From positions 34,493,753-34,557,752 of the forward strand of contig NC_090290.1 of the NCBI RefSeq assembly GCF_037392515.1: a stretch of 64,000 bases of DNA, in the 5' to 3' direction. The notes below the pieces were generated by a model. It was not told where the DNA came from. It saw only the letters and a list, made by a program, of their open reading frames with translations, and did not search any database. How positions within the stretch are numbered: the first letter of the stretch is position 1; each line of letters begins with the position of its first letter. The position numbers and the translations under genes were made by a program. The DNA is from Haliotis asinina. Lineage: Eukaryota; Mollusca; Gastropoda; Lepetellida; Haliotidae. Shown here one piece after another: positions 1-64,000 of the stretch.

Positions 1-90
1 GATATATGTAAATATGTACAAAGTGTATATTACTGATGTGTCAGTAGCCCCGCTGATGTAACACAAATTCTTCAACAGACATGAAAGTAT

Positions 91-175
91 TATTCTATTC
101 TATTCTATTCTATTCTATTCTATTCTATTCTATTCTATTCTATTCTATTCTATTCTATTCTATTCTATTCTATTC
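91..175. repeat. (TATTC)n pentanucleotide microsatellite
   Basis: Seventeen uninterrupted copies of TATTC lie in the intron upstream of the first visible HGSNAT exon. The open frame through it is a by-product of the repeat. Confidence 0.97.
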
Positions 176-267
176 AGGCTGGGCGCATCATCATCACGTA
201 CCAGACCCATTCAGGCCGTATTGTCCGGTGGCTCATCTGGGGTGTCATCACGGTAGGAAGGATGCTA

Positions 268-520
268 GTTCTTGTATATAAGCAAACTGTGACGATTCAG
301 GTTAGAATTGATCTCCAGCCACCCTTGCTTGTCGTAAGAGGCGATTGACGGGATCGGGTGGTCAGGCTGGCTGACTTGGTCGACACATGTCATCGTATCC
401 CCACTGCGTAGATCGATGCTCATAATGTTGATCACTGGTTTGTCTGGTCCGGCCTGCTTATTTGCAGGCTGCCGTGATGTTGTTGGAATGTTGCTTGGTG
501 CGGCGTAAAACAACAAGGCA
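268..520 (+). repeat. Family A dispersed repeat, copy 1
   Basis: This is the first of about twelve copies of a repeat called family A here. Shared landmarks in order are 'cttgtcgtaagaggcga', 'gggatcgggtggtcagg', 'ctgacttggt.gacacatg', 'gatcgatgctcat', 'ttgatcactgg.ttgtctgg', 'ggaat.ttgct' and the tail 'gcggcgtaaaac'. It has no coding capacity. The shape suggests a SINE or a short nonautonomous element typical of abalone genomes. Confidence 0.8.
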
Positions 521-1162
521 ATAAAACAAAATAGAGGTGGTCTTAGTAATAGGGCGACATCACGATAGGGAGAATTTCATACTTGTATTTTTCCACATTT
601 GCCTATAGTCAGAGGCGATGTTATGTGTGAGGTTGTGAAATAGTTGACGGAGTTTCGTAGTATTCTGGCATTAATCACTTGTCTGTCATGTCCAAATCAG
701 CTTGGTTATTTGCTAGGATGGGTGTTTCACAAACAATACGCTGCTGTCGGTGTGGGGTGATACAAGAAATATAGTCTATGCCTCAGAGATGCCTAGAGTT
801 GAACATAGAAACCCAACTCACTAACTCCGAGCCGGCCAGTTAATGTTCCCTTCTTCGGCAAGGAAATAGGAAGAACCATCTTTACAATGTTGAGATGTGT
901 GGCAACTTCTAAATAAATCAAGAACGTTGAAAAAAAAACCCATTTCATTACATATGTCTTTTAACCTCATTTGCTGCAAATACTGCACAGCTCCTAGGAT
1001 CAAGACCACTGAATCTGTTGTTCTTAATACCAGACAAGCGAGCAGTGACCATTGCAGTTTCAAATGTTCAATATTGAGGATTAAACATTACAAGGTTGAG
1101 ATGTGTGGCAACGTCTAATCAAGGAAGGTGAAAAAAAATATTTATTACATGTTTCTTTTTAG
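521..1162 (+). other. HGSNAT intron, right part
   Basis: No gene or recognisable element was seen. The segment ends in a pyrimidine-rich acceptor (cttttt-ag at 1155-1162). Two short direct repeats of 'ttgagatgtgtggcaac' occur near 889 and 1096. Earlier HGSNAT exons are not in the window. Confidence 0.6.
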
Positions 1163-3593
1163 GGAGCGATTGCTGCATTGCTTTGCAAGGGTAGTCAAAA
1201 CGATGGCTGGATTCCTATAAATAAAAACCTGTGGTAAGTCTAGGGTTCTGGCATTAAGCTATATACGTTCACACTAATGTTCATACCACAAAGTCCTGTG
1301 AGTCTGCTTTCGTCTACCACAAATTATAACTCATTTATCATTTATCGTTAAATCTTATGTTGTCTTAATTCTAGGGTATATTAATCCACCGTTGATATAT
1401 GAATGTATGATACGGTTGAAATGTCATAGCCAGAAGAACCAATTTGCTCAGAAGATCAATCACTTGTTTATCGTCCCCAGATTTGACTAATGTACGGACC
1501 ACTATAATACATATAGCTTATAAGTGAGGCGTTCAACAATGGGGAAATCGTTTTAGATAAAACAATTTAATATGTATAAATAAATAGTAATGCCGTCTTT
1601 ATTTTCCAGGTCTGTTTCCTTCGTGTTGGTGACGGCTAGTTTTGCCTTCTTCCTTCTGTCGGCCATGTATGTAGTAATGGACATCGTCCACTGGTGGGAG
1701 GGCGGGCCCTTCGTCTATCCAGGTAAATCACATGCTGCACGTGTTCTGTAGTTTGAGAAGTATATACTTTCCTGGTTTAGAACAGGTCACCCACATCATT
1801 GTCTTGTCCTGCGAGATGACAGACCAGTTCATTATTTGTATGTGTACTCTTGATTTTGATTGGCAAAACATGTCAATTTGCTAACTAAAAATATACTAGT
1901 CCCGGCTTGACATAAATTCTTCACTTTCGTGAATCGCATAATTTAAAGTTCATTGCATTTACACCATTTAACCTCTTACCTAGCCTTCCAAAATGAGATG
2001 CCACAGGTAAGACAGTCAATCGTCATTTGAAGCGCATTCTTGTTAGGAGCCATGGACATATTTTGGTGCAGGACACTGTCTAATCTATGGTTGTTTCTTC
2101 GTTCCACAAAGGGGTAACGTGCAGTTGATCATGCATAACCCCGATACTAGAACGGTACGGCTTGTACGGCTAAGACCTGGTTCACCTACTCGTACTCGTC
2201 TGTGTACACTGTTCTAGGTATGAACTCGATCGTGGTGTATGTAACTCGTCTGTGTACACTGTTCTAGGTATGAAGTCGATCGTGGTGTATGTAACTCGTC
2301 TGTGTACACTGTTCTAGGTATGAACTTGATCGTGGTGTATGTAACTCGTCTGTGATCACTGTTCTAGGTATGAACTCGATCGTGGTGTATGTAACTCGTC
2401 TGTGATCACTGTTCTAGGTATGAAGTCGATCGTGGTGTATGTAACTCGTCTGTGTACACTGTTCTAGGTATGAAGTCGATCGTGGTGTATGTAACTCGTC
2501 TGTGAATACTGTTCTAGGTATGAACTCGATCGTGGTGTATGTAACTCGTCTGTGTTCACTGTTCTAGGTATGAACTCGATCGTGATGTATGTAACTCGTC
2601 TGTGTACACTGTTCTAGGTATGAACTCGATCGTGGTGTATGTAACTCGTCTGTGTACACTGTTCTAGGTATGAACTCGATCGTGGTGTATGTAACTCGTC
2701 TGTGATCACTGTTCTAGGTATGAACTCGATCGTGGTGTATGTAACTCGTCTGTGTTCACTGTTCTAGGTATGAACTCGATCGTGGTGTATGTAACTCGTC
2801 TGTGTACACTGTTCTAGGTATGAACTCGATCGTGGTGTATGTAACTCGTCTGTGATCACTGTTCTAGGTATGAACTCGATCGTGGTGTATGTAACTCGTC
2901 TGTGTACACTGTTCTAGGTATGAACTCGATCGTGGTGTATGTAACTCGTCTGTGTACACTGTTCTAGGTATGAACTCGATCGTGGTGTATGTAACTCGTC
3001 TGTGATCACTGTTCTAGGTATGAACTCGATCGTGGTGTAGGTAACACGTCTGTGATCACTGTTCTAGGTATGAAGTCGATCGTGGTGTATGTAACTCGTC
3101 TGTGATCACTGTTCTAGGTATGAACTCGATCGTGGTGTATGTAACTCGTCTGTGTACACTGTTCTAGGTATGAACTCGATCGTGGTGTATGTAACTCGTC
3201 TGTGATCACAGTTCTAGGTATGAACTCGATCGTGGTGTATGTAACTCGTCTGTGTTCACTGTTCTAGGTATGAACTCGATCGTGGTGTATGTAACTCGTC
3301 TGTGTACACTGTTCTAGGTATGAAGTCGATCGTGGTGTTTGTAACTCGTCTGTGTACATTGTTCTAGGTATGAACTCGATCGTGGTGTATGTAACTCGTC
3401 TGTGTACACTGTTCTAGGTATGAACTCGATCGTGGTGTACGTTGGGCATGACCTGCTGTGGCGACTGTTCCCCATCAACTGGGAAATCGAGGAAATCCAC
3501 TGGAAGCTTCTGCTGCAGGACGTGTGGGGCGCCGGCATCTGGTGTTTCATCGCCTACCTCATGTTCCGAAAGAAGTTCTTCGTTGCAATCTAA
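1163..3593 (+). CDS. HGSNAT: Heparan-alpha-glucosaminide N-acetyltransferase, last three coding exons
   Basis: HGSNAT is the multipass lysosomal membrane enzyme that acetylates terminal glucosamine of heparan sulfate using cytosolic acetyl-CoA. Three exons join in frame: 1163-1233, 1610-1722 and 3418-3593 (360 nt, 119 residues plus TAA). Each is bounded by AG and GT, with donors gtaagt and gtaaat. The product reads through IPINKNLW, then a hydrophobic helix, FVYPGMNSIVVYVGH, and a final helix ending AYLMFRKKFFVAI. It follows the human C-terminus (IPVNKNLW, FFYPGMNSILVYVGH, AYILYRKKIF) block by block. The catalytic His region lies upstream, outside the window. The oddity is the intron before the last exon: its 3' end is amplified into a 50-bp tandem array, so the true acceptor at 3417 is the last of 25 near-identical ones. 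The family assignment is firm; which acceptor is used is inferred from homology. Confidence 0.93.
1723..2193 (+). other. Last HGSNAT intron, unique part
   Basis: This is intron sequence between the donor at 1723 and the tandem array. No element was recognised. Confidence 0.6.
2194..3439 (+). repeat. 50-bp minisatellite made of duplicated 3' splice sites
   Basis: The period is exactly 50 bp, with 'gttctaggta' at 2211, 2261, 2311 and so on to 3411, giving 24 full units plus the genuine boundary. Each unit holds about 22 nt identical to the start of the last HGSNAT exon (gtatgaactcgatcgtggtg), then 'tatgtaactcgtctgtg.nacact' and the acceptor 'gttctag'. All 25 acceptors are intact. Variation is confined mostly to tgtacact/tgatcact/tgttcact and to aactcg/aagtcg. 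Each unit also carries a branch-point-like 'tgtaac' about 25 nt before its AG. Confidence 0.95.
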
Positions 3594-4934
3594 ACGAATT
3601 GTTCTCGAAGAGGCAATATCTTCCCGGAAAGTGCCTTGACCATGGCTAGATAGGTGAAGAACATATATTCCTGTTGTGTAACATGAATGTGTTCCACCTC
3701 TGTTGTTCTGCCAGATCATTGTGGCAGTGTAACCGTTTGAGGTTTGAGAGTATGGTGAGCGTAGGAAATGAAGCTCTCTGACTACACGATCAGATGATAG
3801 TGATAAGGTGTTTAATACAACCCGATGCAACATACATAACAATACATGTACATGATACAAACCGGCATTTCAAAGTAACCATTCCATTTTAGTGGTGTTC
3901 CGATTATTGAAATAATTTAAGATTGGTCGCAGTAACCACGTGACCAAGCAATCGATCGTATTTTCTCATAAGAAAACAAAATTGATTTTGGAACTCTTGT
4001 TCAAACCCAAAGTGGGTTTGGGGTTCTTTCTTGTTATAGTCTTCAGGACTTGTGACGATAAAACATATCCTCAAGTTGTCAGGGCCTGAAAACTTTGTTT
4101 AATTCTTACAAAACTCACTTCACTAACTGAAAAAAATCGCGACTGAATATTTCTTGAATACGCCAGGATGTGCACGTTCATATCAGTGAAATAGCAAGTT
4201 GCACCCAACCTGGATAGGAAAATGTGAAAAATGACACTAACCAACCTTTTTCGATTGTTCGTTGATAATGAAAAAATCATCAATAGTGAAGTTTTAAGCA
4301 GTTACCAACACTATCCCAACACTATTCCATTTGTTAATGCGTGACCCTGTCTTCTAGTGTGTCGCAATTCGCACTGAGTAATTCTAATCCAATTCCTGTT
4401 TGCTCTGATTTATTTACCTGGTTTGGCAGCACACGAACCTCATACAGTGTATGTTAGAAAACCATACCCTGCCCGTGGCCTTTCCAAACCGTTTCCTACA
4501 TGAAACATGGACGCCTAAATACAGGACTGAAATATTATTGAAGGCGGCCTCAGTGCGACTTCACCCATTCGATCATTTGAAGCGGTTCTGCCCTTCATGT
4601 TTCTCTTCTCAAATCCTACAACGCTTTGGTGATCACTGTCCTTTTATCCTAGATAGACGAACATACATATTACATCCTTCATGCCTATAGATCAGGAACT
4701 CAACGAGTTCAACAACGAAGTGTGAAGCATCGATGTTTGGAACTTCTGGTCAGTCTCGGCTGCATATCTGTTTGAATGAAAGTACACCCCTCATTTTACT
4801 GCTTTTTTTACATACATCGTGGTATCTGTTTGTAAAATATAAGTTAGGATTTGTCCAGACCAACGCGTCCGGATATTTGCGACCTTACCTGGTTCGTTTT
4901 AGTTAAGATATGAATACATTACTTGATATTATGT
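3594..4934 (+). other. HGSNAT 3' flank / probable 3' UTR start
   Basis: This is the sequence following the TAA. I saw no AATAAA close to the stop, so the transcript end cannot be placed. No other gene was recognised; short open frames here, including one antisense over the last exon, show no family resemblance. Confidence 0.5.
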
Positions 4935-5065
4935 TCATTTGCGACGTTTCGGTGCAGGTACTAACACCGTTATCGAGCAAGTCAGCGTTAGTACCTGCAC
5001 CTAAATGTCGCACCCAATGCATTAAAGAAGTTGACTATCCATAGAACTTGGTGTTCCTTCATCTT
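4935..5065. repeat. Inverted repeat, possible Penelope-type element end
   Basis: Arms of about 26 nt (about 4940-4965 and 4986-5011) are inverted copies with roughly four mismatches; both contain GTTAGTACCTGCACC followed by (G/T)AAA(C/T)GTCGCA. The loop is about 20 nt. The minus strand of the left arm reads 'cgataacgg..cacc-gaaacgtcgc', which resembles hammerhead-ribozyme-like ends of Penelope-like retroelements, and 'cattaaagaagttga' follows on the right. The inverted repeat is plain; the family is a guess. Confidence 0.45.
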
Positions 5066-7224
5066 TACAACTTCTGAAATGCCTTTCAAAGAAGATATTC
5101 ATAAGTAAGTATGCAACTGTATCAGCTACTCTCACAAGTGTAGTGTGATTATGTTAAGACGCCAAAGCTGGACATCAAAACATTTAATTCTTAAGAACTC
5201 ATTTCATCCGAGTCTTATATATTTCACTGTATTCACAATATCTATCTTTTAGCTTGTTGTCTCCAAATACTTTAGGATGTAAACTAATAGTACTATAGAA
5301 TACTGTTCATATTTATTCCTAGTGTCATTGTGCACTATTAGTTTCATAGTTCCATATGTATATTGTCATTGTGTGTAATACATGTATATTAAGAAGCTGT
5401 TCATGTCATTGTTACATATTTTGTGCTTCCGTAATGTTAAAACACTGTAAAATTTGTATTTATATTTGATATATATCTTGCTTATCAAATATGTTATGAC
5501 CCATAAAGATGTATAATGGCTGACTTCTCTTGTTTTTGAGTTGTCAATATCTCCAACACTACTGCTAGACACATATTAGATGATCCTGCGCACTAAACGC
5601 ATTTGTGACAAGAGAGGCGGTACAACGAATTGGGCGAGTACACTTGGCTGCTACAGGTAGCTTGACGATTATGCACGTGCAATACATGCTAATCGTGACA
5701 TGAAATCAACACCGCTACTGATTAACGCCTGTCTCGCTACTGTGTAACACCTGTCTCGCTACTGTTACCATTCAGTAACAGATAACTTTTAACATATTAA
5801 AAAGTTAAATGAAACACAATGAACTATATGTAGTTATTATCTATCTAATATTTAGCAGACGAAAAGTCAGCTTTACCCATTAAAACAACACCGCATATTC
5901 CTTCGAATGATAAGACTGCGATTTCAGGCATAAGATACTGATATTCCACGCTAACCTTTAGTTAAGACGAAGACAAATAGATGATTGGGGCATTGACAAG
6001 CGTTTTAGATATTCAACAATTTTGTTTTAAAAAAAACGGAAAATGACATTTGCTTCGTGAAATGGATCGGTGGTCCTAAACATATTTGCTCAGTATGTTG
6101 TGTTGATTCAATTCGTTGGGATTGTACCTGTTCCCAAATCGTGTGTGCTATAATAATTCATGCGTGAAACGCACGGGGAAAATGAACTTCTCGATATTTA
6201 TCAGACAACCTGTCTCCCTCTTGTTTCAAGATCGTTCTGTGGGGGGTTCCCAAGTATGCAAATTGGGGTCATTTGTCAGGTCGTGCATCTTATATGTGTT
6301 TACCAGTAGCACTTCAGTAAACCGGCACTAGAAACTGGAGCCGTTCCCGAGATTACAAAGGAACCTATTTGTTCTTTATCTTCACTAATATTATTATACT
6401 TCATGTAATCGCAACATGCGCATGACTTGTTCCTCAGAAGAACTATTTTATGAATGCTTCATGCAATTGCCCTGTTGCCATCAAATATTTGAAAAGAATC
6501 GTTATGTGAGGAAACGTGGGGGCGTTATCTTGCAGACAAGGGGCCTTAGAGAGTTCACGTCGTAAATTCTCATTTGAGGAAAAAAACACTTCCAATAGAC
6601 ACCTGAAAACAACCATTCTTCACTATACTACCCGACATCAACATGTCGCTCCCACACAGCTCCTGACTCAAACATTCACACGTTAATACTGACGTCAGAT
6701 GTGCAATAGTTTTCTAATCTTAGGCTCTCCTTTTGCGAAATTATAACTTTCTCACCATTCGTCAACTACGGAGCACAACACAACATACATTTGGATACAA
6801 ACTGGATGTGGTAAAGATGCCAAATGTTATCAATTCGAATGACCATGGCATACACCGTCAAGCATGGATGTGCTCCTTGTGTTGACTGGCGACTGTTTGC
6901 AAGTGGTTCGTAACTCTTAACTTTCAGAATTGTATTGGTCCCATACAGCCCACCTTGCTCTTCACTGTGAAAGCGACAGACCTCCTTAAATAGTTCTAGA
7001 GTTAACGCAATCACAAGAGTCAGAAATACAGTGTCCTGTGTGTATAAGATGCGGATGTGGTGACCATTGGTCTACCAATTCGTTCTTGTATTGAATTGAA
7101 GCGAGTAAACCGAACGCCTAAACGGAATACTGCTCTCTGCTTTGCTTTGAAATCATGAAACACGTAACTGCTGGTCGTGCCTCTCCTGCTTCAAGCCAAT
7201 AAGACGTCTTGCGGCTCTGTGTGT
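5066..7224. other. Intergenic, no gene seen
   Basis: Moderately AT-rich unique sequence. A 22-bp direct repeat containing 'cctgtctcgctactgt' occurs twice near 5727-5765. No coding exon, RNA gene or known element was recognised. Confidence 0.5.
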
Positions 7225-7490
7225 CAAATATCCACCAAGATCCGAGTTGGATCAGATCTTGAGCTCGGATCTTGAGTAATCCATGCTTGTTGTAAGAGGG
7301 GACAAAGAGGTTCGAGTGGTCGCGTTGACTGACTTGGTTGACACATCGGATCGTCATCGCATCATCATTCATGCGTAGATCGATACTCGTGATGATCGAT
7401 CACTGGATTGTCTGGTTCAGCCACGGTTATTGATAGATCGCCGACATATAGCTGAAATATTGCTGAGTGCGGCGTTAAACAACACACACA
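7225..7490 (+). repeat. Family A dispersed repeat, copy 2
   Basis: All landmarks are present, from 'ccatgcttgttgtaagagg' to 'gctgagtgcggcgttaaac'. A local duplication of 'ttgagctcggatcttgag' marks its 5' side. Confidence 0.8.
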
Positions 7491-7529
7491 CCAAACCCAA
7501 TATGATCATCCACCATATTCAGTCGCAGC

Positions 7530-7695
7530 CGGGGCCGTAGGGTAGCCTAGTGGTTAAAACGTTCGCCCGTCAACGCCAACGTCCCGGGTTCGATTCCTAA
7601 TGTGGGTACAATGAGTCAAGCCCATTTCTTTCTGGTATTGCTGGGATATTGCTAAATACGGCATAAAACCAAATTCAGTCACTCACTCACTGTAC
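7530..7695 (+). repeat. tRNA-derived SINE (family B)
   Basis: The 5' head keeps a pol III A box ('gtagcctagtggttaaaacg') and a B box ('gggttcgattcc'). The body reads 'acaatg.gt.aagcccatttct'. The tail is 'attgctgggatattgct...aaaaccaa' followed by actcactcac. About a dozen copies occur in the window on both strands. Confidence 0.88.
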
Positions 7696-8143
7696 CATCG
7701 TAGATGAAAGGTACTGACGCAATACGCCATTACACGCCATACAGTATTCACATAACTATCAGCTGGTTCATTGTAGAGGTCGCAGGCTCGAAACGCGTGT
7801 AGTTCAAGTGAATGCCTATTACATATTGTATGACCAGGTGTGGCGATCGATGCAAGTATGATCGTAAACTGGTCAGTGTGTCACAGCGTTCACTAACACC
7901 GTGTTCCGTACATCAATACATCTTTCACAACGTAAAGGCTGTGGAATGTCTAACAGCTGCAACTCTGAGGTCTGTATCTGAATAATTCAACATACCGCCG
8001 TGAAAGGACCGGTGTTAATCCGGTGGGACTCTTATATGCCATTAAAACTAGCAGTCAGCTTGTACAGTATGTACGGAATATTAGCACTAGATGTTCCTCG
8101 CTGTATCAGTATCCGCTCAGTATCTTCATCAGTATTTATATCA
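7696..8143. other. Intergenic, no gene seen
   Basis: Unique sequence without recognisable features, ending in a short run of CAGTAT-type words that belongs with the microsatellite farther right. Confidence 0.45.
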
Positions 8144-8330
8144 GTGAGTGAGTGAGTTTAAATTTATGCTGCGATCAGCAACATTCCAGCTTTGTGGCGT
8201 CGGTCTGAAAATAATCAAGTCTGGATCAGGCAATCAAGTGATCAACAATATGAGCATGGATCTGCGCAACTGGGAACCGGTGACGCCTCTTAGTCGAGGC
8301 GTAGCCTCTTACGACAAGTATAGTCGCTTT
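8144..8330 (-). repeat. Family A dispersed repeat, copy 3
   Basis: Reverse orientation: it starts with gtgagtgagtgagttt and passes through 'agcaacattccagc', 'aatcaagtgatcaacaa' and 'cctcttacgacaag'. Confidence 0.8.
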
Positions 8331-8332
8331 TA

Positions 8333-8470
8333 TCTGTTCCGGTATCTGTATCTGTATCAGTACCTGAGTCAGTACCTGTATCAGTATCTGTATCAGTACA
8401 TGTATCAGTATCAGTGTCTGTGACTGTGACTGTGACTGTGACTGTGTCTGTATCCGTATCCGTATCATGA
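8333..8470. repeat. (CTGTAT/CAGTAT)n imperfect hexanucleotide array
   Basis: Alternating ctgtat, cagtat, ctgtga and ccgtat words run through the segment. It abuts the end of family A copy 3, so the microsatellite may have grown next to the repeat. Confidence 0.9.
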
Positions 8471-9224
8471 AGTATCTCATCTGTTACGGACAGTTATACA
8501 GATCTTAGCGCTTGTATATTGTCGGATAGTAAATGTTTATTGTATGGGTAATAAATCATTGCATTTAGTGAGTCTTGACGTGCAAAAAGTATACTATGTA
8601 GTGGTAATTCCTAAAGTAGAAGAGTTTAATCACTCTATTCATAACGTATCATCTATGTAATTCTTCTAAATTGTGTATCGAAAGCCTCTTTTAAACTCTC
8701 ACAAAACCGTGTTTAAACGTGGCGCGAGTGTGATTTTGTCTTTCTTTCTTTTTCTTTTTTCAAATAGAAATAAGTGTTTGTCGAAAGAAAAACAAAACCG
8801 AATATATAATACGTCAGGAGTCGAATATAATTATACTTGACAACATGTCTTGCTTATATGTTTTCTACCTGCATTTCGGTCCGAATACCATCGGTGCACC
8901 TCAAGAGTAATCGCCCGTTGTTCAAAGGGGATCCGCAACTCCGGTCTGTGTTACGCGTCACGTTTAACAGAAACTGTCAGGCTGTCAGATGTAAGTTTAT
9001 GTAAAGTTAGGCGTGAAGATGAAACAAGATGACATTCCGGTCATTGTCCGGTCAATCTGACACCACGCCTCACAGGTCTAGAGGCACGGTTAAGGAAACT
9101 GTATGGTCTGAAACTTTTTCACGTGCATGAGTGATGCTGCCACTGTTTATTTAACATCTTAATTACAGGAGAGTTTTCAGATTTAGAGATTAATTTTGAA
9201 TCATTACTTCATTACGTTCCAGAT
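8471..9224. other. Intergenic, no gene seen
   Basis: AT-rich sequence with a pyrimidine-rich run near 8738-8762. No coding or RNA feature was recognised. Confidence 0.45.
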
Positions 9225-9630
9225 ATCGGTATCACTGGACACCTGGGATTCGAACCCACGTAGTTGATCTTGCTGATCATCCATTTAGAAAAAGTAGCAG
9301 GTTTTTAAATGAGACAGATTTAGAACTAGTACCTATGCAAATGTAGTTAGTCTCTAAATCCCCCCACCAATGTGGGTCTCATTTGTAACATATGTTATAT
9401 TTGGAATTAAACTTTCATAGTAAAGTCAATATTCTTGGACTTTTGCTGGGTTGAGTCCCATCCGGGATTCGAACCCACACCCTCATAGTCAGGCACCTAA
9501 TCGCCAGCACATTAAGTTAGTCGCCTAACTCGCCAAGCCACCTCGAAAAAAAAATACTAGAACTGTACTTAGACAATACTGTACTTTCTAAAAAAGAATA
9601 ATCCCAAATATAACATGTTACATTTGACCA
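9225..9630 (-). repeat. tRNA-like sequences within a foldback segment
   Basis: Read on the minus strand, 9455-9541 resembles a Leu/Ser-type tRNA head about 85 nt long, with an A box-like 'ggtggcttggcgag' and a perfect B box 'gggttcgaatccc'. A second B-box match ('gggttcgaatccc' on the minus strand) lies near 9246-9260. Inverted arms 9382-9409 and 9599-9624 ('taacatatgttatatttgg' and its near-reverse) bracket the first. This is probably SINE-like debris; a functional tRNA is unlikely because the A-box region departs from the tRNA consensus. Confidence 0.5.
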
Positions 9631-11459
9631 CTTTCTAACTGGCATTGTGTAATTGAGCATCTCCTTACCAGTTTGGATCTCGTTGTCTGTTACTTTCTAT
9701 CAACATATATTTTAATGCGAAGCAATTCTCTATGTTGAATGGTGTCAAGGGATATATCTCCCATACTGTACACCGCGTACAGTACAGACTCCCACTGTAC
9801 GCAGTCAGCTATAAATGGCCTGAACAGTGTTGTGCCTGTGTTGGACGAGTCTAATCGCACAGGGACGATCTGCAAGTGCTCGGCCAGGCCACCTCCTGTT
9901 GCACGCACGGCTCACAGACACTATCGAGAGGGGTATTCACTGCATAGTGGTCACTCATCGTGGACAGAGGTCATTCCCAGCAAAACAGTCAGATATTTCG
10001 AAGAGGAAGTGCATCCCGTGGATATATACTGATAAATACTGCAGATACTTTCCTGGTGTTTTCACAGCTTCCACAACTTGAATAATCTAAGTGCAGGTAC
10101 GTATTGTAATGTTTCGCTGTTGTTGTCGGGGCGATTTATTGGGTCACATGAAGTTAACCTACATCCACATCTGTTCACTGTCAGCCCCGAGCGTATTAGT
10201 AACCATAGCAGCAAGCCATACCATCAACGGTACGCGGTGACTGCTGGTTATGTAAAGGGACGCAACTGCTGGGGAGAATAGAGGCCTTGCGTACACTACC
10301 GTTGAGGTTTGTGGAATGTTTTACAAATTCAGTAATAAGCACTTTCACTGCTTGTCACGCGTGACGTGATCATGACATGTCTGTTCATGACCACAGTGCA
10401 TCTTGTCAGTCATTGTAATCACGAAGTAGCTGATTGTCCGTGAGTTGGCTGGGATCACTCGTGCGGATCAAGAATCAAGGTCATGAAAGTGAACACAAGT
10501 GTACAGCCTCGTCTGCACCCGGCCCGTTCTGTTCAGTGCATTGGTTGATGAAGGATTCTGAAGGTGGGGAAGGGTGGTAGATTGTCAGGTGGTGGACCTG
10601 TCAGTGGTGATGGTAGGGTGGGAGGAGGGGTTGGGGGATGGATAGGGAGAGATCTTAGTCTACGTTTTTGTAAGAAATGGCGATGGGGGTCCAAAGCCTT
10701 CCCCTCAAAAGTTAAGCACAAAATATGAAACTCTATTATCAGACGAATCAACACATTACCGTTGCTGTCAAACAGAATCACTACAGAGCTCCATTTTTCA
10801 AGCAATTGAGTATTTACTCCCATGTCAGTGTATGTATGAGAGATTGCAATTTTTGAGGAGTAACTAGCATTTTGTATACACCGACTGGTTTAAAGAATTC
10901 TTTTATGAAGAGTTTCCTATCCTTATTGGGTATTTAACTCTCCTAAACATATAAATATAAATGGTTCAATATAGACTCAAAGTTTTTATTAATTCTTATG
11001 GTGCCAAATAGCCATTGTTAAATACTCAACATAGAAGTCATGTGACTATTATAGTAAACTCCGGACAGTGGCTCTGGCTATAATAGTATATATATAATTT
11101 ATATAGACATCACCTACCATTTGCTAATGCTGTTGTCGAGTCTGGGCGCCTCGACGAATCATACGCAAACCAATTTAGTTGAGTAAAGTTCGCAAGGTAT
11201 TATGAACCTATTGGGTTTTAAGTGATTCTCATGCGTTTTTTGTACTCCCAGATTTGGGATTAATTGAGTAAATGTGATTTTTATTAAGTAAAATAAGCAA
11301 ATACGCGCCTTATCAGGAGCTCTGGTAACGACATTTTATTTCAAAACAAGAAAGGGCAGCGAGGGAAGCCAGTTCCCAATGATCATGATAAACGACCCAA
11401 TTTCGGAAGACGGTCTTTGCAAAAGAATACATTGTCGTACAAGTCATATTGATAAGTGA
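9631..11459. other. Intergenic, CpG-rich, no gene seen
   Basis: Unique sequence with relatively many CpGs (24 counted by eye in 9961-10560). Small open frames around 9690-10280 match no family I recognise. A G-rich tract (10560-10640) contains repeated GGTGG/GGGG words. Confidence 0.45.
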
Positions 11460-11900
11460 GTATCAGATTTTATGCCGCTCAAAGCAGTATTTCAGCAATG
11501 TCACGGCGTTGTAGAGCAGAAATATAGATGACACATGCTGCAACCAGGTGGGGAATTGAACCTAGTGTTGCATCTATTGCAGTCATAACACAGGATGCTA
11601 CACGTGCACGATTTGATCACGACGGACGCAGATGTTAAAATACACACGTGTAGGGACGTATATCACTGCAGCTGTGTTGAGGTTTATAAACGTTGATGCA
11701 CGTATGTCCTCCCCAACGTCAGGGCTCGTACATTAAGGTTTATACCCCAGTTTGTCTAGTTTAATCAGTGTGCGTGGTGGAGAGATGACTGACGCTTTGG
11801 CTGAACAAGGTTTTATGCCGCTTTTAGCAATATGTCACCAATATTACGGGGGGCACCTAGGATTTCGGCTTTAACCCCTACCTCACTGCCCAAAGCTGGT
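11460..11900 (-). repeat. Two degenerate family B SINE copies
   Basis: Reverse-oriented tails 'ttttatgccgct.aaagcagtat' (11468) and 'ttttatgccgcttttagca' (11812) are each followed by SINE body. A degenerate B box ('gggaattgaacct') lies at about 11552. Both are old. Confidence 0.65.
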
Positions 11901-12116
11901 CCCGGATAAGCGTCATGCTGTTCGTTAGTAAGATTCTAAAAGGGATCAGGTGGTTTCACTCATACGAATGACTTGGATTGTTTTTGTATTCACTCGGGAA
12001 ACAGAATTAAATACTGCGGCATAAAACCACAAATATACCGAACGTGCGAGTATCACAGGCGTATACCTCTCTCAAAACGACTTCCTAGAATGACAATCAC
12101 GGTGTGGTTGCCGGTA

Positions 12117-12146
12117 ACGTCGACGTCACGTCACGTCAATCACGCG
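12117..12146. promoter_or_regulatory. Cluster of CRE-like half sites
   Basis: The run 'cgtcgacgtcacgtcacgtc' holds a GACGTCAC and three CGTCA half sites within 25 bp, about 1 kb upstream of aquaporin copy A. CREB/ATF-type proteins bind such sites. Position and clustering are suggestive only. Confidence 0.3.
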
Positions 12147-12299
12147 ATATCCAGAAACGTATACTTGTTCTCGCTCATGTGTTAACCCGTTGGTGGCCGA
12201 CAGTAGTTGTGTAGATGACTGTACTTAGCAGACTCCTTGGAGATTCTGCTGCTTCGCTACAAGTTCTTGTTATGTTTAGAAATGAATTCCAACCACAAA

Positions 12300-12515
12300 C
12301 GAAATGACAAGAACCCATGCTTGTTGTAAGAGGTGACTAACGGGATCGGGTGGTCAGTCCTGCTGGCTTGGTGGAAACATGACGTCGTATCCCAGTTGCG
12401 TAGATTGATGATCATGCTACTGATCACTAGATTGTCTGGCCCAGACTTGATCGCATACTTATTACCACCCTTTAGCTGAAATATTGCTGAGTGCGGCGTA
12501 AAAGTAAACTCATTT
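12300..12515 (+). repeat. Family A dispersed repeat, copy 4
   Basis: It runs from 'cccatgcttgttgtaagagg' through 'ctgaaatattgctgagtg' to 'cggcgtaaaagtaaactc'. Confidence 0.8.
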
Positions 12516-12892
12516 ACTCATTAACCAGATTAAATGAGCCATCGAGTTTAAACACCTTGAGAAAATATCACTTTGCGTTAGTGAGTCAAAAGTAGAGAAC
12601 ATCCTTAGAATCTAAACACATGTTATATATAACTATGACAAAATTCTGTGAACATACTGATTTGGTAGTTCCGACCATAATGTTAAAAAACGGTTCCACA
12701 GAAAAATACGTTTTAGTTGCACTACTCGGGCGATACACTTGAGAATCGACTGATTATCTCAAAGCATGGAACGTTACATCATGATAATGAATATCAGTTA
12801 CCCACCACGAACATACCCATCCCTTCACGTTCCCCGTCTGGAAAAAATGGTAAAATGACGCATATAGCATTGGAATGTTAACAGTTGAGACA

Positions 12893-13085
12893 TCATCTTC
12901 ACTAACCCACGCTCGTCGTAAAAGGCGACTAACGGGATCGGGGGCCCGTGAAGATCCGAATTAGAATTGAACTTCAGCAACACATGCTTGTCATAAGAGA
13001 CGACTAACGGGATTGGGATCGTGTGGCATCTTATACATGGTCTGCATTCATGATGTCGATCACTGGATTCTCTTGTTCTGAAATG
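12893..13085 (+). repeat. Two partial family A repeats in tandem beside the AQP-A exon
   Basis: The '(c/t)gtcgtaa(a/g)aggcgactaac' motif appears near 12912 and again, diverged, near 12990, followed by the 'gatgtcgatcactggatt' block. The pair ends about 50 bp before the splice acceptor of the aquaporin exon, so the proximal upstream region is largely repeat-derived. Confidence 0.7.
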
Positions 13086-13140
13086 ACGTTTAATCTTACT
13101 GATCATTAATAACGCAAATGTATCCGATGTTCCAGTCGCC

Positions 13141-14328
13141 ATGACGTGGAGGAGTCTCTGGGCCGTCGTGGTGGGGCAGAACCCGGACAGCGAGTTCCTG
13201 GAACCGTACGCTGCCTCTTTCATCTTCTTCCTGATCAACATGACTTCTGGAATCATCCTCCGGTCCCTCAACAAGGTGTTTTCTCCCAAATGGGCCCAGG
13301 AATATATTGCCGACTTCCTTGCAACCATGGAAGCCTGTGCCTACTTTTTCGAGAACAACTTCGTATACAAGTACTACGGCCCGTTATGGCTTGGTATAGC
13401 CATTGTAGTTCAATGTTTCATCTGTGGCCGAACATTCGATGGAGCCTCCGAGAATCCGGTCAACGCGTTTCAAAGGCTGGTGACAGGAGAAATTAAATTT
13501 CCCAAGGCAATGCTAAAAATATTTATTCAGAGTTTAGCAGGACTTGCTTCATACAGGTTCGCGCAGCTGGTGTGGTCGCTAGATCTAATCTCGGACCATC
13601 ATGAAAGGTACTACGAGACTGAGTGTGCATCTGACCTTAACGTGACCTTGACCTTCGGTTTCTTGATAGAGATGGCTGCGACGTTGTCAGATAACTGGTT
13701 GGGAATGCAGACAGTTTCCCGCATGTCGTTACTTGATGAGCTAGTCAAGTATGCAAATGGAGCGATCATGATTGTTGTCGGTAAGTATAATTTTATCTTA
13801 GAGGTCAACTGTTTACCGTAATAACACATAGCAATACAGCGACAGCCTGTTATGGATGCAAATATATACGTTTGTGTCAGCGATTAGCCCTTTCACAACA
13901 GTACTGCAATCATGAATCGACTGAATGTCTGAATTAGGTGCTTGGTAAATGTACCTGACATTTAAGCTGTAGTTTGTTTAAATTTCCTTTCCGTAAAGAT
14001 ATATTGCCTCTTGATCTGAAATCGCCTTTCTTTGAGTAGGCAAGGTCAAATAATTATGTATTTCACACATTTTCGTATGTTTATGAATTGTGAAACAAAA
14101 GGATCATAAAACGCCAAAATGCTGGCAATAAATATTGCCCCGTACTATTGTATATCCTCATATGTTTATGATTTATGAAAAAACGGTCATAGAAGGCCAA
14201 AATGCCGACATTAAATATTGCTCCGTACTATGGTGTGTTCCGTATGAGGACACACACACACACCCTCCCAAACACCCAAACACACACACACACACACAGA
14301 CACACACACAGACACACACACACACACA

Positions 14329-14375
<47 letters not shown>

Positions 14376-14934
14376 GGACACCCCCTACCCCCACCGCCAC
14401 CGTGATATTGCTGGGATCTAGATAAAAAGCATAGTAAAACCGTAAAACCATAAGCCCTCAAGTATACAAGACACGACTCGATCAGCAACCACGTTAACAG
14501 TGATCCACTTGAACCTGGTACATGATATATGTGTTATACATATACGCGACGATTAACACAAACGGGCCACGTCCCCTGGAGATTCCGGTTTGGAATGAGT
14601 ACCAAGCAATAATTTAATATAGTTTTGAAAGGCAATAGGGTGACTAGATCTAGACTTGACAAGCAAATGGAACTTTATATTAGACGCCACCCGAATCCCA
14701 AAACGCTTTATGAATGTCATGTTTTCAGGTATCGCCACGACCGGCATGTACTTCAACCCCGCCATGGCGTCTGGCCACACCCTGGGTTGCAAGGGAACCG
14801 CCATGTTGGATCACTTCCTGGTGTACTGGATCGGTCCGTTTGTTGGTTGTCTGGTCGCCATTGTACTGAACAAAGTCCTCCACATTGACATGTCTGATGC
14901 AGCTCAGGCAGACAAGAAGAAGAAGCTGGAATAA
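13141..14934 (+). CDS. AQP11: AQP11/12-type aquaporin, copy A
   Basis: This is a channel of the unorthodox AQP11/12 subfamily, whose vertebrate members sit in intracellular (ER) membranes and pass water, glycerol or hydrogen peroxide. Coding exons are 13141-13780 (donor gtaagt) and 14729-14934 (acceptor ttttcag); joined they give 281 residues, close to human AQP11 (271). The first pore box is NPV (105-107) and the second NPA (223-225). Cys234 lies nine residues after the second box, where AQP11 has its functionally required cysteine, in the context GCKG. The VYWIGP helix after it matches AQP11 VYWLGP. The tail ends KKLE, a KKXX ER-retrieval signal. The start is the ATG in gccATGa; an AG at 13134-13135 suggests the exon begins five bases before it, so a 5' UTR exon lies upstream. 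The coding sequence is CpG-rich, unlike copy B. Confidence 0.93.
14252..14374. repeat. (CA)n microsatellite in AQP-A intron
   Basis: Interrupted CA/CAGA dinucleotide tract of about 120 bp. It is purine-pyrimidine alternating and lies inside the single coding intron of copy A. Confidence 0.97.
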
Positions 14935-17309
14935 TTGTCTCATGCACACCATTAGTATTAAGACAGGTATTACTGAAGTAGGATTTTAAGAGTTTTCTCG
15001 TCCTCCTTCTACTTCTTCCACAAGAATGTTACAACGTTTCAAATTATACTGCAGAAGCTTTCCATTGTGCAAGATTTAATGCCACCAATGAAGTTGCTGT
15101 TAATTCCATTGTAGCTACAACTAGTGATAATGAACAGTTACGTTCCCGCCTTCCAGGACAAAGGTTTTGTATCATATTCTTGTGACCTGTGTTTTTAGTT
15201 ATATTATGCTGAACCCCGACAATATTCAGGCAGTGATGCAGTAACGGTTCATGAACGATGCGGTTCGACCGCATTTAAGCCTTTACTCGCTCTATATATG
15301 TCTGCGCAGGTAGAATGCGTCGAATTCCCAGTCATCCATATCGGAACTGGCTGCAATCGGTACGAACATTGAAAAAACTAAGAGGAATGTGGTTTTTGAG
15401 ATTGAAACCTGTTCAACGAAGCGAAGTATAAACCCATACATTCTAGAAAAATATATGTCAGCGTATCCACATACAACAGACATATTTTACTGGGCATTCT
15501 GTACAATCTATCGATAAATCAACAAACGCATACAACTAGCTGAAGATAAATTAAACATAATATTTTAGAAAATGAAAAATTAATGGCGACGTATGATGCC
15601 AGCGTTGCCAATGTTGAAATATAGAAATAGCGAACCATTGCTGTGTTGCTGACGATATTTTGCTGTAGACACGGACAAGTATATGTTGATAAGACATTGT
15701 CGTTTTCATGGCGTTGACGTACAGATGGACGTTGAAAAGCAGTCGACGAATACGACTTAGGGTGCTAACAGAAGCAGGTAGACATTGATATGTCATTATC
15801 GACGACGTTATGGTGTAGACAGAAACAGGTGGACGGTAATTAGTGTTTTTGGTAGACACGAATGAGATGTAGACGGAAGAACGTCGACGTTCATGAGCCA
15901 TCGACGCTGACAATATTATCATGTGGATATTAACGAAAGGGCCAAAAAGCCGAAGAGGAAGCCGTTGTACAAGTGAAGGTTATTAACCTGTTACGCAAGT
16001 CACGGCAATTATATTTCTGAGTGGACAGCAAGTGACCAGTGCAATAATGATTTCGAGATGCTACGCGTATTGCTGTGACGTAGTTAAGAATGCTCCCTTA
16101 CTCTCTCCGTTCACCGAAAGAGTGACAACAATGAAGGTATAATAACGGACGTTGTAGTTCGGAATTTGTATTTAAAGAATTGTTTGTATAGATCCCAAGG
16201 ATCAAAATAGGTTCGTATACAGGGTTGTAGATATTAGCACATTCTAGTTTACAGTATGATTACATCATTACATTTCCGAGTGACCTCTTGATCTCACGTT
16301 TATTCCCTTGAGATTATAGCTTTAATATCAAAATACATTCCCATAGATACACTTCCGTATTTGTTGCTATAGAAACCACGTTATATTACAACAAAACCTT
16401 GTTAATCCGAACGGTGCCGAACAGCGTGAATTATCAACTTTCTGGTTTAACGAATCTCGTAATATCTAACGGGCATTTGTACAGTTGTGTCCGGAGTGTG
16501 AGGTTTCGGTCTAATGAGGTTTCTTTGTTACAGATTTTATCCTCTAGTTGTTTCATTGTGTGACTACCTCCTTGATGACACCAAGTTTGATTCATTTAGA
16601 AATGTTTAAGCCATTTATTTCTACATTCCCTTTCCATGTTTGAGTCCTGAAGGCAGTTCTGAACAGATAAGGTATTTTTTTTGGGAAATGGTGTGGAATT
16701 AGATTTGAGGAAAGAATGGAAATTCAATATATTCGTCATCGCATCCTTATATAGTCGTTACGATAACTTCCACTGAACTTTTCTCTGCATATGTGAAATA
16801 AGGGTTGTTTGTGTGATGTGATTACCAACAAAAGCGGCCTATTAATCATTCAACACTATCGCTTACTAAGGCAGCAAACGAAGCACTCGTAAAATATCTG
16901 CTTCTGGCCTTACCAATGCTGAATTGGCTTTACAGGGCTAACATAGTACTCTGAAGCCATGTTATCAATGTGCAACATCACTTACAAGGCTTAAAACTAT
17001 ATGTCTCCCCACGTACTCACTATACGTGTTTCGTTGATGTATGCGTACGTTAAGCCCACTGGAACAATGAGTGTTTGAGATGAACATTGATTATATTCAC
17101 GTGTATTCTGCGCCTGTCGATGAACATTATAAAGTGAATGAAATGACATACATACAAGTATTTGCTGTATTATTATCTTTTGACGGTGGAATAGGGCTCA
17201 GAAAATTCATGCCGAACATTATGCCTACGGACGCAGTGTCATTTCAGTACGTTGGGCTGTGGAGTCTTGTGACTAAAGCGTTGATTCGCCAACCCAAATA
17301 TCAGGGTCC
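14935..17309. other. AQP-A 3' flank and intergenic DNA
   Basis: I found no canonical AATAAA close to the stop; an ATTAAA at about 15550 is a weak candidate. From 15640 to 15900 the words 'gtagac', 'aggtggac' and 'cgacgtt' recur irregularly, like a decayed tandem repeat. No other gene was recognised. Confidence 0.45.
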
Positions 17310-17410
17310 TATACCAATTCGGATACAGTGTGTGAAGCCCATTTCTGGTGTACTCGCCGTGATATTGCAGGGTTATTGCTAAAGCGGCGTAAAACCATAT
17401 TCACTCAGTA
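17310..17410 (+). repeat. Family B SINE, 3' part
   Basis: 'gtgtgaagcccatttctggtg' is followed by 'cgccgtgatattgcagg' and 'gcggcgtaaaacc'. The tRNA head is missing. Confidence 0.8.
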
Positions 17411-19189
17411 AATTGGCGTTTGATTGCCGTTCATTGTGTTCAAACGCTCACTCGTTTCAACGAAGACCATGGTTTCCGGTGCCCAATGCAAATGCTGCAC
17501 AAACCTTTACTCACTCATTCGCCTATATGCCCACGTACGGTTACCTGATAGCACGCATACTAGCACAAGAGTACCATTACCATCATATTTCGATTTCTTT
17601 TTTAGACTTTATTGTTCAAAAACATGGTCGTCAAGTATAACAGACTTTTCGGTGTGTAGTGTCAGTATTCCTTCTCACTAACAGTGTCTCATGTGATATT
17701 CCTTTTATGTTATATAGTTAGTATTAACATTTTCAGCATTAGACAGGACAGAACATGTTCAAAATGAAATGATTTTAGAGTTATTGCTATAAGAACTCGG
17801 ACCATTTCAAACGCTGTTGCTTCTCATCTCGATTATTTTCAGTAGATTACGGAGGAGTTTTATTTTATATTTTCTTTCGATTCCTCATATAATTCATCCT
17901 GAATTTAAACATATCTTAAATTTTCTATTAATTTTTCTAAGCGTTTCGGCACCTTTAGCACAACATGCGATAAACACAAAAACGTGCATATTCGAGGCGA
18001 AGAAAACCAAATCGTTCTCCTCAAATGTCAGGCGAACGCGACGCACGATTTGCAATTTCTTTCCCAACGACAAAAAATGGACAGAACATATGGTGTGTCT
18101 GTGATGAGAAATAATGTTGTTTTTGTGTGGTCTCGTGCGTATCTTACGTCCAGCTAGCATTTCAAATCATCGTGTTCTATATGCTGTATCATGTCCATTG
18201 TTATTTTTTATGGGAATGTTTAACATTTTAATTGCTGACGCTGAATTGTTACCATTTAACCACGATCTAGCCTTGTTAATAAAACTAACATGTTTTTGTT
18301 GCTTTGTTATTGTCCATGGTTCCTCTAAGTTCGGCCATCGTCAATACTTCATCAAGGGTGGGTGTGCTCAACCTTCGTCCCTCCGCAGTGGCGATAAGAG
18401 GCCGATTACGATTCAACAAGCGATCTGGGAAAGGAGACCAGTGAGCGCTCATGTTACAAAGACCACATCGGCCACAGACTTCAGTGTCAACATCGGCATT
18501 CACCATCCCTCGATACTTTCCGTAACTGGCAAGAGGACTCGTTCACGTATCAATGAAATATATTTGCGAAATGCGATAAAGCAATCTGAATGCGTGTATG
18601 AGATGCACTTCGGTCAAAGAATACTTCCGATTATACAAAATGTACCCAAGATTCAATTAGTTATGTACACTTTATAATTATCAGCTGTTTTCTTTATCTG
18701 TTTAATTACCATAATTAAACAGAAACAGTCTCAGTTCCTCGCTCCATTAAAGCTTACGTAGGACGACTGGCAAACGCGAAATACAACAAGGGTGTAGGAA
18801 AGTAATTACTGAGGAATTTTGCTCATTGTAATTACACATTGCTGAAGAAATATAACATTTAATATAATGTTTAATAGTCGCTAGCTGTTGTTTTATTGTA
18901 GATGATTTAACAAAATGTCAGCAATAGAAATAGTCTGTTTTGATATACTTCATTTGTGATCCGTGTCACTGCAACTTAAGAGTTTGAAAGCAGTATAACC
19001 GGTTTGTAGCACGTGCACCATCAGCACATAGCACGTGCATTGGTGGTTTTATTTCAGGTGAAGCTGACCTCTTCTACCATAAGCTAACAGCAAACGTATG
19101 TTTACATTGCATTAAGGATATTCGCTCTGAAGTAAATATCAGCTATTGCCGAAATCGAGTTGATGAGTACGTGTGGTTTCACACGGCGT
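17411..19189. other. Intergenic, no gene recognised
   Basis: Contains a 187-codon open frame (18114-18677, +) and an overlapping antisense frame. Neither has a motif I recognise and the composition looks like ordinary intergenic DNA. A 'taattaccataatta' palindrome lies near 18701. Confidence 0.4.
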
Positions 19190-19415
19190 TGGACCCGGGG
19201 AGATCCGGAGTAGAGTAAGCCTTCAGCAACCCATGCTTGCCATAAAAGACGACTGTGCTTGTCGTAAGAGGCGACTAACGGTATCGGGTGGTCAGGCTAG
19301 CTGACATGGTTGGCACATGTCATCAGTTCCCAATTGGGCAGATCGCTGACCGTTAACAAACTGCCACCATATAGCTGGAATATTGCTGAGAGCGACTTAA
19401 AGCTAAACTCGCGCG
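19190..19415 (+). repeat. Family A dispersed repeat, copy 6
   Basis: It has the long 5' form starting near 'gacccggggagatccgg', with an internal duplication of the 'cttg(c/t)cataaaag' block. The tail is degraded to 'gcgacttaaagctaaactc'. Confidence 0.78.
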
Positions 19416-19684
19416 GCCTTTGGAGATGCATGTCACTAGCGTTGTGGCACAGGAACGTGCGTCCGTGCACGTGTTGGATCATTTTTTAGCGAATACGCAC
19501 AAATCTGCAGATCGTGATAAACATGCCAAGAGCTTTATGAATACATGAAGCTTGGTCTTGTATCATTTATTGTTTTCATGAATTGTTTTCAGGAATTCAC
19601 CACGAAATGGAATTGTCTGTCCACTGCATGGGCACAAAATTTTAATTGTACACTTTTGAAACGAAAACAAATGCAACAGCGAAT

Positions 19685-19832
19685 GAGTTTAGTTTTACAC
19701 CGCTTGCAGTAATATGCCATCAGGGCGGGGGCGTCAGAAATGGGCTTAACACGTTGTACCCATGTGTTGAATGGAATCTGGGCCTTGGGCGTGACGAGCG
19801 AACGCTTTAACCACAAGGCTACCCCACCTGCA
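19685..19832 (-). repeat. Family B SINE
   Basis: Reverse copy from 'gagtttagttttacaccgct' to the A-box complement 'gctttaaccacaaggctac'. The B box is degraded. Confidence 0.82.
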
Positions 19833-21271
19833 TCAGGAAGTTAATGAAATGAAATCTTCGCACAATTCGCCATAGGAACAAACACGTTACTAAATATGTA
19901 GCTAAATCTGACAATTGTGCCGTGCGTACAAGCATCGTTGTTATGAAAGCTATTTGTAGATATTTCCAAGCCAGATTGTTATTTATAAGTTCTGAAATAT
20001 GGGTTTAATGCAGCATTTAGCACTATTCTGACTTTAAAATGGAGATATGTCAGTTTATATGTAAATCGCCCAGTGGTTGACGTCATGAGCATCAAACTAC
20101 GTAATTAGGACACAATGGTCTGCACCACCTGTCGCCAAGCCTGATCATACTATATCTATGTAACAATGTAGATAGAATGACGTCGGTTGACACGACTTGC
20201 CTATGTGTTTCCCATGCCATATGTCTTACACTAACTGAAGGTCTCAAATTACTCGATTCGTACAGCTGTAGTCAACCTGTATTCCTGAAAATAATAGAAC
20301 AGAACTGAATAGAACTTTACTGCCTTTCCAGGAATTTGTGCTACATCAGCAGAGGTACTCAGACATCAGAGAGATATAAAGACGTAATATATTTACATAG
20401 ATTCAAGAATTCAAGTATTTTCACGTTTGTTTAATGGAGATATGGTACTTGGAATGCAGGTTGTGCGGTTCTGTCAGCCTCTCTTGGAATTGGAAGCTCT
20501 CAGCAGCGGCTTGAAGGGAAGATATTGTATTCCGACTTCAGTTTGTGAGTTGGGTCAGGTAAAAGATTGACAGCTTGTGTCACGATTTGCCGCTCAGATA
20601 TTGATAATAAACATTCAAAATTGGCCCCAGCTATTTTACTTGCAGTGTGAACAATTTTGATATTGCTGGATTATTGCTCACTCACTGATGGATATTTCAG
20701 TCATTATCACGCCTATAAATGTGGGAGTGATCATCGTATATGAGAGCCAAGAATATGAAGCTTCAAGCCTTGGTCGGACGCATGTATTCAATACCATGAC
20801 CACCTCAGACACAAGTGGAAGAAGAATGCTTTATGTTAGGAAATATATCTTGCTCTGACTGGTAACTTGCCTCTTGTTCCTTCGTTTTTAGTTTAATGTT
20901 GAAGTCATCGACAAAAGCCCGTTGGGAACTGCGATTGCTTGTGACGTACACATAGCCTTAAAGCAGACACATTTCGTTTTCAAGTCAAGAGTCAAAATTA
21001 AACTAGAAGAGAAACAGTATTGTGAAAATCGTTCCCATGTTTCTGATTGTCAAGAAGTTCTCTCCTCTCCCGCTGAGTCTACCAGATGGAAGCTAAACCG
21101 ACGGGCTATCTTCGCTATAGTCGGGAAAGAGTGTATTTCGTGTTTTCAAGATTGGTGCTATGGGGCAAGTAGTAATTCTGTGCAAAGTGTCGAGAGTTAC
21201 ATCCTTACTGACGCAGTTTGTAGTTTTATATTATCGTCAGAAGAATGTGCTGAGTCGGCAGCAGTCAGCAG
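19833..21271. other. Intergenic, no gene seen
   Basis: Unique sequence with a fragment of a SINE tail ('gatattgctggattattgct') near 20658. A 118-codon frame (20922-21278) runs into the next SINE and shows no family motif. Confidence 0.42.
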
Positions 21272-21430
21272 TGAGTGAGTTTAGTTTTAACCCGCTTTTA
21301 GCAATATTCCGGCAACAGTAAAAGAAGGGACAGCAGACATGGGCTTCACACATGACACCCATGTTGGGAATCGAACCCTGGTCTTCCGTGTTAGAAGCGA
21401 ACGCTTCACCACTAGGCTACCCCCGCCGGT
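21272..21430 (-). repeat. Family B SINE, well preserved
   Basis: The reverse orientation copy keeps the tail 'gtgagtgagtttagtttt', the body 'atgggcttcacacatg', the B-box complement 'gggaatcgaaccc' and the A-box complement 'gcttcaccactaggctacc'. Confidence 0.88.
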
Positions 21431-21919
21431 GCGGACCAATCGGCAGAGAAGTACTTGCTAGGTAAGTTTATTAAGAATCCGTTTTTCACCATCCATATGT
21501 ACATATGTAAGCGAAATGAAGGGGAAATTTACATACATACATAACTCCAACCCTTAGCAACTGATGCTGACTACACAATTAAAGTAATGTATTCATCGTG
21601 TGTATATCATATCAGCGCCTGGCCTCTGAAATTAAAATTTATGATAAACAATACAGTCTATTTTAGTAAAATATTTCAGACCTGCATATGTGAGACATGC
21701 CAGCTGCTACAGACTTTCTCGGGCTGTATTGGCTAGAGCAACGTATTTGTTTCAGGGCATGTGCATGGCAGTTTATAACGTGTGCCTGATTAGAATGGGG
21801 GACAACTGAGGAGGAAACTACTATTGCGATAGCGATAGCCGGAGCCTAGTCTAACAAATTATAGCAAAACCACTGCAACAGCTTTTTTCTCATTGAACTG
21901 TCTAATATGAAGTCATGTC
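21431..21919. other. Intergenic, no gene seen
   Basis: Unique AT-rich sequence without recognisable features. Confidence 0.4.
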
Positions 21920-22200
21920 CCACATGGACCCGTGAAGGTCCCGGGGTAGAATAGGCCTTCAGCAACCAATGCTTGCCATAAAAGGTGACTGTGCTTGTAA
22001 GAAACGACTAACGGGATCGGGTGGTCAGGTTCGCTGACTTGTTTGACACATGTCATCGGTTCCCAATAGCGCAGATCGATGCTCATGTTGTTGATCACTG
22101 GATTGTTTGGTCCAGACTCGATTATTTACAGACCGTCGCCATATAGCTGGAATATTGCTGAGAGCGGTGTAAAACTGAACTCACTCACTCATGTCCCACA
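21920..22200 (+). repeat. Family A dispersed repeat, near full length
   Basis: This is the most complete copy. It starts 'cacatggacccgtgaaggtc', continues through the 'ccttcagcaacc.atgcttg' block, and ends 'gcggtgtaaaactgaactc' plus actcactcatg. It is useful as a reference for the family; its full length is about 270 bp. Confidence 0.85.
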
Positions 22201-22384
22201 TGAATGTGCACGTTATATGAAACAAAACAGGTTGAAGTAGACTCAGTTTCTTTTGATAACTGACAAAGAAACTGAAACCCAGGTCAATTTTTTTTAAAGA
22301 AGTAACACGGGCGGGTAACTCTTAATCAAATCTGGTACTTCTTGTAATTTGCGCTGTGCATTTATCAGTTAGTAAGTCAGTTAC

Positions 22385-22828
22385 TAACCAGTCTAAGTAA
22401 ACTTAGTCTCAGTTTTATTTGTTACACTCCTCTACTGAGTCTTACAAACCCTAATTGGAGGTCGCGTCAGTTAAAATTTGACATTGACCAGTCAAGGATG
22501 TCATTTTGCGGAAATATCAGGTAATGGTAACCATGTCTTTAGAAATGCCTAGCTGTACAAACTTCAGCTCAAATATCCGTGTTTTATACGGAATTTATTT
22601 TCGCTTGTTGAGAGACTAGTGTCAGTGACCGGGGAATTTTGTAAGTCCCGCCAAACGCTAAACAGTAGCCGTTGTGTGATCGGTTAAATCCGTTCGATCG
22701 TCTCGCGTTTGATTGGACGGTCATAAGTCTTTCACAGGTTACCTGACGCGACCTCCTACTAGGGTTTGTCGGACTCAGTGTAGAAGTATAACGAATAACG
22801 CTGAGACTAAGTTTACTTAGGCTGGTTA
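22385..22828. mobile_element. 444-bp inverted-repeat element (MITE-like)
   Basis: The first ~90 bp (22385-22475) and last ~95 bp (22733-22828) are imperfect inverted copies. Both outer ends read TAACCAG(T/C)CTAAGTAAACTT towards the interior, and both contain an AGGTCGCGTCAG-like word. There is no coding capacity. A diverged copy lies at about 43110-43290 in the opposite orientation, showing that this is a dispersed family. The transposon superfamily is unknown; no clear target duplication was seen. Confidence 0.8.
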
Positions 22829-25329
22829 CCAAACTATCGATGGTCAAATTATCGATACATCAATATATATTCGTTACTACCATCGATTAATTTGCTGTCG
22901 GAGACTCGATAGTTCGATGCATTGTTACATCCCTACTGAAAAGTAACCATTTTCGACGCTAATATTCTCACACAAATCATATCATTTGCTGGCCATATCT
23001 GCACAATCTTTCACCTGCGTCAAGCCCGGCATCAGACTACATTTATCCATTTATTCTAATCGTGGAATGAATCGCAACCAACTGTTCATCGGTACTGATA
23101 CTTCACTTCCATCAACCTTTCCCTGTTACTAATAAATCATCTTGCATGAATCATGTTCATTCCATTGTGCTTCGGTTTTGACATATATTCATGACGAAGC
23201 ACGTCAGATAGATATATGTATACAAATGTATCGATTCAAACGCGGAAACCTGACCATATACCGACGTTATACAATGAACTCTTGTTCTTATAAATTTCCC
23301 TTCTGGTGTCATATGAATTATTTTACTAAAAAAGTAAGTAGTTTTATTATCATTTATATAGTTTTTGTTTATAGTGGCCTCATATACAGTATTTATGTAC
23401 AGTAATCAAAGCCTTCTCATATATTTATAGTATATTCATGTAACGCATATATACACGCATGCTCAGGGCGCTGGTATTTCTTTCCTCTCGATTACTGCAA
23501 CGTCACATAGTACTATCAACCTCAACTCCCCTGGGATCATACATCATGTGGCTATCCCATCCTTGTGAGGTACCCACTCACAGCTGGGTGGACTAGGACA
23601 CATAGTGAAAGTACTTAGTCTGAGTTCACTGCACTTTGCTGTACCCACATCAAAGTATTCGGGTGGCGACCATCTGGACATGTACTAATGAATTCGTGGG
23701 TTCTTACAAGCACAAGGTTGTGTGATGTGCAATATTGTTTGTGACAACACTGAAAGAGTTTGCACACAGACTCCAAGGTTTGACTCCAAGGTTTTTACAC
23801 CCCATTGCAGGAGGGCTTCACAACGTTAAAAGTTTGAGGCACAATCTCACGATTTGTCCACGGTATTGTGCGCTTTCTTTAGCTTCCTACTGATACAATA
23901 AAGACTTCTTATGTCTTACAACTCGCCAGAAATCGACAATTGCATGAAACTTTGAGGCCAACAACTTCCAGACACAACACGTGGAATCATCGGAACGTAA
24001 CCGATTGCTCCGTACATCGAAAACAGTCGAACGTGGTCTTGGCGGCTGATACCGAACTGGCCTCACTCACAAGTTGCGTTATAGGATATTCGTAAAGAGC
24101 GTTATAAGGGACATAACACACTGGAGTTCGCTTAAAATATTGTTCGGTCGGCAGAGGGCGCGATAGTCGATTTAATGCAACGTTGCATTTTTTTCATTAC
24201 GACTTTATATAGTTCATATGACGAAATCTTAATATGTATTTTACGGAATAAATTATATGGTAGCTTCGCTGAGGTCTGATGAATATAGTCGCCCATGTCA
24301 TTAATTGTTATCTTGCCTCACACGTAAATGTCGTTTTTGATTGTCTGACTCTGAGCGCTCTTCTGTTATTTTCAATGTACTCCGCTTACTGGTGAGTAAC
24401 ATTTTCCACGTACCAAGCTGGAAATGCCGAACTCATTTGATACTTCGTGCTTGTAATTCAATATCTCGAATAACATTGAATCACGTATAACGTACGGAAA
24501 TCGCCGATGTTTTTCGAATGTAGATCGAAAAAAGGAGATGGCTCTAAATCTTGTTTTCTTGGTGTCTGCAAAATCTACGGATGGCTACAAAAATGTTTGT
24601 ACCCGTGCCATTACATGCAAGTCGTCTTGACGACAGACTACATGCAACAGCGCCAGCATCATCCCTATAGTTCTCACTATGATAACATTATTTTCAGTGG
24701 TACGATGTGTTGCTAATGAGGGCAAAAAACCCTGTCCGTTAAAAGTTGAGTGCATCTTGAAATAGCGGGGACATATTTCCACCAGAACCATTACCTATTC
24801 TATCTCGGCAGAGGAAACAATGATTGTTGCCGTGTGACGGAATTTACCTGACAAAAACAGCGATTTACACGCATGCACCATGTGTTAGCGAGAGTGCAGT
24901 CATGATGTAACAGTGCAATCAGAATGCAAAGCAGTCCAGAGATGCTCTAACAGTAAGATTGCCGTTGAAAAATACGATGTGTTTATCTGCTGTCTAAGCC
25001 ATAAGCAACGACAGCAGATAGACCCTAACGGATACAGCGTATGCGTGCTTATATAAACTATCAACGAATTATACCGCTTCTGTTAGTGTTGGCATTATTA
25101 CGGTCTGAGAGACAATGGTAATGGATATTTTTCATACATGAATTAAGCTGTTTTTCAAAAGACATTAATCGAATAACGAACAAATGCATGTGTTCTGAAT
25201 TCACGGTCCACAAGTAACTAGGAGAATTCTGTATTTTAAGAGTTGTTTTTACTAGTTTTGTACACAGTGAGGGAAAGTATTAGTGGTAGAATTACAGAGA
25301 TCCGAAAATGATAGCAGTGTTAACTTAAA
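22829..25329. other. Intergenic, no gene recognised
   Basis: Starts with ATCGAT-rich inverted words (22840-22920). Otherwise unique sequence; open frames are short and without motifs. Confidence 0.45.
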
Positions 25330-25527
25330 TAGTGATAGTAGCTTTATCAGTAGCTGTCCTAGTGTCAGTAGTTGAATATGCAGTCAGTGATGAGTCAGTA
25401 GTAATGGTGATGGCAATAGCTGCAGTAGTCGTGACAGCGGTAGTAGAAATAGTAGTAGCAGTGCCAGTAGCTGCAGTAGCAGCTGCATCAAAGGCAGTTT
25501 CAGTGATAGACAGTCGTGTTAGTAGTA

Positions 25528-25564
<37 letters not shown>

Positions 25565-25635
25565 AAGTCGTAGTCATAGTAGTAGCAGTCTTAGTAGTCG
25601 TAGTAGTAGTCGTAGTAGTAGTCGTAGTAGTAGTC

Positions 25636-25722
<87 letters not shown>

Positions 25723-25865
25723 ACAGCAGTAGTAGTAGTAGTAGTAGTTGTTGTTGTTGCTGTTGCAGTTATATTTGTCGTGGAGGCAGTTGTTTAGCAG
25801 TAGTTGTAGTAGGGACAGTTATGGCAGTAGTAGTAGTAGTAGTTGCTGTTGTTACAGTTATACTT
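25330..25865. repeat. (AGT)n trinucleotide microsatellite with diverged flanks
   Basis: A pure AGT core spans roughly 25640-25722, with interrupted AGT/CGT/TGT triplets on both sides. All three frames are open for long stretches, giving serine-rich and valine-rich conceptual products that are repeat artefacts. Confidence 0.96.
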
Positions 25866-26235
25866 GTAGAGGAAGCAGGTTTGCAGCAGTGGTTACATAA
25901 TGAACCGGAAAAGAAACGTCACCCTCCCAAAAATGTTGCAAAATACATGTATATTTTATCTTAATTTTTTTTCTTCACTTTTTATAGGTTAGCTAGACCT
26001 CGTACGTAGCCATTGTTCAAGAAAATTTGGTTTCAGATTCTGTATTTGATAAAAAAAAAAAAAAAAACAACAACAAAAAACAAAAAAACATGTCGTCAAA
26101 TCCTAGTTACTAAAGCAATGATGGGACTAGGGTTTTGTGCGCATTTCATTAAAATGACCATGCACTTGCATTCCGAGGTGTCATCCCAATAAGAAGAGCC
26201 ACCGAACACACACTGAATCATTCACTGTTCGACAG
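25866..26235. other. A-rich spacer before the Tc1 remnant
   Basis: Contains an oligo(A) tract (26051-26090). No gene. The upstream terminal repeat of the neighbouring Tc1 remnant may lie here, but I could not identify it. Confidence 0.4.
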
Positions 26236-26876
26236 TAGAGACATGCCACGATTATCAAGGAGAACAGAGGGACCGAGCTTTAGGAAGACTGAATGCTGAT
26301 ATGTTGCAAACCATTTTTCTGTTCATGTTCGAACAATATACCGCCTGCAGCAAAGAGTTCAAGCCACTTGCAGGGGGAAATCGGCAGATTGTCCGTCGTC
26401 ACGTGCAAAATGCTTGGGCTGTGGAAACTGTACGGACAACCGTTGGCAATCAACAGAGACACATTAGCGCCGACAGAGTGCGGAGACGTTGGAGGTAGAG
26501 AAACGTCAGATGTCGCGGAGTTTACCGGGGTTCGATCCTCACTATTCGACATCGTCGTGCTCGTCTGAAGTGGAGTCACCGGGAGTGGCGAATTGTAATC
26601 TTTTCCAACTAAAGTCGGTATTGCGTGTCGACGGCTGATGGCAGAGTGAGAATGTGGCGACGACGCGGGGAGCGTTTTGCATATGATTGTGTCCTGGAAA
26701 TAGACTCATCGGGAGGTCAGAGCATAATGGTGTGCCATTGTTTCATTCACAAACCAGGTCCTACGGTGTTCCAGAATATTGGTCCTGGTAGAGGAAATGG
26801 TGTAACATCTGCCCGCTACATTGATCAAGCGCTGAAACCCTTCGTCCTGCCACATTTGGTCGTCAAGACAACGCAC

Positions 26877-29847
26877 GGGCATACTGTAAAACATCCGGTG
26901 GGGTGGGGTCTGGGGTCTTGGGCTGGAGTCTTGGGTTGGGGCTTTGGGCTGGTTTGTGAACTAGTCTGGGTTCATAGCATATGTTTTCTGTCCGAAGTTG
27001 GCAATAAGTAGCTGACACATGTAAACAAAGCTGTGTCTGTGTAGGATACAGCTAGATATACATGTATCTCACAGCCTGCCGGTGCTGTCACTGTTAGTTA
27101 GATGTTAAATATTAATGTTAAAAAGGTCTGGCTAAATGCAATAGTGGAATAAATTCCACAACATTGACAGTTTATTCTTAAAATGTACATGAACTAATTG
27201 ATGTGTTCAGAATTCAATAGCTAGCATTTACAACAACTGAATCATGATGTTTCAATAAATGTTTTACTATCAAAATGATGTTATAGAGTCAGTCTTCTGC
27301 TTGTTTGCTTATGCATTCTTTCACTATTACATGATTGCTGGTAAGTTTGATTACACTGACTATGAGGAGGAAACGATGCAATACATACTGAACAAATACT
27401 ACAATAAAAAACATTTTGTTGAAATGTGAGAAACATTGTATTTGGAACTGTGAACATTAGTACATGACTATATGTATTTCCTTAATATCAGAAGTCTCTG
27501 AAGAAAGTACTCTATATTAGCATTCCGTTGGTCCCCATGTTATCATAATTACACAATGATATATTATTATAGGTTACTATACTTGACTTTTGGCAAAATC
27601 ATTTACTACATTGGTATCAATGATTTATTTCCATAAAGGCTTGAAATTAGTACATTTAGGATGTGTATGTGCATATGCCTTTGCCTTTATGATTAGATAT
27701 TTTCAACACTGATTGACCTGATACAAATTTCTGTGGGCATTTAGTATTTATGTCCTTGACAGCTCAAGCCAAAAGCACTTGTGCTGCCCATGTTCATTTC
27801 TGTGGAATGCCGCCTGTGTAGCCTGTCCTAGGAAAAACGTTTTCAGAAGGACAAAATTTCTTAAGAAAAGGGTGACATCATACTGTTCTTGTATCTGATA
27901 TGTTGTGTTTATAGAGACTATGTAGCTGTAGTTTGATAACAGTAGCATCGTAATGTTCATTTTGTTCACTAAAGGCCCAGTGGCGCCTATCTTGGCAATG
28001 TGTTTTGTGAGCAGTCCATGTCATATCATGATCGTACCCTAATAGCCATCAGTTCAAGAACTGTTGACAATAGATACGCATATCTTTTCCTATTATTTGT
28101 GTACTCTGTGATTTATGATTCAAATGTATGATCTTCCTACCATTTCTAACTGTGTTAAGTATAATTGAAGGACATTAAACTGAATTTGAATGTTGAGTGT
28201 AGGATTTTACTGTGATAATGAACTGACGTTTTAGTGCTGGTTGTCGCCTTCAGTCTTTTGTAATATTTTGTCATTCTGCTAAAAAGATGCAATATATAAT
28301 GAAAATTTATAGCGCTGTATCCATCCACAAGGTGCATGCTCATAACATGTGTGCGCGTGTGTCTGTGCATATATTGTGTATATGCATGTGTATGCATGTA
28401 TGCATGTGTATGTATATTGTGTGTATGCATGTGTGCATATATTGTGTATATGCATGTGTATGCATGTGTGCATATATTGTGTATATGCATGTGTATGCAT
28501 GTGTGCATATATTGTGTATATGCATGTGTATGCATATTGTGTGTATGCATGTGTGCGTATATTATATTTGTGTACGTGCGTATATTGAGAGTGTTCCAAC
28601 TTTATACACACACTGCTATAAGGAAACAAATGATACGCAATAATAGTATTCAGCTGTGCAAGTCTACTGTCACAGGCTAATGAAGGAAAGGTCTGGTTAT
28701 CTACTTGTCTATTTTCCACAGATTATTCGACACAACCATCACATAAAATGTAATCTATTACTAGTGTCCTAATGTAAAATGTATTTGGACAATGAAACAA
28801 GAGGGACTGGAACCAACTGGCCTTCTGCCTCCACTGATCACTGGTGCATCTGGAGATGTTATCTTGAACATTCCTGGAAACTTAATGTCACATACACCCC
28901 AAACTATTAATACCAGCATTTCCACCACCACCAGCCTTCAGTGTTATATTTACTGACACATTATAATGAGGAACATCAGAGTTAGTTTAATAGATAAATC
29001 CTTAGTCTCTGAATATATAATTTTGCTTCATATGGAGCAGGGAGGACTTAGCAGTGGGGTAAATAATGCCGTTCTGGGACTGTGAGACAGACCATAGCTT
29101 TTGATGAATATTGAGATATCCTTAGTGTTTATTAACATAAAGTTTTTTTTGTTTCATTATTTGTTCAATATTAGTGCAATACAGTTTCACTTACGTGCTT
29201 ATGACTTCTTTCAGTTTAGTTTATGTGTTTAGTGATGTGTTGTTATTTGATCTTAAACTGTATCGACAAAGCCCTTTGTGATTTTTAACGTTTACTTTGA
29301 CGAAAATGCAATGTTTTACAGCGACAATTATGGTAACAAATAAATATATCACTATGTATGACTGCATTGTTACTCTCTTTAGTCCTTTATGTTACTTCGG
29401 TTTTAACACTTTTATGGTATGCCACTAGAATGCATGAATGCTGCTGTCACTACATGTTTGTAATGAAAAACATAACTTCAAAATCTTTGCGCATAAAATT
29501 AGAGATAAGATAGCCTTGCTCCAAGACTGGACTGAATGCTAAGCGCATGGCTGTATTGTAATCTGATCCTTTAAAGAGGCACTTCAGGGTGCTAGTTTGT
29601 TATTTACATATTGTTTTAAAAACTATTTATAACTACTTTGGAGCCTTGTGTAAGTCTATCTGTAAGACAAATCCAGCATCTGTGAGCGCTGCCACTCTCC
29701 CTAGACCCCAGATGTCCCTGGACAGTTTACAAATTCCATCTGATAGTACGCGTAGACCCCAGCCCAAGACCCCAGCCCAAGACCCCAGCCCAAATCCAAA
29801 GCCCAAGACCCCAGACCACACCCCACCCCAGGTTTTACAGTATGCCC
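26877..29847. mobile_element. 2971-bp nonautonomous element with G-rich terminal inverted repeats
   Basis: The left end GGGCATACTGTAAAAC and the right end GTTTTACAGTATGCCC are perfect inverses. They continue inwards as a GGGGTGGGGTCTGGGGTCTTGGG-type arm of about 60-90 bp on the left and its complement on the right, with repeat-number differences. The 7-bp flanks are aacgcac (26870-26876) and aacgcgc (29848-29854), a target duplication with one mismatch. The insertion interrupts the Tc1 transposase. The interior shows no transposase and is CpG-poor. The duplication length hints at a 7-8 bp class such as hAT or P, which is unproven. Confidence 0.87.
28365..28585. repeat. 35-bp TG/CA-alternating minisatellite
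   Basis: The unit is about 'attgtgtatatgcatgtg' followed by 'tatgcatgtgtgcatat', repeated with drift inside the nested element. It is alternating purine-pyrimidine, so several frames stay open on both strands without meaning. Confidence 0.9.
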
Positions 29848-30138
29848 AACGCGCGTGTCCATGCTGCCAGAGACACTAGAGACTTTCTCCGTCAACATGG
29901 CATACAAACTCTTCAATGGCCTGCCCTCAGTCCAGACTTAAACCCGATAGAACAACTGTGGGACGAGATTCAGAGGAGGTTCCATGATGTGGGGCCAAGG
30001 TCGACAACTGCAGCCGTATTACCGAGTCTGAGTGCAAGTTCCAGTGACCTTCATCAACCACGTACAGACGACGCAACGTTGTTGTCAATGTTCAGGGAGG
30101 CCATACACGTTGTTGACTTCCGGATCGCACTGTCATTG

Positions 30139-30459
30139 TGACTTGTAATTGTCTGAAATTCGTCTTTAAGTATTGATGATCAAATATGTAAATTTTGAAA
30201 TCTTTGTTATGTGTATGTGTTTGAATCAAACTAATCATCAATTTCGAAAATGGTTCATTTTTTTGCGGTTCAGTGCAGTAGAGACACTTGTCAGTACTTG
30301 TCATACTTGTAGCTGTAGTTACGCTCTGTATATTTGTTATAGGGGTAGCAGCAGCAATAAACTTACCAATATTCTTAGAACAGCAGTACCAGACTTAATT
30401 CAGAATAACAGTAGATGCCACTGAACGGAATGACATGCGAGCTCGAAACCAGATATCAC
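30139..30459. other. Flank of Tc1 remnant, no gene seen
   Basis: AT-rich sequence probably including the 3' end of the Tc1 element; 'ttgcggttcagtgcagta' near 30263 is a possible but unverified terminus. Confidence 0.35.
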
Positions 30460-30560
30460 TTGTTCGATATTCCAGACTCGATTATTTACAGACCGCCACC
30501 ATATAGCGGGAATAGTTCTTGAGTGCGGCGTAAAACTAAACTCACTCACTCACTTGTTTG
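30460..30560 (+). repeat. Family A dispersed repeat, 3' end only
   Basis: It contains 'cagactcgattatttacag', 'accgccaccatatagcggg' and 'gcggcgtaaaactaaactc'. Confidence 0.8.
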
Positions 30561-30854
30561 ATAAACACCATGTCAACGCGTTCGCGATCCACACACGCAT
30601 CCTTATTTAACATACGAAGCAGGGAGTCGGAACCCATCTGTGTTGCATCAGTGTGATCACATGACAGCCCATGCGATACCACTTTATCATATTGCCTGAG
30701 TCATTCAAGATTTACATTTTGTGTTTGACATAGTCTTTTATTTGACAGGTCTGTGACAGCAGACTGACCAGGCGTATAATTATAGTACCCAAATATTGAC
30801 TGGGATATGATGATAAATAATGTACAGAGTGAATGAGATATGTTCGGTGTTACA

Positions 30855-30985
30855 CATCTTTCAGCAAAGTTTCAGCAACCTTCCAGCAATATCATTGCTG
30901 GGGACGCCTAAAACGGGCTTCGAGATGGGAATCGAACCACGGTCTTCGGCGTGACGAGCGAAGCACGAGGCTACCCAACAGTCTG
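30855..30985 (-). repeat. Family B SINE
   Basis: It has 'ccagcaatatcattgctggg', the B-box complement 'gggaatcgaacc', and an A-box complement 'gaggctaccc'; several small deletions are present. Confidence 0.78.
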
Positions 30986-31364
30986 TACAACATTTAAGTG
31001 AATGTCAAAATGATATGAAATAAAATAATTTCACGTCTATTTATACGCCTTCGGATGATAGGTGCATGTCTATCTAAAATGAGAGCATATATCCTGCAGC
31101 AAATTCTGCAAAACAGTTCATATATAGTTCTAAACTGAAGCGTACGTTTTACAAATCAAATTATCCATACAGAGAGGTACAGTTACAGGTACCTAAGGTT
31201 AGAAACAGTTATAAAGCTGACTGCATCAGTGAGTGTCGTTTTACTGCATCATCAATGTTCATTGACGTGCATCCACCAAGAACCATAAATGTATACACAA
31301 CTGTTGATGCATTGCAGTGAATAATGTACAGTGGTGAGTACAATACACTCCTGCGTGACTAGGT
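30986..31364. other. Intergenic, no gene seen
   Basis: Unique sequence, no recognisable feature. Confidence 0.4.
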
Positions 31365-31548
31365 GAGTGACAATCCAATGATCAACAGCATGAGCATCGA
31401 TCTGCGCCACTGGGGACCGACGGCATGTGTCAACCAAGTCGTTAGGCGCCTCTTCGACAAACATAGTTGCCTTTTATGGCAGGCCTGGGTTGCTGTGGAA
31501 GCCTATTCTACCCCGGCGCTTCACGGGTCACGTGACTAGGTAGGCATG
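31365..31548 (-). repeat. Family A dispersed repeat
   Basis: It has 'gtgacaatccaatgatcaac', 'gagcatcgatctgcgcc' and the 5' end complement 'attctaccccggcgcttc'. Confidence 0.82.
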
Positions 31549-31549
31549 G

Positions 31550-31718
31550 AGGCGTTGGGGGTAGTCTAATGGTTAAAGCGTCCTCACGTCGCGCTGAAGA
31601 CATAGGTTTGATTTCCCACTTGGATACAATGTGTGAGGTCCATTTCTGTTTTTCCTCGAGGTGATGTTGCTGCAATATTGCCAAAAGCGGCGTAAAAACA
31701 AACTCACTCATTCATTAT
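31550..31718 (+). repeat. Family B SINE
   Basis: The A box 'tagtctaatggttaaagcg', a weakened B box 'aggtttgatttccc', and the tail 'aaaagcggcgtaaaaacaaa' plus actcactc are present. It is head-to-head with the family A copy just upstream. Confidence 0.86.
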
Positions 31719-31954
31719 ATACGTATTGCGAATTTGAACGAAATAAGAACGGTGAGAGTGGCGGTGGCTGGGTTGGTAATACGACTGAATCTGTGTGCTA
31801 ACAAATACGTGCCTACTGTGAGAATGTGGGTTCTCCTTCCCGCCTAGAAATTGGCCACAAATTAACACAATCTGAAAACTGAATTCGAACTGCCTTCAGA
31901 GACGTTACTATGTTAGGTTGACATTGTTTGCTTTTTCATTCTCCCACTTAAATT

Positions 31955-32110
31955 TTGGAGTGGGGTAGCCTTGTGAGTAAAGCGTTCGCTCGTCACGTCG
32001 AAGAACCGGGTTCGAGTCCCCACATGGGAACAATGTGTGAGGCCCATTTCTTGTGGTCCCCGCTGGAATATTCCTAAAAGCAGCATAAAACTAATCTCAC
32101 TCATTCACCT
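31955..32110 (+). repeat. Family B SINE
   Basis: The A box 'gtagccttgtgagtaaagcg' and B box 'gggttcgagtcccc' are intact. The tail is 'aaaagcagcataaaactaat'. Confidence 0.86.
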
Positions 32111-33187
32111 TCTCAAATGTCAATAACTTGTATATGGTGTAACCTAATCGGGATTGGGATTTACAGATTTGCTGTACTTCGTGAAAGAATGCGGTGGACA
32201 AGGGCTCGGGGCTACTCCATTTCATTCATTTTGCACAGAGATTCCGTAACTACTCAAGTCTTGTCGATCTTTTGCGCTCTGTACTGGTGTTATAAATGTC
32301 ACATGAACCCATGGCATGATGACGTCATCGGTCAATAACTACTTGTTGTCAACGTCTAAAACACTCGCCTCCTCTCACATTTTGTGTTGACAATTTGTGA
32401 CGTTGTTACTCGATTTAACGTTGTTCAAATACAATACAAATGTTTAGGAACTGTCCTATATGCTGCTGAATTTGGTTCAAACGTTTAAATCATCAGATAG
32501 TATAAATGAGTGTGTGCTCAAATTAATTTAAAAAATAATGCTAATCAACAGAATTAATAATAATATTTGATACTACATATATACACGTGCGAGGTTTGGC
32601 AAACAAGGATATGTTGGACCGGCGAAGAGAACACGTTTACGAGAAATAGGCGGTACACGGTAATGAGCAAACCCATTTGGTCTCTGAAAGGGAGGGTAGA
32701 TATGTGTTAGTGCACGTGTAGTACACGACGATGAAATTGATTACGGTCTTAAGACTCTCACGCTTCGCCCATCGCACTACACTTAATCCCGGACAACCTG
32801 GGACCCCTTCGCTCACAATGGCTAGCGCCAGTGGGCGGTACTCATATACGATAATACGGGCCAATTGTGAGGTCGGTGCTCAAGTTATCCTTGCTTGCCA
32901 GTAAATCTCCTGATACATAATTTTGCACATGTGTAGTAGCATTCGTCCTAAAGGGTACAAAGGGATCAAACAGGGAACAGTCTGCTTCTGGGCCATGAAG
33001 GTAGTTGTTCTAGACTGCCGTGAATTTGTGGTCTTTGCTGGACGTCATTAACACTTTGATCGCGTGAAATCCATATTACTTAAGAGTTTGAGCTTTTCAT
33101 TAATACCCGTTGCTGTCTAGACAAAACTAGACGTGTTTTGTTCAGTAATTAGACCAGGTGACCTACAGTTCATCTGAATGAAGGGGG
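32111..33187. other. Intergenic, no gene recognised
   Basis: Unique sequence with short open frames only, none with family motifs. Confidence 0.42.
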
Positions 33188-33355
33188 GCGGTGGGGTAGC
33201 CAAATGGTTCAAGCGTCCGCTTGTCACACTGAACACCAGGGTTAGATTCCCTACATGGGCACAATGTGTGAAGCCCATTTCTCGTGTTCCCCATTGTGAT
33301 ATTGATGGAATATTGCTAAAAGCGATGTAAAGCCGTACTCAGTCACTCACTCTGA
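33188..33355 (+). repeat. Family B SINE, full length
   Basis: The A box 'gtagccaaatggttcaagcg', B box 'agggttagattccc', body 'acaatgtgtgaagcccattt' and tail 'aaaagcgatgtaaagccg' plus tcagtcactcac are present. Confidence 0.87.
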
Positions 33356-34195
33356 ATGAACAAAATAAAATTGTCCCACTGGGCAAATATTAAAATATAC
33401 CCTTGACCTCTGTAGTACCGATAAGACATAAAACGTCGACTCATGACCTAAAACCAGCCAGTTTCCACCAGCCGTCAAAACCGATTTACACTGAAGGCAA
33501 AAGATAAAACGGCACGAAAAGTTTTGAATGCATTGCCGAAAAGCGATGGCGCCAGTTGTCGTCAAGATGGCAAACCAAACCTTGTCCCATGTAGCAAGTA
33601 TACCATAATTAAAATACAGTAAAACCGATATTGACCAGTTTGTGATAAACCACAGGTACAAAAGATAGATGAATCTAATATAGATTAGACATATTAAATG
33701 ACGTTCTCTCTTCAAAGGCCGGGGCTCGCACCATTCATTCCCTCGATACAGATCATTGCGAAATTCAAAGGCCTTTGTTGGTCTCTGTGTGTTTTGGATT
33801 TTCCTTCAATCGCTTGTCTTTGACAGTGTTGTTTGTGGTATTAGACGCAGGTTTTGCGATAAGTGTTCTGCAACAAGACGTGTCATACTATCTGGTATGT
33901 TTGAGAGTATGGTCCTCTGCATGGTGCTCAGGCCACACATCAAGTCTAGCTACGCTGTACGCTGACAGTCCTTTGGATGACGTGCCGTGCTTGACAGCTG
34001 GGGGCACAATGAAGCACATGTGATACTGGAACAATCTGCCATCTCACCTCAGAACATAACGAGATTAAGCTGTCTTTCAGTCAGATCTAAAGACTTGTCT
34101 TTTGCTGAGGCATTTGAACTTTATGTGAAATGAATACCATCTTAGAGCCAAAGCGCCTTTGAGCGGTTTAGGATACTGGCACTATACAAGTATTT
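33356..34195. other. Intergenic, no gene recognised
   Basis: Unique sequence leading into a long TATG microsatellite; short frames only. Confidence 0.42.
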
Positions 34196-34374
34196 GTATG
34201 TATGTATGTATGTATGTATGTATGTATGTATGTATGTATGTATGTATGTATGTATGTATGTATGTATGTATGTATGTATGTATGTATGTATGTATGTATG
34301 TATGTATGTATGTATGTATGTATGTATGTATGTATGTATGTATGTATGTATGTATGTATGTATGTATGTATGTA
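34196..34374. repeat. (TATG)n microsatellite, left block
   Basis: About 45 perfect tetranucleotides directly abut the left end of the Tc1 element. With the block at 35667-35744 they form one tract split by the transposon. Confidence 0.98.
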
Positions 34375-34492
34375 TTCCCAGAAATTATTGAGAATCATGT
34401 TGCGTCATGTAACTCATTACGTTTATTAACTTCTGGCGTTTTACTTACATAAACATGTTAAAACATCATCCTTTCACAGTCTCAGTCTTGTT

Positions 34493-35482
34493 TTAGTACT
34501 TTGTTAGACCTCCTCGCTCAGCAATGCATGCCTGAATACGCCTAGGCGCACTACCCATCAAAGTTTGTAGGTAATCGTGTGACAGGGTATCCCAATATTG
34601 GACCACCTCGGCCTTCATATCTTCAATATTTCTCAGTCCCTTTTGGTTTATTCTGTCCTTCATGACTCCCCACACATTCTCAATTGGGTTTAGGTCTGGG
34701 CTGTAACTGGGCCAGTCTAAAACTTGAACATTTTCGCCCGACAACCACTGTTTTGTGTAGCGCGCAGTGTGTTTTGGGTCATTATCACGCTGGAAAATCC
34801 AATCATCTTCATACAATGTTTGTGCTGTCGGAAGAAGGTGACCATTTAGAATGTCAACGTATCTTTCTTTTGTCAAGTTTCCCGTGAAAACACACAATGG
34901 CGTCACTCCGCGAGCCGATATGCCTCCCCACATGTGAAACTTCGGGCTATGTTTTGGTCGCTGGTAGATAGGTTTGACAGTATCTTTGGTCCAAATTTTC
35001 ACACAATTAGGGAAAAGCCAAACAGAACTTTCATCCGAAAAGAAAACATTATCCCAATCTTGATTTTCATGAGCCCGACACCAGTTTAAACGTTTTTCCT
35101 TTTGTGCATCTTTCATCAAGGGCGAGGGAATTCCACGTTTTTTCACCCAATTAAGTCTCTGTAATTCCTGCCTAACTGTTTCATTGCATACCTGAGGACT
35201 TCCTCTGCTAATCATTTCATTTCTGATGTTCTCAACACTTTTCAATTTGCCCCTACTCACAATCTGCCCAAGTCTTCGGCGATCCACAACACTGAATTTC
35301 CTAGGCCGACCTGACCCTGCTTTGTGCTCTATCCCGGTTCCTGTTTGAATATTCTTCAAAGCTCTGTATACTGTAGACAGAGGAATACCATGTCTACAAG
35401 CTAGCACTTTAGCATCAGCCTCACCCCTTTCAAAATCATCTAGAATGAGCTTTCTTTTCTCTCTTGCTGTAAATTCTGCCAT
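34493..35482 (-). CDS. Tc1-like transposase, intact
   Basis: The DDE transposase cuts and pastes its own element by recognising the terminal repeats in the nucleus. The first ATG (35482) gives 329 residues ending in TAA. In order: an N-terminal helix-turn-helix (ADAKVLACRHGIPLSTVYRA), a GRPRK AT-hook-like linker, a second HTH-like region with SVENIRNEM and NETVRQELQ, then the catalytic core. Triad residues are the Asp in FFSDESSVWLF, the first Asp in FQRDNDPKHTA, and the Glu in SPDLNPIENVW, with 34 residues between the last two (DD34E). No stop or frameshift is present, and 330-350 residues is the usual Tc1 length. The open frame continues 10 codons upstream to a TTG, but ATG is the sensible start. 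It may be recently active. Confidence 0.94.
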   Translation of the reverse strand: MAEFTAREKRKLILDDFERGEADAKVLACRHGIPLSTVYRALKNIQTGTGIEHKAGSGRPRKFSVVDRRRLGQIVSRGKLKSVENIRNEMISRGSPQVCNETVRQELQRLNWVKKRGIPSPLMKDAQKEKRLNWCRAHENQDWDNVFFSDESSVWLFPNCVKIWTKDTVKPIYQRPKHSPKFHMWGGISARGVTPLCVFTGNLTKERYVDILNGHLLPTAQTLYEDDWIFQRDNDPKHTARYTKQWLSGENVQVLDWPSYSPDLNPIENVWGVMKDRINQKGLRNIEDMKAEVVQYWDTLSHDYLQTLMGSAPRRIQACIAERGGLTKY

Positions 35483-35510
35483 GTCAACACAGGAAGCCGT
35501 CTGCTCAGAC

Positions 35511-35570
35511 AAGGGAGATAACTCTTGACGTAATGAGCTGCCTTCTAAGCCTTCAAGAGTTGTCTCCCTT
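35511..35570. repeat. Hairpin just upstream of the transposase start
   Basis: The arms AAGGGAGATAACTCTTGA (35511-35528) and its inverse (35553-35570) differ at one position and enclose a 24-nt loop. It lies 28 bp upstream of the transposase ATG. It could be a secondary transposase-binding site or part of the element's promoter. Confidence 0.75.
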
Positions 35571-35666
35571 ATTTAGTGTGCTTAGTGCATAGTGAAAGCC
35601 CTTTTTCCAATCTTAGCATCATTAGAAAAAAAACAAAGATTTTCTCAATAATTTCTGGGAACACTG

Positions 35667-35714
35667 TATGTATGTATGTATGTATGTATGTATGTATGTA
35701 TGTATGTATGTATG

Positions 35715-35744
<30 letters not shown>
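35667..35744. repeat. (TATG)n microsatellite, right block
   Basis: About 19 copies, the continuation of the tract on the other side of the Tc1 insertion. Confidence 0.98.
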
Positions 35745-35747
<3 letters not shown>

Positions 35748-36485
35748 TATATGGTCTCTGGTCTCACCTTGGACAAGTGAGTTTGTCCAAAATTGCCACT
35801 GTCCACCCAGCACAAAACGGGTACCAGGTGGAATAATGCCAAGTGACTTTAACCCTCGAGCGGTTAAAAAGCCGCTTGGGTTATCCATGGTCAGGATAAT
35901 CAGATAATTTGGGTTCTTCACGCATACACTGTACTGAAGGATCATCCCATTGGTGTATGGTAATTCTATCTTATAAAGAGGTAAGCTAAGTCTAGACAGG
36001 GGGACAGACGCCAATCTGTAAGAGGGATATTTAAATGTTTTAGTAATTATCATTTAAGCTATTATTACTTTAGAAACTTATACAAGTCTAGTTGTCACCA
36101 GTCAGGTTAAGCAGGTTATCAAGCTAAGCTGCTTTTCTTTACGTCTGACTCACATCTATCCACAAAAAGTAGTACCTCTGTGTTTGTTTTGTACCCGGTG
36201 TACCACACCTTACGTATATATTTGCGTTACAACACTTTTGAGTGCACTCTGTAGAGAAAGCTAGATCCCACATTGTGTCTGAACAAAATCAAGATTACAG
36301 TCGAGCAAACTAACATGTTCTGCCAGACTGTTTCAAGGACACACGTTATCCTTAGAGCTTCCTCCGTGATCGCAACATTATTATTCGTGTCCGTTAACGC
36401 GTCCGTCTTCTCTCTGCGCTACCACACATTTCTTTATGCTATACAATAGTTATCTCCCCTGATCGTATACCCTATCCAGTTGATA
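35745..36485. other. Intergenic, no gene seen
   Basis: Unique sequence. A 'gttatctccc' word at 36449 is a motif common in molluscan repeats. Confidence 0.42.
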
Positions 36486-36780
36486 TCAAAAGGCCTGTTC
36501 AGTGTCACGCCGCGTCAACGCGCATGCGTCTAGTGCACGAGCTGTCACCGGCTCGATCCTGCGTTCGACATGGTAAAGCAATGTTTACAAGTGACAGCGA
36601 TGAAATGACATCGAGTTCCAATGCACGGAGGTCAACACTAGATAGGAGATAGCCCCAGACGGAGAGCCGTTCACCGACATCGCGCCTGTCCTCCGATTTA
36701 GTCGCACGGGTTTGGACGCTTGTTGGTACCATCCCGATAGCTTCGACTTCACGATCATCTGGCGATTGTGAAAGTGATAG
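36486..36780 (+). promoter_or_regulatory. CpG-rich block, candidate promoter and first exon of AQP-B
   Basis: I counted 27 CpGs in 36481-36780 against 4 in the next 300 bp, the sharpest composition step in the window. An NRF1-type palindrome GCGCATGCG lies at 36520-36528. Possible splice donors are 'atg|gtaaag' near 36571 and 'atag|gtagga' at 36780. The block sits at the left edge of the CpG-poor domain that contains aquaporin copy B, whose coding exon begins with its own splice acceptor. This supports a noncoding first exon here; no TATA box is evident. Confidence 0.5.
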
Positions 36781-37404
36781 GTAGGAAGTCTTATTTATTG
36801 ACAAGTTGTGTGTCAGTTCATTCACACCAGAAGGTTATGCAGATGTGTATTTTGTATTCAGATAGGATCAGAATTTTAACAAGTTTATCAATGAGTTGTG
36901 TGGCAGGCAACTATTTCTACGTGACTTATGCCACGGCTAAGTGTTTTGGGTGTAAAGCTGTTTTCGTTTAGCATTAATCTATTATACTTAGACATGATTT
37001 CATCTAAAGGACACAAGTTACACTTAATCAGCGTTATTTGACCTATGTAAGAAGTAGCATAGCTAAAATCAAACTGTTATTTGTACACAATGTAGCTCGT
37101 GGGTATTTTTCTCACCTTAAAACACAGGCTGTCATGGTATATATATCACAGACCGTGTCAGCACACTACTGTATTGTTCTGAGACCCATGCAATCAGTGG
37201 CACTCTATATCTTGACACTAGCTATTGAATTTCAACCATGTAAGCCTTTAAATTTGCACTTGAATAGGGTATTATTAATAATATTTTAATCCCTCAAACT
37301 CCTTGTCATGCTTTCATCAAACTTCTAAATTCCTATTAATAATAAGTAAAAAGGTCTTAATTAGATACATTGCGTTGCTGTTTCTGTTTCTCTTTTTTTT
37401 TACA

Positions 37405-37525
37405 ATGAGTGAGTTTGTTCTTTGTTTTGCTTTTTTGCTTTTTGTAATATTCAAGTAATATCACGGCACTCCAGGCATTCTAACATGTGGGAAGTCAAAC
37501 CCAGGTGTTCAGTGTGATGAGTGAA
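37405..37525 (-). repeat. Decayed family B SINE
   Basis: It has 'gagtgagttt' tail, 'gtaatatcacggca', 'acatgtgggaagtcaaaccc' and 'aggtgttcagtgtgatgag'. Most CpG positions are gone. Confidence 0.65.
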
Positions 37526-37572
37526 AGTTTTAAAAAAGGGGCCCCTGTACATACAAGTAAAATACTATGTGT

Positions 37573-37860
37573 ATAAACATTGCTCTAATTCATTATTCTT
37601 CATTAACATATATAGCTGCTGAATGCATATAAATTCATGAATTTGTAAAAACTTGAACACATAACAAAACGCATTTGGAGTACATAAAAACTCATCAGAA
37701 TTTTGATAACTTGATAAACATTGCTTTACTTCATTATTTTTCATTAACATATATAGCTGCTGAATGCATATAAATTCATGAATTTGTAAAAACTTGAACA
37801 CATAACAATTCGCATTTGGAGTACGTGAAAACTCAATCAGAATGATGATAACTTGATAAA
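37573..37860. repeat. Tandem duplication of about 141 bp
   Basis: Two copies start 'ataaacattgct' near 37573 and 37714 and differ at a handful of positions. The period is a multiple of three, so the antisense frame stays open, but no protein family is apparent. Confidence 0.9.
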
Positions 37861-39204
37861 ACAATTATATTCTGTTGTACTGTAATCTATGCATGCTGAG
37901 TACAGTTTGGAAATTCTGAGAGAATCTACATTATAGCACATATTAGGTGCATGTTGTTACATTTTCTTATCATACAGTATGGATCCTCATTATTCAGTAC
38001 ATCTGTTTAATATGGTTGTAAGTTGAGATGAAATGGACAAGTGGTAGTCTGTCGGACAGACCCTGAGGTATATATATCCAAGAAAGCCCACGCAAGTCTA
38101 GATTTCCATAGCTTCAGTCTGAAAATGAAGAGTCTCAGGGCTCCATTTCATTATATTATTTTTTTTTACTATGAACGTTTTTTCAGTAAAATATGTTCAT
38201 TTCAGAGACTAGCTGTTAGTCTAGACAAGAGACAGGTATTGCTTCATTCCGTTTAACAGGAGACTCTCCATTCCTGTTTACCATGTCTTGTAAGGTTGTA
38301 CATCTGAGGTGTGACCAGAGGTAAAACTTCTGTAAACACTCCTCCATCTCCAGAACATAGCAAACAGATATATAACATTCTCAAGTATAAGATTGCAACT
38401 GTAGACATTTGTATCCAGAGTCTAGTAAAATCTATGCTGGTCAAGTGGTATCTGCATTTACTTGTCTAGAATGTCACTCTGTAATCAGATCTGCAATTAT
38501 TTGATATGATGTTATCTATCTCTGAATGAAGATCTTTACATTCATTGTGTCCATAGGGGTCAAGACAGGTCATTACAGACCAGGCCTTCACCTCTGACCT
38601 GATGTGAAGAATGCTTGGATTCTTTTGTCATTTGGATGTGCATCTTCTGCAAAGATTCAGTTTCATTCCACTGATTATGGGATTATTATTTATGCCAAAG
38701 GAATCAGAATGAACCACCCTGCTGATTTCTGATAGGAAGGAATATTTGAAACTATGTACGTTGTAATGGTCATTAGATCTTTACATGAAGAGCTATCCTA
38801 TCAAGTTATCAGGTCTGATAATTCATAGATTCATCTGCACATGCTCAAGGCACAATATCTGGTCTCAAAACTAGGACAGAGGTCAATCAGAAATTCCCAA
38901 ATGGAAAACGGAGTTGCAAATTTTATACTGCTATGGCTTTGTAACCATTTTGTATTTAATTGGTATCAGTTCAATTGTCGAGGAAGAGTGAGCGAGAGAG
39001 ACACCAAAATGGACTTCACACATTGAATGCATGTGTGCCATTTTACCTGGATCTTCAGTTCTTAGTTTAGCATTATTCCAGTGAAGGAAATAGTTAAACT
39101 TATGCTAAATACCTCTTTAAAGAGGAAATTTTGAACTTTTAAACTGGTCGGTTATTAACACATTGACAATTATTTTGGCTGCCAGAATCAGATCAAAGAT
39201 ATTT

Positions 39205-39405
39205 GGTTGGTTGGTTTGTTGTTTTACGCCACACTCAGCAATATTCCAGCTACATGTCTGGACAAGACAATCCAGTGATCAACAGTATGAACATCAGTGT
39301 GTGGAACAGGGATACAATGATGTGTCAACCAAGTCAGCAAGCCTGACCACCTGACCCTTTTTGTTGCCTTTTACAACAAGCATGGGTTACTAAAGGCCAA
39401 CTCTA
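39205..39405 (-). repeat. Family A dispersed repeat
   Basis: It has 'gttttacgccacactcagc', 'caatccagtgatcaacag' and 'acaacaagcatgggtt'. CpGs of the family, such as gccgcac and catcgatctgcg, are changed to TpG/CpA. Confidence 0.83.
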
Positions 39406-41504
39406 AGGCACAGAGTCAAAGATATGTAAAAGCAATTATGAGATCATAGTTATCACTTACATCCAAAAACTCAAATCTACAGTGATTGGCATAACGTACC
39501 AAGCTTGGACCTGAGGACATGGAAATTGCAGTTTTAGATACAATGTGCTGAATATGGAAATGAAAATCATGGCAAATGCAAAGTAAATAAGTTTTATGTT
39601 GTAATTGTCACAAGTTGTGGTGGTATCTTAATAAACACAATAAATTTGGATCACTCATTTAATAATATATGAGATTGTATGCAGTATTGGCTGTTCTACA
39701 ATGCTGGAAGTAGTGAAAATATGTGTGAATTTAGGTATAAGTATTTATATGCAATGTAGGTTTCGAAGATTTTGATTTGTTAGTGTATGGCTGAAAGCTT
39801 TGGATATAAATACCTTTTCCATTAGATCCAAGATAGGATTTTTTTCAGAGGTAATTTGCTTCACTTGTGATAAATTTAATATTTTGTATGTTTGCATCGG
39901 CTACAGGCCCTAACTCTGACTGTAGAGACATAGTAGGTCTTACTGATGTGTCTTATGGTATAACCATAATAGAGTTTCAGCCAGCTGATAGATATAAGGC
40001 CTTATTTTCACAGCACTGAAGATTTCCACAGGGCATGGCTCACTGACCCTTGAAAACATGACCCTTGGCTGTGTGTTGCTTATGGTGTTGTTATCATGTG
40101 GTGTTGAATTACTTCACCAACATACTGAATCTTTGTTTTCCTAGGTTTACAGTAAGGAGAGCTGACTTTGGGTTAAATGTGAAGGTTAAGGTTATCACTT
40201 TTATGTAGCAATATGCATGTGCGGGTTTTCATGAACATGATGTACGAGTCTGGACTTACCCCAGTTCTCTGGTGCTGGTTCTCAGTTCACTCATGCCACT
40301 GTTATACCCTTCTCTGACACAGTGGCACAAGATACTAACTACGAGTTTACCATGTCCTAGTTTTTTTACCCTTAATCAAGGTTGAGTTAATGACAGGGTC
40401 CACTCAGGGAGACAATCCCAGGGTTTCAACTCATTTGTCAGACACTGACTCAAATAAAGGAATACAAATGGTCAATGAAGGCATCATGATAACTGTGGGA
40501 GCATGGGTTTGTCTAGTGCTTCTTCGAAGCATGGAAGCTACAGATTTGCAGCAACATCATGAAAAATTCCTAAAGTGTACATGTTGGCCCAGTTACATTA
40601 AAGTAAAACATGACAAACTGATGGCATGAACTGAAGCTCATAGCATCAGCCACCAAGCTGATAGCGTTGATAAATGCTTACAATACCAGTCGCCAAGCTG
40701 ATGGCATGGATTGATGCTTATGATATCCATCTATTGAAGGTTCACATATAGCAGGAAAACTATTGAGTGTCGCAATTTAAAGGTCATGTTTCATTAACAG
40801 ACAGATACAAGCACACACTGTTTTTGGTTCTTATGTGAGAAAAAAAAAACAGGGTTTGAAATTAGTTTTCTTTTGAGAATGCCTCATGGGCACTGTCATG
40901 ATAATTTAAGTGTGCCATATATTCATTGTCTATTTAACTGAACTGCGAAACATTACACGACTTAAAGTGGATGTTGAAGTTGTAATTGTATTGTAACATT
41001 CACTAATAAATAATGAGTAATAAAACAGTAATGATTAGCTGGCTGACTGAACTGTACACTTTATCATTACTCATTACTCAGTTCTGCATTATGAAAGATA
41101 ATAACAGTGAAAACATGCTTAATGCACTTTCACAGACAAATCAAGTGTGTTATGAGGGCATGCTCTTAAGAATTTAACCATGTAATTTCAATTTTGGCAG
41201 TGGCATCAGTACGATGGCAATAATAATTTTGATTCTTCCTGAAAACGTACAAAAAATGTAAAACGAAAATGTTAAATAAAGTGTTTGCTATCTTTAGGAA
41301 TTACTTTTCTTTCTAGTGTTTTAAGTTCTAAAAATCAGTACTAGCTGTATTGCTGTAGTGTTGCTGATGCTTCATTAGGGCCTTGCAGTTCATTTTTTAC
41401 TGATGTTGATGGTAAAGTTTATGTGTGATGTTACGAAATATGTATTGAGGGATGGAATAGAAACTAGTACCATAGATGAATTACAACTCACACTTAAGAG
41501 TTGT

Positions 41505-41896
41505 ATATTACACTTCTATCAACATAGTTGGGAATTTATGTTACACTTCTATCAACATAGTTGGTAATTTATGTTACACTTCTATCAACATAGTTGGGAA
41601 TTTATGTTACACTTCTATTGACATAGTTGGTAATTTATGTTACACTTCTATCAACGTAATTGGTAATTTATGTTACACTTCTATCGACATAGTTGGTAAT
41701 TTATGTTACACTTCTATCGACATAGTTGGGAATTTATGTTACACTTCTATCGACATAGTTGGGAATTTATGTTACACTTCTATCAACATAGTTGGTAATT
41801 TATGTTACACTTCTATCGACATAGTTGGTAATTTATGTTACACTTCTATCAACGTAGTTGGGAATTTATGTTACACTTCTATCGAAATAGTTGGGA
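41505..41896. repeat. 33-bp minisatellite, 12 copies
   Basis: The unit is 'tatgttacacttctatc' plus 'aacatagttggtaatt', with the period exactly 33 bp. The + frame is open from 41476 to 41907 and reads CYTSI(N/D)(I/V)VGNL repeatedly. It lies in the putative first intron of AQP-B and I see no evidence that it is translated. Confidence 0.95.
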
Positions 41897-42269
41897 ACAT
41901 GAAGTGAATCTTCCACTACTTGAGGTGGAAGTGTTTCACCATTTTATATAATGGAATTGTGCTGTATGTTTTGCAAGTCTGTCAAGTTCATATAGCCGTT
42001 GGCAGATACTGAACATGAATTTATCTGCTGCTTGATGTGCTGGAGCTTTTGTGTTGCAGATGGTGGCAGATGTGCATGTTGTACATTAGTGTCAGCATGC
42101 CATGTTTGTTTATGTTATTGATCACATTGTTGTTGTTCGTAATTCATTGCCATGCTGGATGTAGACATAGGACCTGCAGAATATTTTGCTTGTTTATGAG
42201 AGCATGAAATTGCTGCAATGTGGTTCTGTAAATTGTGTAGATAATTGTGTCCTGACTAAATTAGTAAAT

Positions 42270-42475
42270 AGGGTGGTAGGGTAGCCTTGTGTTGAAAGCG
42301 TTTGCTCCTCTCACCAAAGACCTGTGTTTGATATGTCAAGCCCATTTCTGATGTCCCCGCCGTGATGATGCTGGAATGTTGCTAAATGTGGTATAAAACT
42401 ATATACACTCAATCATTCATGGCCTGATAATCCAGTGATTGATATCATCAGCATTGATATACTCTGTTAGGATGT
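42270..42475 (+). repeat. Family B SINE followed by a family A fragment
   Basis: The SINE head 'gtagccttgtgttgaaagcg' leads to 'cctgtgtttgatatg' (CpG-less B box) and the tail 'aaatgtggtataaaact'. Then 'taatccagtgattgat' with 'catcagcattgat' is family A in reverse. Confidence 0.8.
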
Positions 42476-43109
42476 TTAATGGGTATGACCAATGATACCT
42501 CTAATCCTGTTAATACTGGTTTAGGCCAGAGCAATTTTATTTCTTGTTTTACGGATGTGCCTGCCATATTTTTTCAAGTGTAAGAAAAAACTAAAAATCA
42601 ATTTCACCTGCACAAAAAATAAAAACCGAATGTTTTTATAGGCCAAAAATGTAAACTTACAAGAAAAATAATTTTTAGATTGTTGTTTCCCCATATACAC
42701 TTCATAAATTGCCCAAACTGAAATATTATGAGTATTTAGAAAGGATATTACTTGATTGGGTGATTTTATTTTGACTTTTTCCCCTCCTGCCTTTAGGTTT
42801 TCTGAGGACCAAAATCCATAAAACATGAAATAGAATTGGTTTGGCCTTAAGTTAAAAAGGAACATGTTGCCTGTTTGTGTTTGAAAGTATTACACTAGTG
42901 TTTCAAGGATTGTTCAGTAGGGCTTTTACAATTAACTTTCTTATTCGGTGAAACAAACCTGATCACTTCATGAATTCTGTTTATTAATCATGAATGTTCA
43001 TGTATTTTTTAAAAGGAGTGTTAATATTGCAATTAGATGTGCTGAATGGAATGTATCCAAGCCTTGTAGGTAAATAGCCAACATATTCAATGTGACAGAC
43101 TATGGTCAC

Positions 43110-43295
43110 TGCAATATAAGTAAACTTGGGCTCAGTGTGATTCATTACACTGCTGCTACAAGTCTAACTAACCCTACTAGAAGGTTGCATCAGCTTACTT
43201 TTAAGCGACCTATGTACTATGACCGATCAAATGCAAGACAGAGAATTTTGAGAATTCAAGATTGCACAGCTGTGTTTCTTTGTATGGAAATCAAT
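43110..43295. mobile_element. Diverged partial copy of the 444-bp inverted-repeat element
   Basis: It aligns with the reverse strand of 22640-22825: 'agtaaactt', 'cattacac', 'aaccctactagaagg', 'ctatgaccgatcaaatgcaag'. Positions that are CpG in the 22-kb copy (ggtcgcgtcag, acgcgagac) are TpG/CpA here (ggttgcatcag, atgcaagac). Confidence 0.78.
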
Positions 43296-44248
43296 GCTTA
43301 AAACAATCACATAGTTCATGCCTTGATAACAGCTGTGCAGTTCGAAGAGCTAAATCCAACATTGCTGGTGGTAATTGTCTACATACGCTCCAGCCGCCCA
43401 GATACTCAACCATATCTGGTATCTTTCTTCCTTGAAACAGTGCTAAACAGTCATGGTATCAACATCCACACTTCATGACTTGAATCACCCTCTTGGTTAA
43501 TATTCTTGTAAAACTGCTGTGACCAGTCTTCCTTATCCATCATAGTAAACAGTACTTGTCTCACATTTATTCCCTCGACCCAAAGCTTCTCTTCTGTGTC
43601 CAGAATTGGACTGAGCTTATTGCAATTCAACAACCAAAATGCTCATCTTAGCCCAGACCTGTTTTATTTCTTCTTTTTATGAATTTCTGTCCTCAGAAAA
43701 CCTTAAAACAGCAGGGGGAAAAAAATCACGAGTCAAAGCAAAACGTTTCCATGAGTTAACTCTTTTGCTTTGTTAATATTTGTAAAAATATGAGTGAGTT
43801 TAGGTTTTATGCTGAGTGTTTCACCTATATCTCATTAACATTGGGGTTTATTTTGTGAGCAGGGAAAACACATTTTTATTCAATTTTTATTCTGCATGTG
43901 CATGCGTACACACACACATACAGTTCAAATGCTTCAGAATAGAGACAAATTGTGGTTGTGTTCTGAGGTGAGATGGAAGATTGTTCCAGAGATGAGGGCC
44001 AGTCAACTCGAGTGACCTGTCACCAGATGTTTTTGTCCTAGACACTGGTCATTTGATCGGAGGGAATGTTCAACAGTGTTTATTTGGGGGACTTTGTTTT
44101 TGTGGTAGACCTTCCATTATTTCAAAGAAGTATCTCAAACTAAGAAGTGACATCACTGAAGTACTGTTTAAACTAACCCAACTCTCGAGGTCAAATCTTT
44201 GTTTCTGGCTTTGGTGTTTATGTCCCTGTTTGTTTCTCTCTTCAGAAA

Positions 44249-47200
44249 ATGAACTGGCGGCAGTTATGGGCAATCACCGTGGGGCACGACCCATCGGTTG
44301 ACTACCTTCATCCTCTGGTTGCAGCACTCCTGTTCTACATCATCGCATACAGCATCTGTTTCACATTCTACACAATCTCCCACCAACTCTTCCCCAAGTC
44401 ACTCAAGGTCTACATCCTCGACTTCTTCAAAACTCTCATAATTTGCTCGTATCCTTACGGCCATGGACTTGTTCGCAGTTTTGCTGGACATGTCGGATAT
44501 TGTGCAGTGGCTGTTCCCTTAGTGATGTTGACGATGCACACATTCAAAGAAGGATCTCCATCACCATTATCTTTGTTTGAAGACTTCCTTGCCAAAAAGT
44601 TATCCTTTTTCAAGACTCTTGTCAGAATTGTTATCCAGATAGCTGCAGCATTTGCATCTTTCCGGCTTGTCAACTTGATCTGGTCCTTTGAGTTTCATCC
44701 AGATCATGTGAAGAGCATGAGGGCAGTTGGATGTGACACAGATCTGAAGGTTTCAATATTCATGGGCTTCCTCATCGAGATGATGGGAGTGCTGTACGAC
44801 ACATGGCTTTCCTATCAACCTCTCTTCAGATACTCACTCCTGGACGAAGCAGTCAAGACACTGAATGGCACCATCTTGGTTTGTCTCGGTAAGGCTAAGA
44901 AATTGTGATAGTGATCCATGCTTTTATATGAACTAGGTTTTTGTTTGTGTCAAACCAAGGTAAATGTTTATTGATTACTGTTTCAGAGCACAATTTTTTT
45001 GGTTCGGAAATATGAGATAAACGTATCTATTTCTTGAATGAATGGTTTGTGCAGGACATCCAGCCTGACCAATGGATAACAAAAAAGTTTCTGTAAATAC
45101 TGAGTACTACTCTTTTGAAAAATAGTCCTGAGGCCTGTCTCACAAAACCCTCTTACCAGTCTGACCACGTAAATCAGGTCGTAAACTACCTCTTGTGTTT
45201 TACCCCGTTTCACAAAGACCTTTCACAAAGACCTCGTACATTTTCTCTGTGTCTTAAACAGTCCAAAATTTAGAACTCTGATTGACCTGTCAGAAATGCT
45301 TTAGGAGGTCATTAACACTACAAAGATAGCGTCAGTGATTGTGGTGATTAAAACACGCTCACAAATTAGGCCTGAGAAATTTTGAAATGTGCGTGTTTGA
45401 CACTGTGGATGATCTTGACATGATGTTGAAATATGGAATTCCCAGTGATGTTGTTTTCTAACTGTACAGAACATTAGAGAATCACCATTTTTCACACAAG
45501 AGAAATCACGACTCACAGTATTATTTCTATATTTGGTGTACAGTATGATGGATAATTACTGTATTTATTTAGTTGAATAATTAACATGTTAACGTTTTCA
45601 TGATATTAACCAAAGATAAATCTGAAACAAAATCTCGTTTTGCGAAGGCCGGTATTGAGACACATCACATCACACATTACATCACCAACATTCCATAGTC
45701 TGCTGCGACAAATGCATCACTGAATTCACCACACATGTTAACATGATATTACATCTCATCTTTGCCACCAATACCAACGGTATGAAACCTAACATACTGG
45801 GTGTGAAAACAAAGACTGCAGTAGTTTGAAATGTAAACAAACAAAAATTCCGATTTTACAGTGTGTAGCACGTTATGTAAAAGTTCCGACATCCAAAGGG
45901 CTATTCATTGCTTTGAATGGCTCAGTACCTTTATCCATGGAAAGAGTATCATAGCAGGAAAGAGGAAATTAATAGAAATAGATACAATGCAAACATTTGA
46001 TGCTTCATAGGTAATTGTCAAAATTTCTGTTCAGTATGACTCCATACCAGAAGCAAAATCAGACAGAACAACGGTAATTATCACCATTTCTGGCTTCTTG
46101 TCTTACTTGCACTGAAAATGATGAAAACATATAACAGTACATAGATAGTCAGAGTCATTCTGGTTACTTACATATCATATTTATGTTCAAACGATCCATG
46201 AATCAAGGGAAGAGTCTTCGCAAACTCCTGTGTACCCTTGTCAGTAAAGCTGCCATTTCATGACAAATTGGTCATAGGTTGTGATGTCATACGTCAACAT
46301 TGTTGTACATATTAGGCCATTTCTTTGAGGTGAAAGTGAAATTGATGAACAAGAGTAAATACAAATGTGTCAGATTACACTTTCAGTACTATGATGTATA
46401 TTTTGCATATGGTCCAGGCGTTTCTTCATCAAAGCAGTTTTGTCTTTGGTCTTGTTTGACATCGTACGTGGATAAAGGGTATACATTTTTATTCTTTGAA
46501 AGTTTTTGATTGATTGAATAAAAGTTACGAAAGAAGTTAACACATTTACAGTAGCAGACCATATTTAAAAAATTACACAAGTGATGTAGGTCAAATGTAG
46601 TGATAATGGCAATATTTTCTTTAGTTCCTCTGATGTACAATATTCAATACATTGGAACTAATATTGCAGTTTTATATGAACAGGTTAATTTTCAGCGATT
46701 TAATTCAAATGTGATGTGTAAAACTTATAATATTAATGGAAATGATTTAGATTTTATCTTGTAATTTTCAATGGAATTTAGTGAGAGAATCCAATTATTG
46801 TGATAAGATAACCTTTACTTTGAATTAAAAGCATGGCATTTGCCTTGTTACTGAAACTGTGTTTCTATTTTGAAATACTTTGGGAATAACAAGATTCGCA
46901 GATGCCTGTTTGGTCTCGCTGTATGCAACAAAGTACCTCTTGAATGATGAACAACATGAATTTAGGACTGCGACTTACCATGAGGATACAAGGTTTTTGT
47001 GAAACGGTCGTAAAGGAGGTTGGAAGAGGGTCGTAAGCAAGGTCCCATGGGGTATGACCTCCTAAATATAGGAGGCTTTTGAGAAACAGAGCCCTGGTCT
47101 TTACATTGAATGGCCAGTTGTTTGCATTTTGATTATATAATGAATTTACAGTGGTGTTCTGTAAATATTTAAGTCTGGACCAGACAATCCGGTGTTCAAT

Positions 47201-47662
47201 AACATGAACATTGATCTACACAGATGGGATTTGGAGGATGGGCCTGATCACCCATTCCCGTTATTTGCCTCTTTAGACATGCAATAAATGATACATGGGT
47301 TACTGACTGCCAATTCTAATCCTGATATTTACAGGTCAATTCATACTTGTTCATGGTTTGATTACATTCTCACAGTGGTACAATCATTATATTTCTCCTC
47401 AGGACTCCATCTGACTGGAATGTACATGCATCCGGCAATGGCATCTGGTTTGTCGTTTGGATGTAAAGGCACATCCGCCTGGGAACACGTCTTGGTATAC
47501 TGGGTTGGGGCATTCCTTGGTTGCTATGGTGCTATCGTTCTCAACAAGTACGTTCACTTCAGCCTTGTTAAGACGAAAAACAAGTCTGTCCCCAATGGAA
47601 CTACAAATGGGCTCAAAAATGGCTTACATGGAAAAAATACCAAGCAGAAGAAGAGAGATTAG
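44249..47662 (+). CDS. AQP11: AQP11/12-type aquaporin, copy B with altered NPA boxes
   Basis: This is a paralogue of the aquaporin at 13.1 kb. Coding exons are 44249-44888 (donor gtaagg) and 47403-47662 (acceptor ctcctcag), giving 299 residues. Exon 1 is 640 nt in both copies and the intron interrupts the same Gly codon in phase 1. Residues 1-213 align without a gap (MNWRQLWAITVGHDP versus MTWRSLWAVVVGQNP). The first pore box is SPL (105-107) and the second HPA (223-225), so both asparagines that cap the half-helices are replaced. Cys234 in GCKG and the VYWVGAFLG helix are kept. The longer Asn/Lys-rich tail ends KKRD, again a KKXX ER-retrieval signal. An AG at 44244-44245, three bases before the ATG, implies an upstream noncoding exon, perhaps at 36.5 kb. 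Pore selectivity may differ from copy A. The family call is firm; transport activity is unknown. Confidence 0.93.
45120..47097. mobile_element. Possible element with diverged inverted ends in the AQP-B intron
   Basis: The left segment 45127-45245 ('ggcctgtctcacaaaaccc', 'caggtcgtaaa', 'ccccgtttcacaaagacc') is matched in reverse by 46995-47097 ('ggtttttgtgaaacggtcgtaa', 'gagaaacagagccctgg'). The repeats are diverged and shuffled. The interior of about 1.7 kb shows no transposase. This may be an old nonautonomous DNA transposon or two unrelated copies of one repeat. Confidence 0.45.
47170..47328 (-). repeat. Family A repeat close to the AQP-B terminal exon
   Basis: It has 'gtctggaccagacaatcc', 'aacatgaacattgatctac' and 'acatgggttactgactgcc'. 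It ends about 75 bp before the splice acceptor of exon 2. CpGs are lost relative to the family. Confidence 0.82.
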
Positions 47663-50600
47663 ATATGTTTTGTTCTCTAATCATGATGCAGTAAGCCTTA
47701 GTTGACAAGGATGTGTTTTAGTAAGTAAAGGGTCAAACCCAAATTATGATTTTTGCCAAATGGTGTTTCTTGCTTGTAGTTAAGCAAAGGGATAGTTCCC
47801 ATCTGTCCGTCACCATCTATGATGGCATCATTGTATATCACTCATCTATTGATAAGGATGATATTATTCTGAAAGCTTCCTGTATTTACATTATTATGTG
47901 GAGATGCTGTATGTGGAGATGCTGTTATTGATGACATTGTCAACAAACCAAAACACTTTTTCATCGATATACATTTCTTGTCTGATTCCCTGTCAAAATG
48001 TATTTTGCATTAGCATATTTAGAAAGATACCTAGCTGATTACATCTTCCTGTGTTCAAAATGAATCATGAACCTCAGCTTGTGCACATAAGTCAGCTGAA
48101 ACACTGGAAGCTTGTCAATAGCTGCAGCGATGGTGACATTTTACGTTGTATTGTTTTAAAACGTTGTTTGATGTTTTGCTTTCATTGTTAATTATTTGCA
48201 GTTTTAGCCACATACTTTAACATTGATTCGTGCGACAGCTTGCCGTCACCCAGTTTAATGTCTGTTTAAACAGTTTTAAGGTGTTTATATTTATTCTATT
48301 TTTAATGGATTTTTTTAATCTAGTCTTTAAGACATGTTCATGAAATATTCTCAGTTCAATGAAACAATTTTGTAATTTCTCAGTCATGTTTAACCTTTAA
48401 GACATTTTTTGATGTTTTTGGGTATATTTAGTCATATACTTTTTACTCAGTACAAATAATGAAGTCAAGAGTCTTTGAACGGCATTTAGAAGTGATGCAC
48501 ATTAAGGTGACAAGTCTATTCTTTTTTCTCCATTTTATAAATGAAGTCCATCATGTTGTCCTTTTTTTGTCATGTCTTCCAATATAAATGTCAGGGATAA
48601 CATTTCACGGATGGCACTTAGGGTAATCATTCCTGTGTCATTCAGCCAAGGTTGGATGTGACATAGTCAGTTACTTGGGAGACTGTGGTTATCAGAGCAT
48701 CCAGAACCTCACCCAAAGTGGTAAGTGATGTTCATGGAAAAGCTAGACAGTATGGACACAGACTTCACTGAGCAATATCATAGATGTGATTTAGTTTTGG
48801 AATCAAGTTTTCTTGAATATTGATCATGAAAACAATTAAGAAATGAAAAACAATTAGTCTTAACACCTCAGAGACTGAGTCATCAGTTTATGTTTTATAA
48901 AAATTCCCAAAAGGAAAATATTAATGCCGCTTATTATATCCTTGAGGATGGGTTGTTCTTTGCTTCCAAAACTGAATGGTAATTATGAAGGAAGTTTCAC
49001 TGTTATTCAGTCCAAAGCAGCAGGAATGGTCAGTTAATATTCTCTAATAGGACTGACAAGTTTCCAACCCATACTGTACAGTAATGACTAATGTTATGGT
49101 TCAGTAGAGAGAAATTTGAGCAAAACAGCATTTAATTCGTAAATAGTCTGACCTTGCACAAAATTCAGAAACATGGATAAATTCTTGAATGAAGCAGGAA
49201 GAACCATATAGGTTTGATGCAATCTTTAAAAGTTTAATGTATTTTGTTTGAGTGAAATTTTGGATGAATGGAAGGTCTTTGACCTGTACAGATTTTGTAA
49301 TAGAATTTTTATACAGAAGTGGTTACCTTCTACAAAATTATATTTTATAAACTTGACCAATCTGGTTTGGTTTTCTGATATGTGACAGTAGTTCAGTTTC
49401 CTCATACAAATACGTTTTTTACCTCCCATCGTGTTTGTATGTACATGTAACACTCAACACAGGTAAATATATTCACTTTTTCTGCTAGTAAACATGAATT
49501 TTATACTTAGCCAATCAGATTTTCTGATATTTAGTATTCATTAAGTGTCCACATATAAATCTGTTTTATTACCCCAAAACATTTTTGTATTTTAATTTAA
49601 CGCTTAACACAGGTAAAAATTTATTTATGTCTACACTCCTCATGACATTGGCGGTTTGTGAACACAACTTGTTCTGTAGTGTACATTCACTACATTGAGA
49701 CATTCAGTTCACTTTTAGCACTGCAACCAGTCTTTGATTATTTGAATTAATTCAAACATTATCATTGGATACTGTTTACTGATGTATTTTGCTATCTTTT
49801 TGATGAAGAGAAGCTGATTCTCTGCAACTGTATTAAAACTTCAGAAACACCTTTCTTGGTAGTTAAACTTTTCACACAAAAGCGTTATGATTGCCTTCGT
49901 TCTGGGACATGTTGCTGCAAATTAAATATACCGAAATAAATACTGCAGGAGAAATAAATCAGGAATTTGATCTACCAAGCAATTTTGTTTTGATAAGGCC
50001 ATTAATATTACTGCCTTTATTCATTAATTGTCCATGGGACTCATATATTGTATGTAGCTCTGATAAGGGAAATTGAGCTTGTCAGAGCTCAAACACCTGG
50101 TGGTGTACGCATACATCCACTTAGTTGTTATCTTGATAAGTTAACTGTGTCATCGTATTTCTGATCTATATTCTATGAATACTTGACCGAGTTTTGTTTT
50201 ACACGTAAGATAAGAGGTGCTCTTTGAATGAACTTTGCTATGAAATGGCCTAATGTCTGGTCAGATCTCTATCTGTGGCCAGTTGTCATATCCAAAAACA
50301 TTTTTCCAGTTTCCATTTTACTTCAGAAATGACTTGATGGATTCAAAAGCAGCTTTGTGTGGATGTTTGTTTCCATGAGTGATTCAAGTTCCTTTGAGGC
50401 AATGATGCTGAGTTTCAATTTGGCAATGATGTAACTATCTTGGAATATGAAAAACTAAAAATAGTTACCAAAACTCAAAACAGATGTTTAAAACTTGATG
50501 GGTGAGATTGTAAGTGTATGCATCATATATTTGGCACATGGCCTGAAAGACAACTTGGGTTTTCCAAGATAATAATAATGTTCAGATTGTAGCGCTTTCA

Positions 50601-52369
50601 GCATGTCCCACCATGGCATGGAATTTAGCACATTACAGATGCCCCTTATTATTATTTTATCAAACATTTCTGATAACAGCTATATAAGAAAAAGCAATAG
50701 TCAGTATATCTTTAACTCTTCCCACCATGAAACTGCTCATGATGGTGGAAATCAGTTGAGTAAATCCCTTCTTGCTTTACATATCTTTACATTTTACATG
50801 TTAGATGATTAGTCTTTGATATATGATGTGTATAAAACCCTTTAATGGGAATAAATTATATTACAGCCCAGAGATGACAGTTTCAGTTAATTACACAGAA
50901 GTATTACCTAACAAGCTTAGCTGATGCTAAAACGCCAAAAGTCAGTGTACAAAGATGGATTAGCACAAATCTTAAGATGTTTTTTAACCTTTTAAGTCAC
51001 TGAGAGTCACCTCAAGCTTCTTATCAGGAGATTATATCTTAAGCAGATTTAACAAAGTCGTAGCCACTTTGCACAGGATTTATTACCTTATGACATGTAT
51101 TGTACATTTGTCAAGTCTGACAGTATTGGTTCCTGTAACCAGATTTTATGTCTCTTCAATGAAATAACATTTGATCATTGTTAATTCTTGGAGAAGTTAC
51201 AAATATATGATGTGATATTATGGGCATAGGTTTCTTTAAAGAAAATGAGACATTGTAAAGATTTTATTGGTGCTTCTGTCAGTCAGTGTTATTTTGTGAA
51301 TGCTGATTTATATCTCTGTTGTCAATAACCTCCTCCTGTCTCCTTAGTCAACGATTTTATATACGTTTCTTATTTATATTTAATCAGTTAATCCTGAGAT
51401 GATTGGTTATATTTAGAGTTTAGATAACATGCATTAAAAGATGATTCACGTTTATGTATATGGCAGATGACTTGGTCATGTTTGATATTTGTAACCATGA
51501 TTACGGTCTGGAAATCGGTGCCATATGGAAAAGAAATTATGGTAATCAGTGAATGAATTTGTTATTTGATTTGTTGTTTATATTGATCGCATGTTTTATT
51601 GTTGTCAGCATGTCTGTGAAATAGTGTCATTTTGTACATAACCAGCTATTCAAAATTTTAATTTGCTATGAATTTGTGATTTGGCAGACCAGGATTACAC
51701 TGGTTTCATTCAAATCAGACAAACAATAATGGTAGGAATTTGTATTTTTATTTGCAAGTATTTGAAAGTATGTTTGTTTCTGTTAATTCATTACCTCTGT
51801 ATGTATAGTCCCTCTGTAAGAGGGGCTATCTAAATGTTTTGAGCCCAGGATCCTTCCGATATGTGCAAGTAAAGATAAACTGTATGATACTGAAGGATGG
51901 TTTATATCATTCACATAAATGTGGGAACTCGGCAAAGCACTTTGAAGAGAGATTGACGACAGTAGGAGTACTAGATCCCATGAGATACTGCTGTCATTCA
52001 TTCTTGAGTGTGCATGGCTGGGTTGCCCTTGGGGAACAAAATCTTTATTACTGCTCTGTACTAGAGTTTATCCATTGCTGCCGATTCAGTTGGCATTTAT
52101 GTGATAAGATGTCACATAACTGGAAACTAGCATGTCAGTATTACATTTATATGAATGATATAAATCAGTAATCAATATTATAAAGTTATTTTTATCATGC
52201 ACACATCTGAAGTATTTTAGACTCAAAATGTTTTTATGTTTATGTGTTCTATGTGCCTTACTTACTTACCTATTTAAGTGGTTTTCTAAAGGCCATGGGG
52301 TCAGTATTTTGCCTCGAACAGCTCTCTTGTGTGGCTGATGTTAGTTCAGAATCTTTTGTCATATTTATG

Positions 52370-54698
52370 AGGATTCCTTCCATATCCAGACTGTCCACAA
52401 AGTTCCACCTCCACGTTCTCCTACATTGCATACAGAGTTTTGTACGTTTCTGTGAGAAATGTGGTTATTTATAGGATGTTTTGGTGTGTTGAGGATTCCT
52501 TCCATATCCAGACTGTCCACAAACTTCCACCTCCACGTTCTCCTACATTGCATACAGAGTTTTGTACGTTTCTGTGAGAAATGTGGTTATTTATAGGATG
52601 ATTTTGGTGTGTTGAGGATTCCTTCCATATCCAGACTGTCCACAAAGTTCCACCTCCACATTCTCCTACATTGCATACAGAGTTTTGTACGTTTCTGTGA
52701 GGAATGTGGTTATTTATAGGATGATTTTGGTGTGTTGAGGATTCCTTCCATATCCAGACTGTCCACAAAGTTCCACCTCCACATTCTCCTACATTGCATA
52801 CAGAGTTTTGTACGTTTCTGTGAGGAATGTGGTTATTTATAGGATGTTTTGGTGTGTTGAGGATTCCTTCCATATCCAGACTGTCCACAAAGTTCCACCT
52901 CCACATTCTCCTACATTGCATACAGAGTTTTGTACGTTTCTGTGAGGAATGTGGTTATTTATAGGATGATTTTGGTGTGTTGAGGATTCCTTCCATATCC
53001 AGACTGTCCACAAAGTTCCACCTCCACATTCTCCTACATTGCATACAGAGTTTTGTACGTTTCTGTGAGGAATGTGGTTATTTATAGGATGTTTTGGTGT
53101 GTTGAGGATTCCTTCCATATCCAGACTGTCCACAAAGTTCCACCTCCACATTCTCCTACATTGCATACAGAGTTTTGTACGTTTCTGTGAGGAATGTGGT
53201 TATTTATAGGATGTTTTGGTGTGTTGAGGATTCCTTCCATATCCAGACTGTCCACAAAGTTCCACCTCCACATTCTCCTACATTGCATACAGAGTTTTGT
53301 ACGTTTCTGTGAGGAATGTGGTTATTTATAGGATGATTTTGGTGTGTTGAGGATTCCTTCCATATCCAGACTGTCCACAAAGTTCCACCTCCACATTCTC
53401 CTACATTGCATACAGAGTTTTGTACGTTTCTGTGAGGAATGTGGTTATTTATAGGATGTTTTGGTGTGTTGAGGATTCCTTCCATATCCAGACTGTCCAC
53501 AAAGTTCCACCTCCACATTCTCCTACATTGCATACAGAGTTTTGTACGTTTCTGTGAGGAATGTGGTTATTTATAGGATGATTTTGGTGTGTTGAGGATT
53601 CCTTCCATATCCAGACTGTCCACAAAGTTCCACCTCCACATTCTCCTACATTGCATACAGAGTTTTGTACGTTTCTGTGAGGAATGTGGTTATTTATAGG
53701 ATGTTTTGGTGTGTTGAGGATTCCTTCCATATCCAGACTGTCCACAAAGTTCCACCTCCACATTCTCCTACATTGCATACAGAGTTTTGTACGTTTCTGT
53801 GAGGAATGTGGTTATTTATAGGATGATTTTGGTGTGTTGAGGATTCCTTCCATATCCAGACTGTCCACAAAGTTCCACCTCCACATTCTCCTACATTGCA
53901 TACAGAGTTTTGTACGTTTCTGTGAGGAATGTGGTTATTTATAGGATGATTTTGGTGTGTTGAGGATTCCTTCCATATCCAGACTGTCCACAAAGTTCCA
54001 CCTCCACATTCTCCTACATTGCATACAGAGTTTTGTACGTTTCTGTGAGGAATGTGGTTATTTATAGGATGTTTTGGTGTGTTGAGGATTCCTTCCATAT
54101 CCAGACTGTCCACAAAGTTCCACCTCCACATTCTCCTACATTGCATACAGAGTTTTGTACGTTTCTGTGAGGAATGTGGTTATTTATAGGATGTTTTGGT
54201 GTGTTGAGGATTCCTTCCATATCCAGACTGTCCACAAAGTTCCACCTCCACATTCTCCTACATTGCATACAGAGTTTTGTACGTTTCTGTGAGGAATGTG
54301 GTTATTTATAGGATGATTTTGGTGTGTTGAGGATTCCTTCCATATCCAGACTGTCCACAAAGTTAAACCTCCACATTCTCCTACATTGCATACAGAGTTT
54401 TGTATGTTTCTGTGAGGAATGTGGTTATTTATAGGATGTTTTGGTGTGTTGAGGATTCCTTCCATATCCAGACTGTCCACAAAGTTCCACCTCCACATTC
54501 TCCTACATTGCATACAGAGTTTTGTACGTTTCTGTGAGGAATGTGGTTATTTATAGGATGATTTTGGTGTGTTGAGGATTCCTTCCATATCCAGACTGTC
54601 CACAAAGTTCCACCTCCACATTCTCCTACATTGCATACAGAGTTTTGTACGTTTCTGTGAGGAATGTGGTTATTTATAGGATGTTTTGGTGTGTTGAT
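52370..54698. repeat. 122/123-bp minisatellite, 19 copies
   Basis: Units begin 'ggattccttccatatccag' and end 'ggatg(a)ttttggtgtgttga'; the optional A makes 123- versus 122-bp units. The first two units carry ccacgttc/gagaaatgtgg where the others carry ccacattc/gaggaatgtgg. Within units CCACATTC and GAATGTGG can pair across about 45 nt. Open frames on the minus strand (68-150 codons) merely repeat the unit. Confidence 0.97.
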
Positions 54699-55514
54699 TA
54701 ACAATCTAATTGTACGGCTAACCAGACTGAACCTTTTAGGAAAATAGATACATTTGAACTGTTATAATTATGATAATTATTATGGAGGAGATCTAATAAT
54801 GTTTTCCTGAAACAACTGATGCATTTCGAACACTTGGTTTTTAATTGCATTGCTTACATGTTTACTTTCTTCAAATTCAGATGAGCCCTGGGTGAGGTAA
54901 CAATACATAGAATTTTAATCATTTTTCAACAACACTAAAAATGTTTTGGTAAAGTTGAAATTTTGGATGAAATAAAAGAAATATCACATGAAAGAAAAAT
55001 CGTGTTCCTGTCCTAAAAGCCTGCATTCAAACATTTTTCATTCCTCAAATTCTTTGAAGATGCTGGGCAAAAATAAGGTGTCCCAGAATTTTGGTTTTAA
55101 TTTACACTTGTGAAATTTGGATGGATATATGTGAAACATATTTTGCTGTATTTTGACAGTAGACAAGTCAAGAGATGTTTATGCTGTGTTCATGTGCAGG
55201 ATTTATCCCATCTGCATCTTGGTATAGTTGGACTGGTTTTCTTCTGACTGCTGCATCCAATCCTTTGTCTGTCCTTTTTTAAAACAATGCAGTATTTTGT
55301 TTCCCATTAGTACAGACATGTAAGCGACACTATTCTTGCTCATTCCTGTGGTTTTATATTCAGATTTGTATATGATCCATATTTTTATACCATATTTTGA
55401 TTGTTCTTTTGATCGATCCTGTGATCCAACCCTTCATATGATGTCATACTTGCATTTTGTATTACTCACTGGTGATCGTGTCATTGATTGTTGCTGGTGA
55501 TTGTCAGATTAGTC

Positions 55515-55608
55515 AAAGTGGTATAGCTTTGTGGTTATGGGACTTGCCTGTCATGCCAAAGTACTGGGTTTGATCTCCATATGAGTACAAGGTGTGAAGC
55601 CCATAATT
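55515..55608 (+). repeat. Family B SINE, 5' part, CpG-decayed
   Basis: It has 'ggtatagctttgtggttatg', 'ctgggtttgatctccatatg' and 'gtgtgaagcccat'. The tail is missing. Confidence 0.72.
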
Positions 55609-56354
55609 CCTGCAAATATCCTTCCTCATTGACGTCATTAATCCTTGAATTGGGTTTTCTTTTCACGATCGATATCATTAGACTTTTGACCGAAGTATTC
55701 CAGAAATGGTTCATTCAGTCTAATTAGAGTTTTATTTTGGCCATGTTCATGAGATGGCAAGTGTTAATTTATGACTTTGTTTATAACCGAGACAATTAAC
55801 CATTCTCCATCCACACAATTGTCTATTTTCCAGTGTAGTGTATTGTATTCTGTTATTAATACCCTGGACACATTGACTACAGCTCCTTCATTTATAGGTC
55901 TCATCATGATATAATATATGCTGAGTGCATACTTCCTGTTTAAAGTTAAAGATAATTTGAAGAATGGTTTTGTTTTTGAACTAAAAGTACTGAACTAGAT
56001 TAAAACAGTTGGGTTTTTTTCTGAAAGATTTCCTATGAAACAACCTATATTGGAAAAGTATACTTGGTGGTACTTTATGTTTTATTCAGCGTGTATATGA
56101 AGTGCACATTACTAAGCATGATTTGTCATTAATATTAGCATTGTACTCATTTCTTCAGGATATGTATTTCTTTAAGCTGTCCAGTTTGTTAATGTTAAGT
56201 CTATTATGTTTAAATTGTTCCAGGATGAATATTCTTGTTTCATATAGCCTGGCTCATGGTAAATGCATTCAGCACATCACATGTATAAATGAGAAACTTG
56301 TCACTGATGATGATGTTTGTCAGATACTCACCCTGACCGGCCAGTTTCATATTC

Positions 56355-56450
56355 CTAGTACTGGAGGGTGCAATATGTGAAGCCCAATTCTGGTGTCCCC
56401 CAACATGACATTGCTGGAATATTGCTAAAAGCAGCGTGAAACCGAACTGA
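56355..56450 (+). repeat. Family B SINE, 3' part
   Basis: It has 'aatatgtgaagcccaattct', 'ggtgtcccccaacatgacat' and 'aaaagcagcgtgaaaccgaa'. Confidence 0.78.
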
Positions 56451-57551
56451 TTCCTAGTACCAGAGATGTGCCAGTATGTGTCTATTATCCAACAGTAGAA
56501 ATTTCAAATGAAAACAGAGATGGTATGTGCTTGGTAATGATTTAACACCTAATACTTGTCATATTTGCACCTGCTCCAGTGATGGCCCTACTGACCAACT
56601 TCCAGACCAATGAACAATGTTAACAAGCACACACATGCTGATTGACAATTGACAGGACATTCCACATTTTCATGTATATGTTGCATAATTTTGTAATGAA
56701 AACAACGGCACAGAAGAAGATTATAGTTACCAAGAACTTTTTGAAAATTTAATTGATATCTGAAATAAGTTTGTTCACTGTAGTTCATTCCCTGAACCAA
56801 ATTTAACCTGTTGATGGTTCTGGTTAGAACCCTCCTTTATTAATTATATGCAGTAAGTAAAAAAAGAACATTTTTTTAGCTGTGAGGATAAAATTGAAAT
56901 GTATGGGAGGGAAATTTATACTTTACAAATCAACATGATTGTACTGTTACAAACCACACACACTGCCATGATGAAATGTTGGTTTGGTTCAAGGTATTCA
57001 CCATTGTTTGGTTCCCATGTGAATTTCACACACAGTAAATTGCATGTGTTGAAGAACATTTGACTTAGAAGAAGTTATTACAAAGTGCTCAATGAGAAAA
57101 TCAGAATAAGGAAGGTCATGAAGTAACTGGCATATATGTTAACCTACCTTATACATATACTGTGCAAGAAATTAAACATAATAAAAGGAATTGAAGCCTC
57201 AATGTATTCATACAAAATATTGATTGTATTATTCTGATTTACATATACATCATGAACGTGTTTATAAATCACAATTAAATTGTGGTGACAATAGGTGTAT
57301 CTGCTCATTTGGTGGTTCACAGCACAAACACATGCAAAGGCAAGTTATTGTTTGCTGTATCCTGTGTTTTAAGATGATGTGGCTTCGGGTTCTCTTTCTT
57401 TTTGATGAAACATGACCCAAAATCTTTATGAAGCCATGTTGGTAGTCATATAATCTAAATTTTATTTTGATTTTCTGAACATATTTTTTCTCTCCTCTTT
57501 TTGCTGTTTACATTAACTTAAGGTTATGTGGTTTCCTTTTGTGATATATCC

Positions 57552-57900
57552 AATAAAATATAGTTTTAATTTGTCCAGCGATGAGATTAGAATAAGGTCT
57601 GGTATGAATATGATTATGTCTCTCTTATTAGATTAGTTACTGGAATAGCAACAATTTTAATGGTCGTTAGAAGTTATGTATATTTATGTATATAATGTTT
57701 TCAAGTATCCAATGTTACTGTGTCTACCTTTGACTGTATATACAGGTGAAAACATGTGATATGTTTCTTTTTGTGTTGGTACCATGTTCAGCAGTATCAC
57801 TACCGTATGTACACAAATGTCTTCTCTGTCGTGGTACAGATACCAAGGATTGCCTTTAACGCCTTCTGGAACACGACCGAATATTGAATGTGTCAATAAA
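57552..57900 (+). terminator. Candidate polyadenylation signals
   Basis: AATAAA occurs at 57552-57557 and again at 57895-57900, the latter about 60 bp before CpG density jumps. Either could end the AQP-B transcript. Confidence 0.4.
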
Positions 57901-57999
57901 ATATTTATGCACCAAAGTTAAAAGAGTCCTCAAATTTTCATCTGTTTTTCTGGTGTTAAGTGCGGGACAGAAATATTTCTGCCTTGTGATGGCGCCAGT

Positions 58000-58170
58000 A
58001 AATAATCGAATCAGGGTCAAGTAATCCTGTGATCAACAGCATGGTCTTCGGTCAAAGGGGATACGGTGATGTGTCAATCAAGTCAGCGAGCCTGACCAGC
58101 CGATCCTGGTACTGCCAGATTACGACAAACATGGGGTGCTTAATATCAATTCTAATGGGGTCCGCACGGT
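58000..58170 (-). repeat. Family A dispersed repeat, CpG retained
   Basis: It has 'gtaatcctgtgatcaacag', 'gtcagcgagcctgaccagc' and 'ttacgacaaacatgggg'. In contrast to copies at 39.2 and 47.2 kb, several family CpGs are intact. Confidence 0.82.
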
Positions 58171-58569
58171 TACCTCGACAGGTGATTATAGACAAGTGAA
58201 CATGCCATGACCAGCTTCAGTTTATCATTGTGGTCGACTAATTAAATGACCCAAGTCGTACTTGTGGTTCTGAGATAACCGTGCTCTTTTGGAAATAATG
58301 ACGAATATGATCCAGTTCATATACTTTGGCGTCTTCCAAGTCCTGACCTACGTTCATTCTGTCATTTGTTGTTTAATACACTTTATTATGGCCAGCACTG
58401 GTCCAGAGATGGGATATCGATGGGTGATGTGTAAAAAACACCGATTACTCCCAACCAACTTGTCGCTGACCTGCTGGAAGAATGGGATGGACTGAACCAA
58501 GTTTTACGATTGATTATTAATTTTTGTTTGTTTTGTTTGTTGTTGTTTTTATTCATACCCATTCTTACA

Positions 58570-58733
58570 TTAGTGAGTGAGCATGGTTTAACGTCGCCTT
58601 GAGGAACGTTCCAGCAGTATCGTGGAGGGAAGCCCAGAAACAGGTCCCACAGACAGTACCTGTGTGGGGCATAGAACCTGGCGTGACGAACCAAAGCTTC
58701 AACCACTGGGCTACTCAGCCCCCACAGTAACAG
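58570..58733 (-). repeat. Family B SINE, full length
   Basis: It runs from the tail 'gtgagtgagcatggtttaac' through the B-box complement 'ggggcatagaacctgg' to the A-box complement 'gcttcaaccactgggctac'. Confidence 0.85.
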
Positions 58734-59736
58734 GAGCATTATACAAGTAAATAATGATGATACACAACAGCTTCAAAAGGATTCTTGTACCGCTGAACAA
58801 CCTGTGATTGAGATATGGGATTTTTTCAAAATATTTCCACATCATTGTTTCATTTAGAAGGGTTTTTTTCTGCAAGAAAGCTGAATTCTAATATTTTTAG
58901 ATTTTTATGAAAATATATATTTACATCTTTGCAGAGAAAAAATATATGGTTTAGTATTTTGACGGGTTGTTAAGTATCAGACCAAACCAGATATATTGAT
59001 AGTTTGATTTCTTTCTTTGAATATTTATTGATTCAGCTCTCAAGCTCATTCGTAAATGTCTTATTTTCATCACAGATCCACTATACGTGACAGATTGTTT
59101 CCTGTAGGCCATTACAAAGGGACCGCTAGTTTTGCTTTCAAAAGCTCCCCTTTCATTATAATATTCAGTGAATGAATTTAAACTGAAACTCGAGAAGTTG
59201 AACATCTTTAATACCATATCTGTAAATACTGAATATGTTATGCCATTCAAAATTACTGTTGAAACGTCCCATTTCGTACGTATCTTAAGCTTACTGACAT
59301 CTGATATAAGTCTGAAAGGTCTTGATCCTTTTGAGACTGTAATGGAGGCTTGATAGGTATCATCTTGTTATTTGTAACAGTTTGTTTCCAGGATATAAGC
59401 AAGATGTTTGCAACAAAATTGTAATCCAACATTGTTCCTCTTATATCATACATATGTTTTAATGTTCGCAAAGGCATTAATCCCGATCTATCACATGTAT
59501 CGAAGATTTATCACATATATCTAATAGCTACGATTCCTTTATCAGACCAATGTTTAATGAAGTGACGAGTATCTTTTAATCTGTGAATATAAACCATGAA
59601 GGCTTGGCGAGAATATCATCAATGTTACCTGCATCGACCTCAGTCTTTTCACAATATTTTGTCCATGCTTTTAGAACATCAATCCAATAGGAGTTTTGGA
59701 GAAAAAAACTTTTCACACTTTGGCCCCAAACCTGAA
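58734..59736. other. Intergenic, no gene recognised
   Basis: AT-rich unique sequence; short frames only. Confidence 0.42.
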
Positions 59737-60212
59737 TATATACTCTTCAAAAAAAGAAACTTGACAGGTTTTTGGAGTTTACTTACTGAGTGCACATCGA
59801 GATTCAAACATAATATCTTTGCTCAATTACAGTAAAATAATCACCTTACGAATTTGCAAAACATGATTATCCAGAAAGTGTCTGATAAAACCACAGAGCG
59901 GTGTCTAAGCCACTTAGTCAGAGCCAAATGTAAGTATTTGGTGTGATCACCATTAGCATCGATAAAAGCTTGGCAGCGGTGACCCATAGAAGATGCTGAA
60001 TGCTGTCTTGGGAAATGTTTTAACTCATGGTGAAGTGCTGTGAGCAGCTTTTGTAGTGTCTGGGGTGTCGGATGACGCTGTCGGAAGCGTCGATCAAGAG
60101 AATCCCATGAAAATGCATTGGGAGGCAGTTCGAGTGATCGAGTTGGGCAAGGTAACACCTGAACATTGTTTCGCTGGAGGAAGGTGACATATACTCTGGG
60201 GGTACAATACAT
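59737..60212 (-). pseudogene. Tc1-like transposase C-terminal remnant
   Basis: Minus-strand frame 60212-59841 reads the last part of a Tc1 transposase: RNNVQVLPCPTRS, then SWDSLDRRFRQRHPTPQTLQ, and SMGHRCQAFIDANGDHTKY. In active relatives the stretch is SPDLNPIEH; here it is SLELPPNAF, so the catalytic Glu is lost. The N-terminal two thirds are absent. A typical Tc1 terminal sequence 'tactcttcaaaaaaagaaac' lies at 59741-59760 and marks the 3' end of the old element. Confidence 0.82.
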
Positions 60213-60780
60213 AAATTATTTATTGACATAGTTATAAATGAAATCCTTCATTAAAACTATTTCGACCTGTAATTGTCAGAAATCGACCGTTTTGACAACA
60301 CTGACAATTCGTCCCGCGAACGAAATCAGAGGGGCGCGCCTCCGTGACATAATGTGAGGTATAACTAAGTGTCAGTTAGTTTTCTCACCTGCTGTGCTTA
60401 TTTTCCCAAGATACAACTTGTTGTCATAGACGATTCTGTCAAAATCACTTGTCATAATGGTTATTTATCGTTCTGTTAAAAGCGATGTCATGCAAAATAC
60501 ATGTACTTTGGTCATGAATCACTACGAGTAGCAAGCAGTTTTGATCATTTTATCTTGATGAAAACAAACCATAATCTAATAGATTTTCAAACTGACTTTA
60601 GACTGACATTTTTGACTGACTTTTCAAACTGACATAGTTAGTAATACGTAACATGTCTGTGGTTTTGTTGGCGGACGAGAGCGAAGCAGATGACTTTTGG
60701 GCAACGGTGTTAACTAGCCATGTGTTTATAAAGAATGACTTTGGTGTTCCGCTTAAGACTGACCACAATTCTTTCATATG
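60213..60780. other. Spacer before the LINE remnant
   Basis: No gene recognised. A CpG-rich patch occurs at 60310-60350; the last part may be decayed upstream LINE sequence. Confidence 0.4.
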
Positions 60781-60784
60781 TAAC

Positions 60785-61430
60785 GGTTAAAAGAGTACAA
60801 AAATGTGAGTTTATTCGTTCTCTGTGTCAAATAGTTTCCTCAAATTCATATTATTCATATGTCAACATGGTTAATTATTTTAGGGATAATGAAATACTTA
60901 CAAACTTACAATCCGTTTTTTATGCCAGGCGATTCAACGGTAAATCAATTAACGTACCTCTATGACTTTATATCGGGTGCATTAGATAGCGGTAAGGAAA
61001 TTAGGGCTGTATTTTGTGACGTAAGTAAGGCGTTTGACAAGGTTTGACATAGAAGGTATTACATATAAGTTATGCACGTTGTGGTATCGGGGGTAACTTG
61101 TTGAAATGGAGAGTTATGTAGACAAGAGAGTTCAGCGAGTTGTTATAAACGGTTACACGTCTGATCAGAGATCAATCTTAGCCGGGGCTCCCAAGGTTCT
61201 CTCTTAGGACTCCTATTGTTTTTAGTATATATTCACGGCATCGTTGAAGGAATTAACAGCAACATCCGTCTCTTGGCAGATGACACATCATTTTGTGCTA
61301 TTATAGATGATCCTGATGAAACTGCTCTGTGCCTTAATAATGATCTACGTAATATTTCTGACTGGGCTGATAAACGGCAACGTCCGTTTAAACCTAATAA
61401 AACAGATTCCATCAGTCATCTATAGCCCAC
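60785..61430 (+). pseudogene. Non-LTR retrotransposon reverse transcriptase remnant
   Basis: Pieces in shifting frames spell a LINE RT: VNYFRDNEILTNLQS, PGDSTVNQLTYLYDFI, IRAVFCDVSKAFDKV (the Asp of motif A), ESYVDKRVQRVVINGYTS, RSILAGAPKVLS (for GVPQGSVLG), FLVYIHGIVEG, IRLLADDTSF (motif C, FADD altered to LADD) and NDLRNISDWADKRQRPFKPN. At least two frameshifts and a stop after FDKV inactivate it. The overall pattern resembles Jockey/CR1-type elements. No endonuclease domain precedes it. Confidence 0.85.
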
Positions 61431-61579
61431 CCTCTTTTTTATCCTTTTCCTAGTTTTTCTTATATTTTTATCGTTATTGCCATTCAATATAAATTTGAAG
61501 AATATTCTTTCAAGTGAAGTAATAAAAGTGTTTTGGTAATGTGTTAAAAATATGGACTAACTTTGAAACTGCAGATGTC
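61431..61579. other. T-rich spacer
   Basis: Pyrimidine-rich sequence (61431-61475); it could be the complement of a LINE poly(A) or 3' UTR end. No gene. Confidence 0.35.
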
Positions 61580-62095
61580 GTGATAACTGTAGTCTTTTAT
61601 ATTATGGTAAAATGCCTTTTTTCTCCAGACCGCCAATAGTCTATTTCTAGTCTAATTTCTTGTAACCTTTTTCGAGTATCAATCTCCCATAAGTCACATA
61701 GCGTTGAAGTAAATTGGATACCTAATACCTCAAATTCATCTCTGTACCATTCTATTTTATATCATTAGATAATATTTCATCACCACCCGCTTTTGATCCT
61801 ATCCAGGTTGCCTTAGATTTATCAATATTTATCATAATTTATCCGACACGTTGCACAATATATTCAATGCACTGATAGCAGCATGCAGACTATTGTCTGA
61901 GCCATCAAGAAATAATTCTGTATCATCAGCATAATGTCCAAGTTTATATTCCTTGTCATCCGCAGTAATTCCTTTTTATCCTTATTTGCTCTTCCCATGC
62001 AGCCTAAAATTTCAGCTACAAAGACAAATAGGTAAGGGGATATGGGGTCTCCTTGTCTGCAGCATCTTTCAATCAGATGAATGGCCTTCATTTTG
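61580..62095 (-). pseudogene. L1-like LINE, RT 3' half (minus strand)
   Basis: Minus-strand translation gives HLIERCCRQGDPISPYLFVF and AEILGCMGRANKDKK, then LGHYADDTELFLDGS (motif C, ADDT) after a frameshift, followed by DKSKATWIGSKAGG. CRQGDPISPYLF and the YADDT box are hallmarks of L1-clade invertebrate LINEs. Frameshifts and stops make it a pseudogene. It is a different lineage from the RT at 60.8-61.4 kb. Confidence 0.83.
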
Positions 62096-62279
62096 AATTA
62101 GATGATGTGATTCAAGTTAAGTGGTTTATCCAACTTTTAAGTTGAGCTAAAGATAACATTAATACCATGACAAATGAATGGGGCCTACAAAGCAGTATTG
62201 CAGGGGAGTGGCAATACTATTTAGTATAGATGTAGTTCTCATTATTCAGAGTTCCACTGAACGATAACTTAATAATCGC

Positions 62280-63755
62280 AGACATAACAGATGAGGATTT
62301 ACATAAATTGATATATGTGGATGATGGCCCAAACCACTTTCATAACACTGTTTGAAGACATATTCTCATTAGAAAATGACCCCTTGTTCATTGTTTTGGA
62401 CTTGAATCTGCTTCTTGATCCAGCATTATATTTAGAAAAATATAAACATATTGATAAGCCAAAGTCCAGAAAAATTGTCTTAGAGAAAATTGAACAACAT
62501 AACCTTATTGATGTTTGGAGAGACCTAAATAAATCTTCAAGAAAGTGCACTTGGTGGGGAAAATCCCAGACTGCAGCAAGCTAAACTTTATTTCACTTTC
62601 ACAGGGCATGTATCATATGAGTCTGGGTTGTGATATCCTACTGAATCATGAAACAGGTCACACAGTAGTATCTTTTACCTTCTCAAACACTATCAGTCAG
62701 GAAATATGACGTGGGTACTGGAAATTCCACACTTCATTTACTGCTTCATCTTGATAACGGAAACTTGGTAAAATCCATTTCAGAGGAAACAAATGAAGAC
62801 TACTCAGAGACTGAAATATCGGACACAGTGGAATCAGTCTTAAAATTAATGACAGCTTAGAACTTTTAGAAACCTTTTAAATGAAAGTCAGAAGAAAATC
62901 AATACCTTTTTGATCATCCCATAAAACGTTTAATAACAACAAGAAGACAGAACTAAAAACTAAAATTAAGGATTGTGAAGATACAAGGCAAACATTCAAA
63001 ATATTGATGAAACTCTGCTTTCTTGAATCTCATAACGTCAACTAGAATAACACAAACTAAAGGAAGAAGAAATATGAGGAATAAAAGTCAGCAACACAAT
63101 ATTAGGGTATGAAGAAGGTGAAAACCCAACTAACTATTAGTTGTAACCTAGAAAACATACATTTTGTCAGCAAATCAATCAATAAAATTATAAAAGATAA
63201 TGATAAGGAAATTAAAGATAGTTTTTCAATTCTGATTGAAGTTAAATCCTTCTATATGAAATTCTATACATCAGATAAAGACTTGAACAGTAAATGATCA
63301 TATGAAAAACACGCTTGAAAAATATATTGATTTAAAGGAGATAAATTGGAAAGTCAGAAATGTGGAAAATAAAAAATATCCAGGAGTTGGTGGTTTTCCA
63401 GTAGATTTGATCATTTTCATCTGGAAAGACTAAAATGTTCGGTGTGTTTAATTTACGAAAGAAGTATCCACTAGAAGGAAATCGTCCTTGACTATAAAAA
63501 TGGGGAGTAATAACTTATATTGCTCAGCCAAATAAATATAGATGTTTTCTAAAACCTTGAAGGCCCAATGATGAGCTCTCATAAACCGATTAGAGAAAGC
63601 ATCAGATTCACTTATAATATGTATTCACATATAATAGTCTCGTTTTAATTTCATAGAAAAAGCAAATCATTAAAGATTTAGTTAGTTTAGGCTGATTTGT
63701 TGATGGTGGATATACAGGGAATCACCACGAAATGATTAATTTCTTCCATCTAAAG
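62280..63755 (+). pseudogene. L1-like LINE, endonuclease and RT 5' half (plus strand)
   Basis: On the plus strand the segment starts in an AP-endonuclease domain (LFIVLDLNLLLDPALYLEK, corresponding to GDFN.vldp), then NLIDVWRDLN and KCTWWGKSQ. A degraded linker with KSFYMKFYTSDKDLNSK follows, then PGVGGFPVDLIIFIWKD (corresponding to SPG.DG...F.W), ITYIAQPNKYRCFLKPWRP and GGYTGNHHEMINF (for G.YIGENIRLI). It stops just before RT motif A. Many stops and frameshifts are present. Its missing remainder matches the minus-strand half at 61.6-62.1 kb. Confidence 0.78.
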
Positions 63756-64000
63756 CTCATTGGAGAATATATAGGAAAAGGATATAAGTCTGTATGCGAT
63801 CTCTCCTCTCATGATATTGATAAATGGTTCCAGTACGTTATCGACGTAAATCTCACAAGGATCATGATTAATTATGCATGGGTGCCTATTAAGTGCTGTC
63901 AAGTCCTGAATCGTGGGTATAACATTGAGTTACCTTTACCCGTCACTGCTTCACTGAAAGCTGATGCTGAATGACCTTAACTCTTGAACATAGCGCTAGG
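63756..64000. other. Right end of window, unassigned
   Basis: An open frame 63732-63974 continues from the LINE remnant but shows no recognisable RT motif after about 63755. Nothing else was seen. Confidence 0.35.

Follow-up and report, generated by a model that had tools for sequence, protein, structure and literature searches.

Minisatellites that lie across an intron-exon boundary, termed mirages, have been described in amphioxus genes and are reported not to disturb splicing (PMC3087553, PMC3902484). The genes named in these reports are Adh3 (units of 10-72 bp), the globins BflGb6 and BflGb9, TnC and PGBD5; the arrays may be acceptor- or donor-side, and the Adh3 data together with RT-PCR of the globins are said to suggest regular splicing (PMC3087553, PMC3902484). 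In our literature search for boundary-spanning arrays, the mirages from amphioxus were the relevant matches, the others being off-topic as judged by title and the start of the abstract.

Here we analyse a 25-acceptor array of this type found in a window of 64,000 nucleotides (the whole stretch of DNA studied) from the gastropod Haliotis asinina, at the last coding exon of HGSNAT (heparan-alpha-glucosaminide N-acetyltransferase). Its repeat unit straddles the exon-intron boundary, which is what defines a mirage. Similar to the array reported for BflGb6, it is acceptor-side, comprising the 3' end of the intron and the 5' part of the exon (PMC3087553), and its 50-bp unit falls within the range given for the Adh3 mirage. 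In both the HGSNAT and the amphioxus arrays, the units of a cluster resemble one another and show partial homogenisation (PMC3087553, PMC3902484). They differ in size, with 25 acceptors in 50-bp units here whereas the two BflGb6 haplotypes have 6 and 3 units, each of 150-160 bp (PMC3087553), and in host, a gastropod rather than a member of the Cephalochordata, the host group reported for mirages, although host group is not a formal criterion. All full HGSNAT units run from GT to AG whereas many, not all, mirage units are described with AG/GT signals (PMC3087553); this may be no real difference.

Two further systems share features with the locus. In recursive splice sites (zero-nucleotide exons), as in the HGSNAT array, an AG followed by a donor-like sequence, here GTATGA, rebuilds a donor (PMC8911335); recursive sites are, however, described as subdividing very long introns, whereas the 25 predicted sites here follow one another at 50-nt steps within an intron of 1.7 kb. 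In intron gain by AGGT tandem genomic duplication, each copy supplies a donor and an acceptor, as the HGSNAT units do, but that duplication is reported to make a new intron (PMC3443670), whereas the piece duplicated in HGSNAT would have held a real intron end and joined an existing intron.

The HGSNAT gene and its array

The 5' edge of the window falls inside the 3' part of HGSNAT, on the + strand. Together the three exons in Table 1 encode 119 residues that align to residues 543-661 of human HGSNAT (E = 2e-33), and in this alignment the junction of the last exon sits within ..YPGMNS... Pfam assigned no family to the HGSNAT tail, recognising two of the six window proteins submitted. A search of the genome DNA (1,143,192,487 bases in 159 contigs) with the last two exons joined gave two matches among the best candidates, which alone were scored, both from this HGSNAT gene. 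Scanning for poly(A) signals revealed no AATAAA in 3418-6000 and a first ATTAAA only at 5021, so that the transcript end is not placed and introns in the 3'-UTR are possible. The positions of transmembrane helices and sorting motif in the last exon follow those reported for the human protein (PMC11357348, PMC11199644), and the YLMF of the snail tail, as read off the aligned tail, matches the human C-terminal YXX-phi motif as its putative counterpart.

Table 1. Features of the HGSNAT 3' region and its array (window coordinates; a slash marks a splice boundary).
Feature	Position	Strand	Details
HGSNAT third-from-last coding exon	1163..1233	+	acceptor TTTTTAG, donor GTG/GTAAGT; translation GAIAALLCKGSQNDGWIPINKNLW.. 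aligns from human HGSNAT residue 543
HGSNAT penultimate coding exon, end ..CCAG	1610..1722	+	donor CAG/GTAAAT at 1723; from translation and alignment; U1 duplex -8.3 kcal/mol
Last intron of HGSNAT coding region	1723..3417	+	1695 nt via last acceptor, 495 nt via first; from coordinates
50-bp minisatellite across intron-exon boundary	2194..3439	+	TRF: 24.9 copies, 95% matches; 25 acceptors
First acceptor (G of TAG)	2217..2217	+	in partial unit, no TGTAAC upstream
24 full units, GT...AG register, GTATGAACTCGATCGTGGTGTA/TGTAACTCGTCTGTGTACACTGTTCTAG	2218..3417	+	24/24 GT..AG; 11 haplotypes
Last acceptor	3417..3417	+	the sole one of 25 yielding full-length protein unless re-spliced
HGSNAT last coding exon	3418..3593	+	58 residues and TAA; end of TM10, TM11, YLMF (YXX-phi) tail motif

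A preliminary description of this DNA had read the feature as a minisatellite built from the 3' splice site of HGSNAT itself ahead of the last exon, and the TRF interval, the 25 acceptors and the human HGSNAT match all agree with it. The unit joins 22 nt from the start of the last exon, via 4 nt, to 24 nt from the end of the intron. The acceptors, which end at 2217+50i (i = 0..24), all carry the GTTCTAG noted earlier (25/25) and run directly into GTATGA (25/25). The branch-point-like TGTAAC previously ascribed to every unit is found 28-23 nt upstream of 23 of the 25 acceptors, and is lacking at acceptors 1 and 18. A second AG inside 7 of the 24 units shows that these are not uniformly clean, and the pyrimidine tract of the 3' splice site is modest (11/17, versus 13/17 at each of the two upstream exons).

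With both strands of the window combined, the word AGGTATGA is found at 25 places, all of them in the array (shuffled windows: mean 2.43, maximum 7). No exact 14-mer of the unit was found in the rest of the 64-kb window, the unit had no exact match in viral_contigs, and Rfam at its gathering threshold gave no match in the whole window.

Variation, origin and neighbouring repeats

Variation is confined to 11 of the 50 unit columns, and 33 of 1200 cells depart from the consensus. The commonest variation, in unit columns 35-42, is a swap of the palindrome GTGTACAC with the palindrome GTGATCAC, TT and AA forms being rarer. It is true, as first described, that all 25 TAGs are intact where other positions vary, but this is uninformative: if the 11 variable columns were drawn at random from the unit, TAG would be left untouched with a probability of 0.466. 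The intact TAGs are thus no evidence of selection, three given columns being readily invariant by chance. Nor is any avoidance of the AG by substitutions detectable beyond chance, a check put forward in the preliminary description; the corresponding probability for GT plus AG is 0.357. Recent homogenisation, which that description also allowed for, could account for the intact TAGs.

Neighbouring units resemble each other no more than shuffled units do (mean Hamming distance 2.09 versus 2.02, P = 0.68), and so give no sign of local homogenisation; distances are somewhat lower at lags 7 and 10 (1.59 and 1.57), a difference to which no significance is attached. All four combinations are present in three column pairs (8x38, 8x39 and 38x39), as would be expected if units had exchanged sequence or mutations had recurred. 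The 24 units fall into 11 haplotypes in scattered order, an arrangement that a simple misassembly would hardly yield. An assembly artefact, in the array itself or in its copy number, is therefore highly improbable, even though tandem arrays are often mis-sized in assemblies and the BflGb6 mirage of the genome draft is reported to seem aberrantly assembled (PMC3087553). The copy number of 25 is that of one assembled haplotype and may be inexact.

The edges of the array are suggestive of its origin. The left edge reads ..CACCTACTCGTACTCGTCTGTG.., the right edge ..GTGGTGTACGTTGGG.. and the junction between units GTGGTGTATGTAACTCGTC. The present junction could have arisen by a join at the common CGT followed by a single substitution and the insertion of an A, changes that would also have created TGTAAC. 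On this view the stretch made up of 24 intron nt, 22 exon nt and the 4 linking nt would have been tandemly duplicated, and later amplified and shuffled to 25 copies; the array now lies inside the intron. A last exon almost identical to this one comes from another data set, in which a 73-aa protein (P0007, from a 1317-base contig) has one difference across the 58-residue last exon and reads MAQSVWSVMYMTSAS ahead of GMNS, unlike the array-derived sequence. It was also the sole match in a second search of that data set with a query running from the array into the exon. A relative whose corresponding acceptor lacks the unit is thereby suggested; an alternative upstream exon is another possible explanation of the P0007 reading.

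Considered as possible further mirages, the other tandem arrays of the window were not seen to touch a recognised exon, as judged by coordinates only and with Pfam recognising two of the six proteins given. One of them is a 122-bp (245-bp higher-order) array of 19 copies with 98-99% matches at 52368-54697, with no recognised exon adjoining. A 359-aa Tc1-type transposase frame (DDE_3 and HTH_Tnp_Tc3_2; 34496-35572, - strand) has a perfect (TGTA)n run on either side, at 34195-34375 and 35665-35744, the two sharing unit and strand, as if the element had inserted into one long TGTA microsatellite. Two aquaporin-like genes, possibly AQP11/12-like, were recognised by eye on the + strand at 13087-14934 and 44177-47662; Pfam places MIP only at 14644-14931 and assigns no family to three other pieces, and the intronic repeats close to these genes miss the recognised pieces.

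SINE-like repeat copies occur at 411, 22074, 31390 and other positions and carry the words GATCGATGCTCAT, TCGTAAGAGGCGA and GTGCGGCGTAAAAC; they resemble a tRNA-SINE common in abalone-type gastropods. The word GATCGATGCTCAT has 10 matches in the window at up to 2 mismatches, where 1.32 are expected, and the other three words recur in the window in counts made without a chance control. A literature search on the words of this repeat found no such repeat described, as judged by title and abstract start. Elsewhere in the genome (G000:C1:24.3-25.6 Mb; L001-L008), seven loci are ~94-99.5% identical to L001 over most of 3 kb; loci of this type are spaced roughly 120-300 kb apart on both strands, with 13 pattern sites up to 27.1 Mb. 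Judged by these identities, they are a large recent segmental amplification. The genome pattern that yielded the sites had a wrong spacer and carries no information on the HGSNAT array.

The AG/GT register and the predicted products

The last exon begins GTATGAAC, and the conserved ..Pro-Gly-Met-Asn.. is divided between exons as CCAG/GT ATG AAC. The exon start GTATGA, from the codons G/GT ATG A.. of the conserved Gly-Met-Asn, places an AG/GT at every unit border, and each full unit runs from GT to AG (GTATGA...TTCTAG), no exon separating one unit from the next (24/24), a feature absent from the preliminary description. With units bounded in this way, excision of any whole number of them keeps the junction CCAG/GTATGA. 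The computed pairing of this rebuilt donor, CAG/GTATGA, with the U1 5' end (-7.2 kcal/mol) approaches that of the true donor CAG/GTAAAT (-8.3 kcal/mol) and exceeds that of the unit's own TAG/GTATGA (-5.6 kcal/mol). Scored with a donor matrix, the rebuilt and true donors lie at the 99.4th and 99.6th percentiles, respectively, of the 4621 + strand GTs. Such near-normal computed strength implies that a mis-splice could be spliced again. AG/GTATGA is not the sole donor-like site in the unit, since three other kinds of GT score >2 by the same matrix (TAT/GTAACT 22 times, GTG/GTGTAT and GGT/GTATGT 21 times each).

These properties raise the question of a selected ladder for recursive splicing, in which the zero-length-exon register would be used to remove the intron stepwise with a benefit in, for example, timing or fidelity. 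Recursive sites are said to require an AG directly before a GT (PMC8911335), and this arrangement is present at 25/25 sites; the regenerated donor is, by the computed pairing above, recognisable by U1. The 12 columns of GTATGA plus TTCTAG are all invariant, for which chance gives 0.032, the column set having been picked post hoc. However, recursive splicing is described for introns >24 kb (PMC8911335) and this intron measures 1695 nt, for which reason the array, though by its sequence it works like a set of such sites, is not classed as one. Moreover, the AG/GT register derives from the Gly-Met-Asn coding sequence with its GGT codon, so that selection is unnecessary to explain it. Single units, at 50 nt, are probably too short for stepwise removal. 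A ladder maintained by selection is, on this balance, distinctly unlikely.

As proposed in the preliminary description, use of an upstream acceptor would truncate the protein. Acceptors 1-24 are predicted to yield tails of 16 aa (15/24), 12 aa (8/24) or 7 aa (1/24), compared with 58 aa for acceptor 25. The short tails start with nine residues, GMNSIVVYV (single changes in several copies, seven residues in one copy), and as these are common to the short and full tails the loss comes to ~49 residues rather than the 47 first given. The 23 longer of the short tails retain the positions matching human I608 and Y611, which are reported to gate the pore on TM10b (PMC11199644); the predicted short forms lack what follows of TM10, as well as TM11 and the YLMF tail. 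The full-length frame through acceptor 25 is compatible with undisturbed splicing.

It had further been proposed that the array could act as a length-dependent switch. Under this reading some transcripts, in a proportion that is regulated or varies with copy number, would give an HGSNAT missing the end of TM10, all of TM11 and the YXX-phi motif. This would agree with the 24 upstream acceptors all being intact, with stops reached within 7-16 codons, and, if 3418-3593 is the last exon of the transcript, nonsense-mediated decay via a downstream junction would not be expected. The short isoform could also differ in location, since human HGSNAT without its C-terminal YXX-phi sorting motif is reported to stay at the plasma membrane (PMC11357348). 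In a toy calculation with neither bias nor re-splicing, the full-length share drops as 1/N, to 4% at 25 copies. However, selection on the AG is undetectable (the 0.466 for TAG), the mirages of amphioxus are reported to leave splicing undisturbed, with no aberrant mRNA (PMC3087553, PMC3902484), and the AG/GTATGA register offers a correction route for a wrong first splice. The short form itself is probably inactive, as TM11 is reported to belong to the scaffold domain and the C-terminus to adjoin the acetyl-CoA site at its cytosolic entrance (PMC11357348). We consider such a switch quite improbable, although a truncated isoform may still be made, and favour an array that is near splice-neutral.

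Splice-site choice at a 25-acceptor array

Taken together, we propose, with a probability of roughly 70%, that this is a mirage-type minisatellite in which the last acceptor is normally used and strays can be re-spliced, leaving the array near-neutral for the mRNA. The last copy, attached to the real exon, would normally be chosen by exon definition, and a splice to an upstream copy would rebuild a usable donor open to onward splicing, such that the array would in effect be close to neutral. Toy calculations for 25 copies illustrate what is needed. With 90% re-splicing per step the full-length share is 75%. If 50-nt introns are unusable, a mis-splice to copy 24 is not correctable, and with unbiased choice of acceptor the share is 51% at 90% re-splicing and ~62% at r = 0.99. 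Favouring the last acceptor 250-fold yields 91% by itself. A degree of bias towards that site is therefore needed, and re-splicing adds robustness. The exon junction complex is reported to repress re-splicing of donors rebuilt at an exon start (PMC8911335, PMC7355637), which would count against correction by this route.

A related reading, which we hold to be rather unlikely, takes the array as a ladder of 25 zero-length-exon recursive sites that may be entered at any copy, with re-splicing to the real exon, a leak of short HGSNAT and the AG/GT register as the explanation of its tolerance. If this were the case, the mRNA would be buffered against changes in copy number, incomplete re-splicing would produce a copy-number-dependent trickle of HGSNAT without TM11 and the lysosomal sorting motif, and the AG/GT register would account in general for the tolerance of genes towards boundary-spanning minisatellites.

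For the near-neutral mirage that we favour, the AG/GT register may likewise provide a simple reason for the survival of such arrays, and it connects such arrays with the gain of introns through duplicated AGGT. With 25 near-identical serial acceptors, each before a donor-like site, the HGSNAT array is a natural test of 3' splice-site choice that could discriminate between first-come selection, exon definition and recursive splicing. A 25-copy case in a gastropod suggests that boundary-spanning minisatellites arise more widely than in amphioxus.
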